Source: Pseudohongiella sp.
GTDB lineage: Bacteria > Pseudomonadota > Gammaproteobacteria > Pseudomonadales > Pseudohongiellaceae
DNA: 64,000 bases
Direction: 5' to 3'
Assembly (NCBI GenBank): GCA_030651695.1
Contig: JAUSCD010000029.1
Coordinates: forward strand, 310,001-374,000
A program made the position numbers and the translations under genes. A model generated the notes under the pieces. The model was not told where the DNA came from, searched no databases, and saw only the letters and a list, made by a program, of their open reading frames with translations. Shown here in pieces: positions 1 to 64,000 of this stretch. Within the stretch, counting starts at the first letter, position 1. Every line of letters starts with the position of its first letter.

Positions 1-590
1 CCGCGCACTCTATAGGTTGCGCGCTGAAGATCCATATCATTGCGGGTGTATTGCATATCAGCCAGGCGGCGCAAAATGTAGCGCTGATCCACTTTGTCAC
101 CTCTGTCGAGGTGCAAAACCATTTTCAGATAAGAACCCGGGTCACCCAGTCCATATATCGCTGATACAGTTGCTACTACAATCACATCTCGTCTTTCAAG
201 AAGTGCTTTAGTAGCAGACAATCTCATTTGCTCAATGTGCTCGTTGATCGAGGAGTCTTTTTCAATGTAAAGATCTGATGACGGGACATAGGCTTCAGGT
301 TGATAATAATCATAATAAGAAACGAAGTACTCAACGGCATTATCCGGAAAGAATTCTGAGAACTCTCCATAAAGTTGCGCTGCCAGGGTTTTATTCGGAG
401 CCATAACCAATGCAGGTCGTTGAGTCTGGGCAATAATATTCGCGATTGTAAATGTTTTGCCCGAGCCGGTTACACCCAGCAGAGTTTGTGCGTGCAAACC
501 CTCGTTCAGCCCTTCCGCAAGGCTTTTGATAGCAGTGGGCTGATCGCCTGCCGGGCTGAAATCCGAACGCATTTTGAAAGGTATGTTCAT
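1..590 (-). CDS. uvrB: UvrABC excinuclease subunit B, N-terminal part (cut by window edge)
   Basis: UvrB is the damage-verifying helicase-like subunit of nucleotide excision repair. It is loaded by UvrA and recruits UvrC. About 196 N-terminal residues are visible on the minus strand. They include the Walker A motif GVTGSGKT near residue 40, followed by APNKTLAAQ and the beta-hairpin region [18 protein letters not shown], which locks damaged DNA. The match to gammaproteobacterial UvrB is continuous with no break. The ATG at 588-590 starts MNIPFKM, where E. coli UvrB starts MSKPFKL, so the start is well placed. The remaining two thirds lie left of position 1. No LexA operator (CTG-N10-CAG) is visible in the 160 bases upstream. 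Confidence 0.97.
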
Positions 591-681
591 GGTAATAAGT
601 ATACACGTCTGATGTCTTCCGATGCGTGCGAATCAAGGTTTTATGCCGATTAATCAGCTCATAAAAAGTTCCTGAGAAAGG

Positions 682-710
682 TTGACCGACCCCTAAAATG
701 TCATTACTAT
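682..710 (+). promoter_or_regulatory. Sigma-70 promoter for tRNA-Asn
   Basis: A -35 element TTGACC (682-687) and a -10 element TACTAT (705-710) are separated by exactly 17 bases. They lie 38 bases before the mature tRNA. A GC-rich stretch (ACGCG) follows the -10, as is usual for stringently controlled stable-RNA promoters. No transcription data are available. Confidence 0.7.
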
Positions 711-748
711 ACGCGTCCTGTTGGGGCCACACAGATGGCCGACATTAC

Positions 749-823
749 TGCCCAATAGCTCAATGGTAGAGTAGTTGACTGTTAATCAATTGGTTCCTGG
801 TTCGAGTCCAGGTTGGGCAGCCA
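749..823 (+). tRNA. tRNA-Asn, anticodon GTT
   Basis: A complete cloverleaf can be drawn. The acceptor stem TGCCCAA pairs with TTGGGCA, with discriminator G and encoded CCA at 821-823. The D arm is GCTC paired with GAGT, and the anticodon stem is GTTGA paired with TCAAT. The seven-base loop CTGTTAA carries anticodon GTT at 781-783. The T arm contains GGTTCGAGTCC. It reads Asn codons AAC and AAU. It stands alone, with no neighbouring tRNA. Confidence 0.97.
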
Positions 824-874
824 AATTCCTTCGCAGAATCCGATATATCCAATCCTATCCGTTTCTACCTGTGG

Positions 875-888
875 TATCGCACGCGATA
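875..888. repeat. Short dyad symmetry TATCGC-AC-GCGATA
   Basis: A 6-base inverted repeat with a 2-base centre lies 52 bases after the tRNA. The centre is too short for a good RNA hairpin, so a protein-binding dyad is possible. The 231 bases between the tRNA and ppiA otherwise hold an 11-base direct repeat, AAAGTATCTCC, at 912-922 and 998-1008. No gene is visible there. Confidence 0.3.
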
Positions 889-1054
889 TGGTGGGTATTA
901 TGATATTTTCCAAAGTATCTCCGCAGGTCCTGGTGTCCTCCCCTCTTTTTGTTTCTATTTCCAACGCGGTTTATTGATTCATATTAAGGATGGGTTAAAG
1001 TATCTCCCGTCATCATATGGTTGATGCTTATTATGGATATTCAGGAGAATAAAG

Positions 1055-1621
1055 ATGTTTAAAGCCCTGCTCACGAGCCTGCTGCTGGCGTTCAGCCTGA
1101 TCGCACACGCTGCCGACGATACAAATCCGGTTGTAGTCATGGAAACCAACAAAGGCACTGTGGTCATAGAGCTATGGCAAGACCGGGCGCCTGTTTCTGT
1201 TGAGAACTTCCTCAAGTACGTAGACAACAATCTCTATAACAACCTGATTTTCCACCGTGTAATTCCCGGATTTATGATTCAGGGTGGTGGATATACCAGC
1301 AGCTTTACAGAAATGTCAGGCTATCCTCCAATTAAAAACGAAGCCAGCCCAACTTTAAAAAATGACCGGGGAACGTTGGCTATGGCCAGAACCAATGTGG
1401 TAGATAGCGCTACAAGCCAGTTTTTTATCAATCTGGTGGATAATGAGTTCCTGAATCAGACCGGTACTACGGCGCAGAATTTTGGGTATGCAGTATTCGG
1501 GCAGGTAATCGAAGGTATGGACGTTGTGGATGCTATAGCAGGAGTTGCGACTGCCAACCAGCGCCAGCACCAGAATGTTCCAATTGATCCGATAATTATT
1601 CAGTCAATGACAAGACGTTAA
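1055..1621 (+). CDS. ppiA: Periplasmic peptidyl-prolyl cis-trans isomerase, cyclophilin type
   Basis: This enzyme catalyses cis-trans isomerisation of Xaa-Pro bonds and helps exported proteins fold. A Sec signal peptide is clear: a short positive start, the hydrophobic run LLTSLLLAFSLI, then AHA before ADD, so cleavage after about residue 19 is expected. The mature part is one cyclophilin domain with FHRVIPGFMIQGG (catalytic Arg in FHR), SQFFINLVDN and FGQVIEGMDVVD. At 188 residues it matches PpiA in size. The start is supported by AGGAG eight bases upstream. It stands alone and converges on the WbpM-like gene. Confidence 0.93.
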   Translation: MFKALLTSLLLAFSLIAHAADDTNPVVVMETNKGTVVIELWQDRAPVSVENFLKYVDNNLYNNLIFHRVIPGFMIQGGGYTSSFTEMSGYPPIKNEASPTLKNDRGTLAMARTNVVDSATSQFFINLVDNEFLNQTGTTAQNFGYAVFGQVIEGMDVVDAIAGVATANQRQHQNVPIDPIIIQSMTRR

Positions 1622-1636
1622 TCCGGAAGCCATAAG

Positions 1637-1676
1637 CTGCGTCCGGTGTATCACCTGGTTGATCACCGGAGCGCAG
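1637..1676. terminator. Stem-loop between convergent genes
   Basis: CTGCG-T-CCGGTG (1637-1648) pairs with CACCGG-A-CGCAG (1664-1676) with one bulged base. An inner ATCA/TGAT pair extends the stem. It sits 15 bases after the ppiA stop and 24 bases before the end of the opposing gene. There is no T-run on either side, so it may be a two-way terminator or a transcript-end stabiliser. Confidence 0.45.
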
Positions 1677-1699
1677 ATAACAGCCTATCGATTCTGCTA

Positions 1700-3712
1700 T
1701 CAACGCTTGTGAAGTGGTGCTGCTTTAATCGGAGCAACCTTCAGTGCAGTGACTTTGGAAGGGTAGCTTCGGGTTGGCACATCAGGCTCAGCCGGCGCAA
1801 GATCATGGTCTGACTCACTCCATAACAAATCATCGCTCAGATTGGACGGCTCAAAACCATCAACTGCTGCCATCAGTATCCTTCTTATTGTCGCAAGATC
1901 AAGGTTCTGACAGGCGATTTCTAAATCCGCCAACATTTTCTCAAGAATGTCCCAGGTGAGATAGTCTTCCTCCGCCCGCATGATTTTTGGATGTTCCGTG
2001 CCGGTTACTGACTCCCCTATTAACAACTCCTCAAATAGTTTTTCACCCGGTCTTAGTCCGGTGTATTCGATAGAAATATCGCCTCGATAAGAGTTTTCGT
2101 CTTTGACCACGTAGCCCATCAGGTGAATCATTTTGCGTGCGAGGTCAACTATCCGGATGGGTTCATGCATATCCAATACAAAAACATCACCACCGCTCGC
2201 CATGGAACCTGCCTGAATAACCAGCTGGGCAGCTTCCTGGACTGTCATGAAATAGCGTGTTACTTCGGGGTGAGTGACGGTGACTGGCCCGCCCTGGCTG
2301 ATCTGCCGCCGGAACAGCGGCACAACAGAGCCTGATGAGCCGAGCACATTGCCGAACCGGACCATACTGAAACAGGTTTGACCTTGTTGTGCGGCAAGTG
2401 CCTGCAGAACTTGTTCAGCAAAGCGTTTAGTGGCACCCATCACGTTGGTGGGACGAACCGCCTTGTCTGTCGAGATCAGGACAAAGTGTTCAACATTCAG
2501 TTTCTGTGCGGCAAGCGCAGCAACAGCTGTTCCAAAAATATTATTGTGCGCGCCTTCTATCACATTGCGCTCAACCATCGGCACCTGTTTATAGGCCGCT
2601 ACGTGATAGACCGTTTTGACCTTGAATCGCTCAAGAACAGCCTCCATCAGATTTTTGTTGCAAACATTGCCGAGCACCGCAATTATCTCTGTAGTATCGC
2701 TGCCTTTGCCCTGAACAGAGTCGCGCAGGCTGACCAGTTCATGCTCTATGTCGTAGAGTCCGAACTCAAAGCTGTCCAGAAGCACGAGCCTTGAGGGTTT
2801 TAACCCGATAATCTGGCGGCAAAGTTCAGAGCCAATTGATCCGGCAGCACCGGTAACCATAACAGGTTTGCCGGTTATGCATCTGCCCATGAGGTCAGGA
2901 TCAGGAGGAACAATATCTCGCCCCAACAGATCTTCGATATCAATGTCTCTGACTTCATCGACATGAAATTTGCCGGATCTCATGTCAAACAACTCGGGAA
3001 CTGTTTTGACATGGATAGGCAGATGTTCAAGACGATTGAGAATTTCTTTGCGTTCGGCGTGAGTGGCAGAGGGAATTGCGAGCAGTATTTGTCTGACTGA
3101 AAAGTTCTTTATCAGTTCTGACAACGCAGACGGTGTATACACGCGTATGCCATGGACAATACTGCCTACTATGTGTCGACTGTCGTCAACAAATGCAACT
3201 GGCAGGTATTGGTCTCCATTTTGCAGTGCTGCCACCAGTTGCATCCCGGAACTGCCGGCACCGTAAATGATGACTGGCTCTTTAGGTCTGAAGTTTTCGA
3301 TGAGGCTTTGCAGCGCAAGTTTGGCAACAAAACGGCTTCCCCCAATAAACAATAACGCTATCATCCAGAAAATCGGAATGACCGCGTTATCGGGGGACTC
3401 AGGCGAAAGCACAAGGTAGTAGACTGCGCCGAACAGACCTGCTGCAAAAGTTACGCCTTGCAGCACGATGAAACCGGATTGCACCCCCATGTATAACAGA
3501 AGCGCCCGGTATAAACCTATTTTGAAAAAGCCCAGAACGCTGACGATGATTGCAAGGGAGGTGAACGCTAATAGCTGCTCAAATTTTCCACCGGAGCTGA
3601 TGCCCAGCATGGTAAATGATAACCAGACGGCCAGAGCCAGCATCAATGAATCCGCCACCATCAGCAAAGCCTGTTTGACGTGGCGAGAAAGCGGAATGGT
3701 ATATAAATTCAT
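1700..3712 (-). CDS. wbpM: Membrane-bound UDP-sugar 4,6-dehydratase, WbpM/CapD/PglF family
   Basis: Members of this family convert UDP-GlcNAc to the 4-keto-6-deoxy sugar, the first step towards QuiNAc, FucNAc or related sugars of O-antigen or exopolysaccharide. The N-terminal 130 residues hold about four membrane helices. A first Rossmann-like domain has GAGSSG at 151-156. The catalytic SDR domain has TGAAGSIG at 287-294 and AAYKQVPMVE at 372-381. Its catalytic triad, Ser414, Met425 and Lys429, has Met in place of the usual SDR Tyr, as is typical of WbpM/FlaA1 enzymes. Length (670 residues) fits WbpM. The ATG overlaps the stop of the upstream glycosyltransferase (ATGA), so the two are probably co-translated. 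The exact sugar made cannot be read from sequence. Confidence 0.92.
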   Translation of the reverse strand: MNLYTIPLSRHVKQALLMVADSLMLALAVWLSFTMLGISSGGKFEQLLAFTSLAIIVSVLGFFKIGLYRALLLYMGVQSGFIVLQGVTFAAGLFGAVYYLVLSPESPDNAVIPIFWMIALLFIGGSRFVAKLALQSLIENFRPKEPVIIYGAGSSGMQLVAALQNGDQYLPVAFVDDSRHIVGSIVHGIRVYTPSALSELIKNFSVRQILLAIPSATHAERKEILNRLEHLPIHVKTVPELFDMRSGKFHVDEVRDIDIEDLLGRDIVPPDPDLMGRCITGKPVMVTGAAGSIGSELCRQIIGLKPSRLVLLDSFEFGLYDIEHELVSLRDSVQGKGSDTTEIIAVLGNVCNKNLMEAVLERFKVKTVYHVAAYKQVPMVERNVIEGAHNNIFGTAVAALAAQKLNVEHFVLISTDKAVRPTNVMGATKRFAEQVLQALAAQQGQTCFSMVRFGNVLGSSGSVVPLFRRQISQGGPVTVTHPEVTRYFMTVQEAAQLVIQAGSMASGGDVFVLDMHEPIRIVDLARKMIHLMGYVVKDENSYRGDISIEYTGLRPGEKLFEELLIGESVTGTEHPKIMRAEEDYLTWDILEKMLADLEIACQNLDLATIRRILMAAVDGFEPSNLSDDLLWSESDHDLAPAEPDVPTRSYPSKVTALKVAPIKAAPLHKR

Positions 3713-4755
3713 TCTTTGTCCCGTGTTCCAACAGGTCTGTAGCCGGCCGAGTCAATACCTGAGCCACCAGCTCCGAAGAAAGCAGCAACGAGCATTAACG
3801 GTACTATACCAGAGATTGCGATCAACACCCCATTCTGGGGATATACAACAGCAAGCCAGGACATGGGTAACAGCCAGACTATGTTGACCGCGGTATACAT
3901 GCCGACCACGGCGGTATGCGAGCCGCTTCGGCGAGCCAGATGCTGATAGGCGTGTGTGCTGTGTCCCTCAATCACACTCTGCCCCCGAAACGCTCGTCGG
4001 AGCAGTGTGAATGTAGTGTCTGCGATAAAACTGCCCATCAGCAGCACCCAAACCCAGACCGACAAGGAGCCCTGATAATGGGAAATAAGTGCTATAAGCC
4101 CTAAAAAGAACCCTAAAAAAGTACTACCGACATCTCCCATAAAGAGCTTCGCCGGTGGGGCATTCAACAGCAGAAACCCCAGACATGAAACGAATAATCC
4201 TGCACACACCCAGGCCAGTTCTGTTTGCTGACCTATCAGAAGGAAACCTGCTGAGGCGCTGACAAACATGCATTGTACTGTGGCAAGACCATCAATACCG
4301 TCCATGAAATTATAAAGATTGAGAAGCCACACAAGCGCAACTATCAATAACAGGGATTGCAGGAAGGCAGGCAGCACAATCCAGCCGCCAAAAAAAGGCT
4401 CAGGTACAGGCCCCAGCAGTGAGAGGGCTGTAAAAGCTGACAGCAAGTGTACAGGCAGTCGATATTTTACTGGCAAACCTTTCAGGTCATCCAGAAAGCC
4501 AGTCAATGCAACAGGTACGGCGCACAGGAGAACCATAACCTCTCGCCATGAAATAATCTGCTGGAGAAAAAGGATAACGATAAAAATCAGATTGCCCGCA
4601 ACGATTGCTACTCCGCCACCGCGAGGGGTTGCAGTTTTATGTGCCGATCTTGCAACTGGTTGGTCAAGCAAACGAACCGAACCATGTCGACTCATCACTA
4701 AACTGAGAAGCCAGGACAGGAGAAATACCCCTGCCAATGAAGTCCATAAAAACAT
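3709..4755 (-). CDS. wbpL: Polyprenyl-phosphate sugar-1-phosphate transferase, WbpL/WecA/MraY family
   Basis: This is an inner-membrane enzyme that starts a lipid-linked glycan by moving a sugar-1-phosphate from a UDP-sugar to undecaprenyl phosphate. It has 348 residues and about ten hydrophobic segments. Family motifs are SAHKTATPRGGG at 37-48, the Mg-binding pair DD at 89-90, YNFMDGIDGLA at 148-158, and KLFMGDVGS further on. It is followed by the WbpM-like dehydratase with a 4-base overlap, the WbpL-WbpM pairing seen at one end of Pseudomonas O-antigen loci. WecA is an alternative name; substrate choice (FucNAc, QuiNAc or GlcNAc) is not decided by the sequence. Confidence 0.88.
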   Translation of the reverse strand: MFLWTSLAGVFLLSWLLSLVMSRHGSVRLLDQPVARSAHKTATPRGGGVAIVAGNLIFIVILFLQQIISWREVMVLLCAVPVALTGFLDDLKGLPVKYRLPVHLLSAFTALSLLGPVPEPFFGGWIVLPAFLQSLLLIVALVWLLNLYNFMDGIDGLATVQCMFVSASAGFLLIGQQTELAWVCAGLFVSCLGFLLLNAPPAKLFMGDVGSTFLGFFLGLIALISHYQGSLSVWVWVLLMGSFIADTTFTLLRRAFRGQSVIEGHSTHAYQHLARRSGSHTAVVGMYTAVNIVWLLPMSWLAVVYPQNGVLIAISGIVPLMLVAAFFGAGGSGIDSAGYRPVGTRDKE

Positions 4756-4780
4756 AAGCCGTCCACACTCACATCAGACG

Positions 4781-4817
4781 CTGTAGAATGAAGCGCCCGC
4801 CGGCGCCCATTCTACAG
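4781..4817. repeat. Perfect 10-bp inverted repeat between comEA and wbpL
   Basis: CTGTAGAATG (4781-4790) is the exact reverse complement of CATTCTACAG (4808-4817). The 17-base loop is GC-rich and could fold further. On the minus strand it lies about 20 bases after the comEA stop and 26 bases before wbpL. There is no T-run after it. It may stop or stabilise the comEA transcript; it could also be a copy of a dispersed repeat. Confidence 0.5.
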
Positions 4818-4837
4818 CAAAGTGCTGCCTCAGAGCC

Positions 4838-5239
4838 TCATTCCTCTACAGGAGTAACAAGGATACGGCTTCGGTTTCTTTCCAGAGTTGCTTTGCCTAT
4901 TCCACGCACTTTCTGCAAATCGTCGGCTGTTTTAAAGTCGCCGTTTTGCTCGCGGTAAGCAATGATGTCATGAGCCTTTGCCATACCAACGCCGTCTAGC
5001 GCCAAGGCCAGAGTTGCGGCATCAGCAGTGTTGATATCAACCTGATTGTGGATGATCTGAGCCTGCTCCGGCGGGGTATTGTCAGGGTTCTGAGATTGAG
5101 CGTGCACACCAGTTGATAACGTCAGCATTAATGATGCAAATGCTGCTGCCACTATACTCAGGCCGTATTTAGACCTTACAGCCCTTAGCGTTTTTGCAAT
5201 CAGACCAGATACAAACGAAACATCAGACAAGAGATACAT
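4838..5239 (-). CDS. comEA: ComEA-like helix-hairpin-helix DNA-binding protein
   Basis: ComEA-type proteins bind incoming double-stranded DNA in the periplasm during natural transformation. This 133-residue protein has a long positive N-region, a hydrophobic stretch, and a likely signal cleavage after GVHA near residue 47. The C-terminal half has paired helix-hairpin-helix motifs: VDINTADAATLALALDGVGMA (one residue longer than quoted families usually show) and FKTADDLQKVRGIGKATL. The start is supported by AAGGAG ahead of the ATG. In P. aeruginosa a ComEA-like gene also lies near wbpM, which fits the neighbourhood. DNA uptake is inferred from the family; no other competence genes are in the window. 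Confidence 0.85.
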   Translation of the reverse strand: MYLLSDVSFVSGLIAKTLRAVRSKYGLSIVAAAFASLMLTLSTGVHAQSQNPDNTPPEQAQIIHNQVDINTADAATLALALDGVGMAKAHDIIAYREQNGDFKTADDLQKVRGIGKATLERNRSRILVTPVEE

Positions 5240-5271
5240 AGGAAACTCCTTTTCCCAAAAATGAATGGTAT

Positions 5272-5335
5272 GTCCGAAAACCGGACTTTTCAGCCGACAA
5301 ACGCGGACTTCAACGCCACGTTGTCTGCTGAAAAG
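5272..5335. repeat. Long interrupted inverted repeat plus second hairpin after pyrF
   Basis: The 15 bases at 5286-5300 match the reverse complement of 5321-5335 at 14 positions, with a 20-base loop. Next to it, GTCCG (5272-5276) pairs with CGGAC (5282-5286). On the minus strand the large stem begins 3 bases after the pyrF stop. Two stacked hairpins fill most of the 99-base gap to comEA. Without a proper T-run this is not a classical terminator. Confidence 0.55.
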
Positions 5336-5338
5336 GTT

Positions 5339-6055
5339 TTAGCACAAACTTGGCGCGGTGCCAGAAATTTCTGCGAGAATCTGATGTAATTTTTCAATTG
5401 GTCGACGGGCTTGAGTAATAGGCCGGCCGATAACAAGATAACTACTTCCGGATAAAACTGCTTGTCCCGGTGTGACCACGCGCTTCTGGTCCTGAACCTC
5501 ATCACCGGCAGGTCGTATACCCGGTGTAACCAGCAAAAAGTCATCACTCAGAAGTTTTCTGAGGGACAATGTCTCAGACGCAGAACAAACTACCCCATCC
5601 ATACCGCAACCCTGTGCCAGTGATGCCAGGCGTAGTACCTGTTCTTCAGTAGTCCGTTGAATACCTTGCACAACAAGGTCCTCGTCGGCCATGCTGGTCA
5701 GTACAGTTACAGCAACCAGAAGCGGTTTGTGGTTGCTTTCTGACACGGCAGTTTTTGCTGCACGCAACATCTCCGCCCCACCAGACGCATGAATGGTCAG
5801 CATCCAGACATTCAGCGCGCAGGCAGCACGCACGGCTTTGTAAACTGTGTGAGGAATATCATGAAATTTCAGATCCAGAAAAACATCAAATCCTTTGGAC
5901 TGGACCTGTCTCACAAGTTCAGGGCCGTACAGAGTGAATAGCTCTTTTCCTATTTTCACCCGGCACTGATCAGGGTTCAACTGATCGATCAGTTTTATCA
6001 CCTTGTCCTGATCATCCATATCCAGTGCGACGATGATACGTTTATTGTCTGGCAA
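5339..6055 (-). CDS. pyrF: Orotidine 5'-phosphate decarboxylase
   Basis: PyrF performs the last step of UMP synthesis, decarboxylating OMP in the cytosol. The catalytic Asp-Lys-Asp charge network is in DLKFHDIP (Asp61, Lys63, Asp66). The first strand IIVALDMDD, the phosphate-binding VTPGIRP and the terminal GRPITQA are all intact. At 238 residues it has the normal length. It lies 12 bases after lapA. In enterobacteria lapB sits between these two genes; here it is absent. Confidence 0.96.
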   Translation of the reverse strand: MPDNKRIIVALDMDDQDKVIKLIDQLNPDQCRVKIGKELFTLYGPELVRQVQSKGFDVFLDLKFHDIPHTVYKAVRAACALNVWMLTIHASGGAEMLRAAKTAVSESNHKPLLVAVTVLTSMADEDLVVQGIQRTTEEQVLRLASLAQGCGMDGVVCSASETLSLRKLLSDDFLLVTPGIRPAGDEVQDQKRVVTPGQAVLSGSSYLVIGRPITQARRPIEKLHQILAEISGTAPSLC

Positions 6056-6067
6056 AATGTGACTCCC

Positions 6068-6358
6068 CTAATCTCTTTCCGCGCGATCAAATTTCGGTCT
6101 TGAGGCCAACTCTTGCTCAAGTTGCCTGATCCGGTGGCGTAATTGTAAGTGACGTATCAGGCCAGCACCCAGCACCAGACCGGATAATGCACCTGAACAG
6201 AATGATATTATGATCCAGACAGATAACGGCCGGGCCTGAAATGAAAAAAGCCCGAAGGACAGCGGAACAGTTTGTGTATTCCATAACGCAAACCCTGCGC
6301 TAAGCAAAATCAGACACAACAACAGTAGTATGATGAGCCAGCGTTTTAATCGCTTCAT
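6068..6358 (-). CDS. lapA: LapA-family inner-membrane protein (DUF1049)
   Basis: This is a small membrane protein of 96 residues. It has two hydrophobic helices (about 10-27 and 42-68), a short connecting loop, and a cytosolic tail, ELEQELASRPKFDRAERD, likely to be helical. E. coli LapA works with LapB to adjust LPS synthesis through LpxC turnover. The gene sits between ihfB and pyrF as in many gammaproteobacteria, which supports the assignment, but no lapB follows. Confidence 0.8.
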   Translation of the reverse strand: MKRLKRWLIILLLLCLILLSAGFALWNTQTVPLSFGLFSFQARPLSVWIIISFCSGALSGLVLGAGLIRHLQLRHRIRQLEQELASRPKFDRAERD

Positions 6359-6397
6359 GGTCGGCCATCCTTATGACGGTTTATCCGATACTTCAGA

Positions 6398-6436
6398 AAT
6401 GAAAAACGGCGTAATTCTTGCGAACACGCCGTTCTC
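6398..6436 (-). terminator. Intrinsic terminator after ihfB
   Basis: Read on the minus strand, AACGGCGT pairs with ACGCCGTT across a 13-base loop and is followed at once by TTTTTC. It lies about 30 bases after the ihfB stop. It should separate rpsA-ihfB transcription from lapA-pyrF, at least in part. Confidence 0.75.
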
Positions 6437-6464
6437 GTAAAAACATTTCAGGGCATATCCAAAC

Positions 6465-6752
6465 TCAGTTCATCATGCTGTTCACACGGTCCCGCAACTC
6501 TTTGCCGGGTTTGAAATGAGGTACGTGTTTGCCACTGAGAGTGACCGGCGATCCTGTCTTGGGATTGCGGCCGACTCTGGGGACACGATAGTGCAGCGAA
6601 AAACTGCCAAAGCCGCGAATTTCGATACGGCCGCCGTCAGACAAAGCCTCAGACATATATTCAATGATCGCCTTTACCGCAAACTCACAATCTTTTGAAG
6701 AAAGTTGAGTCTGTTTTGCTGCGATACGTTCTATAAGCTCAGACTTGGTCAT
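6465..6752 (-). CDS. ihfB: Integration host factor subunit beta
   Basis: IhfB pairs with IhfA to bend DNA sharply at specific sites and often assists sigma-54 promoters. It has 95 residues and the HU/IHF fold. The beta-arm tip contains GRNPKTG with the DNA-intercalating proline, and the conserved FGSFSLHYR precedes it. SD-like AAAAGGATA lies before the ATG. It follows rpsA as in most gammaproteobacteria. It may act at the sigma-54 flagellar promoter found at 54.3 kb, which is inference. Confidence 0.96.
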
Positions 6753-6808
6753 GACGGTATCCTTTTTAGTATCGAATAAACTTCAGCGTTTACTGCTCTA
6801 AGCTATTG

Positions 6809-8485
6809 TTACTGCTTGTCCATCTGAGCTTTGATCAGATCACCAATGGTGGTCGGGCCGGCTGATGGCATTTCCTGGTTTTTGTGATCCTGGATGGCTG
6901 ATTTCTCGTCATCAATTTCGATGGCTTTTACTGACAGACCCAGTACACGGTTTTTACGATCAACGCTGATGACTTTCACTTCGATCTCGTCACCAACATT
7001 GAGTGCGTTGCGAGCATCTTCAATCTTTTCGCGGCTGATTTCTGAAGCGCGCAGAACGCCTTCTACGCCATTGCCGAGATTAACTGTCGCTGCTTTGGCA
7101 TCAACTTCAGACACAACGCCTTTTACGATGCTGCCTTTCTCAAACTCACCAACATAGTTGGAGAACGGATCTTCTGAAAGCTGTTTGATACCCAGGGAGA
7201 TACGCTCGCGCTCCGGATCGATAGACAGAATAACTGTCTCGATTTCGTCGCCCTTTTTGTATGCACGAACAGCTTCTTCGCCGTTCTCATCCCATGAAAT
7301 ATCTGACAGGTGAACCAGACCGTCGATGTTGCCATCGAGACCGATGAAGATACCGAAGTCAGTGATTGACTTGATGCTGCCAGAGATCTTGTCGCCTTTC
7401 TTGAACTGCTCGGCAAAACGATCCCATGGATTCTGGAAGCACTGTTTGATACCCAGAGAAATACGACGACGTTCTTCGTCGATATCCAGAATCATCACTT
7501 CTACTTCGTCGCCCAGCTGAACAATCTTGGATGGGTGAACGTTTTTGTTTGTCCAGTCCATTTCAGATACGTGCACCAGGCCTTCAACGCCCTCTTCCAG
7601 CTCAGCAAAACAGCCGTAATCGGTCAGGTTGGTTACACGGGCTTTCACCTTGGTGTTTTCCGGGTAACGCGCTTTGATTTCTACCCACGGATCTTCGCCG
7701 AGTTGTTTCAGGCCAAGTGATACGCGGTTGCGGTCACGATCGTACTTCAATACTTTAACTTTGATTTCATCGCCAACATTCACGATCTCGCTTGGATGCT
7801 TGATACGCTTCCAGGACATGTCGGTAATGTGCAGCAGACCGTCTACGCCGCCCAGATCAACGAATGCGCCGTAGTCAGTGAGGTTCTTGACCACACCTTT
7901 AATAACAAGGCCTTCCTGCAGGCTGGCCAGCAGTTCATCACGCTCTTCAGAGCTGACTGCTTCCAGTACAGCACGACGCGATACAACAACGTTGTTACGT
8001 TTCTGATCGAGTTTGATCAGTTTGAATTCCAGCAGCTGGCCTTCAAGGTGAGTCGTGTCACGGATCGGACGCACGTCAACCAGAGAGCCCGGCAGGAATG
8101 CACGGATATTGTTAAGGTCAACAGTAAAGCCGCCTTTGACTTTGCCATTGATGATGCCTTTGACGATTTCGTTTTTCTCGAAAGCCGCTTCCAGATCCAT
8201 CCAGGATTCTGCGCGCTTGGCCTTTTCTCTGGACAAGCGTGTTTCACCAAAACCGTCTTCAACAGTTTCAAGTGCAACTTTTACTACGTCACCGATGGCC
8301 AGGGAAAAACCACCGTTCTCATCCAGAAACTGGACGCGCGGGATAACGCCTTCGGACTTCAATCCGGCGTGGATCGTTACCCAATCCGAGTCAATGTGAA
8401 TGACCGTGCCGTTAACAATGGCACCTGGTGTCATGTCTACTTCGATAAGACTCTGTTCAAATAAATCAGCGAAACTTTCAGTCAT
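6809..8485 (-). CDS. rpsA: 30S ribosomal protein S1
   Basis: S1 binds mRNA on the 30S subunit and helps unfold structured or SD-poor leaders. The 558-residue protein has six S1 OB-fold repeats. The first two bind the ribosome and the later ones bind RNA. Repeats such as [39 protein letters not shown] and [20 protein letters not shown] are clear. The length matches E. coli S1 (557). The 192-base leader to cmk contains a terminator-like hairpin and a second stem. Confidence 0.98.
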
Positions 8486-8581
8486 GTTAATTCCTGTTAA
8501 TTAATTAAGCAGAGTACGAGGAGTCGGGCCTTCTATCAGAATAAAAGGGTGATCCGCTACTCTTTATCTGCCTTCGTTCAA

Positions 8582-8601
8582 CCGTGTACCAGCACACACG
8601 G
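8582..8601 (-). promoter_or_regulatory. Stem-loop in the rpsA leader
   Basis: CCGTGT (8582-8587) pairs with ACACGG (8596-8601) around an 8-base loop, about 100 bases before the rpsA start. In E. coli, S1 represses its own translation through leader hairpins. This stem could have a similar role, by analogy only. Confidence 0.4.
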
Positions 8602-8606
8602 GCCAA

Positions 8607-8651
8607 TTAAAAAAGTCTGACGACGGACATTGCTGGCTCCGCAATCAGACT
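8607..8651 (-). terminator. Terminator or attenuator between cmk and rpsA
   Basis: On the minus strand AGTCTGA pairs with TCAGACT, an inner TTGC/GCAA stem adds to it, and TTTTTT follows directly. It is 27 bases past the cmk stop and upstream of the rpsA leader. It may end most cmk transcripts, so rpsA needs its own promoter, or it may act as an attenuator. Confidence 0.65.
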
Positions 8652-8677
8652 GTTCTTGCTCTTAGAAAAGAGCCGTC

Positions 8678-9367
8678 TTACGACGTTTGCAAATCTACCA
8701 ATCCGAGAACCTTCTGCAATACTTCATCGATGCTCATCGAGCTTGTATCAATAAGCACTGCATCAGCGGCCGGGCGTAACGGAGCGATTGCCCTGTTGCT
8801 GTCCCTGTCGTCTCTGGTCTGGATATCTGCCAAAAGGTCGCAGAGCTTAACATCAATACCCTTTGCAATCAACTGCTTATATCGGCGATCTGCGCGCTCC
8901 TGGGCTGAAGCCGTCAGGAACACTTTTACAATGGCATCAGTGAAAACAACTGTGCCCATATCACGGCCATCGGCAACCAGCCCGGGCATCCTGCGAAACG
9001 CCCGTTGACGCTCAAGTAAAGCGGCCCTTACTGCCGGCAACGCAGCAACGGCAGAGGCTGCAGCGCCGGCCTGTTCGGTGCGGATTTGATCAGTGATTTC
9101 ACTGCTCTCCAGCCAGATACGCTCGTCCGAACCTGTTCCGAACCGGATATCCAGTTTTGATGCAATGTCAGAAAGAGCGGATTCATCTGACAGTGCTATC
9201 CCTTTAAGCTTGCCGGCAAGTGCCAGAATTCTGTAAAGCGCACCGCTATCCAGATAATGCCAGTTCAGCCGCTCAGCCGCCAATCGGCTTATGGTGCCTT
9301 TCCCTGCACCTCCCGGCCCGTCAATTGCTAACACTGGGGGGGGCGCACGACTTGCAATTTCTATCAC
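8678..9367 (-). CDS. cmk: Cytidylate kinase
   Basis: Cmk phosphorylates CMP and dCMP with ATP in pyrimidine nucleotide recycling. The P-loop is AIDGPGGAGKGT near residues 14-25. YLDSGALYR, VADGRDMGTVVF and RDDRDSNRAIAPL mark the CMP-binding and lid regions. The length of 229 is typical. It lies 46 bases after the tyrA-aroA fusion gene, the order seen in Pseudomonas. Confidence 0.96.
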   Translation of the reverse strand: MIEIASRAPPPVLAIDGPGGAGKGTISRLAAERLNWHYLDSGALYRILALAGKLKGIALSDESALSDIASKLDIRFGTGSDERIWLESSEITDQIRTEQAGAAASAVAALPAVRAALLERQRAFRRMPGLVADGRDMGTVVFTDAIVKVFLTASAQERADRRYKQLIAKGIDVKLCDLLADIQTRDDRDSNRAIAPLRPAADAVLIDTSSMSIDEVLQKVLGLVDLQTS

Positions 9368-9413
9368 ATGTATTTCCTTGGATATGGCTTTCAGATATTT
9401 GAAATAACTGCTT

Positions 9414-11228
9414 TTAATTGATATTAAAATTCAGTCCGAATCCCATTTCCGCCATCAGATGCAACAGGCCCGGGTAATTTTCCGCCAGCTCGCCGGGTTG
9501 TGTGACAATCAGCTGCCCTTGAACTTTTTGTGCCATTACGATAGCTATCAGACAAGATACAATATTTGAAGAAAGATTGAGTTCTGCTGCTTGCAATGGT
9601 ACCGGACGAATAACAAGAACTCCATTTTCAAAGTCAGTGCCGGCCGCCCAGTCAATGAGTTCGCTGGCGTCCCTTATCAGGTTTTGCGCCCTGTCAGCAT
9701 TTATGACAATGCTGGTTTCGCCTACCGCAAGAGCCGCTGCTGCAAAAATGGTCAGTAACTGATCATCTGGCAGCTGAGTCCCCGACAGATCAAGTCTTGC
9801 ACCAGACAAGACTGATGAGCGGCAGACAATCTCCTGCCCTTCCCCCTCATCAGTGTCGATTAACTCGATATTAGCACCCAGTTTTTGCAGGCACTCCAGC
9901 ACTGAGCCAGACTGATGGGGCTCGGTAACTGCCTGCAACTGGATGATCGACTCCGGCAAAATTGTGGCACCCAACACCATCAATCCAACCAGAAACGGGT
10001 CTGCAGGAAGTGCCACAGTCAATGATTGTCCCGTCTCTGCATGGTTTCCGGACGGCTGTTCGCCATAAACCCAGACCACGCCGTCCTCCGGACCAACAAC
10101 GGGGACGCCGGTTGCGCGTAGATCGTGTATTGCGGCAAGTGCCGCAATGCTTTCGGGAAAGCCTTCAATTCTGCTAACCCCTGAGGAATTTGCACTCTTT
10201 TCCAGTGCTTTGCATGCAACGGTTAGATTGGCAGGAGGTCTGTAGAATCCGCTCAAGGAGGATCCGGGGCGTACCGCGATATATTCCGGGTCGATCGTAA
10301 AACCTGATGTGGTCAGGTCTTGAGCCATTGTCCCTGAGGGTCTGAATCGACGAATAAACTCGTCTCGTACGCGTTTCGCCCGCGCAAACTCTGATTGCAT
10401 GCCATCGCCATCACCCTGTAACAGACGTTTGCGCATTTCTCCAAGACTGCTGACGTAGGCATCGAGCACATCAACGGTGGCGTCACAATTAGCCAGAAAT
10501 ATATCGCGCCACATGTATGGGTCGCTGGACGCAATGCGGCTAAAATCTGCAAAACCGCCAGCGGCATAGTCAAAAACCTGCTGCGCCCTGTCGCGCTCGC
10601 TCACTGAATCAACCAAGGTGTTAACCAGCGTAAAGGCCAGCAGATGCGGCAGATGGCTGGTTCCCGCGAGCACCTCGTCGTGCCGCTCAGGTGTCATTCC
10701 ATGCACATCCGCGCCAAGGGTCTGCCACAATTGCATGACTGTTCTCACTGCCTGCGAGCTGTTTTCTGCCAGCGGCGTCAGAATCACTTTACGATTGCGA
10801 AAAAGATCCGCTCTCGAGGCTTTATATCCACTCTGTTCAGAGCCTGCAATGGGGTGACCGGGTACAAAACGATGTAACGAATCTGCGTACAGACGCCGCG
10901 CGTCTTTGACTACGTTGCCTTTGACGCTGGCGGCATCTGTAATAATAACGTCAGGTCCAATCAGGTTCCTCAATTGCTCCAGTATGGGCCGCACAGTCAG
11001 AGTAGGCGTGCAAAGTATAATGAGATCGGCCTGAGGAGCCATGGTTTCCAGATTAGTGGAACAGGCATGGATGCTGCCATCTATCAGCGCTGACTGTAGA
11101 GCCGTCTCATCCCGCCCGTGTGCCAGAATCCGGATGCCGGGAACAGCATGGGCCAAGCCACGGGCTATGGAGCCGCCAATCAGCCCGAGGCCGATAATAA
11201 GAATGGTTTTATTTTCCAGAAGGCTCAC
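9414..11228 (-). CDS. tyrA: Prephenate dehydrogenase fused to a shortened, catalytically degenerate EPSP-synthase-like domain
   Basis: Residues 1-300 form an intact TyrA, which makes 4-hydroxyphenylpyruvate for tyrosine. It has GLGLIGGS (13-20) for NAD, GHPIAGSE (124-131) with the catalytic His, and SHLPHLLAF (191-199). Residues 310-604 align with AroA, as in the Pseudomonas TyrA-AroA fusion, but the expected shikimate-pathway motifs are gone. PGDKSISHR has become PGSSLSGFYR, LRVKESDR and DHRxAM are not recognisable, and roughly 150 residues of the N-terminal globular domain are missing. The reading frame stays open with no frameshift. EPSP synthase activity is very unlikely, so a true AroA should exist elsewhere. 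It starts with GTG, overlapping the pheA stop as GTGA. Confidence 0.88.
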   Translation of the reverse strand: MSLLENKTILIIGLGLIGGSIARGLAHAVPGIRILAHGRDETALQSALIDGSIHACSTNLETMAPQADLIILCTPTLTVRPILEQLRNLIGPDVIITDAASVKGNVVKDARRLYADSLHRFVPGHPIAGSEQSGYKASRADLFRNRKVILTPLAENSSQAVRTVMQLWQTLGADVHGMTPERHDEVLAGTSHLPHLLAFTLVNTLVDSVSERDRAQQVFDYAAGGFADFSRIASSDPYMWRDIFLANCDATVDVLDAYVSSLGEMRKRLLQGDGDGMQSEFARAKRVRDEFIRRFRPSGTMAQDLTTSGFTIDPEYIAVRPGSSLSGFYRPPANLTVACKALEKSANSSGVSRIEGFPESIAALAAIHDLRATGVPVVGPEDGVVWVYGEQPSGNHAETGQSLTVALPADPFLVGLMVLGATILPESIIQLQAVTEPHQSGSVLECLQKLGANIELIDTDEGEGQEIVCRSSVLSGARLDLSGTQLPDDQLLTIFAAAALAVGETSIVINADRAQNLIRDASELIDWAAGTDFENGVLVIRPVPLQAAELNLSSNIVSCLIAIVMAQKVQGQLIVTQPGELAENYPGLLHLMAEMGFGLNFNIN

Positions 11229-12103
11229 GGTTCCGCAGTACCGGAGGTTGGTGCACGAGGAAACGAGCCCAGATTTTTGATCTTCACCGCCCGGCCGGCC
11301 AATTGCTGAAACACATGACGAACAGGCTCATCGTCCATATGTCCCTCAAAGTCGATAAAAAATATGTAGGACCACATATCGTCTCTTGCAGGTCTGGTTT
11401 CAATACGCGTCAAACTGACCTGATATTGGTCAAATGGTTCAAGCAGCCGAAATAGCGCACCAGGCTTGTTTTCCGTGTACACCAGTATTGAAGTCTTGTC
11501 ATTTCCCGTCGGGAAAGTCTGACGCGCACGAGACATCACAAGAAAACGGGTGGTGTTATTGCGCCTGTCCTGAATCCGGGGATAAACAATCGACAGACCA
11601 AAGTTGCGCGCTGCCATTTCGCCGGCAATCGCTGCTGTTGTTTTGTCTTCAGATGCCAATCTGGCTGCAATCGCATTGCTACTGGCCTCACAAAGCTCCG
11701 TATCCGGATAATGTGTCCGCAGCCATAACCTGCACTGACCAAGCGATTGTTTGTGCGAAACAATACGTCGAATTCCCGCCAGCGACGCAGGATCTTTCAG
11801 CATCAGATTGTGCTCAATCGGCAGATAAATTTCTCCGACTATCACAAGAGAGGTATCAATCAGGCAATCCAGCGTATTGTTAACCGCACCCTCTGTAGAG
11901 TTTTCTACCGGCACCACCCCATACATGGCATTGCCGGCTTCAACTTCCAGAAACACATCGTCTATGGCGCCAACGCTGATGCGGTCAGCGCTGGTGCCTG
12001 CACCAAAGTAACGTTCAACGGCCGCATGGGAAAAGGTGCCCAGCGGACCGAGAAAAGCGACCTTAACTGCAGTGTCAGTCATCCTGGGCACCAGGTTCGT
12101 CAT
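11225..12103 (-). CDS. pheA: Prephenate dehydratase, monofunctional, with ACT domain
   Basis: It converts prephenate to phenylpyruvate for phenylalanine synthesis. The dehydratase domain starts at [13 protein letters not shown] and includes [12 protein letters not shown] and the catalytic NNTTRFLV. The ACT domain follows ([28 protein letters not shown]) and should bind Phe for feedback control. It has 292 residues and lacks the N-terminal chorismate mutase domain of the usual gammaproteobacterial P-protein. An in-frame ATG at 12082 is an alternative start; neither has a good SD. It overlaps the gyrA end, and serC and hisC, which stand here in Pseudomonas, are missing. Confidence 0.93.
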
Positions 12104-14717
12104 CAGTATCGTCGACGTCTGCTGCTACATTGGCCGCAGCAGCCAGCTCTTCTGCATCAAGCTCAATCGTTTGCAGGTTGTCTGACTCATCAGGCTCAGC
12201 TACCGTCTGAATACCTACCAGCGCCTCGTCCTCTTTAACTCTGATCAGGCGCACGCCCTGAGTATTGCGACTCAGCACAGGCACCTCATCAACTCGTGTT
12301 CGCACCATGGTGCCGCGATCGCTGATGAGAATGATCTGCTCCCCGCTGGCTACCTGTACTGCACCTACCAATGGTCCGTTTCGATCACTGGTTTGCATGG
12401 CTATTACGCCCTGGCCGCCGCGACCATAAACCGGAAAATCCGGTGTCTGGGTACGCTTGCCGTAGCCGTTCTGGCTGACGGTGAGAACCTGCTTGTCTTC
12501 CTCCGGAATAATCAACGCAATCATTTCGTGATCCTGCGCCAGTCGAATACCACGTACACCGCGGGCGGTACGGCCCATGGTGCGGACATCGGTTTCGCGG
12601 AAACGCAGGACTTTGCCGCTGCTGCTGAACAGCATGATGTCTCGCTCCCCATCAGTCAGTGCTGTACCGATCAGTCTGTCACCCTCGTCAAGTTCAATGG
12701 CTCGCAAACCAACACTTCTGGGGCGCGAGAAACTTAACAGTTCGGTCTTTTTGACCGTACCCTGGGCTGTGGCCATGAACACGAAATTACCTTCTGTATA
12801 TTCACGGATAGGAAGCATGCTGGTAATGCGCTCACCTTCTTCCAGTGGCAGAATGTTGACCAGCGGCCGGCCGCGTGCAGTCCGGCTAGCCAATGGAATA
12901 TTGAATACTCTGAGCCAATACACTTTGCCTGCGCTGCTGAAACACAGCAGCGTATCGTGGCTGCTGGCAATCAGCAGGTGTTCCAGTTCGTCTTCGTCTT
13001 TGAGCGAGGCTGCAGCCTTACCCATGCCGCCGCGACGTTGGGCCTGATAGTCTGCCAACGGCTGCGACTTGGCATAACCACCACGGGAGATCGTCACTAC
13101 ACGATCTTCCTCGGTGATCAGATCTTCCATGGTGAGATCGAGTTGCGAGGCAACGATTTCGGTTTTTCGTTTGTCGCCATAATTTGCACGCACCAGATTG
13201 AGCTCTTCACGCATGACTTCAAACAGCCTTGTCTCGCTGTTCAGAATATGAAGAAACTCTGAAATCTGTTGCAGCAACTCTTTGTAATCGTTAATGAGTT
13301 TTTCATGCTCGAGTCCGGTCAGGCGGTGCAGCCGGAGATCAAGGATGGCTTGGGCCTGAGCCGGCGAGAGATAGTACTCCTGGTCTTTCAGACCGTACTC
13401 GACTGGTAACTCTTCGGGGCGACAGGCATCAGCACCAGCTTCACCCAGCATGGTCAGTACACTTGCAGACAGCCATGAACGGGCAAGCAATTTTTCTTTG
13501 GCTTCGGCCGAGCTGGGTGATTCCTTTATGAGCTGAATTACCGCGTCGATGTTTGCCAGCGCGACTGCCAGGCCTTCAAGAATGTGGCCCTTTTCGCGCG
13601 CTTTGCGCAGCAGGAAAATGGTTCTGCGTGTGACGACTTCGCGTCTGTGGCGGATAAACGCCTGCAGAATCTCTTTCAGATTCAGAAGTTTTGGTTGGCC
13701 GTCGACCAGAGCCACCATATTGATGCCAAAAACTGATTGCATCTGAGTCTGGGCGTACAGATTGTTCAGAACCACTTCGCCAACTTCGCCACGACGCAGC
13801 TCGATCACAACGCGCAGGCCGTCTTTGTCAGACTCGTCGCGCAATTCAGTGATGCCTTCGATCTTTTTCTCTTTTACCAGTTCGGCGATCTTTTCTACCA
13901 GACGCGCTTTGTTCAGCTGATAAGGAATTTCAGTAATGATAATGGTCTGTTTGCCGGACTTGTCATCTTCGATGACTTCGGCACGTGCGCGCATGTAGAT
14001 ACGGCCACGACCGGTGCGGTAGGCTTCAATAATCCCAGCGCGGCCATTAATGATAGCGGCAGTCGGGAAATCCGGACCTTTAACATATTCCATCAACTCG
14101 TCGATGGTAATGTCTTCGTTGTCCATCATGGCGAGGCAGGCATCCACCACCTCAGTCAGATTGTGAGGTGGAATATTAGTTGCCATGCCCACAGCGATGC
14201 CGCTGGACCCATTAACCAGCAGATTCGGAACCTGGGTCGGGAATACATCGGGAATCTGTTCAGTGCCGTCGTAGTTATCCGAGAAATCGACAGTCTCTTT
14301 GTCCAGGTCAGCCATCAGATCATGTGCGATCTTCGCCATGCGGATTTCGGTATAACGCATCGCAGCTGCAGCGTCACCGTCAATCGAGCCGAAGTTACCC
14401 TGACCGTCTACCAACGGGTATCTGAGCGAGAAGCTCTGTGCCATACGAACTATGGTGTCGTACACAGCAGAGTCACCATGGGGGTGATACTTACCGATTA
14501 CGTCGCCGACTACCCTTGCAGATTTTTTATAGGGTTTATTCCAGTCGTTGGACAGCACATTCATCGCAAACAGGACTCGTCGATGAACAGGTTTCAGTCC
14601 GTCCCGCACATCCGGCAGGGCGCGTCCGACAATCACACTCATGGCATAAGCAAGGTAGGACTCCCTCATTTCGCTTTCAAGCGAGACCGGGAGGATCTGT
14701 TTGGTAGATTCCGTCAT
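12075..14717 (-). CDS. gyrA: DNA gyrase subunit A
   Basis: GyrA carries the DNA-cleaving half of gyrase, which introduces negative supercoils. The 880-residue form has the winged-helix/tower N-terminal part and a C-terminal beta-pinwheel containing the gyrase box QRRGGMGK. The start at 14717 is preferred over an in-frame ATG at 14744, because [14 protein letters not shown] lines up with E. coli MSDLAREITPVNIE and GGAA precedes it. With that start, Ser83, Asp87 and the catalytic Tyr122 fall at E. coli numbers. Ser83 and Asp87 are the quinolone-sensitive residues. The C-terminus is acidic ([13 protein letters not shown]). Confidence 0.97.
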
Positions 14718-14793
14718 ATTATTTCCATCATGCTGTTCCGTCATTTTCTGCCAGTCTCAGGGGGCTTGAATCCCAGCTGATCCGGCAGCTTCT

Positions 14794-14814
14794 GGCGCCT
14801 GCTTTGCAGGTGCC
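14794..14814. promoter_or_regulatory. Strong hairpin in the gyrA-mtaD divergent region
   Basis: GGCGCCTGC (14794-14802) pairs with GCAGGTGCC (14806-14814), 9 bp with one G-T pair and a TTT loop. It lies about 77 bases before the gyrA start, so it is likely to be in the gyrA 5' leader. No T-run follows it on the minus strand. Confidence 0.5.
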
Positions 14815-14904
14815 TTAAAACGTCGGGATGTTACCATAGACAGCCCTCTGCCGGACACTAAAATCCGGATTGATATCAATCTCCTGCTGCGCTGCAAACT
14901 TGGT

Positions 14905-14910
14905 TATAAT
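14905..14910 (+). promoter_or_regulatory. -10 element for mtaD-ubiG-mupP-yciK
   Basis: A perfect TATAAT lies 35 bases before the mtaD ATG. No good -35 is seen at 16-18 bases upstream, so an activator or weak -35 is assumed. Confidence 0.45.
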
Positions 14911-14944
14911 CGCCGCCCACACTAGTCGGTGACGGATATGGTTT

Positions 14945-16294
14945 ATGAGCAACCCGAATGCAGTTGATGCTGATCTTGTGATACATGCCAGCTGGATTAT
15001 TCCGGCCACCGAGGACAATCTGGTGCATCGGGATGCCTGCCTGGCTGTTGCTGACGGCAAGATTCTGGGTATTTGCAGCAGTCATGCTGCAGACGGGCAT
15101 TTCCGGGCTGGAAAAACCTTGCATCTGGACGGACAGGTGCTTATCCCGGGTCTGATCAATACCCATGGCCATGCAGCGATGACGCTGTTCAGGGGCATCG
15201 CCGACGATTTGCCGCTGCAGACATGGCTGGAGCAGCACATCTGGCCCCTGGAAGCCCAATTTGTCAGCGAAGACTTTGTCTATCAAGGCACCCAGCTGGC
15301 CATAGCCGAGATGATTCGCTCGGGAACTACCTGTTTTGCCGACATGTACTTTTTCCCTGAAGCCAGCGCCCGCGCCGCTACAGAGGCTGGCATGAGAGTG
15401 CAACTGGCTGCACCAGTCATCGATTTCCCTAATCCCTGGTCTGCCAATGCAGACGAGGGCATTTTTAAAACAACGCAACTGCATGACGCCTGGCGCAACA
15501 GCGAACTGGTCAGCACCGCCTTCGGTCCGCATGCGCCTTACTCGGTTGCTGACGGCCCGTTAAAAAGGATTGCAGTTTTAGCCGAGGAGCTCGATCTGCC
15601 AATCCACATGCATGTTCACGAAACCGCTCTGGAAGTTGCGCAGGCTGTCCGGGATCTGGGGCAGCGCCCGATAAAAAGGCTCTATGATCTTGGGCTGCTG
15701 AGCCCGAGACTCATCTGCGTGCACGCGACTCAGCTGAATGAGCAGGATATTGAGTTGTTAAAGGAGTCAGGGGCTCATGTTGCCCACTGCCCAGAATCCA
15801 ACCTTAAGCTCGCCAGCGGATTTTGTCCGGTGGATACGCTGCTCACACGTGGCATCAATGTCTGCCTCGGGACTGATGGTGCTGCCAGCAACAATGATCT
15901 GGACATGTTTTCTGAAATGCGTAGTGCGGCATTGCTGGCCAAAGCCGTCAGCGGAGACGCCAGTGCCCTTCCGGCATACAGAGCCTTGCGTATGGCCACC
16001 CTGGACGGCGCGCGAGCGCTGGGGCTGGATCGTATGACCGGTTCTCTGGAGCCTGGCAAATGTGCTGATATCGTTGCTGTCCGGCTAGATGAGCTGAACA
16101 CAGTTCCGGTTCACAATCCGGTTTCGCAATTGGTCTACAGTACACAAGCCAGCCAGGTCAGCCATGTATGGGTCAATGGCAAGCAACTACTCAATGACGG
16201 TGAACTGACCTCCATTAATCGCCGTAACCTTCTGGAAATAGCCCGCCACTGGCAAGACACTTTGGGAACCCGTTATGACACAGCCAAACAGTAA
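14945..16294 (+). CDS. mtaD: 5'-methylthioadenosine/S-adenosylhomocysteine deaminase, TRZ/ATZ amidohydrolase family
   Basis: This is a metal-dependent amidohydrolase predicted to deaminate methylthioadenosine or S-adenosylhomocysteine to the inosine forms. Metal ligands are visible: THGH (His74, His76), IHMHVHE, and GTDGAASNNDLDMF with the catalytic Asp. The 449-residue length and the position divergent from gyrA and upstream of ubiG match the Pseudomonas gene studied as mtaD. The substrate is inferred from that family; other TRZ/ATZ deaminases (guanine, chlorotriazine) look similar at this level. The 3' end overlaps ubiG by 20 bases, showing an operon. Confidence 0.85.
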   Translation: MSNPNAVDADLVIHASWIIPATEDNLVHRDACLAVADGKILGICSSHAADGHFRAGKTLHLDGQVLIPGLINTHGHAAMTLFRGIADDLPLQTWLEQHIWPLEAQFVSEDFVYQGTQLAIAEMIRSGTTCFADMYFFPEASARAATEAGMRVQLAAPVIDFPNPWSANADEGIFKTTQLHDAWRNSELVSTAFGPHAPYSVADGPLKRIAVLAEELDLPIHMHVHETALEVAQAVRDLGQRPIKRLYDLGLLSPRLICVHATQLNEQDIELLKESGAHVAHCPESNLKLASGFCPVDTLLTRGINVCLGTDGAASNNDLDMFSEMRSAALLAKAVSGDASALPAYRALRMATLDGARALGLDRMTGSLEPGKCADIVAVRLDELNTVPVHNPVSQLVYSTQASQVSHVWVNGKQLLNDGELTSINRRNLLEIARHWQDTLGTRYDTAKQ

Positions 16295-16985
16295 CCGTGA
16301 TGACGCGGAAATTCGCAAATTTGAAGCGCTCGCCTCCCGTTGGTGGGATGCCAATAGTGAGTTTCGTCCGTTGCACGAAATCAACCCCCTGCGCATGGGA
16401 TTTATCAGTAGCAAAATCAATCCTGCCGGACAGCGTTGTATTGATATCGGTTGCGGGGGCGGCATCCTGAGCGAAGCGCTGGCCCGTCAGGGTGCCAGCG
16501 TCACGGCCATAGATCTGGCCGAAGCCTCACTGGCAGTTGCCAGACTGCACAATCTGGAAAGTGGACTGGATATCCACTACGAAAACATTTCTGCGGAAGC
16601 CATCGCGGAGCGCGACGCGGGCCTGTACGATATTGTCACGTGCCTCGAAATGCTTGAGCACGTTCCTGATCCGGAGTCTGTCGTTGCGGCTTGTGTGCAA
16701 TTGGTCAGGCCTGGCGGTCATCTATTTTTTTCTACCATTAACCGCAACCCCAAGTCATGGTTGTTTGCAATTGTAGGTGCGGAGTACGTTCTCGGCCTGC
16801 TGCCCAAGGGTACACATGACTACGCCAAATTCATAAAACCGTCAGAGCTTGCGAATTGGTGTCGCCATCACGGCTTACAGCAAGGAGAGCTCGTTGGTAT
16901 GGCATACAATCCTCTGACCAAAAAATACAGCCTGGAAAAAAACATAGATGTTAACTACGTTTCTCACTACCAAAAACCCGAATAA
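16275..16985 (+). CDS. ubiG: Ubiquinone biosynthesis O-methyltransferase
   Basis: UbiG performs both O-methylations in ubiquinone synthesis with SAM. The N-terminal FEALASRWWDANSEFRPLHE is characteristic. Motif I is DIGCGGGILSEALA, followed by the acidic VTAIDLAE and the EMLEHVPDP segment. At 236 residues it is normal. The ATG sits inside the 3' end of mtaD, in another frame, which fits translational coupling. Confidence 0.95.
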   Translation: MTQPNSNRDDAEIRKFEALASRWWDANSEFRPLHEINPLRMGFISSKINPAGQRCIDIGCGGGILSEALARQGASVTAIDLAEASLAVARLHNLESGLDIHYENISAEAIAERDAGLYDIVTCLEMLEHVPDPESVVAACVQLVRPGGHLFFSTINRNPKSWLFAIVGAEYVLGLLPKGTHDYAKFIKPSELANWCRHHGLQQGELVGMAYNPLTKKYSLEKNIDVNYVSHYQKPE

Positions 16986-17011
16986 TTACAGTGTATAAAA
17001 ACAATGATCTA

Positions 17012-17731
17012 ATGAGTAATGTGAGGTCTGGTAACAGACAACTGCTGTGTCCGGGCTTGACAGTATTGTTCGATCTTGACGGAACACTGGTTGATACCGC
17101 TCCGGATTTTCAGGCAGTGCTGAATCATTTGTGCGCAATCCACAACGTTGTTCCGCCCAGCGCGCAGGCAATCCACTCAACGGTGTCCAGCGGCGCCCGG
17201 GCTTTGATAACGCTTTCGTTCAACATGGGGCCGGAAAACAGCCGCTTCCCCGGGTTGCTTCAGGAATTGCTGGATAGTTATGAGCGACAGATAGACAACA
17301 CCATGGCTAAACTTTATCCGGATATGGATCGGCTGCTGCAACTGCTGGAACAACAGTCCATTCCCTGGGGAGTTGTGACTAACAAACCTGAGCGCTTTTC
17401 GAAACCATTGATGGCTAAACTCGGGCTGATGTCTCGCTGTGCAGTATTGATTTGCCCTGACCATGTCCGATATACGAAACCACATCCGGAGCCTCTGTTG
17501 TTAGCATGCACGCTCACTGGCGGAACTGCCGGGCAGAGTATTTATGTGGGTGACCATCCACGCGATATTGAAGCAGGAAAAGCGGCTGGCATGAAAACAA
17601 TTGCCGCTGCCTATGGATATATGCCGGAATCACCTCCGGTGGAAAGCTGGGAGGCTGACCTTGTTGTTGGCTCCGCCAAAGAAATCATCGACTATTTTTG
17701 GCCGGGCAGACCCCCTGGCCTCAATGACTAA
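17012..17731 (+). CDS. mupP: HAD phosphatase, probable N-acetylmuramic acid 6-phosphate phosphatase
   Basis: It has the HAD motifs: FDLDGTLVDTAPD (nucleophile Asp21 and Asp23 from this start), the Thr motif VVTNKP, Lys in YTKPHPEP, and VGDHPRDIEAGKAAG. These were formerly called phosphoglycolate phosphatases (gph). In Pseudomonas the gene between ubiG and yciK is mupP, which removes phosphate from MurNAc-6-P in peptidoglycan recycling. The call rests on this synteny. The start is uncertain: GTG 16991, ATG 17012 or GTG 17021 are in frame, none with a strong SD. Confidence 0.82.
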   Translation: MSNVRSGNRQLLCPGLTVLFDLDGTLVDTAPDFQAVLNHLCAIHNVVPPSAQAIHSTVSSGARALITLSFNMGPENSRFPGLLQELLDSYERQIDNTMAKLYPDMDRLLQLLEQQSIPWGVVTNKPERFSKPLMAKLGLMSRCAVLICPDHVRYTKPHPEPLLLACTLTGGTAGQSIYVGDHPRDIEAGKAAGMKTIAAAYGYMPESPPVESWEADLVVGSAKEIIDYFWPGRPPGLND

Positions 17732-17740
17732 GGAATAAAA

Positions 17741-18511
17741 ATGTCTGACCTGAGTAGCGCCACAAAAAGTCTGACCGACCGCATCATTCTGATCACCGGG
17801 GCTGGCGACGGTATCGGCCGTGCAGTTGCGCTAGCGAGTGCGCGCGAGGGTGCAACAGTAATATTACTGGGAAGAACACAAGAAAAACTGGAAAAGGTAT
17901 ACGATCTGATAGTGGCGGAAAACCTCCCGGAACCCATTATTCACCCCATGGATCTTGCAACTGCCACTAACGAAGAATACGAATTGCTCGGGCGTAGTAT
18001 CGATGAACAATTCGGGAGACTTGACGGTTTGTTGCACAATGCCAGCGTACTTGGGTTGCTTGGTCCGGTTCAGTATTTTGCCCCCGAGTCATTGATGAAA
18101 ATCATGCAGGTCAACGTTAACGCTGCATTTCTCATGACCCGTGCGCTGCTGCCGGCTCTACTGAAATCCGACAGCGGGCGTGTTCTTTTTACATCCTCAT
18201 CCGTAGGGCGAGCGGGACGAGCCTATTGGGGGGCATATTCCGTGAGTAAGTTTGCTACCGAAGGTTTGATGCAGGTGCTGGCCGATGAGTTGGCGAATAC
18301 CAGCGCTATACGTGTCAACAGTATCAACCCCGGCGCCACCAGAACTGAAATGCGGGCGGCAGCCTACCCAGCGGAAAACCCCAATACTCTGCCGACGCCC
18401 GAATCCCTGACGCCTGTCTACATCTACTTGCTTGGCAAGGGCAGTCAGCATTTGCATGGTCAGGCGCTTGATATAAGAAAGATGCTGACAGAATTACCGC
18501 CAACAATCTGA
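17741..18511 (+). CDS. yciK: YciK-type short-chain dehydrogenase/reductase
   Basis: This is a 256-residue classical SDR. It shows TGAGDGIGRAVA for NAD(P) near the N-terminus, LHNAS for the adenine-binding loop, and a catalytic Ser (FTSSSVG) with Tyr-x3-Lys (GAYSVSKFA). The C-terminal NPGATRTEM loop is standard. E. coli YciK has no settled physiological substrate. It follows mupP by 9 bases with AAGGAA before the ATG, so it closes the mtaD-ubiG-mupP-yciK operon. Confidence 0.9.
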   Translation: MSDLSSATKSLTDRIILITGAGDGIGRAVALASAREGATVILLGRTQEKLEKVYDLIVAENLPEPIIHPMDLATATNEEYELLGRSIDEQFGRLDGLLHNASVLGLLGPVQYFAPESLMKIMQVNVNAAFLMTRALLPALLKSDSGRVLFTSSSVGRAGRAYWGAYSVSKFATEGLMQVLADELANTSAIRVNSINPGATRTEMRAAAYPAENPNTLPTPESLTPVYIYLLGKGSQHLHGQALDIRKMLTELPPTI

Positions 18512-18546
18512 CACTTATGTATTCATGATTGCCGTTGGCGCCGGAA

Positions 18547-18567
18547 GAGCGGCAAAAATTGCCGCTC
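18547..18567 (+). terminator. Hairpin after yciK
   Basis: GAGCGGCAA and TTGCCGCTC form a 9-bp stem with a 3-base loop, 35 bases after the yciK stop. No T-run follows, so termination is plausible but not certain. Confidence 0.45.
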
Positions 18568-18712
18568 CCACTCACCAATCAATTATCATTAAAGCCTGAA
18601 AGCCAATACAAAAAACGTCTAACATATTGTTTTTATTGGCTTAAAATAAACAGCTTTGCTTCTGGCACGTTTCTCGCTTAACACACTACGACGAGTATTG
18701 TGGAGATGCCAG

Positions 18713-19630
18713 ATGGCCCCGCCAATGAACACAGCAACTGCTATTGATCTGAGTCTTGTCCGGCAACAGGCAGGACTGCTACTGCCATCGCGTGATTCAG
18801 TGAATCTTGTAGCAGAAGCAAGATTCCGCTTACTCAATGTTCTGCAGACGTCGCTGTATCTGGACGACATCCTGAAAATGTTCAATGACGAACTGAATTG
18901 CCTTCTTAGGGTAAGTGGCATGCAGTACGTCAACGAGAGTCTGAATATTCAGGTGCACCACGGTGATTATGAAGTACACCACTGTGCCTATCGTCTGATT
19001 ACACAGAGTAACCATCTGGGCGAGATAGTCTTTTATCGTGAGACGCGATTTCACGATCAGGAACTTGAAACCGTAGAGACACTATTGAGCACCCTGCTGT
19101 CTCCAGTGCGAAACGCACTGCTGTATCGGATGGCACTGGCAGCCTCCCTTACGGATCCATTAACCGGTGCGGGTAATCGCTCTGCTCTGATCAACAACCT
19201 GCAGCGCGAGCTCGCACTGGCGCGTCGTAACGCGCAGCATCTGTCAGTGCTTGTGATCGACATCGATAAATTCAAATTCATCAATGATACCCACGGACAT
19301 GGCGTAGGGGATCTGGTGCTGCAGGAATTGGTTAATGTGATCACAAAAGTTAACCGCAGTACGGATATGTGCTTCCGGTTTGGCGGTGAAGAATTTGTGG
19401 TTCTGCTAAGCAACACTAACCGAAAAGGCGCAGAAATTATTGCTAGCCGGCTATGTGAGGCGATTGCCGACTGTCACATATGCACCGACAGTGGTTCTGT
19501 TCAGATCAGCGTCAGCATTGGTGCAGCAAGCAATTGTGAAACAGATACGGAAGAGAGCCTGATTAACCGGGCAGACAAAGCCATGTACGAAGTGAAGCGA
19601 CGTGGCGGCAACAATATAAACTGGCTTTAG
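18713..19630 (+). CDS. Diguanylate cyclase with N-terminal sensor-like domain
   Basis: This is a 305-residue protein predicted to make c-di-GMP from two GTP. The C-terminal GGDEF domain (about 147-305) is intact: DPLTGAGNR, DIDKFKFINDTHGHGVGD, the active-site loop GGEEF (224-228), and an inhibitory I-site RSTD (215-218) five residues before it. Residues 40-140 form a GAF-like or otherwise alpha/beta domain without membrane segments, so it is probably cytosolic. The ATG at 18713 has GGAG seven bases upstream; an in-frame TTG 57 bases earlier is less likely. The next gene encodes the same N-terminal domain alone. Confidence 0.9.
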   Translation: MAPPMNTATAIDLSLVRQQAGLLLPSRDSVNLVAEARFRLLNVLQTSLYLDDILKMFNDELNCLLRVSGMQYVNESLNIQVHHGDYEVHHCAYRLITQSNHLGEIVFYRETRFHDQELETVETLLSTLLSPVRNALLYRMALAASLTDPLTGAGNRSALINNLQRELALARRNAQHLSVLVIDIDKFKFINDTHGHGVGDLVLQELVNVITKVNRSTDMCFRFGGEEFVVLLSNTNRKGAEIIASRLCEAIADCHICTDSGSVQISVSIGAASNCETDTEESLINRADKAMYEVKRRGGNNINWL

Positions 19631-19692
19631 CACGTTATTGCAGTGCAGAAAACCGGCGACTATTCAACTGTAAAGAAAATAAGGTAACCACC

Positions 19693-20115
19693 ATGACAGT
19701 CACGATGCATAGCCTCGGCCCCAAAAATGGAAACAGCCGTGAGCAAACAACTCCGCCTACAAGAGCGCAGGGCCGCGAACAGGAAATGCGTCGCCTTATG
19801 AGTGAAAGTCTTAGTGATACAGTAGAAATTGCGGCGTTACAGCAACGACTGTTAAGCAGCCTGACCCGGGGTATTGCACTGGACGGTTTGCATTATCAGA
19901 ATGAGGACCTGGATCTCGATATTCAGGTGGGTGAGCAGTCTTTACACAGTTGTGGTTATCGACTGCTGTTTACCGACGAGTATCTGGGTGAGATTACTTT
20001 TAAACGCAAGCGCCGGTTTACCGAGCGGGAAATGCAGCTGATCGAAGCCATCATCCCTGCTCTGTTAAAGCCATTGCGAGAAAGCCTGAGATCGCAGCAG
20101 GAAAACGGCGTCTGA
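19693..20115 (+). CDS. Stand-alone homologue of the neighbouring cyclase's sensor domain
   Basis: I do not recognise a named family. The 140-residue protein has a polar, probably flexible start and then a domain at 50-135. This aligns without large gaps to residues 57-140 of the diguanylate cyclase just upstream. Shared features include G-x-x-Y-x-N-E-x-L, S/H-x-C-x-Y-R-L, a LGEI-x-F strand, RF, and a final helix ending in L-x-P-x-R. It has no output domain, signal peptide or membrane segment. It lies 62 bases after the cyclase on the same strand, so co-expression and hetero-pairing are plausible. Function unknown. Confidence 0.8.
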   Translation: MTVTMHSLGPKNGNSREQTTPPTRAQGREQEMRRLMSESLSDTVEIAALQQRLLSSLTRGIALDGLHYQNEDLDLDIQVGEQSLHSCGYRLLFTDEYLGEITFKRKRRFTEREMQLIEAIIPALLKPLRESLRSQQENGV

Positions 20116-20142
20116 CATTCGCCGCCAGCAGGTTGTGACGCT

Positions 20143-20162
20143 GGCCGGTATCAGCCCCGGCC
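20143..20162. terminator. GC-rich hairpin at a convergent gene end
   Basis: GGCCGG (20143-20148) pairs with CCGGCC (20157-20162) around an 8-base loop. It overlaps the rluB stop and lies 27 bases past the end of the opposing gene. A further CCAGC/GCTGG pair lies just before it. No T-run. Confidence 0.35.
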
Positions 20163-20957
20163 ACGCGTTTTCCTCGGTACTTTGCGCATTGAGGACGCAA
20201 GCGGCGGGGTCATGCCGGCAGCCTCATATAGCGTAATCAATTCTGGTGTTTTCATTTCGTAAATCTGACCTTTCTTGATGCGGCTGGGAATAAAGACCGG
20301 GCCATATCGCACACGTTTAAGTCTGCTTACACGAACCCCCTGAGATTCCCAGAGCTTTCTGACTTCACGATTGCGACCTTCCATAAGAACAACGTGATAC
20401 CAGCGATTTTTGGCTTCACCGGCAAAAAACCGTACGTCAGTGAAACGGCATAAATGATCTTCAATCATTACACCTTTGATCAGCGTTTTGATCATTTCAT
20501 CCGTCACTTCACCCATCACACGCACGGCATATTCACGATCAATATTTGCTGAGGGGTGCATCAGTCGATTGGCAAGCTCACCGTCTGTTGTAAACAACAA
20601 GAGACCACTGGTATTAAAGTCCAGGCGGCCTACGGCGACCCAGCGGCCATGTTTAATTGCAGGCAATTTGTCGTAAACCGAAGGTCGACCTTCAGGGTCG
20701 CGGCGCGAACATATTTCGTTTTCAGGCTTGTTGTAAATCAGCACTCTGGGGATGATTGCATCCGGGCTGGTATTGACAACTTTTTTACCGTCAACAACGA
20801 GGCTGTCATCATCTCCAGCGCGATCACCGAGAGTAGCGATCTTGCCATTGAGTTTTACACGCCCCTGCACTATCCAGGCTTCCATTTCACGGCGCGAACC
20901 AAAACCGGCTCTGGCAAGTACCTTCTGAACCTTTTCGCCCTGCACTTCATCTGTCAT
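20151..20957 (-). CDS. rluB: 23S rRNA pseudouridine(2605) synthase
   Basis: RluB isomerises uridine 2605 of 23S rRNA. It has an N-terminal S4 RNA-binding domain (VQKVLARAGFGSRREMEAWI) and a RsuA-type catalytic domain. The catalytic Asp113 lies in GRLDFNTSGLLLF, and the closing motif is EGRNREVRKLW. The basic tail KVPRKTRGRG is common in RluB. At 268 residues it is normal. Its start overlaps the scpB end by 11 bases, which makes it last in a trpS-scpA-scpB-rluB operon, as in many Proteobacteria. Confidence 0.93.
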   Translation of the reverse strand: MTDEVQGEKVQKVLARAGFGSRREMEAWIVQGRVKLNGKIATLGDRAGDDDSLVVDGKKVVNTSPDAIIPRVLIYNKPENEICSRRDPEGRPSVYDKLPAIKHGRWVAVGRLDFNTSGLLLFTTDGELANRLMHPSANIDREYAVRVMGEVTDEMIKTLIKGVMIEDHLCRFTDVRFFAGEAKNRWYHVVLMEGRNREVRKLWESQGVRVSRLKRVRYGPVFIPSRIKKGQIYEMKTPELITLYEAAGMTPPLASSMRKVPRKTRGRG

Positions 20958-21834
20958 CTTTTATTTCCTGCGTCGGGTCTTTACCCTGAGTGGTTTGCCC
21001 GTCTTCAATATTCTTAGCGGCTGCTTCGGTGGCATTTTTTTCACGATTGTATCCGAGGATTTCATCCAGCGGACGGCGTGCCAGTGCCATGGCTTCATCC
21101 TCGTCCAGCAGTTCCTGCTCGTCGATGACGGAATCTTCTGCGTCAACACTGATTTCGTTTTCATCAGGCAACACCAGCACCCGACCTTCGGAGCTGTCCC
21201 CGAGATCAAGTTCAGGCATTAGCTGGTCAAGGTCACGTATCTCTGCCAGTGGTGGAAGCTGCTGCAGACTTTTAAGATTAAAATAATCCAGAAACTGCCG
21301 CGTCGTGGCGAACATTGCCGGGCGACCTGGCACGTCACGATGCCCTACAACGCGGATCCATTCACGATCCAGCAGCGTGCGTATAATCGTCGAACTGACA
21401 GCAACACCCCGAATTTCTTCGATGTCACCACGAGTGATCGGTTGGCGATATGCAATCAGGCCTAGTGTTTCAAGTAATGCACGGGTATAGCGCTGAGGCC
21501 TTTCTTCTGACAGCCTGGATATCCACGGACTCAGATGCTGACGTACCTGGAAGCGGAAACCTGAGGCAACTTCTTTAAGCTCGAAACCACGGGCTTCGCA
21601 ATCAGATGCTATATCTTCAAGCGCAGCCTTGATCCGTTCTGCTTCAGGGCGCTCTCCCTCGAGAAACAGCTCGGCAATGGCGGGCACTGATAAAGGACGT
21701 CCAGCAGCCAGCAGCAGGCCTTCAATAATCTGACGCAGCAACGGCGCATCGATTTCTCTGAGTTGATAACCGACTGCCTCAAAAGCATCATCGGCTTCTT
21801 CTGTTTCGTTCACTTCGATTTCTGATTCAGTCAT
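20947..21834 (-). CDS. scpB: Segregation and condensation protein B
   Basis: ScpB forms a complex with ScpA and SMC that compacts and helps separate chromosomes. Two winged-helix domains are visible in the first 200 residues (IIEGLLLAAGRPLSVPAIAELF and LETLGLIAYRQPITRGDIEEIRG). The remaining acidic, low-complexity tail to residue 295 is longer than in many ScpB. It is 17 bases after scpA. Confidence 0.93.
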   Translation of the reverse strand: MTESEIEVNETEEADDAFEAVGYQLREIDAPLLRQIIEGLLLAAGRPLSVPAIAELFLEGERPEAERIKAALEDIASDCEARGFELKEVASGFRFQVRQHLSPWISRLSEERPQRYTRALLETLGLIAYRQPITRGDIEEIRGVAVSSTIIRTLLDREWIRVVGHRDVPGRPAMFATTRQFLDYFNLKSLQQLPPLAEIRDLDQLMPELDLGDSSEGRVLVLPDENEISVDAEDSVIDEQELLDEDEAMALARRPLDEILGYNREKNATEAAAKNIEDGQTTQGKDPTQEIKDDR

Positions 21835-21851
21835 GTTGTACCTACCGGCAA

Positions 21852-22688
21852 CTAGCTGCGTGCTTTGATGTGTATCGGTGCAAATGGCTCACTTTGCACG
21901 ATGTCCACCAAAGAATCCTTGATCAATTCCATTACCGCCAGAAACGTTACAACAACGCCCAGGCGACCTTCCTCTCTCATCAGCAGCGAAACCAGAGGTA
22001 CAAATCGCTCAGATGACAGCCTCACCAGAATCTCAGCCATTTTCTCTCGTGTCGACAAGGTCTCTCGCTGAACCTGGTGGTGTTCAAACATATCTGCCCG
22101 TCTCAGAGCTCCTGCAAGCGCCGCCAGAATTTCCTGTAACTCGACTACGGGGTCAGGCGTATTTCGTTCGAGCTGAGGGATCTGCGCTGCCGCCAGGAAA
22201 GTATCGCGCTCAAGCCGTGGCAAAGCATCTATATCTTCGGCCGCTTTTTTGTAACGTTCGTATTCCTGCAGCCTGCGGATTAACTGGGCACGTGGGTCTT
22301 CCTCATCTTCTTCGTCATTGCTGCTTCTGGGCAGCAACATGCGCGACTTGATCTCAGCAAGCATGGCAGCCATCACAAGATATTCTGCAGCTAACTCAAA
22401 TTGATGTGATTCCATTAAATCGACGTAAGCCATGTATTGCTCAGTTATCATGGACACATCGATGTCGAGAATGTCGATGTTCTGACGCTTGATCAGATAC
22501 AGCAACAGATCAAGAGGGCCCTCAAAAGCCTCCAGAAAAACCTCGAGCGCATCCGGCGGGATATACAAGTCATGCGGCAACTGGGTGATTGCTTTGCCGG
22601 CAATGTAGGCGAACGGCATTTCCTGTTGAGCCCGATCAGACTCAACAGCCGGCACTGCAGCCGGCACGATGTCCTCATGTTCACTCAT
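21852..22688 (-). CDS. scpA: Segregation and condensation protein A
   Basis: ScpA is the kleisin that bridges SMC heads. The conserved FEGPLDLLLYLIKRQNIDILDID segment is present (about 53-75), together with AAEYLVMAAMLAEIKSRMLLP. The C-terminal winged helix (LSSERFVPLVSLL) follows. It has 278 residues and lies 10 bases after trpS. Confidence 0.94.
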   Translation of the reverse strand: MSEHEDIVPAAVPAVESDRAQQEMPFAYIAGKAITQLPHDLYIPPDALEVFLEAFEGPLDLLLYLIKRQNIDILDIDVSMITEQYMAYVDLMESHQFELAAEYLVMAAMLAEIKSRMLLPRSSNDEEDEEDPRAQLIRRLQEYERYKKAAEDIDALPRLERDTFLAAAQIPQLERNTPDPVVELQEILAALAGALRRADMFEHHQVQRETLSTREKMAEILVRLSSERFVPLVSLLMREEGRLGVVVTFLAVMELIKDSLVDIVQSEPFAPIHIKARS

Positions 22689-22698
22689 GCCTGTGTCC

Positions 22699-23913
22699 TC
22701 AACGGTAACCTAACCCCATGGCGTGACGCACGTCCTTGAGTGTTTCTATGGCATTACCTCGTGCCTTTTCTGCGCCCTGAACAAGTATAGCTCGCACAGC
22801 CTCGGTATCTTGTTGGTAAACACGTGCGCGTGCCTGCATAGGCTCAATTTCGGCCACTACAGCGTCAATTACGGGTTTTTTGCAAGCCAGACAGCCTATG
22901 CCTGCGCTTCGGCAGCCTTGTTGTACCCAGGCCTGAGTGTCGGTGTCAGAATATACTTCATGCAGTTGCCACACGGGGCACTTTTCAGGATTGCCGGGAT
23001 CAGTCAAACGTATTCTTGCCGGATCTGTTGGCATGGTATTGATTTTTTTCGCGACGTCATCGATTGGTTCACGCAAACGAATGGTGTTGCCATACGATTT
23101 TGACATTTTCTGACCGTCAAGACCGGGCATTTTTGCGGCCGGTGTCAACAATGCCTGAGGTTCTGCGAGGATCATCTTGCCACTGCCTTCCAGGTAACCC
23201 ATCAGTCGCTCTCGATCTGACAGTGACAGATTCTGTTGTCCACGCACCAGCGCCTGACCTTGCTCGAGCGCCTGGTGATCACCCTGTTGCTGGAATGCAG
23301 TCCGCAACACACTGAACTCTTTAGAGGCTTTTTTACCCATTTTCTTAACCGCTGCCACAGCCAGTTCTTCATACCCCGGCTCGCGGCCATACAGGTGGTT
23401 AAATCGACGCGCTACCTCACGTGTCAGTTCAACATGGGCGACCTGATCGGCGCCCACAGGAACATGGCCGGCTCTGTAAATCAGGATGTCTGCGCTTTGC
23501 AGCAAGGGGTAACCCAGAAACCCATAGGTCTCCAGATCCCTGTCCTTTAATTTTTCCTGTTGGTCTTTGTAGCTTGGAACACGTTCCAGCCAGCCCAATG
23601 GGGTCATCATGGACAACAGCAGATGCAGCTCTGCGTGCTCAGGCACGCTTGATTGCACAAACATGGAGGCCGCATCAGGGTCAACTCCTGCTGCAAGCCA
23701 GTCAACAACCATGTCAATAACATGCTCTTCAAGGCCTTGGGGGTTGGCGTAGTGGGTTGTCAACGCATGCCAATCGGCTACAAAAAAGAAACACTCATAT
23801 TCATGCTGGAGCCGTACCCAGTTTTTTAGCACACCGTGATAATGACCAAGATGTAACTGGCCAGTCGGCCGCATGCCAGACAGCACACGTTTTTGTGAAT
23901 CTACAGTAGACAA
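22699..23913 (-). CDS. trpS: Tryptophanyl-tRNA synthetase, long form with cysteine cluster
   Basis: It attaches Trp to tRNA-Trp. HLGH (21-24) and KMSKS (269-273) are the class I signatures. Compared with E. coli (334 residues), an insertion of about 70 residues lies between 176 and 255. The C-terminal part has Cys312-x21-Cys334-x6-Cys341-x2-Cys344, close to the [4Fe-4S] motif described in Thermotoga TrpRS. I choose a TTG start at 23913 with GGGAG ahead of it. The 39 residues upstream are unlike the family and begin before a likely promoter -10. It heads the trpS-scpA-scpB-rluB operon. Confidence 0.93.
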   Translation of the reverse strand: MSTVDSQKRVLSGMRPTGQLHLGHYHGVLKNWVRLQHEYECFFFVADWHALTTHYANPQGLEEHVIDMVVDWLAAGVDPDAASMFVQSSVPEHAELHLLLSMMTPLGWLERVPSYKDQQEKLKDRDLETYGFLGYPLLQSADILIYRAGHVPVGADQVAHVELTREVARRFNHLYGREPGYEELAVAAVKKMGKKASKEFSVLRTAFQQQGDHQALEQGQALVRGQQNLSLSDRERLMGYLEGSGKMILAEPQALLTPAAKMPGLDGQKMSKSYGNTIRLREPIDDVAKKINTMPTDPARIRLTDPGNPEKCPVWQLHEVYSDTDTQAWVQQGCRSAGIGCLACKKPVIDAVVAEIEPMQARARVYQQDTEAVRAILVQGAEKARGNAIETLKDVRHAMGLGYR

Positions 23914-24018
23914 TCCCGACTCCCTTTTTATTGGCTGTTTGCTGATGTAAGGCCGATTTGCGAAGAGCGAGCAGCCAATAGGTCGCTGCAGTAAGACATG
24001 AGCCCTTTCAAGCGCGGC

Positions 24019-24027
24019 ATTATCGCA
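24019..24027 (-). promoter_or_regulatory. Extended -10 promoter for trpS operon
   Basis: On the minus strand TGCGATAAT is an extended -10 element (TGn plus a 5/6 match to TATAAT). It is about 105 bases before the TTG start of trpS. No clear -35 is seen, which is acceptable for extended -10 promoters. Confidence 0.45.
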
Positions 24028-24073
24028 CAATTCATGTCAGGGGAGTGATTACGGGCTTTGTACCGGTCCGGTA

Positions 24074-24694
24074 TTACTGAAATGGTGAAGGATCGCCCAG
24101 ACCAACCCGCAATACTTCAGGTACACCGCTTACCAGGTCTATCACGGTGGACGGCTCTATCCCACAGGCACCACTCTCTATGATCAGATCAACTTGTCGA
24201 CCAAGCAGTTCCTCGATTTCATAGATTTCGGACAACGGTTGGTCATGCCCCGGCAAAATCAGACTGGTGCTCATCACTGGCTCTCCCAGTTCTGCAAGAA
24301 TCGCCTGGCTAACAGGATGATCAGGAATGCGTAAGCCTATGGTTTTTCGTTTGGGATGCATTAACCTGCGCGGGACTTCTGCCGTTGCGTCAAGAATGAA
24401 GGTATACGGGCCGGGCGTGTAAGCCTTGAGTAAGCGATAGGCCGTATTGCTGACTTTTGCGTAAGTCGAAATGGCGGAAAGGTCCGCACACATCAACGTC
24501 AGATTATGTTTGTCGCTTAATTGCCTGATCCGTCGAATTCTCTCCAGCGCGTCCTTATCTCCCATATGGCATGCCAGAGCATAGGTCGAGTCCGTGGGGT
24601 AAACGATGACGCCTCCTTTGAGCAGACACTCAACAGCTTGTCTGATAAGGCGCGGCTCGGGATTGCGGGGATGTACTTCAAGGGTTTGCGACAT
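24074..24694 (-). CDS. yciO: YciO, Sua5/YrdC-fold protein
   Basis: This is a 206-residue protein of the threonylcarbamoyl-AMP synthase superfamily. Its match to E. coli YciO is close from the first residues: MSQTLEVHPRNPEPRLIRQA at the start, VIVYPTDSTYALAC, KRKTIGLRIPDHPV and the ending GLGDPSPFQ. This fixes the start at 24694 rather than further upstream, and the length equals that of E. coli YciO. YciO binds double-stranded RNA and its role is unsettled. It is divergent from yciI, with an intervening 143-base region. Confidence 0.9.
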   Translation of the reverse strand: MSQTLEVHPRNPEPRLIRQAVECLLKGGVIVYPTDSTYALACHMGDKDALERIRRIRQLSDKHNLTLMCADLSAISTYAKVSNTAYRLLKAYTPGPYTFILDATAEVPRRLMHPKRKTIGLRIPDHPVSQAILAELGEPVMSTSLILPGHDQPLSEIYEIEELLGRQVDLIIESGACGIEPSTVIDLVSGVPEVLRVGLGDPSPFQ

Positions 24695-24837
24695 GGAGCT
24701 GATGTAATTTATAGTGAGGTTTGTTTTAGAGAGCGAAGACAATATCAGGCTGATGTCACAATGTCGACCCAGCCAGAGCCTTAAAAGATAAACACGGATA
24801 GAAAATAGACACTTTGTCAGTTCAGAACGGAGATTAA

Positions 24838-25137
24838 ATGTTTTACGCAATTATTAGTGAAGATGTCCCGAATAGCCTGCCGCTGCGCGTGCCCGTTCGC
24901 CCTCAGCATGTAGCCCGGCTCGAAGCATTAAGTGATGCAGGCAGGCTGCTGGTTGCCGGACCGCATCCGGCAATTGATTCTGAGAATCCCGGTGATGCAG
25001 GTTTTACAGGGAGTCTGGTTATCGCCACGTTTGATTCACTGGAGGCAGCAAAAGCTTGGGCAGATGCAGATCCTTATGTCACCGCCGGCGTATATAAAAG
25101 CGTTGTGGTGAAACCGTTCAAGAAGGTTCTGCCTTAA
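24838..25137 (+). CDS. yciI: YciI-like protein
   Basis: This is a small cytosolic protein of 99 residues with the ferredoxin-like YciI fold. It aligns over its length with E. coli YciI ([18 protein letters not shown] with the conserved His, [38 protein letters not shown]). Activity is unproven; a His-Asp pair suggests an enzyme. Its stop shares bases with the stop of the convergent cyclophilin gene: TTAA at 25134-25137 serves both. Confidence 0.93.
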
Positions 25138-25754
25138 TCCCCTACCATCCCGGGTGTCGGAGCAGGTTTCAGATCGGGGAAACCCTCATCCAGAATACTG
25201 TTCCAACGCGCAAGATCTTCAGACTTCCGGTCCCACAGTGCGGAAATGTCACCAATAATCGTAATTTTTATGATTCGATCACCTCGCCTGATCTGGTTAA
25301 CCACTTGCATGCCGGTGGTGACCACACCGAATACTGAGTGCATCCCATCAAGGTGGGGCGTAGGTACGTGGGTAATAAAGAACTGGCTTCCATCGGTGCC
25401 CGGGCCGGCGTTGGCGGTCGATAATATACCCGGGCGGTTATGTCGCAGATTGGTTTCGCCTTGAAACCGGTAACCGGGATTACCGGTACCGTTGCCCAGC
25501 GGGTCACCGCCCTGCACCATAAATCGGTTTTCTACGCGGTGGAAAGTCAGTCCATCGTAAAATCCACGCAGTGACAGGTTGGCAAAATTTGCTACGCTGG
25601 TCGGTGAGCCGCGGTCGTTCAGTTCGATTTCGATATTCCCTCTGTTAGTTTCGATGAGCGCTGACAGCGTTTGTGCATATGCGGCTGATCCTGGTATCAG
25701 AGCCGAAACAACCAGACATGACTTCAACAGCACAATGGCCATTATCTTCTTCAT
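25134..25754 (-). CDS. Exported cyclophilin-type peptidyl-prolyl isomerase
   Basis: This is a second cyclophilin in the window. From the ATG at 25754 (AAAGGAG before it) the start [10 protein letters not shown] leads into a signal peptide ending GSAAYA, with cleavage near residue 28. The domain has [32 protein letters not shown] and HSVFGVV. The C-terminal 35 residues are Pro-rich and not part of the fold. Total 206 residues. It resembles PpiA/PpiB equally; the periplasm is inferred from the signal. Confidence 0.88.
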
Positions 25755-25773
25755 TAAAGCTCCTTTTATCTGC

Positions 25774-26547
25774 TTAGGTGTCACTTCTCAAACTTAGGGT
25801 AACTGGGGCGTGATCCGAGAAGTTCTGGTCTGTATATATCGCGGAGGCGTGCACCCGGGTGGCGAGTTCTGGTGTGATGACGTGATAGTCGAGTCGCCAA
25901 CCCACGTTTTTTGCTCTGGCCTGTCCCCTGCTCGACCACCAGCTGTATTGCCCCGGCATCTGGTTCACCAAACGAAAAGCATCCACAAAACCCAGTTCCT
26001 CATAAATATGAGTCAACCAGGAGCGTTCCTCGGGAAGAAACCCGGGATTATTACGGTTTGCCCGCCAGTTTTTCAGATCGATCTCTTTGTGACACATATT
26101 CCAGTCACCACAAATGATATATTGCCGGCCGTCATTTCTGAAGCTCAGCAAGAGTGGCAAAAGTCTTGCCAGAAACTCGAATTTAATCTGCTGGCGGAGT
26201 TCGCCGCTGGAACCTGAGGGCATGTAGAGTGAAACAACACTTAATTTGCCAAAGTCAGCCTGAATATAGCGCCCTTCCGCGTCAGCAATATCCCAGCCAA
26301 TGCCACGAACTACCCGATCGGGCTTGACCCGGGAATAAATCGCCGTACCCGAATACCCCTTCTTCACCGCGTCATAATAGAAACAGTGGTATCCCTCCGG
26401 GTAAAACACCCCTCCGCCCAACTGGTGTTCCTGGGCTTTGGTTTCTTGCAGGCAGACAATATCCGGAGCCTGAGTCGCCAGCCAGTCAAAAAAACCTTTT
26501 TTTGCCGCCGAACGAATACCGTTGCAATTAAATGTTGTGATTTGCAT
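25774..26547 (-). CDS. xthA: Exodeoxyribonuclease III
   Basis: It acts as AP endonuclease and 3'-5' exonuclease in base excision repair. It has 257 residues from the ATG at 26547, which matches the usual ITTFNCNGIRSA beginning. LQETK holds the metal-binding Glu, GDWNMCHKEIDLKNW the Asp-Asn pair, and FSDHAPVT the catalytic Asp-His. An in-frame TTG at 26562 is less likely: a TATAAC element at 26574-26579 (minus strand) would leave it almost no leader. It is 19 bases ahead of the cyclophilin. Confidence 0.92.
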   Translation of the reverse strand: MQITTFNCNGIRSAAKKGFFDWLATQAPDIVCLQETKAQEHQLGGGVFYPEGYHCFYYDAVKKGYSGTAIYSRVKPDRVVRGIGWDIADAEGRYIQADFGKLSVVSLYMPSGSSGELRQQIKFEFLARLLPLLLSFRNDGRQYIICGDWNMCHKEIDLKNWRANRNNPGFLPEERSWLTHIYEELGFVDAFRLVNQMPGQYSWWSSRGQARAKNVGWRLDYHVITPELATRVHASAIYTDQNFSDHAPVTLSLRSDT

Positions 26548-26651
26548 GTCGACGTTTTTCAAATCCTGACGTTGTTATACTGGAGTCGTTACCTTAACGG
26601 GGTGATAAGAAACACATTTGCTACCAAAATGCTGCCGTCCATCGTATAAAA

Positions 26652-26721
26652 GTAACATATTATCGGTTATTCATCTTTTTTAGGATAATAGTGTTACCTT
26701 TTTCCTCGATTGTGTTACTAT
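26652..26721 (+). promoter_or_regulatory. Promoter region with phased TGTTAC repeats
   Basis: GTGTTAC occurs at 26691-26697 and again at 26712-26718, exactly 21 bases apart, or two DNA turns. The reverse complement GTAACA is at 26652-26657, another 40 bases upstream. A -10 candidate GATAAT lies at 26684-26689 and a weaker TACTAT at 26716-26721. This looks like an operator for the small unit downstream. The 5' leader that follows contains GCGTC/GACGC pairing. The promoter is not proven. Confidence 0.45.
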
Positions 26722-26799
26722 GCGCGTCGTTGCAGAGACGCACAACGTCGCAGCAACAAATTCAGCTAACAACGTTTATTGCCCACAAGGAGAGAAAAC

Positions 26800-26901
26800 A
26801 TGAGTGAGTTTATTATCAGTGCACGAGCCGCCCTGATTACAGCAGCAGTAGTAACCGCTTCGGTTGCAGTGCCTGTACTGACTATTCTGGCTACCCATTG
26901 A
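26800..26901 (+). CDS. Unrecognised 33-residue hydrophobic mini-protein
   Basis: It begins MSEFIISARAA and ends LATH. Residues 10-31 are hydrophobic and Ala/Val/Thr-rich, with a single Pro, enough for one membrane helix. The SD AAGGAG is ideally placed 7-8 bases before the ATG, the best in this stretch. There is no known family I can name. It is first of two mini-genes between a repeat-bearing promoter region and a terminator. It could be a small membrane protein, a leader peptide for the next gene, or a toxin-like peptide. The strong SD and ordered layout argue that it is translated. Confidence 0.55.
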   Translation: MSEFIISARAALITAAVVTASVAVPVLTILATH

Positions 26902-26904
26902 GAT

Positions 26905-26948
26905 CAGCTTCCCTGAAGGTCGAAATACCTTCCCTCAATAGGGAGCTG
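26905..26948 (+). promoter_or_regulatory. Intercistronic RNA structure that pairs the next SD
   Basis: The outer stem pairs CAGC-TCCCT (26905-26914, one bulged T) with AGGGAGCTG (26940-26948). The inner stem GAAGGT (26915-26920) pairs with ACCTTC (26927-26932). The outer right arm contains GGGAG, the SD of the next mini-gene. The left arm starts 4 bases after the upstream stop codon, so ribosomes finishing the first peptide would melt it. This suggests translational coupling or regulated access. Confidence 0.55.
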
Positions 26949-26951
26949 CTT

Positions 26952-27071
26952 ATGACAAATTTGAAACAACCCGGACTCATGAGTGCGCTGCCAAGCAAAT
27001 CGCTGACATCGGCTCTGATTCTTGCGACAACTGAAGTACCCGCCCGGACGGTTTTTGCATCAGCCCAGTGA
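26952..27071 (+). CDS. Unrecognised 39-residue mini-protein
   Basis: It begins MTNLKQPGLM and ends TVFASAQ. It is rich in Ser, Thr, Ala and Leu, with two Lys near the start, moderate hydrophobicity in the middle and no Cys. GGGAG lies six bases before the ATG but is paired in a predicted hairpin. The stop codon falls inside the loop of the terminator. It belongs to no family I recognise. A second in-frame Met at residue 10 is possible. Coding status is less certain than for the upstream mini-gene. Confidence 0.45.
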   Translation: MTNLKQPGLMSALPSKSLTSALILATTEVPARTVFASAQ

Positions 27072-27099
27072 ACTATAATGGTTCCGGGCTGATGTTTTT
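27058..27099 (+). terminator. Intrinsic terminator of the mini-gene unit
   Basis: CATCAGCCC (27058-27066) pairs perfectly with GGGCTGATG (27086-27094), followed by TTTTTATTT. An inner GAAC/GTTC pair is possible. It ends the transcript that carries the two mini-proteins and points towards the convergent moaB. Confidence 0.88.
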
Positions 27100-27135
27100 A
27101 TTTCTGCGTTCAGTAAATCCGCACAGAATCCTTCT

Positions 27136-27645
27136 TCAAGAAACTTTCTTTAACTTGTCAACGAAATGGCACGGCTTGTGTCTGCTATCAATTTGCTGAG
27201 CGATTATCCCTTCCCACGCTGTACGACAGGCGCCGGTAGATCCGGGTACGCAGAAAACGATAGTCCCGTTACTCATTCCGGCAAAGGCTCTGGATTGAAT
27301 AGTGGAACTGCCAATTTCATGGTGGGATAGATGTCTGAACAGCTCACCAAAACCGTCAATTGCCATGTCCAGCAAAGGTGTAACTGCCTTGACGGTATTG
27401 TCCCTGAAGGTAAAACCGGTGCCGCCGGTCAGCAATACCGCCTGAACCTGCTCATCGGCAATACAGGCAGCAACTAAAGCACGCAGCTTATATGTGTCGT
27501 CTTTGACAATCACCTTTTTGAGGACATTGTGGCCAGCCTCCCGGAGACGTTCAGTGAGGTAACGCCCTGAAGTGTCTGTCTCCTCCGTTCGGGTGTCGGA
27601 TACAGTAATTACTACAGCATTTACAGCAATCAGTCCTTCGCTCAT
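27136..27645 (-). CDS. moaB: Molybdenum cofactor biosynthesis protein B
   Basis: MoaB belongs to the MogA/MoaB family that adenylylates molybdopterin before metal insertion. The core LLTGGTGFTFRDNTVKAV and the later FCVPGSTGACRTAW are conserved. It has 169 residues. It lies 10 bases after moaA and ends the long minus-strand run of the window's middle. Confidence 0.92.
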   Translation of the reverse strand: MSEGLIAVNAVVITVSDTRTEETDTSGRYLTERLREAGHNVLKKVIVKDDTYKLRALVAACIADEQVQAVLLTGGTGFTFRDNTVKAVTPLLDMAIDGFGELFRHLSHHEIGSSTIQSRAFAGMSNGTIVFCVPGSTGACRTAWEGIIAQQIDSRHKPCHFVDKLKKVS

Positions 27646-27655
27646 ATTCAGGCGC

Positions 27656-28759
27656 TTACCCTCCGGTCATATTCATCAGGCGCACAGGTTGCGCATAATC
27701 TTGTTCGTAAAAGTGATGGCGTTCCGGTTTGAGATCCATAGCAGCAACAATGGCTTGCTTCAAGTTCTCTGGCACGGGAATTTCTGCTGCTCGTTCAAGA
27801 CTTTTTATTTCATCCTGATGACTGTTCTGCCCGTCATCTGCGCGCAGAATTCTACGCAAATCTGATGAATGCTCATTACCCAGACACAATAATAAACGGC
27901 CTTCAACTGTCATACGCACACGATTACAATCGGCGCAGAAGTTGTGCGACATCGGTGAAATAAAGCCAATACGGCTGCGCTCGCCGGGGATACTGTAGTA
28001 GCGCGATGGCCCTGCTGTCGTCTCATCAGAACCCACCAAAGTGTACTGCTTTTCAATTTGCTCACGTACCCAGTCGTTGCTGCACACAGTGTCTTCACGC
28101 TGGTGTTCAGAGGCTTGCCCCAAGGGCATTTCTTCGATAAAGGCGATATCAATTCCGCGCTCAACAGCAAAGTGCGTCAACGGCAATACTTCATCATCGT
28201 TGTAGCCCTTCATGATGACGGTATTGAGTCGAATGCGATCAAAATTACAGGAGCGCGCCGCCTCAATACCAGCCAGCACCTTTTCAAGCCGACCTGTTCT
28301 GGTGATACGACGAAAACGCTCCGCATCGAGACTATCAATGCTGATATTGATACGATTGACACCAGCTTCGCGCAGCGGCGCTGCCATGCGATCGAGCTGT
28401 GCGCCGTTAGTTGTGATTAATAGCTCGTCAAGTCCGGGCAGGCGCCCCAGAGCATTAACCAGGGCTATCACATTATTGCGTACCAACGGCTCTCCGCCTG
28501 TCAGTCGCAGACGTCTGACACCCAGTTCGGTGAACGCACGACCAACCTGATAAATTTCTTCCAGCGTCAGCACATCTTTGCGAGGAAGAAACTGCATCTC
28601 TTCAGTCATGCAGTATACACAGCGAAAATCACACCTGTCGGTGACAGACAGCCGGACGTAGTCCACCTGCCGGCCAAAACGATCGATGAGAAGGCTAGCC
28701 GGTTTGGCGGTGATCGCACCGGTGTCACTGGTATCTATCAAGTTTCCTGTGTATGTCAT
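27656..28759 (-). CDS. moaA: GTP 3',8-cyclase
   Basis: MoaA is a radical SAM enzyme that, with MoaC, makes cyclic pyranopterin monophosphate, the first step of molybdopterin synthesis. The N-terminal [4Fe-4S] motif is Cys43-x3-Cys47-x2-Cys50. LRLTGGEPL, the C-terminal second cluster CADCNRVR with CLG, and the terminal GG needed for activity are all present. At 367 residues it is slightly long, with a linker at about 305-325 ([17 protein letters not shown]). Confidence 0.96.
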
Positions 28760-28792
28760 GGAGCTACATCAACCTGGTTAAACACATTTGTG

Positions 28793-30058
28793 TTACTCGA
28801 TTAATTCGCGAATTTGCAATTGAATACGCACTGGTGCCTCAGTATCCTTAATCATGACAGGCTCGGACCGGACCTGATAGTCCCCGGCTTGGACATCTGC
28901 CGTACCGCTTACTGATACCGTGGCGACCACCACAACATTCTCGGCCGTGGCAAGATTGAATGGTCCGACTGCGTCTGCATTGCTGAGCGTTATTACTGCT
29001 GGCAGGTCGGCAAGTGTCATCAGTTTAGCCGCGAGCGGAGGACCGCCGCCATCAATGGTCTGGGCCGAGACAAACACCCTGGTTTCGGCGGGCAGTTCGA
29101 TTTCCGGCGCTACAGACAGACTCAATTCAAGTCTGGGGCCTGGGAAAGCATCGGACAAGGGGTTGATGGATGGGGTACCAGTCATCTCAAGCGCCTGAGC
29201 TATCACCTGGCGCAAAAACTGTTCCTCTTCGGGGCCCGGATTCATGTTTAATAAACGCTGCCAGTAAGTAACCGCAGCCTGGTAGTTCTGGTTGATGAAT
29301 GCATCGGCGCCCAGCAACTGCAATACGGATGGTTCAGCAGGATTTAAACGTTGTGCCTGCGCCACGATATCACTGACCTGTTCCGTCATTTGCTGTCCGG
29401 AAGCTATATATTGCGCCTGCGCGTATTGGCCCAGCACAACGGCTTTGTCCATTGGGTTTTCGATATAAAGCGCAGCCCTCTCGAAAAAACGTGCCGCTTC
29501 CTGCATCTGGCCCAGCGTAACCAGATGACGGGCTATGAAATACAGCGCCCAACCATTTTCAGGGTCCCGTTCGATAACAGAGCCAAGCTCAAAAATTCGA
29601 TCGCGCACAGACTCAGGGTCATCCCCTACACTGCGGCTGCGCTCTATGATCTCAGCCACGGCCAGATCGTCACGAAAGCCCCAGTAATCATACAGCAGGT
29701 AGCTCAGCGGCAGAGCAGCGACCATCGCCAGTATTGGGATCAGTTTGATCGGAGACTTCAAGGATATATCAGCAGTCCCGGACGCAGCTTGGTTTCTACT
29801 TTCGTCGGTTACATCAGACAACAAAGTGCGCTCGAGTTCGGCTTTAAGACTGTCAAATTGCGGCCGATCCAGCAGGCCTTCTGCAAGATCACGGTTGAGC
29901 TCTTGCATGCGCTCCTGAAAAATCACAAGGTTGGCCGCATTTCTGTCTGCCATGCCTATAAGGTTTGCATGGTGTGGATGACGCAGTATTGGGATCACCA
30001 CGAATAACGCAGCAAGACCAACCAGTAGCAAACTCAGTATCCAGAACAAATCAATCAC
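28793..30058 (-). CDS. ccmI: Cytochrome c maturation protein CcmI
   Basis: CcmI holds apocytochrome c and passes it to the CcmFH haem lyase. Two N-terminal membrane helices (about 4-25 and 97-117) flank a cytosolic loop. Then comes a periplasmic TPR region (WALYFIARHLVTLGQMQEAARFFERA and LNPAEPSVLQLLGADAFI) and a C-terminal beta-rich domain (VFVSAQTIDGGGPPLAAKL). The 421-residue length fits the fused CcmI/CycH type. It starts with GTG, overlapping ccmH as GTGA. Confidence 0.92.
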   Translation of the reverse strand: MIDLFWILSLLLVGLAALFVVIPILRHPHHANLIGMADRNAANLVIFQERMQELNRDLAEGLLDRPQFDSLKAELERTLLSDVTDESRNQAASGTADISLKSPIKLIPILAMVAALPLSYLLYDYWGFRDDLAVAEIIERSRSVGDDPESVRDRIFELGSVIERDPENGWALYFIARHLVTLGQMQEAARFFERAALYIENPMDKAVVLGQYAQAQYIASGQQMTEQVSDIVAQAQRLNPAEPSVLQLLGADAFINQNYQAAVTYWQRLLNMNPGPEEEQFLRQVIAQALEMTGTPSINPLSDAFPGPRLELSLSVAPEIELPAETRVFVSAQTIDGGGPPLAAKLMTLADLPAVITLSNADAVGPFNLATAENVVVVATVSVSGTADVQAGDYQVRSEPVMIKDTEAPVRIQLQIRELIE

Positions 30059-30633
30059 CTTCCAGTATTATCGGATGTTGGCGCAGAGGGCATGTCTGAC
30101 AGAAGCCGGTTCAGGCGCTCGCGCTCTTCGGAGCTGATCACCACCGCAGGCGCATGATCTTTTCCACTGTTATTTTCGTCTTCTGTGTCACTGGCACTTA
30201 TTCCAGACGCCGAAGCGGGGTTTTCAGCACTGCGCCGGATGATATTCCATGCGACCCATGCACCCAATAACAAGAACAGCAAGGGACCAAACCATAGAAG
30301 CACCGTCTGCAGGGTAAGTCTCGGGCGGTAGAGTACAAAATCGCCGTATCGAGATAACATAAACTGTTCAATCTCTGCGTCCGTTTGCCCTTCCAGAATC
30401 ATGCGATAGATTTCTCTGCGCAAATCCGCAGCAACACCCCCCGGTGAGCTGGTCAGATTGGCATTTTGACACATCGGGCAGCGGAACTCGTTGGACAGTT
30501 GCCTGAAGCGCTGTTCCTGCGCTGTTGTCTCAAACTCATAGACGTCAACCTGAGCCTGAACTGGTGACACCAGAAACAGCAATCCAGTCATTAACAAAAG
30601 AGACAGTAACAGCGTTTGCGGTCTACGTATCAT
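30055..30633 (-). CDS. ccmH: Cytochrome c maturation protein CcmH
   Basis: This thiol-disulfide protein keeps the apocytochrome CXXCH motif reduced. A signal segment (about 8-28) is followed by the domain with RCPMCQN, redox Cys52 and Cys55, and by a C-terminal membrane helix (LLWFGPLLFLLLGAWVAW). It lacks the extra TPR half of E. coli CcmH; that part is the separate ccmI here. Overlaps ccmG by ATGA. Confidence 0.94.
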   Translation of the reverse strand: MIRRPQTLLLSLLLMTGLLFLVSPVQAQVDVYEFETTAQEQRFRQLSNEFRCPMCQNANLTSSPGGVAADLRREIYRMILEGQTDAEIEQFMLSRYGDFVLYRPRLTLQTVLLWFGPLLFLLLGAWVAWNIIRRSAENPASASGISASDTEDENNSGKDHAPAVVISSEERERLNRLLSDMPSAPTSDNTGR

Positions 30634-31172
30634 GAATTACCACCGGCACGAATCGCAGCTATTGCCGGCATGATTTCGTCTTCCCATATTCTGTAATTAA
30701 TTACCCCGATATGCTTGAAACGAATCACTCCGTTTGCATCAACCAGAAATGTTTCCGGCGCCCCGTAAACGCCGAGATCGATGCCGTAACGGCCGTTGTC
30801 ATCAATTATGTTCAGGTCAAATGGATTGCCGTTGATATCCAGCCAATTGCGCGCAGCGTCGTCACGATCTTTGTAATTGAGCCCTATGATGGGAATAATG
30901 CCGCGCTCTTTTGCGGACATAAAAATCGGATTTTCCTGCAGACATGGCAGACAGTAGCTGCCCCAGATGTTAAGTATAAAAGGTTCATCAGGAAGGTCAG
31001 CTGTTGTCAGAAGCCTGTCGCCCATTTCAAGCGACCGCAATTCAAACTCAGGCAATGGCCTGTCGATCAGCACCGAGGGAAGTGTACGGGTATCAAGAAA
31101 AAGGCCCTGCCACATAAACACGGCCAGGACAGCAAACACAGCAACCGGGATATAAAGTTTGAAATTTTTCAT
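30630..31172 (-). CDS. ccmG: Thiol:disulfide interchange protein CcmG (DsbE)
   Basis: CcmG is a membrane-anchored, periplasm-facing thioredoxin-like reductant for apocytochrome c. One N-terminal helix is followed by NIWGSYCLPCLQE, with active-site Cys74 and Cys77. A cis-Pro loop (VYGAPETFLVD) follows. It has 180 residues. The start shares one base with the ccmF stop (TAATG). Confidence 0.95.
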   Translation of the reverse strand: MKNFKLYIPVAVFAVLAVFMWQGLFLDTRTLPSVLIDRPLPEFELRSLEMGDRLLTTADLPDEPFILNIWGSYCLPCLQENPIFMSAKERGIIPIIGLNYKDRDDAARNWLDINGNPFDLNIIDDNGRYGIDLGVYGAPETFLVDANGVIRFKHIGVINYRIWEDEIMPAIAAIRAGGNS

Positions 31173-33172
31173 TAAACGATCTCCCCTGCCAACGTCGTGC
31201 CGGGATTGTCGCGCGCTACTTTTTCCGACTGTTTGACCTTAAACTGACGATAGCGTTTATCAGTGACCGCTAGAATTCCGCCAAATGCGATAAATATAGT
31301 GCCAATCCAGATCCAACGCACAAAAGGCTTTACGTAAACAGTCATTGACCAGGCTCCGTTTTCGCGCTGATCACCCAGTGTAGTGAACAAATCACGCAGG
31401 AAGCGACCATCTATCCCCATCTGGGACGTGGGTGTGCCGCTGGCAACGTACAAACGTTTCTGGGGATAAAGATTCTTGTAGAACTCGCCGCCGCGTGACA
31501 CAACAATAGTAGCTTCATCAGCAATAAAGTTTGGACCTTCTACATACCGTGTGCCTTCAAACCGGAAAGTATATCGTCCCAGCTCCGCACTCTGGCCTGC
31601 CTGTAACAACACGCTGCGCTCGATACTGTAGATGCTGGTGAGACACGCGCCTGCCATCGTCATCACAAATCCAAAATGCGCCAATGTCATCCCCCAGTAG
31701 CTGACCGGCAAAGAGCGTAGCCCTGAAACAACAGAGGATTTGTTAGCGATTTTGGTTTTTATATCGCTTGCCATGGAGAAAATAACCCATAGCGCTAACA
31801 CAGCTGTACCGATGGTGCCGAATGGCACATCCATGGTCAGCAGAACAGGAATCACTACGCCAAGACTAACAGCAGCGATTGCCACTTTGCCTAATTGAGC
31901 TCGCAAATGGGCAAATGACGTCCTCTTCCAGCGGCTGATTGGCCCGATTGCCATCAAGACCACGAGAATCCCCATCAGAGGCACAAAAATAGTATTGAAG
32001 AAAGGTGGTCCGACAGAAATAAGATCGCCACCGCTCATGGCCTGATACACCATCGGGTACAAAGTTCCCAATAATATGGCCGCGCTTGCAACAACCAATA
32101 TCAGATTGTTGGCCAACAAAAATACCTCGCGGGAAAACGATCCAAATCCGAATTCGCTTTTCAGTTGCGGTGCGCGCACAGCATAAAGAATCAGTGAGCC
32201 GCCTATAATAAGCGCCAGGAAACCCAGAATATAAACGCCACGCGTAGGATCAGTTGCAAACGCATGTACAGAAGTGAGAAGTCCTGAGCGTGTAATAAAG
32301 GTGCCGAGCAAACTGGAAGCGAATGCCATGATCGCTAACAGGACAGTCCAGCTCTTGAAAACGCCGCGTTTCTCAGTGGCTGCAAGCGAGTGAATCATGG
32401 CAGCACCGAGCAGCCAGGTGATCAATGGCGGATTCTCTACCGGGTCCCACGCCCACCATCCGCCCCAGCCAAGTTCGTAATAGGCCCACCAGGAGCCGAG
32501 TGAGAGACCTAATGTGAGGATAGCCCACGCGGCGTTAGCCCACGGGCGACACCAACGCGCCCAGGCCGCATCGAGGCGGCCGCTGATAAGTGCTGCGATA
32601 GCAAAGGCAAATACAACCGAGAAACCCACGTAACCCATATACAGGGATGGCGGATGAATAATAAATGCAAAATCCTGCAACGCAGCATTCAGATCGGCAC
32701 CATCAGCCGGCGGGAAAGGCAGCACGCGATCAAACGGATTTGACGTGGCCAGCATGAACAGTGTGTAACCAACACAGATAAGTCCCATGATGGCGAGCAC
32801 GCGCGCGACAAATTCATCCGGCATGGCCTTGCTGAATATACATACTGCGAGCATCCATCCGCCCAGCATCCAGGTCCAGAACAGAAAAGAGCCTTCGTGA
32901 CCGCCCCAGACTGCCGTGATCTTGTAGTAGATTGGCAGCATCGTATTTGAATGACTGGCGACAAACTGAACTGAAAAATCGTCTGCGACAAAGCTGTAGC
33001 CAAGTACAAAAAGGCTGATGCTAAGAAATACAAAAACACCCACAGTCAGCGGCCGCGCCAGACTCATCCACAGAACGTTATTTCTGGCTGCGCCTATCAT
33101 GGGGATAAAGCCTAGAAGGACACTCAGACAGAACGCCAGAATCAGCGCAAAATTACCTAGCTCAGGAATCAT
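31172..33172 (-). CDS. ccmF: Haem lyase subunit CcmF
   Basis: CcmF takes haem from holo-CcmE and joins it to apocytochrome c in the inner membrane. It has 666 residues with about 15 membrane helices. The tryptophan-rich haem-handling motif is GWGGWWAWDPVENP, and the WGGHEGSFLFW segment is conserved. I place the start at ATG 33172 (MIPELGNFALIL), which matches the family. An in-frame TTG lies one codon earlier. The start overlaps the ccmE stop (TGATG). Confidence 0.96.
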   Translation of the reverse strand: MIPELGNFALILAFCLSVLLGFIPMIGAARNNVLWMSLARPLTVGVFVFLSISLFVLGYSFVADDFSVQFVASHSNTMLPIYYKITAVWGGHEGSFLFWTWMLGGWMLAVCIFSKAMPDEFVARVLAIMGLICVGYTLFMLATSNPFDRVLPFPPADGADLNAALQDFAFIIHPPSLYMGYVGFSVVFAFAIAALISGRLDAAWARWCRPWANAAWAILTLGLSLGSWWAYYELGWGGWWAWDPVENPPLITWLLGAAMIHSLAATEKRGVFKSWTVLLAIMAFASSLLGTFITRSGLLTSVHAFATDPTRGVYILGFLALIIGGSLILYAVRAPQLKSEFGFGSFSREVFLLANNLILVVASAAILLGTLYPMVYQAMSGGDLISVGPPFFNTIFVPLMGILVVLMAIGPISRWKRTSFAHLRAQLGKVAIAAVSLGVVIPVLLTMDVPFGTIGTAVLALWVIFSMASDIKTKIANKSSVVSGLRSLPVSYWGMTLAHFGFVMTMAGACLTSIYSIERSVLLQAGQSAELGRYTFRFEGTRYVEGPNFIADEATIVVSRGGEFYKNLYPQKRLYVASGTPTSQMGIDGRFLRDLFTTLGDQRENGAWSMTVYVKPFVRWIWIGTIFIAFGGILAVTDKRYRQFKVKQSEKVARDNPGTTLAGEIV

Positions 33173-33627
33173 CAATTGGCTCCCTGCGGCATACCGGGAA
33201 CCTGGCCTGCGGCATCAAGTGCAGCTTTGACTTCTACAGACATGTAATTCTCGTCGTGTTTAGCCAATACACGTGATGCCTGAAAAATCCCGTCGACACG
33301 CATCGCGCCTTCCGCAACGATACCCTGCCCTTCGCGAAACAGGTCAGGCAGAATGCCAGCGTAAAGAATGTGAACGTCGTTGTTGTAGTCAGTTGCAATA
33401 AAACTGACTTCCAGTTCTTCCTGGCTATGTGAAACCGAACCTTCTTTCACCATGCCACCAACACGAATGCGCTGCCCCGGTGTCACCTCGCCCGCCGCCA
33501 CTTGGGTAGGGGTGAAAAACAAATCAATATTATTGCTCAGCGCGTACAGCGACAGCCCAATGGCAGTTCCCAGTCCGGCGGCTATAAACAGGATAATCCC
33601 AAGCTTTTTACGTCGATGTGGCTTCAT
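33172..33627 (-). CDS. ccmE: Haem chaperone CcmE
   Basis: CcmE binds haem covalently in the periplasm and ferries it to CcmF. The ATG at 33627 gives MKPHRRKKLG, one membrane helix and an OB-fold domain. The covalent haem-binding His124 and axial Tyr128 are in LAKHDENYM. About 151 residues. AGGGGAG precedes this start, and a start 51 bases upstream lacks family support. Confidence 0.95.
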   Translation of the reverse strand: MKPHRRKKLGIILFIAAGLGTAIGLSLYALSNNIDLFFTPTQVAAGEVTPGQRIRVGGMVKEGSVSHSQEELEVSFIATDYNNDVHILYAGILPDLFREGQGIVAEGAMRVDGIFQASRVLAKHDENYMSVEVKAALDAAGQVPGMPQGAN

Positions 33628-33736
33628 GACACTCCCCTTGTTACTGCTATAGGCGACAATGCATAGACCTGATCGCACAGACCCTGTTGCTACTGCACAG
33701 GTCGTAATAACTGCACAGGTATTAATTGTTTACAGA

Positions 33737-33964
33737 TCAGGATGTTGGCCGTTCTGATTGTTTTGATTGTTGTAACGATAGTTCGGCATCTCTGAGAGCA
33801 CGGCGTTTCTGCTCCCGAATAAACTGACGCCTGACCAATTTCGGCTGCATCAGATTGTAACTGATAAAAATGGCAAACAGCAGGTAAACAGACCAGATAT
33901 GAAAGGTGTAACTTCCACCCATGGTCAGAAATTCAGACACACTGGAAAACTGCAAGGTCGGCAT
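33737..33964 (-). CDS. ccmD: Haem exporter accessory protein CcmD
   Basis: CcmD is a small single-helix membrane protein that helps release holo-CcmE from the CcmABC complex. This 75-residue copy has FHIWSVYLLFAIFISYNL as its helix and a basic cytosolic tail (RRQFIREQKRR). It is a little longer than usual. It lies between ccmC and ccmE. Confidence 0.9.
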   Translation of the reverse strand: MPTLQFSSVSEFLTMGGSYTFHIWSVYLLFAIFISYNLMQPKLVRRQFIREQKRRALRDAELSLQQSKQSERPTS

Positions 33965-33982
33965 CTTTTGATCTCTCCGGTT

Positions 33983-34732
33983 TTATTTCTGCTGGTCGCG
34001 GGCGACCAGATCCATCACCCACTGAGCGCGTCGCTCACGTTGCAGAATCTCGTTGCGGGTACGAAGAATCAATGAAATGGCAAAAAACACATACACTGCC
34101 AATATCATGATTACCAAGGGGACCCATATTTCGGGTGGATTCGGCGCAACCGCATCAAAGGAGATGCTGCTGGCCGGTTGATGCAAGGTGTTCCACCATT
34201 CCACCGAGTATTTGATGATTGGCACATTGATGGCACCTACAATAGCCAGTACGGCGCAGGCTTTGGCGGCCGCATCCGGACTCTCAATCGCTGAGCGTAG
34301 CGCAATCACGCCAACAAACAGAAAGAACTGAATAAGAAGCGAAGTCAGGCGTGCGTCCCAGGCCCACCAGGTGCCCCATATCTGGTCGCCCCATATAGCC
34401 CCTGATGCCAGCGCAAGCCCGGTAAACCAGGCGCCGATGGGAGCGACGCTTTTGGCAACCATGTCGGCCAGCTTCATTTTCCATACCAGCGTAATGGTGC
34501 CGGCAATGGCCATAAGCGGGAAACAGGCTAGTGAAATACTCGCGACTGGCACATGTACATACATGATACGGATGGTTTGGCCTTGCTGATAATCTGCCGG
34601 CACAAATAATAATGCCCAGACCAGACCAACGCCCAGCATCACGAACATCAATGCGTACAGCCACGGCAGCCACTTGCTGGACAGTTCATAGAACCAGCGC
34701 GGCGACCCCAATTTTGAAAACCATAGCCACAT
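33983..34732 (-). CDS. ccmC: Haem transporter subunit CcmC
   Basis: CcmC attaches haem to CcmE. The six-helix membrane protein carries the tryptophan-rich signature WGTWWAWDARLTS in a periplasmic loop, and two conserved His: VHVPVAS and TLHQPAS. It has 249 residues. A 74-base gap separates it from ccmB, with no clear promoter in it. Confidence 0.95.
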   Translation of the reverse strand: MWLWFSKLGSPRWFYELSSKWLPWLYALMFVMLGVGLVWALLFVPADYQQGQTIRIMYVHVPVASISLACFPLMAIAGTITLVWKMKLADMVAKSVAPIGAWFTGLALASGAIWGDQIWGTWWAWDARLTSLLIQFFLFVGVIALRSAIESPDAAAKACAVLAIVGAINVPIIKYSVEWWNTLHQPASSISFDAVAPNPPEIWVPLVIMILAVYVFFAISLILRTRNEILQRERRAQWVMDLVARDQQK

Positions 34733-34806
34733 AGTAATTACCCTGCTTTCTCGGACGTCGGACTATAGCATGAGCGGTCGCGCCACCCCAGCCTGAAGCC
34801 TGCGTT

Positions 34807-35535
34807 TTAGTTCACACTGATGCGCAAAGCCGCAGCCGACGCAAGTGGAGACATCACCAGAGCCAGCGCAAGAATCGCCCCAAGCAGGGCAAAATGACTT
34901 GCTAAAGGCACACCAAACATAACGTCGGTAACTGCTTTGGCACCGATTATAAGCACCGGCGTAGTCAAGGGCAAAACGATGACTGCAAGAATCAATCCCC
35001 TGCTTCCCAGCCCTACTGTCAGCGCCACCCCTATGGAGCCAAACAGGCTGAGCACAGGTGTCCCGATTAACAGCGTCAATACCATTGTTGTGTAGGCTTC
35101 AGCAGGAAGATAAAGCATGTAGGCTAATAGTGGAGACAGAATCACTACCGGAAGGCCGCTGATCAGCCAATGTGCAATATTCTTGGCCAGCACCAGAAAG
35201 TACAGGGGCTGGGGAGACAACAACAGTTGTTCAAGCGACCCATCTTCATAATCTGCCCGATAAAGATTGTCCAAGGACAACATTGAAGCAAGAAGTGCAG
35301 ACACCCACACCACGCCTGCCGAGATTCGGGTCAGCTCCATGGGATCAGGGCTGACACCGAGCGGAAACAGACTGACTACGATCAGAAAAAACATGACCGG
35401 ATTTAACAGATCATTGCGCCGTTTGAAGGCAATCAGGAGGTCACGTTTAAGAGTCGCGCAGAATGCTGTCCACGTGCTCACACTCTGTTGGAGCTCGTAA
35501 TTTGAGTTGCCTTCTGATCTGATGTCGCCGCTCAT
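34807..35535 (-). CDS. ccmB: Haem exporter permease CcmB
   Basis: This is the membrane subunit of the CcmAB ABC complex that drives release of holo-CcmE. It has 242 residues, six predicted helices, and DYEDGSLEQLLLSPQPL as the conserved cytosolic contact region. The N-terminus is about 18 residues longer than in E. coli. ATGA overlap with ccmA. Confidence 0.93.
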   Translation of the reverse strand: MSGDIRSEGNSNYELQQSVSTWTAFCATLKRDLLIAFKRRNDLLNPVMFFLIVVSLFPLGVSPDPMELTRISAGVVWVSALLASMLSLDNLYRADYEDGSLEQLLLSPQPLYFLVLAKNIAHWLISGLPVVILSPLLAYMLYLPAEAYTTMVLTLLIGTPVLSLFGSIGVALTVGLGSRGLILAVIVLPLTTPVLIIGAKAVTDVMFGVPLASHFALLGAILALALVMSPLASAAALRISVN

Positions 35536-36257
35536 GACAAACGCCTCATTTCATCCAGGTTCAGGCGCCCGACCTCGCAACTCACACTAAGCTGATGATG
35601 AGTTGTCAGCAGTACCGAGCCACCAGCGGCCACATGTTCTGCCAGCAACAGTTCAAGGTCTTTGACGCCCTGTACGTCCAAGGTGGTGAAAGGTTCGTCC
35701 AGAACCCATAGAATTGCCTGACTTATCAGAAGCCTGGCAAGCGCGACCCGTTGAGTCTGGCCAGCGGAGAGATTACGGCACGGGATATCTTCGTACGCAC
35801 GCAGGCCTACTCTGGCGAGAGCTGCTTCAATACGGTGGTCGTCAACCGGGGAATGCAGAGCGGCGCTCCAGCGCAGGTTCTCGCGAGGCGTCAGAATACG
35901 GTTCACGCCGGCGCGATGCCCGATGTAAAGCAGGGAGGCAAGGTATTGTTCACGTTGTTCGCTGGCAGGTTCTCCGCGCCAGAGAATATCACCTTCAAAA
36001 TGGTCGTTTAGTCCGCACAGGATACGTAACAGGCTGGTTTTTCCACTGCCGTTGCTGCCCATCACCTGCATCAGCTGCCCGGCAAACAACTCAAAGTCCA
36101 GGCCGGAAAACAGAATACGCTCGTCGCGCTCGCAGAATAACTGGCGAGCCTGCAATAGTGGTTGCGCAGCTATGCTGGGTGATGGACTGGAAAAAACGCT
36201 GTTTTGCAGGTTTGTGGTCACGTATTTCAGAGCTCTGTGTGCCGGATCATAAAACAC
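35532..36257 (-). CDS. ccmA: Haem exporter ATPase CcmA
   Basis: This is the ATP-hydrolysing subunit of CcmAB. Walker A is GSNGSGKTS, the signature NLSAGQTQR, and Walker B ILWVLDEP; the switch His is in TTHHQ. Similarity to E. coli CcmA starts at LFCERDERILFSGL. The 36 or so residues before it are not conserved. The given GTG (36257) has no SD and lies only about 15 bases after the predicted transcription start; in-frame GTG 36221 or a later TTG are alternatives. First gene of the ccm operon. Confidence 0.9.
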   Translation of the reverse strand: MFYDPAHRALKYVTTNLQNSVFSSPSPSIAAQPLLQARQLFCERDERILFSGLDFELFAGQLMQVMGSNGSGKTSLLRILCGLNDHFEGDILWRGEPASEQREQYLASLLYIGHRAGVNRILTPRENLRWSAALHSPVDDHRIEAALARVGLRAYEDIPCRNLSAGQTQRVALARLLISQAILWVLDEPFTTLDVQGVKDLELLLAEHVAAGGSVLLTTHHQLSVSCEVGRLNLDEMRRLS

Positions 36258-36279
36258 CAGCTGTCAAAAAACAGCGGCG

Positions 36280-36285
36280 ATTATA
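36280..36285 (-). promoter_or_regulatory. -10 element for the ccm operon
   Basis: A perfect TATAAT is seen on the minus strand, 23 bases before the ccmA GTG and just after the DUF2802 terminator. The -35 region is poor. GCTGT/ACAGC dyad at 36260-36275 overlaps the likely start of transcription. Confidence 0.5.
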
Positions 36286-36296
36286 ACCACAAACCA

Positions 36297-36322
36297 CAAA
36301 AGAAATCCCTGAATATCAGGAT
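36297..36322 (-). terminator. Terminator at the end of the chemotaxis genes
   Basis: On the minus strand CCTGA pairs with TCAGG across TAT, with flanking AT pairs, then GATTTCTTTTG. The stem includes the stop codon of the DUF2802 gene. It separates flagellar/chemotaxis transcription from ccm. Confidence 0.6.
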
Positions 36323-36708
36323 GCTCTGCCGATTCCCCGGGCGGCCATAAGAGATACCAGGCGCGCTTCAGCCTGAGATAGTCCACAGGTTTTTACCAGA
36401 TCTTCAGGCGCAGCACCCATCTGTATCAATTTGCTGGCCTGCTCATAGGTGAGACTGCCCGCGTCCTTGTTTTCAAGGTCCTGCTGACGCTGGACAGTTC
36501 GGGTCAGTCTGTTTTCAAGGGCTGTCACGGTCGCATGAACCGACATCAGGGCATTGCCGGTTGAAGCCAGCAGTTCCTGCTGTCTGGCGCTGGACTCAGC
36601 GAACGCCTTTGCAAGCTCGCGCAAATGACGTGCCTGAATCATGCTGAAAGCGAGCTGTGCAATAGCAAGTGCCGTCAGTACGGCAATTAATACAATAGTC
36701 ATGCTCAT
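36316..36708 (-). CDS. DUF2802 membrane-anchored coiled-coil protein
   Basis: It has 130 residues: one N-terminal membrane helix (about 4-23), a coiled-coil middle (LRELAKAFAESSARQQELL to ENRLTRTVQRQQDLEN), and a C-terminal helical motif (SYEQASKLIQMGA-like, then AEARLVSLMAARG) that resembles a small helix-turn-helix. DUF2802 genes follow cheW in Pseudomonas and relatives. The role is unknown; a link to the polar chemotaxis or flagellar apparatus is inferred from location. Confidence 0.82.
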   Translation of the reverse strand: MSMTIVLIAVLTALAIAQLAFSMIQARHLRELAKAFAESSARQQELLASTGNALMSVHATVTALENRLTRTVQRQQDLENKDAGSLTYEQASKLIQMGAAPEDLVKTCGLSQAEARLVSLMAARGIGRAS

Positions 36709-36752
36709 ACCATGTTTCCCACTCGATTATGCCAGACAAAAAAACAGCAAAA

Positions 36753-37226
36753 TTAATTATCCAGTTCGGTAAGTTCTTCTTCTGACAGTAACTTGTCCAA
36801 TTCTACAAGGATCAAAAGTTGGTTGTCGCGATGGCAGACACCCTGGATGAACCGGGCCGACTCATCTTTGTTAACCTGGGGAGCGGTTTCAATCTGGGAG
36901 CGACGCAGATAGACAACTTCGGCGACGCTGTCGACCAGAATGCCGATAATATGGCGGCCAATCTCAATAATCACAATACGGGTATTGTCATCCGCTTCCC
37001 GGTCAAGCAGTCCGAACCGGCGGCGTGTGTTGATAACTGAAATCACTGTCCCGCGAATATTTATGATCCCGAGGACATAGTCAGGAGCACCCGGAACCGG
37101 GGCGATGTCCTGAAATTTCAGGACTTCCTTTACTACCATGACGTTTACGCCATAAGTTTCGTTTTCAAGCTGAAAGGTCACCCACTGCAGGATCTGATCA
37201 TCTTCTTTTATTTGTACTTGCGCCAT
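36753..37226 (-). CDS. cheW: Chemotaxis coupling protein CheW
   Basis: CheW links chemoreceptors to CheA. The 157 residues form the two-subdomain SH3-like fold: WVTFQLENETYGVNVMVVKEVL, the central IINIRGTVISVINTRRRFGL, and ILVDSVAEVVYL. It has a good SD (CAGGAGAG). A hairpin lies directly upstream of that SD. Confidence 0.95.
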   Translation of the reverse strand: MAQVQIKEDDQILQWVTFQLENETYGVNVMVVKEVLKFQDIAPVPGAPDYVLGIINIRGTVISVINTRRRFGLLDREADDNTRIVIIEIGRHIIGILVDSVAEVVYLRRSQIETAPQVNKDESARFIQGVCHRDNQLLILVELDKLLSEEELTELDN

Positions 37227-37237
37227 CTTGCTCTCCT

Positions 37238-37261
37238 GACACCGGCCGTATCCGTGGTGTC
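37238..37261 (-). promoter_or_regulatory. Hairpin just upstream of the cheW SD
   Basis: GACACCGG (37238-37245) pairs with CCGTGGTGTC (37252-37261), with a 2-base bulge. It ends next to the SD CAGGAGAG. The rest of the 174-base gap to parP shows no promoter that I can support. Confidence 0.4.
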
Positions 37262-37400
37262 GTTAATTTTGGTGCCCACCCATAAACGCTGAATAACGAG
37301 TCGCCCGGAACATCGGCATCAGCGTCAAAAAAACCACATATCTGAAGGGATACCTGCATTGTGAAAGCCATACAGGTAATTTATGCAGATACTGTGCCAA

Positions 37401-38237
37401 TCAGTTGATGTGTTCTGCCCCCGTACTTTCCTGCTTATGCAGTTCGGTTTGCTGCAACATGCTCAGCAGATTATCTACATCCAGTAATGCACACAGACGT
37501 TGCAACAAGGTGCCAGCCAGCCAGGGACGTGTGCCGGTCAGGTGTTTCCATCGTATCTCGTCAGCTTTCAGATTGACTGACTCATCTGCGCAATCGACTG
37601 CCAATGCCCAATGGCTGTCGCCAAGCACGATCACACTTTGGTAAGCCGAACGGTGCGCGTTATTTTCAAGTCGTTCAGGCATTACAAAGCGGGCAGTATC
37701 AATCACTCTGAGATTGCGGCCGTTCCAGCGTAACAGCCCCATAAACCAGTCAGCCTGCCCCACTACGGGCTGCAGTTTGTCGTCTATCAGGCTGATCCCA
37801 CCCAGAGCGTGCAGGGGCGCTGCCATTTTTAACCCGGCAACTTCAAACAACAAACCGGCAAAACCGTGCCGTGCCCAATCCGGGGTAACCCGTTCGGTTT
37901 TGGCGTCAAGTTGTAATGGGGTTTGGTTTGTCTGTTCTCGATGCTGAGCGCTTTCGTGAATTTCAGTCGTCGCCGTTGCAGACAGTTCGCTGGCAGTATA
38001 AACAGCGGGAGATGGCGCAAATTCTTCAATCAGGGTTACAGCGCTTACGATAGGAGATAGTTGGCTATCAAGAAACTCTGCAGCGATCGGGAGTCCCGGC
38101 GCCGATTCTGCTAAAACGTCCTCATTCTGTAGATCAACGCTCACATCACGCAGCAAAGCGTCAAGATAGCTCTGCACCAGATCAACACCTGAGGCCGCTT
38201 TGTTAATCGTCCGGGGTGTACCTGATGGGTTATGCAT
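37401..38237 (-). CDS. parP: ParP-like CheW-domain protein
   Basis: It has 278 residues: a poorly conserved, Ala/Glu/Thr-rich N-terminal half and a C-terminal CheW-like domain from about residue 125 (GFAGLLFEVAGLKMAAPLHAL, LRVIDTARFVMP, WALAVDCADESVNL). In Vibrio and Pseudomonas the gene after parC encodes ParP, which binds ParC and CheA and keeps arrays at the pole. It overlaps parC by 8 bases. Confidence 0.85.
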   Translation of the reverse strand: MHNPSGTPRTINKAASGVDLVQSYLDALLRDVSVDLQNEDVLAESAPGLPIAAEFLDSQLSPIVSAVTLIEEFAPSPAVYTASELSATATTEIHESAQHREQTNQTPLQLDAKTERVTPDWARHGFAGLLFEVAGLKMAAPLHALGGISLIDDKLQPVVGQADWFMGLLRWNGRNLRVIDTARFVMPERLENNAHRSAYQSVIVLGDSHWALAVDCADESVNLKADEIRWKHLTGTRPWLAGTLLQRLCALLDVDNLLSMLQQTELHKQESTGAEHIN

Positions 38238-39081
38238 GCCCTGTCATCCCTGTCTGGGGGTATGCCACTCCTGAAACAGGACTGACACCAGGCGCTGCTC
38301 CTGAATCAGTGAGATCCAGTTGCAGTAAGGTTTTTAAAAGGGAACTGTAAGATTGAATGCCGCGGCTTTCGCGGTCGAGTTCAAGCGGAGTAACTCCCCT
38401 GCTGCTGGCATCCCGCAAGCGCGTATCTACCGGTATGGCCGAGTGCCAGGTATGCTCCGGCCAGGTTTTACGCATGTGGCGATAACTGGTCACACTCGCC
38501 TGAGTACGCCGGTCAAACAAAGTAGGAACCATCAAATAAGGCAAAGGCTGGCGACGCGACCTATTGACCATCTGTAAGGTATTAAGCATGCGCTCAACTC
38601 CTTTGATAGCCAGAAATTCAGTTTGAACAGGAATGACCAGCCTCTGACAGGCTGCGAGCGCATTGATCAACAACACGCCCAGCGTAGGAGGGCTGTCGAT
38701 GATGACGTAATCGTATCTATCCCAGAGTTTAGCCAGCGCCCTCGAAATAGCCAGCCCCATACCTTCCACACTGACGGCAGAGCGCTCAAGCGTCGCAAGC
38801 GCAGTGCTGCCCGGCACAACGCTCAGTCCGGGACTGCCTGTTTCGCGTATCGACGCAAAGAGCGTCTCGTCGTTTAATTGACCCGGACTTGCAAACCATT
38901 CGAAAGCGCTGCGAGGCACCTCATCAGGAGAGTGACCGAAGTAAGAGCCAAGCGATGACTGCGGGTCAAGGTCAAGCATCAGTACCCGCTGTCCCTGATC
39001 AGCAAGCAGGCAGGCGAGCGCAACCGTAGTGGTTGTTTTGCCCACACCACCTTTCTGATTGGCGACCGCCCAGACACGCAT
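38230..39081 (-). CDS. parC: ParA-family ATPase ParC for chemotaxis array positioning
   Basis: This is a Walker-type ATPase. It has a deviant Walker A at the very N-terminus, NQKGGVGKTTTTVAL, then LDLDPQSSLGSYFG and VIIDSPPTLGVLLINAL. The ATG at 39081 gives MRVWAVANQKGG and has AGGAG ahead. The name follows the Vibrio/Pseudomonas ParC that places chemotaxis arrays, based on its position between cheB and parP. It is not topoisomerase IV ParC. Confidence 0.88.
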   Translation of the reverse strand: MRVWAVANQKGGVGKTTTTVALACLLADQGQRVLMLDLDPQSSLGSYFGHSPDEVPRSAFEWFASPGQLNDETLFASIRETGSPGLSVVPGSTALATLERSAVSVEGMGLAISRALAKLWDRYDYVIIDSPPTLGVLLINALAACQRLVIPVQTEFLAIKGVERMLNTLQMVNRSRRQPLPYLMVPTLFDRRTQASVTSYRHMRKTWPEHTWHSAIPVDTRLRDASSRGVTPLELDRESRGIQSYSSLLKTLLQLDLTDSGAAPGVSPVSGVAYPQTGMTGHA

Positions 39082-39082
39082 T

Positions 39083-40153
39083 TTATTGGATCTCCTCACA
39101 AAGTCTGCCGGCAACACGCTGCAAACTGAGAATTTCATCCGTCAGGCCTGCCTTGGCTACCGCCATAGGCATTCCGTAAATAACACTGGTGGCTTCGTCC
39201 TGTGCCCAGATTGTTGCGCCTTGAGCCTTGAGCAGACGAGCACCTTCCCTGCCGTCGGAACCCATGCCTGTCAGTACAATACCCAAAACCTTTGATCCTA
39301 TATCGCGAGCGGCAGATCCAAACGTCACATCAAGCGAAGGTTTGTAGTTGAGGCGTTCGTCTCCGTCTATCACTTTTACGCGCATGGGCGCGCGGTTGTC
39401 CAGCAGCATCTGCTTGCCTCCCGGGGCAAGGTACGCATTGCCGGGTTTCAGTATATCTCCGTCAACCGCTTCCTGAATCCGGATCTGACAGATTCGATCC
39501 AGCCGGTCTGCAAACGCTTTGGTGAAAGTGCCTGGCATGTGTTGTACCAGCAACACTGGCAGCGGGAAGTTTGCCGGTATTTTGGTCAACACTTCCTGCA
39601 ATGCCATTGGACCTCCCGTTGAAGCTCCGATGATCACCAACTGAAACGAGCGCGCAGTACCACGTCGAACCGGTGCTGGCTGGGCGGATACAGCGGCCGG
39701 ACCTGTCGCAGATGCACCGGTAGCAGGTGTTGAAACAGTTTCAGGTGCGCGACGGCGACTCCCTGAAACTATAACAATCCGGTCGCACAGTATTCGTTGC
39801 AGCTCGTCCGAATGACGGGATATATCTTCAAAATTCTTTGGCAGATAATCCACTGCACCTGCAGCCAGAGCGTCAAGTGTGACACGCGCCCCCTCATAGG
39901 TAAGCGAGGAGAACATCAACACGGGTATACCAAGCTGACGATGTATTTCACGTACTGCTGTGATGCCATCCATAACCGGCATCTCATAGTCCATGGTAAT
40001 CACATCAGGTCGCAGACGTTGCGCTTCGGCTATAGCTTCCTGTCCATTGGAAGCAGTGCCGATCACCGACAACCGTGCATCTGCGTTAATCAACTCTGTC
40101 AGACGTCGTCTGAAAAAACCCGAGTCATCAACTACCAAGACCTTAATACTCAT
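39083..40153 (-). CDS. cheB: Chemotaxis protein-glutamate methylesterase CheB
   Basis: CheB demethylates and deamidates receptors for adaptation. The N-terminal receiver has phospho-acceptor Asp55 in ITMDYEMP. An Ala/Pro-rich linker (about 140-165) leads to the esterase domain with Ser in GASTGGP, His in VQHMPG and Asp in GMGSDG. Length 356. In Pseudomonas motC and motD follow; here parC follows directly. Confidence 0.95.
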   Translation of the reverse strand: MSIKVLVVDDSGFFRRRLTELINADARLSVIGTASNGQEAIAEAQRLRPDVITMDYEMPVMDGITAVREIHRQLGIPVLMFSSLTYEGARVTLDALAAGAVDYLPKNFEDISRHSDELQRILCDRIVIVSGSRRRAPETVSTPATGASATGPAAVSAQPAPVRRGTARSFQLVIIGASTGGPMALQEVLTKIPANFPLPVLLVQHMPGTFTKAFADRLDRICQIRIQEAVDGDILKPGNAYLAPGGKQMLLDNRAPMRVKVIDGDERLNYKPSLDVTFGSAARDIGSKVLGIVLTGMGSDGREGARLLKAQGATIWAQDEATSVIYGMPMAVAKAGLTDEILSLQRVAGRLCEEIQ

Positions 40154-40169
40154 CTAACCCTTCCCTGTT

Positions 40170-42233
40170 TCATGCAGCGTATTTCTTTAACAGACCAGGC
40201 ACATCAAGTATGACCGCGATACGTCCATCACCAGTTATGGTTGCCCCGGCCATGCCTGCCGTGCCATGCAGCATACGCCCGAGAGGTTTGATTACCACCT
40301 CTTCCTGACCAATCAATGTGTCAACGACGAAGCCGACACGCTGGGCCCCGACGCTGACGATCACCACATTGGCGGACCCGGTTGTGCCGTTGTTGGCGAC
40401 TTCACTCTGCCCCAGCCAGCGCCGCAGATGAAACAGAGGCAAGGCTTTATCCCGCACAGTGACAACCTGCTGACCATCAATAATATGAGTGTCACCCAGA
40501 TCCAGATTAAAGATTTCATTTACACTGACCAGAGGCAACGCAAAAGTCTGGTCGCCTACCATAATCATCATCGTCGGCATGATAGCCAGGGTCAGAGGTA
40601 CTTTGATCTCAATACGTGAGCCTTTGCCAAGCGTCGAATCAATGCTCACTGAACCATTGAGCTGGGCTATTTTTGTTTTCACTACATCCATGCCCACGCC
40701 ACGGCCGGATACATCGGATATTTCAGTTTTAGTTGAAAAGCCCGGAGCAAATATCAGATCAAAACATTCAGAGCGACTCAGCCTGTCCGCAGCGTCTTTA
40801 TCCATAAGGCCTTTTTCAACAGCTTTGCGCCGAAGCAATTCCGGGTCCATACCATGGCCATCATCGCTGATGGTTAACAGGATATGATCGCCTTCCTGCT
40901 CGGCTGCCAGCAGAATGCTGCCTTCTCTTGATTTTCCTTTTGCAATACGTACATCGGGCTGCTCAATGCCATGGTCAACGGCATTTCTCACCAGGTGAAC
41001 CAGGGGGTCTGCCAGAGCTTCGACCAGGTTTTTGTCAAGATCCGTTTCTTCTCCGATAAGTTCCAGTACAACTTCTTTGTTCAGACTACGAGCCAGATCC
41101 CGCACAACGCGGGGAAACCGGCCAAATACTTTTTTGATCGGCTGCATCCGGGTCTTCATGACCGATGTCTGCAGGTCTGCTGTCACCAGATCCAGATTGG
41201 CTACCGCCTTTGACAGTATCTCGTCTGTCGAATTACTGCCGATTCTGACCAATCGGTTGCGAACCAGCACCAGTTCTCCAACCATGTTCATGATTTCATC
41301 AAGGCGTTTGGTGTCTACACGAACTGTGGTTTCAGGCGCGGTATCTTTGGATTCGGATTTTTCAGGTACCTGAACGGCTCTTAATACGGGTACAGACTTT
41401 GCAGCAGGTGGTAAAGTTGCAGAGCTTTTCCCGGATTTCGCTGGTGTTGCGGATGCGCCAGGTATTGCCGGAACTTCTGCAACATCGGGTACACCTACAT
41501 GACGGCCACCACCGTGCAGTTGATCAAGCAGAGCTTCAAACTCATCGTCGGAGATTTCGTTGCTGTCAGACTGCGTTGTGGCGCTTTCGACAGATACTTT
41601 TGCGGGTGCTTCTACTGGCTCTGGTGCTGCTGTTTTACCCTGCATCTGATCCAGCAATGCCTCAAACTCTTCGTCAGATATTTCGTTATCGGAGTTTGAA
41701 GCAGCCAAGGAGTTATGTTGCTGTTCTGTAGATGGTGCTGCGTCAAGGGCGGCCAATAACTGGTCGAACTCATCATCAGTAATTTCATCGTCGGTTTTTG
41801 CAGAAACGCTGGCCGTTTGGCTACTGGTCAGTTGGGGAGCATCGTCACCGTTTGCAAGCGCCTCAAGTGCGTCCAGCAGTTCTGCAGAGGCGGGTGCCGG
41901 AGGAGTCCGTTGTTTGACGTTGTCAAACATCAGGTTCACCGCATCGAGTGCTTGAAGCACAATATCCATCAGCGCCGGAGTTACCTGTTGCCTCCCGTTA
42001 CGCAGATTATCAAACAGATTTTCAGTGACGTGGCAGCAGTCAACCATGGCGCCAAGCTGCAGGAAGCCGGCACCTCCTTTTACGGTATGGAACCCACGAA
42101 AAATCGCGTTAAGCAAATTTTTGTCTGCTGGTTGCTTCTCAAGCTGAACCAGTTGTTCAGAGAGCAGCTCAAGGATTTCACCAGCCTCAACCAGGAAGTC
42201 CTCAAGAATCTCGTCATCGTCAAAAAAGCTCAT
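40170..42233 (-). CDS. cheA: Chemotaxis histidine kinase CheA
   Basis: CheA phosphorylates CheY and CheB. From ATG 42233 it has 687 residues. The HPt domain has the phospho-accepting His49 (GFHTVKGGAGF). The dimerisation domain starts near 304 (VRVDTKRLDEIMNMVGELV). The ATPase has LVRNAVDHGIE and the G boxes, and a CheW-like regulatory domain ends the protein. Between them, residues 130-240 carry three copies of an acidic motif (about 149, 183 and 225, best seen as EISDDEFEALLDQ). An in-frame TTG 33 bases upstream lacks family support. Confidence 0.95.
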   Translation of the reverse strand: MSFFDDDEILEDFLVEAGEILELLSEQLVQLEKQPADKNLLNAIFRGFHTVKGGAGFLQLGAMVDCCHVTENLFDNLRNGRQQVTPALMDIVLQALDAVNLMFDNVKQRTPPAPASAELLDALEALANGDDAPQLTSSQTASVSAKTDDEITDDEFDQLLAALDAAPSTEQQHNSLAASNSDNEISDEEFEALLDQMQGKTAAPEPVEAPAKVSVESATTQSDSNEISDDEFEALLDQLHGGGRHVGVPDVAEVPAIPGASATPAKSGKSSATLPPAAKSVPVLRAVQVPEKSESKDTAPETTVRVDTKRLDEIMNMVGELVLVRNRLVRIGSNSTDEILSKAVANLDLVTADLQTSVMKTRMQPIKKVFGRFPRVVRDLARSLNKEVVLELIGEETDLDKNLVEALADPLVHLVRNAVDHGIEQPDVRIAKGKSREGSILLAAEQEGDHILLTISDDGHGMDPELLRRKAVEKGLMDKDAADRLSRSECFDLIFAPGFSTKTEISDVSGRGVGMDVVKTKIAQLNGSVSIDSTLGKGSRIEIKVPLTLAIMPTMMIMVGDQTFALPLVSVNEIFNLDLGDTHIIDGQQVVTVRDKALPLFHLRRWLGQSEVANNGTTGSANVVIVSVGAQRVGFVVDTLIGQEEVVIKPLGRMLHGTAGMAGATITGDGRIAVILDVPGLLKKYAA

Positions 42234-42262
42234 TACTCGACCCTCGTTATGGTCAACTGCTA

Positions 42263-43087
42263 TCAAAAACCCAGGCTGGACAACAACTCATCAACGTCGT
42301 CCTGCCCGGACACAACATCCTTATTGCCGGAAGGATTCATCTGCGGACCTTCCGCTTTAATTCGCTGCTTGCTGTCATCTGTTGATGCTATTCGCACAGG
42401 TGCCTGAATGCCGGCGACAATCTCCACATTGCTGGCAAGCTTGACCAGGCGTACGAGGCTTTGCTCGACGTCGCTTACCAGCTCAATTACGCGTTTGATA
42501 ACCTGTCCGCTGAGATCCTGATAGCCTTGTGCCATCAGAATATCGGTCAGCCGGCTGTGGATGCCTTGTCCATTCCGGGATACCTGATTCAAATGCGCAT
42601 CCACTCGAGCAAAAAGCTCTGCCTGAGCTGGCGGAATACTATTCTGGGTCGAAAGAAAATGCTGCCAGTCGTGTTGCAGTGCAAGGCTCTCGTCTACCAT
42701 AGCCTGCGCCAGAGGTGCCGCCTCATCTACTTTGTCCATGGTCTGATTGGCTGCATCTTCTGTCATGCGCATGACATAACTCAGCCGACTTCTGGCGTCA
42801 GCCATTTCAGACAATTCATGCTCAACCTGGGCGTTTGCCTGCAGGCCTATGTCCAGATGAAAGTCCCGGATCGCATTGTGCAAGGCGCGTGTTAACCGCC
42901 CTACTTCCAGATATAAAGTTTCATCGCGCGCGACATTGATCTGGCGGATCAACTCGCTGGCGGACGCCATGTCATTAACTTCCAGGCTATCCATAAGCGC
43001 TTGTGTACGTTCTCTGAGTGCTGTAGTGAAGCTCTCAGCCACAGCGTCGGCATGCACCTGGATAGACTTATCTGTCTGATCTGTCAT
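42263..43087 (-). CDS. cheZ: CheY-P phosphatase CheZ
   Basis: CheZ speeds dephosphorylation of CheY-P. It is 274 residues, mainly a long helical hairpin. The active-site segment AQGYQDLSGQVIKRV carries the catalytic Gln and Asp. The C-terminal DDVDELLSSLGF is the CheY-binding peptide. It lies 11 bases after cheY. Confidence 0.94.
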   Translation of the reverse strand: MTDQTDKSIQVHADAVAESFTTALRERTQALMDSLEVNDMASASELIRQINVARDETLYLEVGRLTRALHNAIRDFHLDIGLQANAQVEHELSEMADARSRLSYVMRMTEDAANQTMDKVDEAAPLAQAMVDESLALQHDWQHFLSTQNSIPPAQAELFARVDAHLNQVSRNGQGIHSRLTDILMAQGYQDLSGQVIKRVIELVSDVEQSLVRLVKLASNVEIVAGIQAPVRIASTDDSKQRIKAEGPQMNPSGNKDVVSGQDDVDELLSSLGF

Positions 43088-43098
43088 AACCAGGCCTC

Positions 43099-43479
43099 TT
43101 AGTGGTTGGCTTCGATGCGTTCGAAGATTTTCTCAATCTTCTCCTGCAGTGCCGCGGCGGTAAAAGGCTTGACTACATAACCATTAACACCGGCCTGAGC
43201 CGCTGCAATGATCTGGTCGCGTTTCGCTTCGGCGGTCACCATCAAAACTGGCAGGGACTTGAGCTTGTCATTGGCACGAACGGCCTGAAGCAGCTCTATG
43301 CCGGTCATCCCCGGCATATTCCAGTCTGTGATCAGGAAATCAAACTGCCCGTTTTGCAACATAGGCAAAGCAGAATTCCCGTCATCAGCCTCTGCGGTAT
43401 TGGTAAAACCAAGATCACGCAGCAGGTTTTTGATAATCCGGCGCATTGTTGAAAAGTCGTCAACAATGAGAATTTTCAT
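43099..43479 (-). CDS. cheY: Chemotaxis response regulator CheY
   Basis: When phosphorylated it binds FliM/FliN and changes flagellar rotation. This is a single receiver domain of 126 residues from ATG 43479. It has the acidic pair DD at 7-8, phospho-acceptor Asp52 (ITDWNMP), Thr in VTAEA and Lys in VKPF. Upstream in-frame codons are outside the fold. A FliA-type promoter lies about 80 bases upstream. Confidence 0.96.
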
Positions 43480-43557
43480 GTTTTTGTCCAAAACCGCCTC
43501 CAGGTCATGAATACATTCAGGGTTTCGCAACTCACAAAATGAGTTCTCCCCTGCAGG

Positions 43558-43584
43558 TTATCGCTTGAAAGTTAAAAAAATTTA
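43558..43584 (-). promoter_or_regulatory. FliA (sigma-28) promoter for the cheY operon
   Basis: On the minus strand TAAA is followed by exactly 15 bases and AGCGATAA, a 6/8 match to the sigma-28 -10 GCCGATAA. A separate perfect TATAAT (43616-43621) could be a housekeeping promoter further upstream. Both lie in the 219-base gap between fliA and cheY, where no gene is seen. Confidence 0.7.
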
Positions 43585-43698
43585 GTCTGAAATCAGAAAA
43601 TAACAGAAAGCAGGCATTATAACGCAGTACGGGGCAGGTAATCCGCCGTAAATCAGCATCCTGACAGAACCGGGGACAGAGATAAATGCAGGGGTAGA

Positions 43699-44433
43699 CT
43701 ACTTCCAGTCTTGCAATCTTGCGCGCAGGCGTAACGCGGCCTGGCTATGTATCTGACTGATGCGGGATTCACTGACTCCCAGAACCTCACCTATTTCCTT
43801 AAGATTGAGTTCATCGTCGTAGTATAACGACAAGACCAGTTTTTCACGTTCCGGCAAACCCTCAATCGCTTCGGCGAGATGTTCCCTGAAAGCTTCTTCC
43901 TGGAGTTCATCTGAGGGGCCGATGATCTCCCCGGTTACGGATTCCAGTGCAGAATCGTCGCCACCTTCGGTCAGGTCGTCGAAGCTGAACAACCGGCTGC
44001 CGCTGGCATCCTGAAGGATGTTGTAATAGCTGTCGAGGTCTATGCCAAGCTCTTCGGCGACTTCATGGTCTTTGGCGTCGGTCCCATTTCGGGACTCAAC
44101 CGCTTTAACAGCTTCTGCAACCTGGCGTGATTTGCGATGAACAGACCGGGGGGCCCAGTCTCCGCGTCGAATTTCGTCCAACATGGCGCCCCGTATACGG
44201 ATGCCGGCGTAGGTCTCAAAGCTTGCGCCCTTAGTGACGTCGTATTTTCTGGCAGCCTCAAGCAGGCCGATCATACCGGACTGAATCAGGTCGTCCAGCT
44301 GCACACTGGAAGGCATGCGCATCAACAGATGGTGCGCGATACGTTTTACCAGTGGCGCATGCAGGACTACAACTTCCGACATGGAATCCGTCTGCACCTG
44401 CTGATACAGGGAAGCACCACATGAAGCTGTCAT
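43699..44433 (-). CDS. fliA: Flagellar sigma factor FliA (sigma-28)
   Basis: FliA directs RNA polymerase to late flagellar and chemotaxis genes. From ATG 44433, preceded by GGAGAGG at the right spacing, it has 244 residues. Region 2 includes LDDLIQSGMIGLLEAARKYD and FETYAGIRIRGAMLDEIR. Region 4 has LSLYYDDELNLKEIGEVLGVSESR. No flgM is in the window. Confidence 0.95.
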   Translation of the reverse strand: MTASCGASLYQQVQTDSMSEVVVLHAPLVKRIAHHLLMRMPSSVQLDDLIQSGMIGLLEAARKYDVTKGASFETYAGIRIRGAMLDEIRRGDWAPRSVHRKSRQVAEAVKAVESRNGTDAKDHEVAEELGIDLDSYYNILQDASGSRLFSFDDLTEGGDDSALESVTGEIIGPSDELQEEAFREHLAEAIEGLPEREKLVLSLYYDDELNLKEIGEVLGVSESRISQIHSQAALRLRARLQDWK

Positions 44434-44475
44434 AAACATCCTCTCCAAGGTACTTCGTTTCTGGCCGGTTTCAGG

Positions 44476-45282
44476 TTAGATCGCACTTTGAACCAGTCTT
44501 TCAACAAAAAATTCCAGGTGGCCACTGGCGTGGGTTCTGACGTGCCAGCCACTGACCTCGCGCGCGAGCCGGCGATAAGCCTCGGATGCCTTGCTGGCAG
44601 GATACGCTTCAAGGAGCGGGCGTTGGCGCTGCGAAGCCTTGCGAACATTGTCATCAAAGGGAATATCACCTGCGTACCGCAAATTTACATCAAGAAATCG
44701 CCCTGCTACAGCAGAAAACCGGTTAAAAAGATTCAAGCCTTCGTCCGCTGTGCGTGTCATATTGGCCAGGATGCGGAAATCCCTGATCTGGCAATCACGA
44801 TTCAACAGCTTGATCAGCGCATAGGCGTCTGTCATTGATGAGGGCTCGTCACATACAACTACCATCACTTCCTGAGCAGCTCTTACAAAACTGATCACTG
44901 AATCCGATATGCCTGCAGCGGTATCTACCACCAGCACATCCATCTCATCAGCCAGTTCACTGAACGCGTGAACGATACCTGCATGCTGCCCGGGACCCAT
45001 ACTGACAAGAGACTGAACACCTGAGGACGCCGGGATGACTTTGATGCCATGGGTCTCAATCAGAATGTCCGCCAGACTGCACTCGCCTGAGAGCACATTG
45101 GCGATCGTTTTATTCGCCTTGATGCCCAACAGGATATCCACATTGGCCAGACCAAGATCAGCGTCCATCAACACCACACGTTTATCCATGCCGGCGAGTG
45201 CAAGACTGAGATTAACGGAAATGCTGGTCTTGCCAACACCTCCTTTGCCGCCGGTCACGGCCAGCACTTGTATGGGGTGCAT
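44476..45282 (-). CDS. fleN: Flagellar number regulator FleN (FlhG)
   Basis: FleN is a MinD-like ATPase that limits polar flagella to one by restraining FleQ. From ATG 45282, TGGKGGVGKTS forms the deviant Walker A near 10-20. LMDADLGLANVDILLG and VVDTAAGISDSV follow. About 268 residues. It lies between flhF and fliA, as in all polar flagellates of this group. Confidence 0.94.
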   Translation of the reverse strand: MHPIQVLAVTGGKGGVGKTSISVNLSLALAGMDKRVVLMDADLGLANVDILLGIKANKTIANVLSGECSLADILIETHGIKVIPASSGVQSLVSMGPGQHAGIVHAFSELADEMDVLVVDTAAGISDSVISFVRAAQEVMVVVCDEPSSMTDAYALIKLLNRDCQIRDFRILANMTRTADEGLNLFNRFSAVAGRFLDVNLRYAGDIPFDDNVRKASQRQRPLLEAYPASKASEAYRRLAREVSGWHVRTHASGHLEFFVERLVQSAI

Positions 45283-45345
45283 CCCATGGTTCTCCAAAAC
45301 AGTTTGTTCAACAACCCGGACAATCAGTGTAAAAATCGTGACGTG

Positions 45346-46500
45346 TTATAAGGCAGCGGGAGTGTGGTGGTCGCGAAGAGCCCCCATCTGCCCACCGTAT
45401 TCATTCATCAGTCTCTCACGTTCAACCGGAACCTCAGCCTGTCTGCGTCCCAGCGCGACAGCCTTACGCACAAGCGCGGCAGACTGTGCTACTGCGATGT
45501 CATCAGGTATACCCTGTCCGAAGGTTTCGTATACCACAGGCAACCGGCTTTCGACTGCAAGCGCCAGTGCCTCGCCAAGCGCACAGGCCTCATCCAAGTG
45601 TGTGAGAATACACGCAGAAATCCCTGCAGTCGAACAGGTTTTCAAGGCTGCCCGCAAAACCTGGGCCTGGCTGGTACTAGGCAGAACCAGCCATTTCTGT
45701 ACTCCCACAGTGTCACGCAGTAAAGCCAGCTGACGCTGTTGCTCCGGGTGTCCGGCTGGCAATCCTGCGGTATCAATCAATACCAGCTTTTTGTGTGCAA
45801 GACTTTCGAGTGTTTCCTGCAAAGAGTGTTGGTCGTCCACTACACGAACGGTCACCCCGAGGATCCGCCCCAAAGTCCGCAATTGCTCATGCGCTGCCAG
45901 TCTGAAACTGTCTGTGGTAACCAGTGCGACATCATCTGGTCCGTGCTGCAGGACGTAACGTGTGGCAAGTTTGGCAATGGTGGTGGTTTTGCCTGCTCCG
46001 GTCGGGCCAAGCAACACGTAGCGGCCGCCTTGCTGAACCGGATCGCTGGATATCACCGGCACCGCGTGGACCAGTGCAGCCAATACACGCTTCCAGTTCT
46101 GATCCAGTGTTTTGCCCTGCCCGGCTTGTGCGCTCAGATGCCTGATCAGAAACCCCGGGATTCCCATCGCGGACAGGCGCTCCCAGACTACCGCCTGCAC
46201 TGGCGATTGACTGGAAAATTGCTCCCATGCCAGCCCATTGAGGCGTTGCTGTAAAAGCGTTCTGATGCTATGCAACTCAGAGCGCATTGCTCCGAACTCG
46301 GCTTTACTGACTGAAGGTGCTGCTTTTTCCATGTTAGCGGCCGGCATAACTGTAGCAGATGGAGTAATAGTCGCAATGACCTCTACACCGCCATCGGGTA
46401 AGCTGCGACTCGAAAGGATGGCTGCATCATCACCCAATTCTTCCCGAACCTGCAACAAAGCCTGGCGCATATCTTTAGCCCGGATTTTTTTTAGCTGCAT
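45346..46500 (-). CDS. flhF: SRP-type GTPase FlhF
   Basis: FlhF places the flagellum at the pole. It has 384 residues. A basic N-terminal B domain (MQLKKIRAKDMRQALLQVRE) is followed by a linker and then the NG GTPase with GPTGAGKT at 165-172, TTDSFRLAAHEQL and DTAGL. This copy is shorter than P. aeruginosa FlhF because the linker is short. AAAAGGAAA precedes the start. Confidence 0.95.
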   Translation of the reverse strand: MQLKKIRAKDMRQALLQVREELGDDAAILSSRSLPDGGVEVIATITPSATVMPAANMEKAAPSVSKAEFGAMRSELHSIRTLLQQRLNGLAWEQFSSQSPVQAVVWERLSAMGIPGFLIRHLSAQAGQGKTLDQNWKRVLAALVHAVPVISSDPVQQGGRYVLLGPTGAGKTTTIAKLATRYVLQHGPDDVALVTTDSFRLAAHEQLRTLGRILGVTVRVVDDQHSLQETLESLAHKKLVLIDTAGLPAGHPEQQRQLALLRDTVGVQKWLVLPSTSQAQVLRAALKTCSTAGISACILTHLDEACALGEALALAVESRLPVVYETFGQGIPDDIAVAQSAALVRKAVALGRRQAEVPVERERLMNEYGGQMGALRDHHTPAAL

Positions 46501-46585
46501 GACTATTTCCTTTTTTACTGATCAGTTATCACTGAGCTGTTGATGACGGCCTGAGTGTCCCGGCGTGTCCTTTTTTGCTCTGTTT

Positions 46586-48754
46586 CTACTGGCCTATGGT
46601 TGCCACAATCGTTATCTGTTTGTTGTCTGGTATTTCCTGATAGGAAAGCACTTTGATCCCGCTGAGCGTGTAACGTACGAATCTGCTGAGCAGCGGTCGC
46701 AATGGCGCCCCAACGAGCAAAACGGCAGGGTTACCGGCAATTTCCTGCCGCTGTGCCGCTTGTACCAACGCCTGCTGCAAACGCTCGGCAATGCCGGGCT
46801 CTATGACTACACTGTCATCTACAAAGGCGGCTTCTGCGTGTTGCGCTGACTGTTGTACTGCTTTAAGCAATATCTGTTCCAGTTGCGGATCCAGTGTCAT
46901 CACAGGCAGTTCTGTCCGGCTTCCGTAAATGCCTTGGACGATCACGCGAGCAAGCGCAACGCGCACTGCAGCAGTTAATGCGATCGGGTCCAGTGAACGA
47001 GAAGACGTCACAGCCAGCGCTTCGCCGATGCTACGCATGTCTTTGACCGGAATGCCTTCTTGCAACAAATTCTGAAGGACCCGTCGCAGGATATTCGGAT
47101 TGACCATGCCGGGCAGTTCTTCTGAAAGTTTCTTCGATGTTTTGCCTAGCATGGCAAGAAGCTCATGAACTTCGTCGTGCCCCAACAGCTCGTGTGCATG
47201 CTTTTGCAGAAGAGTATTCATATGTGTGGCAACAACAGTGCTGGCATCTACCACGGTGTAACCCAGGGCCTGCACCTGATCGCGCTGAGCAGGTTCAATC
47301 CAGATTGCTTCCAGACCAAAAGCCGGATCTTTCGCTGCAATACCCTGAGCCCTGCCATAAACCTGGCCTGGATTGATCGCCATCTCACGCTCTGGATAAA
47401 TCTCTGCACCACCAATATTTACGCCCATTAAATTGATGCGGTATTCGTTGGGTTGCAGATCGAGGTTGTCGCGGATATGCACGGACGGCACCAGAAACCC
47501 AAGTTCCTGTGACAATTTTTTCCGAATGCCCTTGATCCGGCTGAGCAATTGGCCGCCCTGGTTTTTGTCCACCATAGGGATCAGTCGATACCCAACCTCA
47601 AGCCCTACAACATCTACCGGCGTGACATCCCCCCAGCCCAACTCCTGTTCTGTTGATTTGGCTTGTGCATCGCGCGCTGCTTTTTCTGCTTCAATAGCCA
47701 CTTCAGGTGATTCGATGGCTTTGTTCTTCAGATAGATGGCAACAGCTCCTCCGCAAGCAGCGAAGGCCAGTGTCAGAAATGCCATGTGAGGCATGCCCGG
47801 AACAATACCCATCACAAACAGAATCATGCCGGAGACGCCCAGCGAGCGCGGCGTTGCAAACATCTGTCCGAACACCTGAGCGCCCATCATTTCGCTGGTA
47901 TTGCTTCGCGTCACCATGATTGCGGCTGCAGTTGAGAGCACCAATGCAGGAATCTGTGCGACCAGGCCATCACCTATAGTCAGCAAAGCATAACGTTCAA
48001 TTGCAGTGGAAAAATCCAGGCCATGTTGCATCATGCCAACAGCAAGACCACCAATCATATTGATTATCAGGATCAGAATGCCGGCGATGGCATCACCTTT
48101 GACAAATTTGCTGGCACCGTCCATGGAGCCGTAAAAATCAGCTTCCTGTGTGATTTCACTGCGACGAACGCGAGCCTGTTCCTGATCCAGAACTCCCGCG
48201 TTCAGATCTGCATCCACCGCCATCTGTTTGCCAGGCATAGCGTCCAGAGTAAAACGCGCGCTGACCTCAGCTATGCGGCCAGCGCCTTTTGTAACCACCA
48301 CAAAATTGATAATGATCAGAATCAGGAAAACGATCAGACCGACTGCATAGTTGCCGCCGATGACCACCTCACCAAATGACTCAATTACGTGGCCTGCTGC
48401 AGCGCCGCCTTCATGTCCATTCAGCAATACAACACGGGTGGATGCCACATTAAGCGCAAGCCGCAGCAATGTAGATACCAGCAAGATGGTCGGGAACACT
48501 GCAAAATCCAGCGGGCGCATTGCATAAACCGCCACGCACAACACAACCAGTGCAATGGTGATATTGAAGGTGAAAAATATGTCCAGCATTAACGGCGGGA
48601 TGGGCAAGGTCATCATCGCCAGCATGACCAGCAACAAAACCGGAATACCCAGATTGCCCTGGGTCAGGTTCCGGGCGTTGGTCACCAGATTTTCGCGATC
48701 GAGGTTACTGCCGAAGTTCATATCAAGTGCCGTTAGCCTGCCTGTTATTCTCAC
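46586..48754 (-). CDS. flhA: Flagellar export protein FlhA
   Basis: FlhA is the main channel-associated subunit of the flagellar type III export apparatus. Eight membrane helices fill the first 320 residues. FHIPEP-family signatures include RLALNVASTR, GGNYAVGLIVF and TKGAGRIAEVSARFTLDAMPGKQMA. A large cytosolic domain follows to residue 722. The start is either GTG 48754, with an AGGGA too close to it, or ATG 48721, without SD; family alignment does not decide. Confidence 0.95.
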   Translation of the reverse strand: MRITGRLTALDMNFGSNLDRENLVTNARNLTQGNLGIPVLLLVMLAMMTLPIPPLMLDIFFTFNITIALVVLCVAVYAMRPLDFAVFPTILLVSTLLRLALNVASTRVVLLNGHEGGAAAGHVIESFGEVVIGGNYAVGLIVFLILIIINFVVVTKGAGRIAEVSARFTLDAMPGKQMAVDADLNAGVLDQEQARVRRSEITQEADFYGSMDGASKFVKGDAIAGILILIINMIGGLAVGMMQHGLDFSTAIERYALLTIGDGLVAQIPALVLSTAAAIMVTRSNTSEMMGAQVFGQMFATPRSLGVSGMILFVMGIVPGMPHMAFLTLAFAACGGAVAIYLKNKAIESPEVAIEAEKAARDAQAKSTEQELGWGDVTPVDVVGLEVGYRLIPMVDKNQGGQLLSRIKGIRKKLSQELGFLVPSVHIRDNLDLQPNEYRINLMGVNIGGAEIYPEREMAINPGQVYGRAQGIAAKDPAFGLEAIWIEPAQRDQVQALGYTVVDASTVVATHMNTLLQKHAHELLGHDEVHELLAMLGKTSKKLSEELPGMVNPNILRRVLQNLLQEGIPVKDMRSIGEALAVTSSRSLDPIALTAAVRVALARVIVQGIYGSRTELPVMTLDPQLEQILLKAVQQSAQHAEAAFVDDSVVIEPGIAERLQQALVQAAQRQEIAGNPAVLLVGAPLRPLLSRFVRYTLSGIKVLSYQEIPDNKQITIVATIGQ

Positions 48755-48871
48755 TTCCCTGTCGTTGCGTCAGCCGTCTGACACATCCCCAGTAAAAGCC
48801 GTCATAAACACCAATTTCTTGACGCCAAACTGCACTACTTAACGCATTCAGTTGACGATAAGGAGTACTCT

Positions 48872-48886
48872 GCAAAAGTCGTGCAC
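48872..48886 (-). promoter_or_regulatory. Weak sigma-54-like site before flhA
   Basis: On the minus strand GTGCAC-N5-TTGC resembles TGGCAC-N5-TTGC, but one base of the -24 GG is replaced. An AT-rich tract (48905-48930) is upstream. In Pseudomonas flhA is sigma-54 dependent. The 243-base gap holds no gene. Confidence 0.35.
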
Positions 48887-48997
48887 AACTCGACTGCAGT
48901 AGCTGTTTTTTTTGAAAATAATTTTTATTGTCCGGACGAGTGCCGCGGAAACAGGGTCATCGGGGCCAATGAGCAGAAGATTTAAACTGTTGGCGCG

Positions 48998-50131
48998 TCA
49001 ATCGTGACGCAGATCGTCCGGTACCGGCAGATCAGCGGACAACACAGGACGAGGACCTGCTCCACGACTGAACTGTCGTAGTTGGAAAACATAGGCCAGC
49101 ACTTGGGCAACCGCCTTGTACAGACCTTCTGGTATTTCTTCGTCAAGTTTGGTGTTGTAGAAGATCGCACGCGCAAGTGTTGGCGACTCTACTATAGTGA
49201 TTTTATGTGTCGCCGCGACTTCCCTGATTTTGAGCGCCATAAAATCGACCCCTTTGGCAATCATTACAGGCGCGCCATCTCCACCCTGCTGGTACTTCAA
49301 GGCAACTGCGTAGTGCTGCGGGTTGGTAATGACCACGTCTGCCTGAGGCAGACCCGACATCATCCTGTTCTGCGTCATCTGATACTGGAGCTGACGAATA
49401 CGCTGCTTGACCTCCGGCTTGCCTTCGGAGTCCTTCATCTCATCCTTGACTTGCTGCAAGGTCATACGCAGTTTTTGCGTATGCGAATGAATCTGGAAAG
49501 GCACATCAACCAATGTTATCAGGATCATCGCGCAGGACATCCCAAGCACCGACCAACCCAGAATAGTCAATGTATGGCTCATCGCTGACAGCAATGGCTC
49601 ATTTGATATCGCCATGATTGTGTCAGTATTCAGAAAGAAAATAAGCAAGGCTATCGATGCCACCACCAGCACTTTGGCGGCGGCCTTGGCCAGCTCAACA
49701 AGCGATTTGGGCCCGAACATGCGCCCCAAACCAGACAGGGGATTCATTCGACTGGCTTTGGGCATAAATGCTTTTACACTGAAGTTCCACCCTCCCAGAG
49801 CGATCGGACCCAATATCGCAGCGACCAACAACACACCAAAAATTGGTAGCAGCGATCGCAGTCCTTCAAGCACAGATAAATCCAGGTGTCTGAGCATAGC
49901 GCTGGCGTCAAATATCTGGTCACGCGACAACACAAGATTATAACTCATGATCCCGCGCAATACGTTGATCATATAGGCGCCAAACAGCAGCATGCCGGCG
50001 CTCCCGGTTAACAGGATAGCCATCGTATTGAGTTCGCGTGAGCGTACCGTATTACCTTCTTCGCTTGCCTGTTGTTTGCGTTTTACGGTGGGATCTTGCG
50101 ACTTTTCAGCTGACGAATCTTCTTCTGCCAT
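48998..50131 (-). CDS. flhB: Flagellar export switch protein FlhB, with NPQH in place of NPTH
   Basis: FlhB sits in the export gate. Its cytosolic domain cleaves itself at Asn-Pro and changes substrate from rod/hook to filament. Four membrane helices lie between about 35 and 210. The cleavage motif, normally NPTH, reads Asn270-Pro271-Gln272-His273; the codons AAC CCG CAG CAC are clear. The rest (ADVVITNP, HYAVALKY) is conserved. The cleaved bond is kept, so function probably remains, perhaps at another rate. 377 residues. Confidence 0.95.
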   Translation of the reverse strand: MAEEDSSAEKSQDPTVKRKQQASEEGNTVRSRELNTMAILLTGSAGMLLFGAYMINVLRGIMSYNLVLSRDQIFDASAMLRHLDLSVLEGLRSLLPIFGVLLVAAILGPIALGGWNFSVKAFMPKASRMNPLSGLGRMFGPKSLVELAKAAAKVLVVASIALLIFFLNTDTIMAISNEPLLSAMSHTLTILGWSVLGMSCAMILITLVDVPFQIHSHTQKLRMTLQQVKDEMKDSEGKPEVKQRIRQLQYQMTQNRMMSGLPQADVVITNPQHYAVALKYQQGGDGAPVMIAKGVDFMALKIREVAATHKITIVESPTLARAIFYNTKLDEEIPEGLYKAVAQVLAYVFQLRQFSRGAGPRPVLSADLPVPDDLRHD

Positions 50132-50149
50132 GTGGCTTCTCCCGGCTTC

Positions 50150-50923
50150 TCAGCCTAGCAACGATCGCATACGAGCAAACATGTCAGCGAAGATTGACGT
50201 GGCAATCGTCTGGAAATTTGCCATTGTCAACCAGATGATGAACAGACCGAACATGAGTGCCACGGGGAAGCCCAGCGCGAATATATTCATCTGAGGGGCC
50301 GCGCGTGTCATGATACCAAACGCAAAGTTTGTGATAAGCAAGGCAGTCAGAGCGGGTAACGCAAGCAACAAAGCGCTGGAGAAAACCCAGCTGATTGTGC
50401 CGACAAGCCGCATATAAACATCAGGGCTTAGGGACTGATCGCTGATGGGGATCTGTTCAAAGCTCTCTGCAATGACTTCTATCATGACCAGGTGTCCATC
50501 CAGCAAAACGAACAACATCGTTGCGAACATTAAATAGAATGTACTGACGATGGCGACATTAATACCGTTGGTTGGATCAACCATGGACGCAAATCCCAAT
50601 CCCATCTGCATTGCTATCATCTGACCCAGCAAAATAAATAGCTGAAACACCATTTGCAGGAAAAAGCCGAGTGCCACACCAATAAGCACCTGTTGTACAA
50701 CCACTACCAGCGCCTGAACCGACAATGCCGGGATAGCAGGTATATCTGTCAGTGAAGGTGAAATCATCAGCGATACAGCAACTGCCATCACCAGCCTTAC
50801 CCGCATGGGAATAAAGTTGGCTCCCAATACCGGAGCAGCCAGAAAAAAACCCATGATGCGAAACAACGGCCACAAAAAGCTGCCAACCAAAGCACCTATC
50901 TCGGAATCAGTAAAGCTGATCAT
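50150..50923 (-). CDS. fliR: Flagellar export protein FliR
   Basis: FliR is a core gate subunit of the flagellar export apparatus. The ATG at 50923 gives MISFTDSEIGALVGSFLWPL and 257 residues with about six membrane helices. GQMIAMQMGLGFASMVDP is the family signature. It starts 5 bases after the fliQ stop. Confidence 0.94.
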   Translation of the reverse strand: MISFTDSEIGALVGSFLWPLFRIMGFFLAAPVLGANFIPMRVRLVMAVAVSLMISPSLTDIPAIPALSVQALVVVVQQVLIGVALGFFLQMVFQLFILLGQMIAMQMGLGFASMVDPTNGINVAIVSTFYLMFATMLFVLLDGHLVMIEVIAESFEQIPISDQSLSPDVYMRLVGTISWVFSSALLLALPALTALLITNFAFGIMTRAAPQMNIFALGFPVALMFGLFIIWLTMANFQTIATSIFADMFARMRSLLG

Positions 50924-50928
50924 GGCTT

Positions 50929-51198
50929 CTAGCCGACCAGCAGCGGAATGCTGAGAATAAGCTGCTGGGTATAGTCGAGAATACGACGCAGCAACCAGGG
51001 ACCAGTAATGATGATTACTACCAGCGTGACCAAAAGTCTCGGTAAAAAACTTAACGTTTGTTCGTTGATCTGTGTCGCTGCCTGAAATGTACTGATCACC
51101 AGACCAATCAGCAGACTTGGCATAACAATCACGGCAACCAGCAATACAATCAGCCACATTGCCTCACGCCAGATACCTACGGCTACGTCAGGTGACAT
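50929..51198 (-). CDS. fliQ: Flagellar export protein FliQ
   Basis: This is a small gate subunit with two membrane helices. From ATG 51198 (MSPDVAVGIWREAMWLIVLL) it has 89 residues, the usual size. SLLIGLVISTFQAATQINEQTL is diagnostic. It follows fliP by 5 bases. Confidence 0.95.
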   Translation of the reverse strand: MSPDVAVGIWREAMWLIVLLVAVIVMPSLLIGLVISTFQAATQINEQTLSFLPRLLVTLVVIIITGPWLLRRILDYTQQLILSIPLLVG

Positions 51199-51203
51199 TC
51201 CGG

Positions 51204-52004
51204 TCAGACTCCAAAACTCATGGCCAGGGTCCCAATGACCATGGCCCATCCGTCAATCAGCACAAACAGCATTATTTTGAATGGCAGAGAAATAATGATG
51301 GGCGATAGCATCATCATACCCATGGCCATCAGAACGCTGGCTACCACAAGGTCTATGACAAGAAAGGGTATAAATAACAGAAAACCGATCTGGAAAGCCG
51401 TTTTAAGTTCGCTGGTCACAAACGCCGGTATCAGCACAGTAATCGGAACCTCGTCAATGCTGGCAACTCCGGGTGTATCAGACAATTCCATAAACAGTTG
51501 CAAATCAGATTCACGAGTCTGGGCTGACATGAATCCACGAAACGGGATTTCCGCCTGGGTTAATGCCTGTTGTGCAGTAATTTCTTCGTTTATGTATGGT
51601 TGCAAAGCATTCTGGTTCACTTGCTGCAACACCGGCGTCATAATAAAAATGGACAAAAACAGCGCAAGCCCTAGCAGGATCTGATTGGATGGTGTTTGTT
51701 GCAGCCCCAGTGCCTGCCTGAGAATGGCAAACACTACAATAATGCGGGTGAACGATGTCATCATCATGGCAATGGCTGGTAATAGTGTCAGCGCCGTCAT
51801 GATTGCCAGAATTTGCAAAGACACGGTGTACTGTTGCCCGCCATCTGCATCTGTAGTCATAGACAGAGCGGGTATTCCAGTAAGAAAGTTATTGGCCGCC
51901 GGCGCAGTGCTGGTCACTGTCGTTTGTGTCAGATCCTGATCCTGCGCATGGAGATTTCCTGCACAAGCCAGAAGCAACAAAATCATAAAAAAAACACGGA
52001 TCAC
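51204..52004 (-). CDS. fliP: Flagellar export protein FliP
   Basis: FliP forms the pore with FliQ and FliR. A cleavable signal ([20 protein letters not shown]) is followed by the core: [23 protein letters not shown] and the conserved [20 protein letters not shown]. 266 residues. It starts with GTG, overlapping fliO as GTGA. Confidence 0.95.
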
Positions 52005-52441
52005 GACTTCTTCCTTGACAGAGTGCTAACAAGAATCTGCTGAAATGATTGCAGTGAAGTGTGTTCAGCGTCTGAATCGCATTCATTGGCTGCCGGGACC
52101 TTTGACATTGCCGATAGCCCGTTCACCGGCTCTTCAAAAACATGGAGCGCACTGACACGTCCCGGAGCAATTCCAATTAAAAATTGTTTGTCACCTACCT
52201 GTACCACTGCTATTTTTTCTTTGCTGCCGACCGGCAAAGTACTCAGTACTTTCATGCCTGCAGCATTCTGGAAATGCACGCCCCCTAACCGCTTGGCCAA
52301 CCACGCCAGTGCCAGAATCAAACCAACAACCACAATCAGCCATAACAGAGTTTGCCCCAGCGCGCTGGCACCTGAACCTACAATCCCGGCGGCTGGTTCC
52401 GCGCCTTGTGCAGCACGTGTGATAAGTGAGGTTTCTGCCAT
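52001..52441 (-). CDS. fliO: Flagellar assembly protein FliO
   Basis: FliO assists FliP assembly. It has 146 residues: one membrane helix (about 26-48), then a cytosolic domain with [37 protein letters not shown]. It sits between fliN and fliP, which makes this divergent gene identifiable. Confidence 0.9.
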
Positions 52442-52443
52442 GG

Positions 52444-52797
52444 TCAGCGCAACTTCTTGATGCGTTCGGATGGGCTGATCACATCTGTCATGCGAATACC
52501 AAATTTGTCGTTCACTACCACAACTTCGCCGTGAGCAATCAATGTTCCATTGACCAGAACATCCAACGGTTCGCCAGCCAACCGGTCCAGTTCGATAACC
52601 GACCCCTGGTTCAATTGCAGCAGATTTCTGATGGTGATAGCGGTGCTGCCTACTTCCATGGAAATCCGGACCGGTATGTCCAGAATTACGTCCAGATCAG
52701 GTGAGCCTGTTTTCTGGGAAGTGTCTGCAGGTTTGCCTTGTTTATCCTCTTCCATGGCAGCAGCCCATTCGTCTGCCATTGCCTGATCTTCACTCAT
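52444..52797 (-). CDS. fliN: Flagellar switch protein FliN
   Basis: FliN is part of the C-ring and binds CheY-P. After a charged N-terminal 40 residues comes the SpoA domain (LDVILDIPVRISMEVGSTAITIRNLLQL, ELDRLAGEPLDVLVNGTLIAHGEVVVVNDKFGIR). 117 residues. Confidence 0.95.
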   Translation of the reverse strand: MSEDQAMADEWAAAMEEDKQGKPADTSQKTGSPDLDVILDIPVRISMEVGSTAITIRNLLQLNQGSVIELDRLAGEPLDVLVNGTLIAHGEVVVVNDKFGIRMTDVISPSERIKKLR

Positions 52798-52809
52798 ATT
52801 TATCTCCAG

Positions 52810-53778
52810 TTATTTTTCGTGGCGTCGGTGCACGCCTTCTATACGCAACGCAAGATTGCCGTTTGACATGCCTACGCGGGTATTAAACATCGGGATGCCG
52901 TTGGCTTTGAGCACAACCATATCTGGCATATCGATTGGAATTATATCGCCCGCTTCCAGGTCAACAACATCACGCAGGGTGATTTTGCTTTCGAACAGAT
53001 CACAAGTAAATTCAACAGTGGCATCTTTGATTTGTTCACGCAGAGCTTTACCCCAGCGCTCGTCATGTTCATCAACGTCACTTTGCATCCCGGCATCAAG
53101 CAATTCACGGATGGGTTCAATCATGGCGTATGGTTGTGTGATATGAATGTCACCGCCACCGCCGTCAAGTTCTATATGGAATGTACTGACCACAACAACT
53201 TCGCTCGGGCTAACGATATTTGCCATGGCCGGATTCACTTCCGAGCGCAGGTGATCGAACTCGAGTTTATAAACATTTCGCCAGGCTTCACCTAAATCAG
53301 CAAAAATCTGATTGAGCACCATCTGGACCACCCTGAGCTCCGTGGGTGTAAACTCCCTTCCTTCAATTTTGGCGTGACGACCATCTCCCCCGAAGTAGTT
53401 ATCTACCAGCTTAAAAACCAGCTTGGCATCGAGCACAATCAGTGCTGTACCGCGCAGTGGGCGAAACTTGACCAGATTAAGACTGGTCGGCACGTACAGG
53501 GTATGCAGATACTCACCGAACTTGGTGATCTGCACGCCGCCAATAGACACATCAGCTGAGCGTCGCAGCAAATTAAAAAGGCTGACACGGGTGTGGCGGG
53601 CGAAACGTTCGTTGATCATTTCAAGCGTGGGCATTCTGCCACGCACAATCCGGTCCTGGCTGGTCAGGTCATAGGAGCGAACCGCATCCGGATCGCCGTC
53701 CATGCCGGTGTCGACCGCACCATCATCTACACCATGAAGGAGGGCATCAATTTCGTCTTGTGATAACAGATCCTGCAT
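52810..53778 (-). CDS. fliM: Flagellar switch protein FliM
   Basis: FliM is the C-ring subunit that receives CheY-P. The N-terminal peptide LLSQDEIDALLHG is the CheY-P binding site. The middle domain has FARHTRVSLFNLLRRSADV and GGDGR, and the C-terminal SpoA domain ends the 322 residues. It lies 17 bases after fliL. Confidence 0.96.
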   Translation of the reverse strand: MQDLLSQDEIDALLHGVDDGAVDTGMDGDPDAVRSYDLTSQDRIVRGRMPTLEMINERFARHTRVSLFNLLRRSADVSIGGVQITKFGEYLHTLYVPTSLNLVKFRPLRGTALIVLDAKLVFKLVDNYFGGDGRHAKIEGREFTPTELRVVQMVLNQIFADLGEAWRNVYKLEFDHLRSEVNPAMANIVSPSEVVVVSTFHIELDGGGGDIHITQPYAMIEPIRELLDAGMQSDVDEHDERWGKALREQIKDATVEFTCDLFESKITLRDVVDLEAGDIIPIDMPDMVVLKANGIPMFNTRVGMSNGNLALRIEGVHRRHEK

Positions 53779-53795
53779 CTTGGTCTCGTTTTGAT

Positions 53796-54290
53796 TTATT
53801 GCATCACAAAGTTCGTGAACAGCACCTCATCAATGCCCTCACGACCTATTTCGCGTTGTAATACCTGTTTGACTTCTTGCGTCGCCAATTGGCGTAAGGT
53901 CTCAACTCCAGCCGGGTCTTCAAATACCAGCAGCATTTGAGCACTAAGCAAATTGATCAGGTTATGTCGAATAACAGGCATGTGCTGACTGACTGCTGCA
54001 ATCGCCTGCGCATCCCGACTCATGACTGAAACATTGGCCTGTAAAAAACGTTGGCGACCCTGATGAGGAAAGTTGACGATGAAAGCAGGCGCCAGGTCCA
54101 GGTATTGCACGGGCCCAAGAGGTGGCGCCGCTGCAACAACTGGTGCTGGATTCGCAGGATCACTTCCCATAAGGAAGAACCAGGCGCCACCGCCGCCAGC
54201 TATAATCAGCACTGCGGCCAGTACGATTACAATCAAACCTTTTTTGCCTTTGTTAGCTGACGGGACCGCGACTTCGTCTACTTCTGCCAT
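53796..54290 (-). CDS. fliL: Flagellar basal body-associated protein FliL
   Basis: FliL surrounds the motor and supports stator function. From ATG 54290 (GAGGA ahead) it has 164 residues: a short cytosolic start, one membrane helix (LIVIVLAAVLIIAGGGGAWFF), and a periplasmic domain with the repressing linker and VLFTNFVMQ at its end. A longer in-frame start would run into the sigma-54 promoter and is rejected. Confidence 0.94.
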   Translation of the reverse strand: MAEVDEVAVPSANKGKKGLIVIVLAAVLIIAGGGGAWFFLMGSDPANPAPVVAAAPPLGPVQYLDLAPAFIVNFPHQGRQRFLQANVSVMSRDAQAIAAVSQHMPVIRHNLINLLSAQMLLVFEDPAGVETLRQLATQEVKQVLQREIGREGIDEVLFTNFVMQ

Positions 54291-54334
54291 AACTTCCTCA
54301 TCGCCTGTAATCAGGCACTTGATACTGTGACATA

Positions 54335-54349
54335 GCAAAGCTTGTGCCA
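54335..54349 (-). promoter_or_regulatory. Consensus sigma-54 promoter for fliL-flhB
   Basis: The minus strand reads TGGCAC-AAGCT-TTGC, a full match to the RpoN -24/-12 consensus, 45 bases before the fliL ATG. The upstream gap to fliK (335 bases in all) holds AT-rich DNA at about 54370-54420, suitable for IHF or FleQ, and no gene I can support. Confidence 0.88.
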
Positions 54350-54625
54350 CACTTGGATTGAGGGCTTAACGTAATGGTTTTTAACAAGTTTTAAAAGAGA
54401 TTCAATAAAATGATTATGGCCGTTAAAGCTGAAGGCTGACAAATCGCCAATTTAGTGACACCTATCCTGACGATACTACTGATCAGGCGGCAGCTGTTTG
54501 ACGCCGGGACATCATTGATGCGGGGATTGCACTGAATACTAACCAAATGGTGGGGTTGGTTTCTCTTCAATCAGTCAGGATGGCAGCAAGCCCCGGAGGA
54601 TATTACTGCCATGATTGGATGCTGT

Positions 54626-56578
54626 TCAGGCATAAAAATCTATCAGGGATTCGGATTTTTTTACCGAATTTTCTGGTGCCTGCTTGTCGTCTGATACCCG
54701 CGCGGAGGAACCAGAGCCAGCTGTGCCTGATTCCCGTTCTTCACCACCGTCCGGGTGTGCCGATTGATCAGAGACAGAAACGTCGATTAAATCTATGCCC
54801 TGCTCAGCGAACATCTCGTGTAAACGAACAGATTGTTGTTCGAGAGCATCCCGCACCATTGCATGCGGACTGACAAAATTCACTGCAGCGGCCTGATCGA
54901 CGAGCTGGATGCGGACGGTGAGGCTGCCTAATTCCGGTGGATCAAGACGTATTTGCGCCGAACTACTGCCCTGCGCGCTCTGCAACAACATCTGACGGCC
55001 AACGCGATCAATCCAGCCACTCTGACCAAATGCAGCGTCCAGTCCCGGTAACTTCAGCGCCGATGTCGACGCCAGAGAAGTATCCATGCCGCGGGTGGTC
55101 TGTGCGTGTACAAGACGTGCTTCTGCTGCCGCCTGTTGGCGCTGGTCAAGTGTGTACAATGAAGCCGACAGACCGGAGGCAGAGCTACCTGCCGAATTGC
55201 CTGCTCCGGCGGACAGCGCTGTTGATGATGATGTGGTTTCGAGGCTGCCGGCTGCGCTCGTTTGTCCTGAAACCAGCATGGACAGCAGGCCGTTTGCTAC
55301 GGGCGCATCTGAATAGCCTGGTGCAGCGCTACCCGACTGCGCAAGCATTGATGCGTATTGCGCAGAGCCTGGCACTGAAGTCTTCTGGTTGAGCAATTTC
55401 TCTGAGAACGTCATATTGGCATCTGATGAGTCTGCAAAGCCATCGTTGGTAGTTGACATGACGTCGGTGATTGCGGAGCCGGACGCGGCAGGCACCGTCC
55501 CGCTCGGATCAGCTGCTACTGTGGGTATTGTTTGCGAACCTGGCTGGAACTGCCGGTTGCCGGTTTGCTGCCAAGCTGTGCCTGCAGCGATGGCAACTGG
55601 TGCAGCCATGAGCATGGGATTATTTAAGGGCAACTCCGCCGGAGACCCAGACAGCATGTTTGCCATGATCATTGTGTGTTTGCGCTCTGCACCGACATCA
55701 ATAGCCGCATCTGCTCTATTGCCAGAGTCAACCATAGCGCGGGGCAAGGTATCGCCATCCATAAACAACCGGGGAGAATCAACGGTATTGGTCGCTACAA
55801 CTGCCGCAAGTTGTGCTGCCGGATCTGAAAATGCAAACCCGGAGAGCATATCGGCAATGTTAAAGGGGGCGGGCTGATCAATGGTCAGGGAAGCCAGAGA
55901 CAACGCGTGATCAAGAGCGCCTGCTGAAGTTGAGGTCTTATCGTGAGCGAGTGCTGCCGGGTCATAACTGCCCGTAGCGCTGACTGGTTCAGCAGGCATG
56001 TTTTGTGTGACGACATCAGACTGATGGTTTTTGTCACCAGTTGCAGTTGCAGGGGTGGTCTGCTCTGGCGTCACCGAAAAATAGGGTTCGTCGGCGGAGA
56101 GGCTCGCTGAACTGATTGCGGATGGCTGAATATCAGTGTAAGGCGCCACCACTCCAGCAAGGTGCTGAACCGCCTCTGGCGCTGAGCCATTATTCACTGC
56201 ATCTGACATCCGCTGGTTTTTGGCCTGAGAGTCGTCTGCGACCTGTTTGTTACTCTTTACGTTTACTGCAGGCTCAGCATCTTTTGAAGCGCGTTCGTTT
56301 CTGGTGGCGCTGCGCGGCAACTTTTGTTCACGTGCCGGCAATTCTGTGCCGCGCCGGATTGCACCTGGTTTGTCCACAGATGTCTGGCGGCCAGGTTCAT
56401 GCTTATCCGTTTTGACTGTTTGCCTGGCTGTTTCCGCAACCACACTGATCTGATGTCTCAGGTTTTCTGCAAAGCCGCGTTTTGACTGGTTGGCGAGGCC
56501 ATCGCCGCCTTGATTCAGGGTCATTGGCAACGGTGTGCTGCCGAGCATGTTCGGTGTTGTGTCCTGCGGAAGCTTCAT
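54626..56578 (-). CDS. fliK: Flagellar hook-length control protein FliK
   Basis: FliK measures hook length and triggers the FlhB switch. The 650-residue protein is long, low in complexity and rich in Ala, Ser and Thr for its first 500 residues. The conserved C-terminal domain is near 520-610: QIRLDPPELGSLTVRIQL, then ALEQQSVRLHEMFAEQGIDL. The start at 56578 (MKLPQDTTPNM) is preferred over a GTG at 56644. The long variable part may fit hook-length rulers of this lineage. Confidence 0.88.
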   Translation of the reverse strand: MKLPQDTTPNMLGSTPLPMTLNQGGDGLANQSKRGFAENLRHQISVVAETARQTVKTDKHEPGRQTSVDKPGAIRRGTELPAREQKLPRSATRNERASKDAEPAVNVKSNKQVADDSQAKNQRMSDAVNNGSAPEAVQHLAGVVAPYTDIQPSAISSASLSADEPYFSVTPEQTTPATATGDKNHQSDVVTQNMPAEPVSATGSYDPAALAHDKTSTSAGALDHALSLASLTIDQPAPFNIADMLSGFAFSDPAAQLAAVVATNTVDSPRLFMDGDTLPRAMVDSGNRADAAIDVGAERKHTMIMANMLSGSPAELPLNNPMLMAAPVAIAAGTAWQQTGNRQFQPGSQTIPTVAADPSGTVPAASGSAITDVMSTTNDGFADSSDANMTFSEKLLNQKTSVPGSAQYASMLAQSGSAAPGYSDAPVANGLLSMLVSGQTSAAGSLETTSSSTALSAGAGNSAGSSASGLSASLYTLDQRQQAAAEARLVHAQTTRGMDTSLASTSALKLPGLDAAFGQSGWIDRVGRQMLLQSAQGSSSAQIRLDPPELGSLTVRIQLVDQAAAVNFVSPHAMVRDALEQQSVRLHEMFAEQGIDLIDVSVSDQSAHPDGGEERESGTAGSGSSARVSDDKQAPENSVKKSESLIDFYA

Positions 56579-56729
56579 TTCATCAGCCCTCTGTTCCCAT
56601 TCGTCCAATCGTGCAGGCAAAGCGTTTTTGCAACGAACTTTCACTGCTATTCAGCTGGACTGAGCAAGAAGCTTGCCAATGATCTGATGCCGGGCGGGTC
56701 GGGAACCCGGGAAGTTGTTACAGGGGAAA

Positions 56730-57176
56730 TCAAGTCCAACCATTATCACTGGAGCGACGACGTGCATATTCATCGTGATTGCGTTGCTCGTTGCGGTTTT
56801 GCTGCACAGTGGACTCCTTCTGCAGACGCTCAAGCATCTTTTGAAGGCTTTTGAATCGTATATCTTTCTGTTGCCAGGTTTCACGCACTGCAATCTGCTC
56901 AATCTGCAATTGCGCTATAAGTCGCGCTTGCTGATCTATCGCGCGATCCAGTTGCTGATGAAAACCATCAAACAAACGCAGCCGATCTACCGTCATGCCG
57001 GCCTGCCCCGCAGTCTGCAGGCGTTCGCGGTATTCCTGCTGATACTCCTGCAACTGCACCAGTTTTGCCTGCTCGGCCTCAACTTTGTGTTGAATCATAG
57101 CCAAGTGACGACCGGCTTTGTCGACTTCAAGCTCAGCCAGTCGTAATACTGGCTGCATGCGTTTGACGCGGTTCAT
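56730..57176 (-). CDS. fliJ: Flagellar export chaperone FliJ
   Basis: FliJ is a coiled-coil stalk that connects the FliI ATPase with FlhA. It has 148 residues and is almost all heptad helix ([36 protein letters not shown]). ATGA overlap with fliI; a 151-base gap to fliK contains a small CGGGT/ACCCG hairpin. Confidence 0.9.
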
Positions 57177-58648
57177 GATACGCGGCCTGTTTCCCGATCA
57201 TTGGGCGGCGTATTTGGGGTTGTCCGACTGCGGTCGCTCCCGCCCAATGTTCTCGGTTGCAGTGTTGTCACACTGGCACCACCGGTGTTGTTACCGGGCA
57301 GCGTGCGGGAAATTGGCGTTATCGCTTTGCCCAATCGTTCCACTGCAGTGGCAAGTGCCACATTTTCAGTGAGCCCTTGTTGCAGAAACTGTTTCAGATG
57401 GGGCATTCGTTCGATGGCAAAATCGATATCCTTGTCTGCGCCCATGGTATAGGCACCCACACTGATGAGATCACGATTCTGTTGGTACCGTGAATAAACA
57501 CGTTTAAACAACTGAGCTTTTGCAAGATGATCGGCATTGACAACTGATGGCATTACGCGGCTGATAGATGCCTCTATATCGATGGCGGGATAGTGGCCCT
57601 GCTCTGCCAGCGCCCTGGATAATACAATATGACCATCAAGAATTGCGCGTGCAGAATCAGCGATGGGATCCTGCTGATCGTCGCCTTCAGTCAGCACAGT
57701 ATAAAACGCAGTGATGGTACCTTCGCCCTTGTCAGCATTACCCGCGCGTTCAACCAACTGCGGCAAACGCGCAAATACCGAGGGCGGATAACCTTTTGTA
57801 GCAGGCGGCTCACCAATTGCCAGAGCTATTTCACGCTGAGCCATTGCGTAACGTGTCAATGAATCCATCAGCATCAAAACATCTTTGCCCTGATCCCGAA
57901 AGCCTTCCGCAATTCGTGTTGTAGTGACCGCTGCGCGCAAGCGCATGAGTGGCGAATCGTCGGCCGGTGATGCTACCACCACGGATCTTTTGAGCCCTTC
58001 TTCGCCCAGAATTTCATCAATAAACTCTTTTACTTCACGTCCTCGCTCTCCAATCAAACCCACCACAATCACATCAGCTTCGGTAAAGCGCGTCATCATA
58101 CCGAGCAGCACACTTTTACCGACGCCGGATCCGGCAAACAGACCAATCCGCTGCCCTTTGCCAACGGTCAGCAACCCGTTGATTGCGGTAATCCCGACAT
58201 CCAATGGTTGTCGGATAGGTTGGCGTTTAAGCGGATTAATGTTGCGATCAGGTCCGGCCTCGCGACATTCATGCAGTGAAAGCGCGCCGTGCCCATCAAT
58301 AGGTTCACCAAAACCATTGAGCACGCGACCTAATAATCCGTTGCCTACCCAAAGCCGTTGTGCCTGAGGTGCAGGGACAACGTTTGCACCAGGTTGTAAA
58401 CCTTCAACACTGTAAAGCGGCATCAGGAAAATCCGGGCACCATCAAACCCGACTACTTCAGCCTCAATTTCGCGGCCGCTGACGTGACTTACCAGACATC
58501 GACTGCCTAGCGAGACGTTGCAACCCACCGCTTCCAAAGTCAGCCCCACGACACGGGTCAGCTTTCCGACAATAACGGGCTGCGTCGTCACCGCCTGCTG
58601 TGGCAGATATGAGCGCAAACGCTGTGCGAGACTTTGACGCTGTATCAT
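57173..58648 (-). CDS. fliI: Flagellum-specific ATPase FliI
   Basis: FliI forms the hexameric ATPase of the export apparatus. Walker A is [14 protein letters not shown] (GSGVGKS at 173-179), with [10 protein letters not shown] and [16 protein letters not shown] following. Its C-terminus is longer than in E. coli (491 in all), with a Gly/Thr/Asn-rich tail. The start overlaps the fliH stop (ATGA). Confidence 0.96.
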
Positions 58649-59688
58649 TTCTGCTCCGGATCATCCTGTAGGTGCTCAGCCAAGACTGGCGACCCTGTCG
58701 ATGTCAGGGCAGAGGCTTCTTCAGCAAAAGAAAGTCTGGTTTTTGCAGGTGCCAGTGCAACATCAATTTTCCGGGAAGCTCTGGGCACAGGTTCCGGTGC
58801 TGCTTCGAAATCCTCACCCGCAGGGACTAAATGACTCGCTGCATTGCCGGCATCGTCGCCAAACTGCCTGTTCACGATTTGTTCAAGAACCTGCTTGAAA
58901 CGCTCGCCGATTGTAAAATCAACCGCACTCTGATCACTCTCCACGCGACAACCGCCCCGTTCGATGAGTTTGGTTCCCACCACGCGCCAGTCTTCGCCGC
59001 TATCAGCGATCGCCTGCTCAATCAATGGCAAGTCATCCTGATTGACAAGTATTCTGACGTTGTCGCGACTGGGTGGCAGCGTTGCCAGAGCCTGTCGTGC
59101 GATATTGATGATATGGCTGCTGTCTATCATCAACTCGCGTTGAATAACGTGCTTCGCAATTTCTTTGCTGAGATTCAATAAAGCATGTTCAAGCTGATAG
59201 TCCTGCTCGTTCATTGCATGAGTGAGATGAGTCATCACACTCTTGAGTGTCTGCATCTGTTGACTGATTTCGGCCTCGGCTTTTTTGTATGCAGCAGCGT
59301 GTCCTTCCTTCTGGCCCTGCGCCCGTCCTTCAAGCAAGCCTTGCTCTCGACCTTGCTCCATCCCCAGCCGCCGGCCTTCTTCAAGCCCTTTTTGCAATCC
59401 TTCCTGGCGACCCAGTAACAGCCCCTCTTCACGCGCCTGATCAAAATTCAAAGCTGTATCTACTGCAGATAAGGTGTCAGCGCCTGCTGCCTTATCTGCA
59501 GAGGTTCCCGCTCTGGGTACTACCTGAGCGACTGTTTGCCGCAGCACAGATTCTTCTCTGGGTTCAGCGTAAACAAGATTCCCGGCTTTGCCTATCGTGG
59601 GCGGAATCCAGCGCAGGACCGGCTGTGTCTCCAGATCCTTGACGCCGACCCGGGAATGGCCGTCAAACAGATGTCGTTGAATTGTCAT
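58645..59688 (-). CDS. fliH: Flagellar assembly protein FliH, with long GxxxG repeat
   Basis: FliH holds and regulates FliI. A run of eleven glycines spaced exactly four residues apart (Gly89 to Gly129) forms the GxxxG helix known in FliH. Then comes the conserved C-terminal domain ([14 protein letters not shown]-like, [20 protein letters not shown]). It is 347 residues, longer than E. coli FliH (235), with extra tails at both ends; the last 65 residues are Pro/Ala-rich. Confidence 0.92.
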
Positions 59689-59726
59689 GTCCTGCTCTCC
59701 GCTCTCGGATCAACTGCTATTGCAGT

Positions 59727-60755
59727 TCAGATCATTGCCTCACCGCCGCCACCCAGTTGGATCTCGCCGGCATCGGCCATACGACGTGCTACCACCAGAA
59801 TTTCTTTTTGTGCCGCCTCCACTTCAATGATGCGCACCGGACCTTTGGCTTCCAGATCATCACGCAGGAGTTCAGCTGCCCGTTTGGACATGTTGGCGAA
59901 AAACTTTTCTTTAAGGAAGTCGTCGGCGCCTTTCAGGGCGAGGATCAATACCTCAGAAGACACTTCACGCAGCAGCGACTGAATACCCCGGTCATCTACT
60001 TCGCGCAAATTGTCGAATACAAACATCAGATCCTGAATCTGGTTACCCAGATCCTCGTCCAGATTCTTGATCGACTGCATGAGTTCCTGCTCAACAGCAC
60101 CATCAAGATTATTCATGATTTCTGCGGCTGTTTTTGTTCCGCCGATAGTGGTCGACGGATTGGAACCCTTGCCGGAGAACTGCTTTTCGAGTATCAGGTT
60201 AAGTTCCTTCAACGCGTCAGGCTGAACACTCTCGAGCGAAGCAATACGCATCATGATTTCAGTGCGCACTTTTTCCGGGAAGTTCGCGAGAATACTGGCC
60301 GACTGGTCAGGCTCCAGATAACTCAGTACTACAGCCTGAATCTGCGGGTGCTCGTTCCGGATAACATCAGCAACTGATCTGGAATCCATCCATTTAAGGC
60401 TGTTAATACCGGAGCTTGATCCCCCTAACAGAATCCTGTCGAGAAATCCGCGCGCGCGTTCTTCGCCCAATGCTTCCGTCAGCATGTTGCGGATGTAGTT
60501 CTCTGCTCCTACGCCCAGCCCGCTCTGATTGCCGCACTCTTGCAAAAACTGGGAAAGCACGCCGGAAACAGCATCCTGCGATACTGATTTCAAGGCGGAC
60601 ATGGCTGAGCCCACCTTCTGAACTTCTTTAGGGCCCATCTGTTTCAGTATCTCGGCGGCGTCCTTCTCCCCCATACTCATCAGCAGAATAGCGGCGCGCT
60701 CAAGCGAGCTGATGTTGCGTCCGACTTTATCAACAGAGTTTTTTTCAGCCATCAT
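59727..60755 (-). CDS. fliG: Flagellar motor switch protein FliG
   Basis: FliG joins the MS ring to the C-ring and meets the stator. The EHPQIQAVVLSYL motif in the middle domain and the torque helix (FDNLREVDDRGIQSLLREV) with its charged residues are conserved. 342 residues. It overlaps fliF by 11 bases, or by 8 if the second Met is used. Confidence 0.96.
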   Translation of the reverse strand: MMAEKNSVDKVGRNISSLERAAILLMSMGEKDAAEILKQMGPKEVQKVGSAMSALKSVSQDAVSGVLSQFLQECGNQSGLGVGAENYIRNMLTEALGEERARGFLDRILLGGSSSGINSLKWMDSRSVADVIRNEHPQIQAVVLSYLEPDQSASILANFPEKVRTEIMMRIASLESVQPDALKELNLILEKQFSGKGSNPSTTIGGTKTAAEIMNNLDGAVEQELMQSIKNLDEDLGNQIQDLMFVFDNLREVDDRGIQSLLREVSSEVLILALKGADDFLKEKFFANMSKRAAELLRDDLEAKGPVRIIEVEAAQKEILVVARRMADAGEIQLGGGGEAMI

Positions 60756-62430
60756 TCGATATCCAATTCTTTACTACCTGCGCAACCCGGGCAGGATCCT
60801 GTGCAACCAGCCCTTTGATAGCGCTGAGTTGACGTTCATAGCTATCAGAAGGTCCTCCCAGCAGCATGTCATCGCCGCCGGTCAGGGTTACAGAGTCGTC
60901 CCGCATACGTTGTGCATCAGGCTGAAGCTCAGCATACGCCACATCGCCTGAACCGCCAGTGGCAGTCAATGCGCGGCTATCAGTACCAACTGCTGACAAT
61001 CGCCGTAGCACTGGCAACAAGACACCAAATACCAGAATTAATACAAATACCGCGCCGGCACCTTGCCGCAGAGCAGAGCCAAACCAGGCCTGCTGCCACA
61101 GAGGTGATTCTTCTGCAACAAATGCTTCGAGCTGTGCAAACTGTTTGTTAATTACGGTGACACTGTCGCCGCGATTGATATTGTAGCCTACTGCGTCGCG
61201 CACAAGCGCAGTTATGCGCTCCAGATCTTCAGGGGTCCAGCCGGAAACACCCTCGCCCACCGGCTCATCAACCACCACTGCAACTGATAGCCTGCGCACT
61301 GACACCGGATCGCTGGTGGTATAACTGATCGTGCGGTCTATCTCATAATTCCGGGTAGCCTGCGTGCGTGTATTTGAATTGTCCGCGGGCACTGCTGCTG
61401 TTTCCGCCTGAGCCAGCGTTTCCGGAACTTGTGTGGGCAACGGTGGTTGATTGCTCAGTGCGCCAGGAATGCCGGCGACTATTTCACCACCGGCCCGCCG
61501 CTCATCCATTGACTGCTCACTACGAAGAACTACGGTATCCGGATTGTAGGTCTCAGCTGCCTGTTCAGTTCTTGTGAAATCGATATCTGCTGCAACTTCT
61601 GCTGTAAACCGGCCTGAGCCCAACAGCGGCATCAGAATCCGGTTAACACGAGCTACCAGTGTTTCTTCGTAACGCCTCACGTACTCGAACTGCTCGCCAG
61701 CAATCATCAGTTCGCGATTGTCACGACGATTGGACAACAGATTGCCCGACTGGTCGACGATGGTAACATCAGCGGGGTCCATTGATGGCACACTGGATGC
61801 CACCAGATTGGAGATTGCCTGTACCTGAATATCACTTAACTGACGGCCAGACATCAGCGTCAGAAATACCGACGCTGTCGCTTTACGTGTATCACGCACG
61901 AATACAGATCGCTCAGGCGTTGCAAGATGAACCCGTGCCGATTGCACATGGCGGAAATTTGTTATCGTGCGCTGAAGCTCACCCTCCAGGCTTCGCTTGT
62001 AACGATTGGCTTCCATGAACTGGCTGGTGCCCAGACTGGCTTCCTGATCCATAAACTCGTAGCCATAGCCGTTGTCGCGGCTGATGCCGGCCGCTGCAAT
62101 TTCCATCCTGACAGCTCCAACCTGACTGGCTGGAACCAATAAAACACCTGACGAGGGATCAATTCTATAGGCAACGTTCCCACTCTCAAGTACCTGCGCC
62201 AACTCAGATACATTGAATCCCTGCATGCTTGGATAGATCGGCTGATAGTCTTCGCGCTGAGACCACAACACCACGCTGAATCCTAAAGCTATACTCGCAG
62301 CCAGGCCAATCAACAGGCCCGCCTGACGCACCACATTCAGTCGATTGAATCCGGCAAGAAAATTGTTGCTGCTACGACCGCTTGCGGGTCTCATCGCAGC
62401 TGGAGCACTGGTGGAATCGGCAGATGCCAT
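60745..62430 (-). CDS. fliF: Flagellar MS-ring protein FliF
   Basis: FliF makes the MS ring in the inner membrane, on which the motor is built. It has two membrane helices (LLIGLAASIALGFSVVLW near 38-55, VFVLILVFGVLLPVL near 455-469) around a large periplasmic part with ring-building motifs, such as SQFMEANRYKRSLEGEL. The cytosolic C-terminus (AQVVKNWISNDG) binds FliG. 561 residues; AGGA before the ATG. Confidence 0.96.
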   Translation of the reverse strand: MASADSTSAPAAMRPASGRSSNNFLAGFNRLNVVRQAGLLIGLAASIALGFSVVLWSQREDYQPIYPSMQGFNVSELAQVLESGNVAYRIDPSSGVLLVPASQVGAVRMEIAAAGISRDNGYGYEFMDQEASLGTSQFMEANRYKRSLEGELQRTITNFRHVQSARVHLATPERSVFVRDTRKATASVFLTLMSGRQLSDIQVQAISNLVASSVPSMDPADVTIVDQSGNLLSNRRDNRELMIAGEQFEYVRRYEETLVARVNRILMPLLGSGRFTAEVAADIDFTRTEQAAETYNPDTVVLRSEQSMDERRAGGEIVAGIPGALSNQPPLPTQVPETLAQAETAAVPADNSNTRTQATRNYEIDRTISYTTSDPVSVRRLSVAVVVDEPVGEGVSGWTPEDLERITALVRDAVGYNINRGDSVTVINKQFAQLEAFVAEESPLWQQAWFGSALRQGAGAVFVLILVFGVLLPVLRRLSAVGTDSRALTATGGSGDVAYAELQPDAQRMRDDSVTLTGGDDMLLGGPSDSYERQLSAIKGLVAQDPARVAQVVKNWISNDG

Positions 62431-62487
62431 GTTTTTGTCCTGTCAGTTAAATTTGCTTTTCAAAACCATAAAAGTGTTTGGCTGACA

Positions 62488-62865
62488 CTATATCGGCATA
62501 TTCATGATGTCCTGATAGGCACTCACCAGACGATTTCGCACCTGATTCATGGCCTCAAACGACACGCTGGCTTTCTGCATCTGGATCATGACCTGAGTAA
62601 TATCAACCTGGGGATCACCCATCTCAAATGCCCTTTGCAACTCACTGGACTTTTGTTGGGTATCATTAACTGAATTCACGGCCTGTTTCAGCATATCGCC
62701 GAAATTCGCTCGGTCGGTGCCTGTAACACCAGTAGTAGTGCCACCTGCCCCTGTTGCACCCCCAAGTGCTTCAGGGCGCACAGGTTGGGAGTCGATTTGC
62801 CCCCGAATTTCACGCATCTGTAACAGAAGCTGATTGATATCTACGCGATCGGTTACACCATTCAT
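62488..62865 (-). CDS. fliE: Flagellar hook-basal body protein FliE
   Basis: FliE joins the MS ring to the rod. The C-terminal half is conserved (VNSVNDTQQKSSELQRAFEMG, VMIQMQKASVSFEAMNQVRNRLVSAYQDIMNMPI read in parts). The N-terminal part has a Gly/Thr-rich insert. At 125 residues it is a little longer than P. aeruginosa FliE (109). It begins only 2 bases after the fleR stop. Confidence 0.95.
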   Translation of the reverse strand: MNGVTDRVDINQLLLQMREIRGQIDSQPVRPEALGGATGAGGTTTGVTGTDRANFGDMLKQAVNSVNDTQQKSSELQRAFEMGDPQVDITQVMIQMQKASVSFEAMNQVRNRLVSAYQDIMNMPI

Positions 62866-62867
62866 GT

Positions 62868-64000
62868 TTATGCACTCACCATTGAATCTATGTTAATGCC
62901 AAGGTCACGAATTCTGGCAAGCTTGTAGCGCAAGGTTCGGGCACTGACACCCAGCGCCTCCGCAGTTTCTTTGCGACGACCACCCTGCTGTTTCAGAGTG
63001 CTTATGATGATCTGGAACTCCCGCTGTTTCAGGTCAGAGCCCAGCGCACCATCGTCACTGTCGCTGATCTCAGGGTTTGCCCGCATGGGGGTTGTCGCGG
63101 CAAAGGTTGGGAAAGTTGTTGTCGCCACACCAAATCCGGAAAATTGATCTGCGCCTTCACACAAACCCAGTGCCGACGCAGTAATTTGTGTGCCGTCCTG
63201 AATAATCAAAGCGCGTTGAAGAACATTATCCAGTTCCCGGACATTACCGGGCCAGTCATGCGTGGTCAGGGCGTGACGGGCGCTGGCATCAAGACTCACA
63301 GCGCTGCGCCCCATGCGTGCCGCATGTTGTGTTAACAGTCGCTCGGCCAAAGGCACGATGTCCAGCGGCCGCTGCCGCAGAGGCTGCCACGCCAGCGGGA
63401 ATACACTCAACCGATAAAATAAATCTTCACGGAAGCGGCCTTCCCGTACGCACTGGCGAAGGTCGCGGTTGGTTGTTGCTATAACACGGACGTTCAGCTG
63501 CAGAGTCTTGCGACTGCCCAGACGCTCTACTTCACGCTCTTGCAGGACACGCAGAATTTCGGCTTGCAACCCGATATCCATTTCTGAAATTTCATCCAGC
63601 AACAATGTACCGCCTTCGGCTTGTTCAAACTTGCCCGGACTACTCTGATAGGCACCTGTAAATGATCCCTTTTCATGTCCAAACAGCGTTGCTTCCAACA
63701 TGTTTTCGGGAATCGCCGCACAATTTATGGCAATAAACGGGCCTGTGTTTCGGTTGGACTGTTGATGAATGTACTGTGCCAGGACTTCTTTACCTGTGCC
63801 GCTTTCACCTGATATCAGCACTGTCGCGTCTGACTGGGCAACTTTTCTTGCCAAGGCCAGCAATTGCTGGCTCGAAGTTTCAATGGCAACTGGCTCGCTG
63901 CGGCCACTGACTTTTACAGCCAGATATTTTTCAACCGTGGCGATGAGTTGTTCAGGCTTGAATGGTTTCAGAAGATAATCAACAGCGCCTTCGCGCATGG
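62868..64000 (-). CDS. fleR: Sigma-54 dependent response regulator FleR/FlrC (5' end outside window)
   Basis: FleR, phosphorylated by FleS, activates sigma-54 promoters of basal-body and hook genes. The visible 377 residues hold the end of a receiver (YLLKPFKPEQL with its conserved Lys), and the AAA+ domain with Walker A GESGTGK (64-70 as seen) and the sigma-54 contact loop GSFTGA (usually GAFTGA). A Fis-type HTH (RKETAEALGVSARTLRYKLA) ends it. The receiver distinguishes it from FleQ. The N-terminal part lies beyond 64000. Confidence 0.93.
   Translation of the reverse strand, partial: MREGAVDYLLKPFKPEQLIATVEKYLAVKVSGRSEPVAIETSSQQLLALARKVAQSDATVLISGESGTGKEVLAQYIHQQSNRNTGPFIAINCAAIPENMLEATLFGHEKGSFTGAYQSSPGKFEQAEGGTLLLDEISEMDIGLQAEILRVLQEREVERLGSRKTLQLNVRVIATTNRDLRQCVREGRFREDLFYRLSVFPLAWQPLRQRPLDIVPLAERLLTQHAARMGRSAVSLDASARHALTTHDWPGNVRELDNVLQRALIIQDGTQITASALGLCEGADQFSGFGVATTTFPTFAATTPMRANPEISDSDDGALGSDLKQREFQIIISTLKQQGGRRKETAEALGVSARTLRYKLARIRDLGINIDSMVSA

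Follow-up and report, generated by a model that had tools for sequence, protein, structure and literature searches.

The region between xthA and moaB in Pseudohongiella sp. raises the question of whether two very short open reading frames, each with its own Shine-Dalgarno (SD) sequence and both lying between promoter-like repeats and a terminator-like hairpin, form a functional unit, and what such a unit may do. The initial annotation of the window (the whole stretch of 64,000 nucleotides analyzed) had recognized neither peptide and proposed a membrane mini-protein pair, a leader-peptide switch or a toxin-antidote unit. The elements that it listed, namely the promoter candidates, ORF1 with its SD, the structured gap, ORF2 with its SD and the 9-bp terminator with its T-run, were all located where it had placed them. 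The features of the region are as follows.

25774..26562, minus strand: xthA, divergent; the neighbor here, not constant across genera.
26650..26658, plus strand: upstream box AAGTAACAT; the window copy reads GTAAC where relatives of the same genus carry GTTAC.
26692..26697, plus strand: first TGTTAC box (-35 region), from the sequence and its comparison across the family.
26713..26723, plus strand: second TGTTAC box fused with an extended -10, TGTTACTATGC, from the strict-pattern search.
26729..26757, plus strand: 5'-end hairpin with outer stem GTTGC...GCAAC and inner stem GACG...CGTC, from covariation in 13 sequences.
26787..26794, plus strand: SD of ORF1, AAGGAGAG, read in the sequence.
26800..26901, plus strand (26800-26898 plus the stop codon): ORF1, 33 aa, MSEFIISARAALITAAVVTASVAVPVLTILATH, a putative single-pass membrane microprotein, from conservation, selection and hydropathy.
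26899..26954, plus strand: intercistronic hairpin predicted by folding (-19.1 kcal/mol), reaching from the stop codon of ORF1 to the start of ORF2.
26952..27071, plus strand (26952-27068 plus the stop codon): ORF2, 39 codons, peptide weakly conserved, from its SD and ATG and from comparison.
27038..27056, plus strand: pre-terminator motif CCCGynnnGAyGGTT, from 13 aligned same-genus loci and a reading of G004.
27058..27103, plus strand: intrinsic terminator with a perfect 9-bp stem, a 19-nt loop and a T-rich tail, read in the sequence and in relatives.
27136..27645, minus strand: moaB, convergent, named by the initial annotation and by our reading of the translation.
27656-28759, minus strand: moaA, behind moaB, named in the same way.

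The two TGTTAC boxes start at 26692 and 26713, a spacing of 21 bp. In the gap between the frames, AGCTTCCCT (26906-26914) pairs with AGGGAGCT (26940-26947), which is the SD of ORF2, and the terminator stem is formed by CATCAGCCC (27058-27066) and GGGCTGATG (27086-27094), followed by TTTTTATTT. A generic sigma-70 scan and a generic terminator scan over the unit returned 0 and 0 matches; the former is blind here because of the non-standard -35, and the latter because the 19-nt loop exceeds the scan's loop limit of 8. The reality of these signals therefore rests on comparison, that is, on their conservation, and not on consensus matching. The promoter-to-ORF1 stretch is similar at the DNA level in 12 of the 14 other same-genus genomes, and the unit is present in one copy in its own genome. 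None of the Rfam 15 covariance models matched the unit at the gathering score, the sole match in the window being a tRNA at 749-820. A 14-nt inverted repeat (86%) links positions 26603-26616, in the upstream region, with 26805-26818, at the start of ORF1.

The first step is to establish how widely ORF1 is distributed. Genera of Pseudohongiellaceae are labeled g1 to g8, g1 being the genus of the window and g4 the largest. Profile A1, built from five same-genus ORF1 peptides, matched 14 of 15 g1 genomes, including that of the window, and 14 of 14 g5 genomes; the single g1 genome with no match is 72% complete. Frame conservation in relatives, on which the initial annotation had made its proposal depend, is thus found for ORF1. 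The promoter, traced into other genera, led in 22 of the 25 loci read to a form of 34-43 residues adjoining moaB. Profile A3, built from such forms, matched 88 of the 137 family genomes at E <= 0.01 (4 of these from g5), with exactly one match in 85 of the 88. Altogether, ORF1 was found by profile in 112 family genomes, and in 113 of 137 when G032, recognized by promoter and locus reading, is included (g1 14/15, g5 14/14, g4 69/84, g8 8/11, g2 6/6, g6 1/1, g3 1/5, and g7 0/1). An A1 match in G082 (E 0.001) was rejected as a chance place, a better copy being present on another contig. In total, 108 loci were read (50 + 58); of the 60 fetched for the second set, G111 and G118 were dropped for want of a clean start.

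Close relatives of ORF1 were sought in 84,980 species genomes; 11 loci came up, none of them clearly from another genus. Profile A3, run against 293 genomes of the order that included the family members, gave two weak outside matches only, one with E 0.003 inside an 803-residue open frame and one with E 0.009, neither of them convincing. With no convincing hit outside, the ORF1 family appears to be confined, at the sensitivity used, to one bacterial family. The contig CALQJO020000001.1 (L036, 112 kb), from a bin titled Rhodoferax sp. OV413, bears a Pseudohongiella-type ORF1 locus, and its title is probably wrong.

ORF1 encodes 33 aa in all 14 g1 loci read. Pooled JC dN/dS values were 0.063 in g1 (14 sequences), 0.078 in g5 (13 sequences) and 0.116 in g4 (16 sequences), with the truncated copy of G075 and peptides other than 33 or 37 residues left out, and they point firmly to strong purifying selection on the frame in these three genera. 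The best 19-residue mean Kyte-Doolittle value is at least 2.06 in all 107 peptides of at least 30 residues, 101 of 108 peptides have a proline at the ninth position from the C-terminus, and none of the 63 g4 peptides with 37 residues departs from E13, A14, A25, P29, and I32. We infer that the ORF1 product is a single-pass inner-membrane microprotein, its membrane insertion and topology being those that its amino acid sequence would predict. The idea of a membrane mini-protein is thereby borne out for ORF1 by conservation, dN/dS and the single hydrophobic stretch. Neither ORF1 nor ORF2 of the window had a match in Pfam or NCBIfam, three other ORF1 forms, searched against Pfam only, had none there, and no PDB sequence matched ORF1; the best curated-model match was Tom22, with E 0.18 and 12.1 bits versus a cut-off of 28.7. 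The proposal of a small conserved unit with an unrecognized peptide is thus supported by the conservation of and selection on ORF1, together with the null library searches. Judged by comparison of sequences, the two-frame unit is real, and the support for ORF1 is firmer than the initial annotation could have known.

The signals upstream of ORF1 are also conserved. The strict pattern TGTTAC N14-17 TGTTACNATRC was found in 69 of the 137 family genomes, once in 67 of them and twice in G155 and G156, whereas the reversed control gave one match in all 137. Outside the family, it occurred in 1 of 373 genomes of the order (390 searched less 17 family members). Across the family the boxes lie 21-23 bp apart. 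Most of the further loci read have a looser variant of the pair in front of ORF1, and 13 of 14 same-genus loci carry a direct GTTAC at a distance of 40-41 nt upstream of the first TGTTAC. The two-box promoter appears to be gene-specific. A TGTTAC-pair regulon was considered and rejected: the looser pair TGTTAC N14-18 TGTTAC gave 31 matches in the 15 g1 genomes versus 62 for the reversed control, which puts its sites elsewhere in the genus at chance level. In G155 and G156, copies of the TGTTAC promoter and an xthA remnant precede a different, secreted-looking protein (L118, L119, and L120), apparently through duplication and reuse of the promoter.

Pairing in the leader hairpin is maintained in 106 of 117 cells over 13 same-genus sequences, 4 of the 9 pairs showing double changes, versus 35-38 of 116-117 cells in a slid control in which the partner was moved by 1-2 columns; the register was set by hand, and G010 was omitted since its leader and that of G008 are identical in this region. 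In 50 loci, the first 40 nt had a mean fold z of -1.48, as opposed to +0.51 for the 40 nt immediately preceding the start codon of ORF1, and they folded better than at least 95 of 100 shuffles in 23 of these loci. The tendency to fold is weaker in g4, with a mean z of -0.77 and a 5' stem in 43 of 56 loci versus 32.5 expected. The hairpin, at the predicted start of the transcript, would probably guard the 5' end of the RNA.

The unit is faced by moaB in 103 of the 108 loci, 101 in a first reading plus G085 and G106 in wider stretches; of the other five, G135 has no moaB in the 3.8 kb downstream, and four have 0-289 nt before the contig end. On the other side, xthA is present in the available flank of 71 of the 108 loci and in 0 of the 14 from g8, g2, and g3. 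One locus from each of these three genera, inspected over 8-9 kb, had no xthA match but had ppiA on that side, with a hemD-like gene (our own reading) in between in the g8 and g3 loci. The constant partner of the unit is moaB, and the opposite side varies. The suggestion of a leader-peptide switch was rejected on this basis: nothing lies downstream on the same strand, and moaB, convergent in the 101 of 108 loci of the first reading, and moaA lie behind the terminator on the opposite strand.

The same comparisons bear on the toxin-antidote proposal, which can be cast as a type I toxin-like unit with ORF1 as a membrane-active peptide repressed by an antisense or trans RNA. A peptide that is small, hydrophobic and predicted to sit in the inner membrane, broadly like TimP (PMC7667032), and a structured leader would suit such a unit. 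However, no antidote frame was recognized at the unit, and no minus-strand promoter is widely shared in g1, a sigma-70-like site (9-of-12 match) being present on that strand in only 5 of 14 g1 loci; in 4 of these it occupies the same place and has weak hexamers. Furthermore, ORF1 is family-wide at one conserved place, with a single profile match in nearly every matching genome (85 of 88), and searches for mobile elements gave no match for the window DNA among plasmids, for the G001-type ORF1 peptide among phage records or for the g4-type peptide among plasmid records. A toxin remains among the rival explanations as a highly improbable one.

The role of ORF2 is the second part of the question. 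ORF2 was called where an SD, an ATG and at least 5 codons were present within 100 nt of the ORF1 stop; 2 of the 108 loci, with less than 150 nt downstream, were skipped. It was found in 10 of 14 g1, 13 of 13 g5, and 44 of 64 g4 loci, for which shuffles expect 2.0, 0.7, and 7.2, respectively, so that the three main genera have it in 67 of 91 loci versus about 10 expected; the minor genera contributed 1 of 7 (g8), 1 of 6 (g2), 0 of 1 (g3), and 1 of 1 (g6). ORF2 was not found in 20 of 64 g4, 4 of 14 g1, 6 of 7 g8, and 5 of 6 g2 loci or in the sole g3 locus. Since it is missing in so many loci, the unit can do without it.

This excess of frames with an SD of their own is what would be expected of a plain two-cistron microprotein operon, in which ORF2 encodes a second small protein that is functional in some species and decaying or replaced in others. 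Candidates for functional forms are the hydrophobic 37-aa peptide of the window's relatives and perhaps the short forms of g5. In four relatives, ORF2 has 37 codons with a hydrophobic stretch and shows mild purifying constraint (pN 0.084, pS 0.195), ORF1 being free of amino acid changes among them, and a functional ORF2 product is possible in these four species. The frame conservation sought for ORF2 holds in part: of the other 13 loci of the genus, 4 have a recognizable relative of the 37-39 aa peptide. In g5, pN was likewise below pS (0.042 and 0.129, from six pairs only), which hints at constraint on the g5 peptide, although the +1 frame gave similar figures (0.035 and 0.074). Against a second protein, ORF2 varies between 9 and 53 codons across genera, and its sequences are unrelated.

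The g4 loci speak against it as well. Over 99 close pairs, g4 ORF2 had pN 0.206 and pS 0.179, versus pN 0.086 and pS 0.257 for ORF1 in the same pairs. Its geometry was assessed in the 41 g4 loci with an ORF2 and a detected terminator, using a wobble-tolerant search because a perfect-stem search had missed 15 of 50 loci. Of these frames, 36 have 10-11 codons, the others having 12, 14, 15, 50, and 53; in the other two frames, the best two neighboring lengths cover 14 and 21 of 41. In 37 loci, the stop lies between -3 and +1 nt relative to the terminator stem (32 of them at -2 to 0), and in four it lies away from the stem foot (-102, -61, -14, and +32), although these clustered stops are not independent because the sequences share ancestry. 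All three stop codons are used (TGA 23, TAA 11, and TAG 8). The g4 ORF2 peptide thus appears to be without purifying selection, start, length and stop position being kept while the residues drift, which is difficult to reconcile with a second functional protein. The two-cistron operon is, on balance, rather unlikely, and only part of the peptide pair initially envisaged stands: ORF1 as a membrane mini-protein holds, whereas ORF2 is weak as an equal partner, given that its sequence and length differ between genera and that it drifts in g4.

The tight stop geometry is confined to g4. All ORF2 stops in the 10 g5 loci lie inside the detected stem or beyond it, 9-72 nt past the stem start, and stops in the +2 frame are equally clustered (9 of 10 at 8-11 codons). 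Of the nine g1 stops, four are inside the stem region and five at 18-43 nt before the stem, and in the window the ORF2 frame extends through the terminator's 5' arm.

The start of ORF2 is predicted to be less accessible than that of ORF1. In the window, the predicted mean unpaired value is 0.13 for the ORF2 SD region versus 0.50 for the ORF1 SD, and the ORF2 SD is predicted to be the less open of the two in 10 of 10 g1, 10 of 13 g5, and 29 of 39 g4 loci, the reverse being predicted in 3 of 13 g5 and 10 of 39 g4 loci. In 41 of 42 g4 loci, at least 4 predicted pairs span the ATG and join the SD to codons 2-5 (mean z -1.26), with stems that vary. According to these folding predictions, the second start would be hidden by structure near the first stop, as in translationally coupled pairs. 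In g5 loci such as L058, the pairings TCGGG..CCCGA and CCC..AGGG between the ORF1 stop and the ORF2 start look mutually exclusive by eye, an arrangement that could give coupling of opposite sign.

Conservation in front of the terminator allows yet another reading. The motif CCCGynnnGAyGGTT is recognizable across g1 although the ORF2 frame is not kept there, G013 being short of one base. Its explanation as ORF2 peptide coding was rejected, as the motif letters persist where the frame is without a usable start. In a dual-function small RNA, the transcript would pair with targets via CCCGynnnGAyGG and the peptide would be secondary, an idea to which both the persistence of the motif and the compact transcript with its terminator lend themselves. 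However, inspection by eye did not reveal the motif in those downstream sequences of g5 and g4 that were read, whereas ORF1 is present in all seven genera read, and the unit had no Rfam match at the gathering score. Of the explanations considered, this one is given the least credence.

The reading that is preferred, with slightly more confidence than doubt, is that of a stand-alone membrane-microprotein gene in which ORF2 serves as a control frame, coupled to ORF1 through translation, that acts on the 3' end of the mRNA. Transcription would start at the promoter with its two TGTTAC boxes, the second of which is fused to the extended -10, and the RNA would begin in the hairpin that shields its 5' end. 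Ribosomes loading at the strong SD would then produce a protein of 33-37 residues with one membrane helix and a proline nine residues from its end, which would most likely regulate a larger membrane complex or belong to it as an accessory subunit. On completing ORF1, a ribosome would open the hairpin hiding the ORF2 start, and ORF2 would in turn be translated to the foot of the terminator hairpin or into its 5' arm. At least in g4, the feature under selection would be the arrival of a ribosome at the 3' hairpin and not the peptide, so that the fate of the mRNA 3' end, by termination or decay, would be tied to the efficiency of ORF1 translation.

A more specific consequence is conceivable though improbable. 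A ribosome passed on from ORF1 to ORF2 may stop at the terminator foot, open the hairpin and thereby set either antisense read-through into moaB-moaA or decay from the 3' end, in which case the gene would sense its own translation and trim the synthesis of the molybdenum cofactor. This would fit the observation that moaB is the constant neighbor while the other side changes.

This work adds a membrane microprotein family that is widespread in one gammaproteobacterial family and unnamed in the libraries searched. With its control frame as read here, the unit may also be a test case for a question that could hardly be posed elsewhere: can selection in a bacterium favor the translation and the stop position of a micro-frame at the mRNA 3' end and yet leave its peptide unconstrained? 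The 67 frames among the 91 loci of the three main genera provide natural variants of such a frame. No title among the literature matches listed concerned this gene, nor was there a small-protein paper on Pseudohongiellaceae or OM182, most subscription papers being outside the coverage of the search.

Known systems share single aspects of the unit. In leader-peptide attenuators, a short frame is translated by a ribosome that could block a terminator hairpin; the ORF1/ORF2 unit differs in being without a downstream gene on the same strand. The small membrane protein CydX, a cytochrome bd subunit of 37 aa in Escherichia coli, resembles ORF1 in its size, its few highly conserved residues and its frequent lack of annotation, as described in the available part of that source (PMC4325964). 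Unlike CydX, ORF1 has its own promoter and terminator, has no operon partner and no Pfam, NCBIfam or PDB match, and, at the sensitivity used, occurs in one family only. TimP-TimR offers another overlooked small inner-membrane protein (PMC7667032, available part), but a repressor RNA was not found for ORF1 in the minus-strand promoter search of g1 loci.

The sbrB-lexA pair of Staphylococcus aureus comprises a convergent small-protein gene from which read-through makes an antisense RNA, and there, too, the terminator of a small-protein mRNA faces a convergent gene and its read-through is antisense (PMC8745188). In that system, read-through results from terminator mispairing, and a second frame is not described in the portion of the report that was available (PMC8745188). 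Translation of the sbrB frame had no effect on read-through according to the same portion, which by analogy counts against the role proposed for ORF2. Translational coupling by RNA unfolding is well established as a model, and terminator hairpins can be kept from forming by ribosomes that terminate there (PMC12548453). The unit resembles the coupled pairs covered there in that its second start lies in predicted structure close to the first stop (PMC12548453). It differs from them in that the second frame of g4 has 10-11 codons, with an apparently unconstrained peptide and a stop at the terminator.
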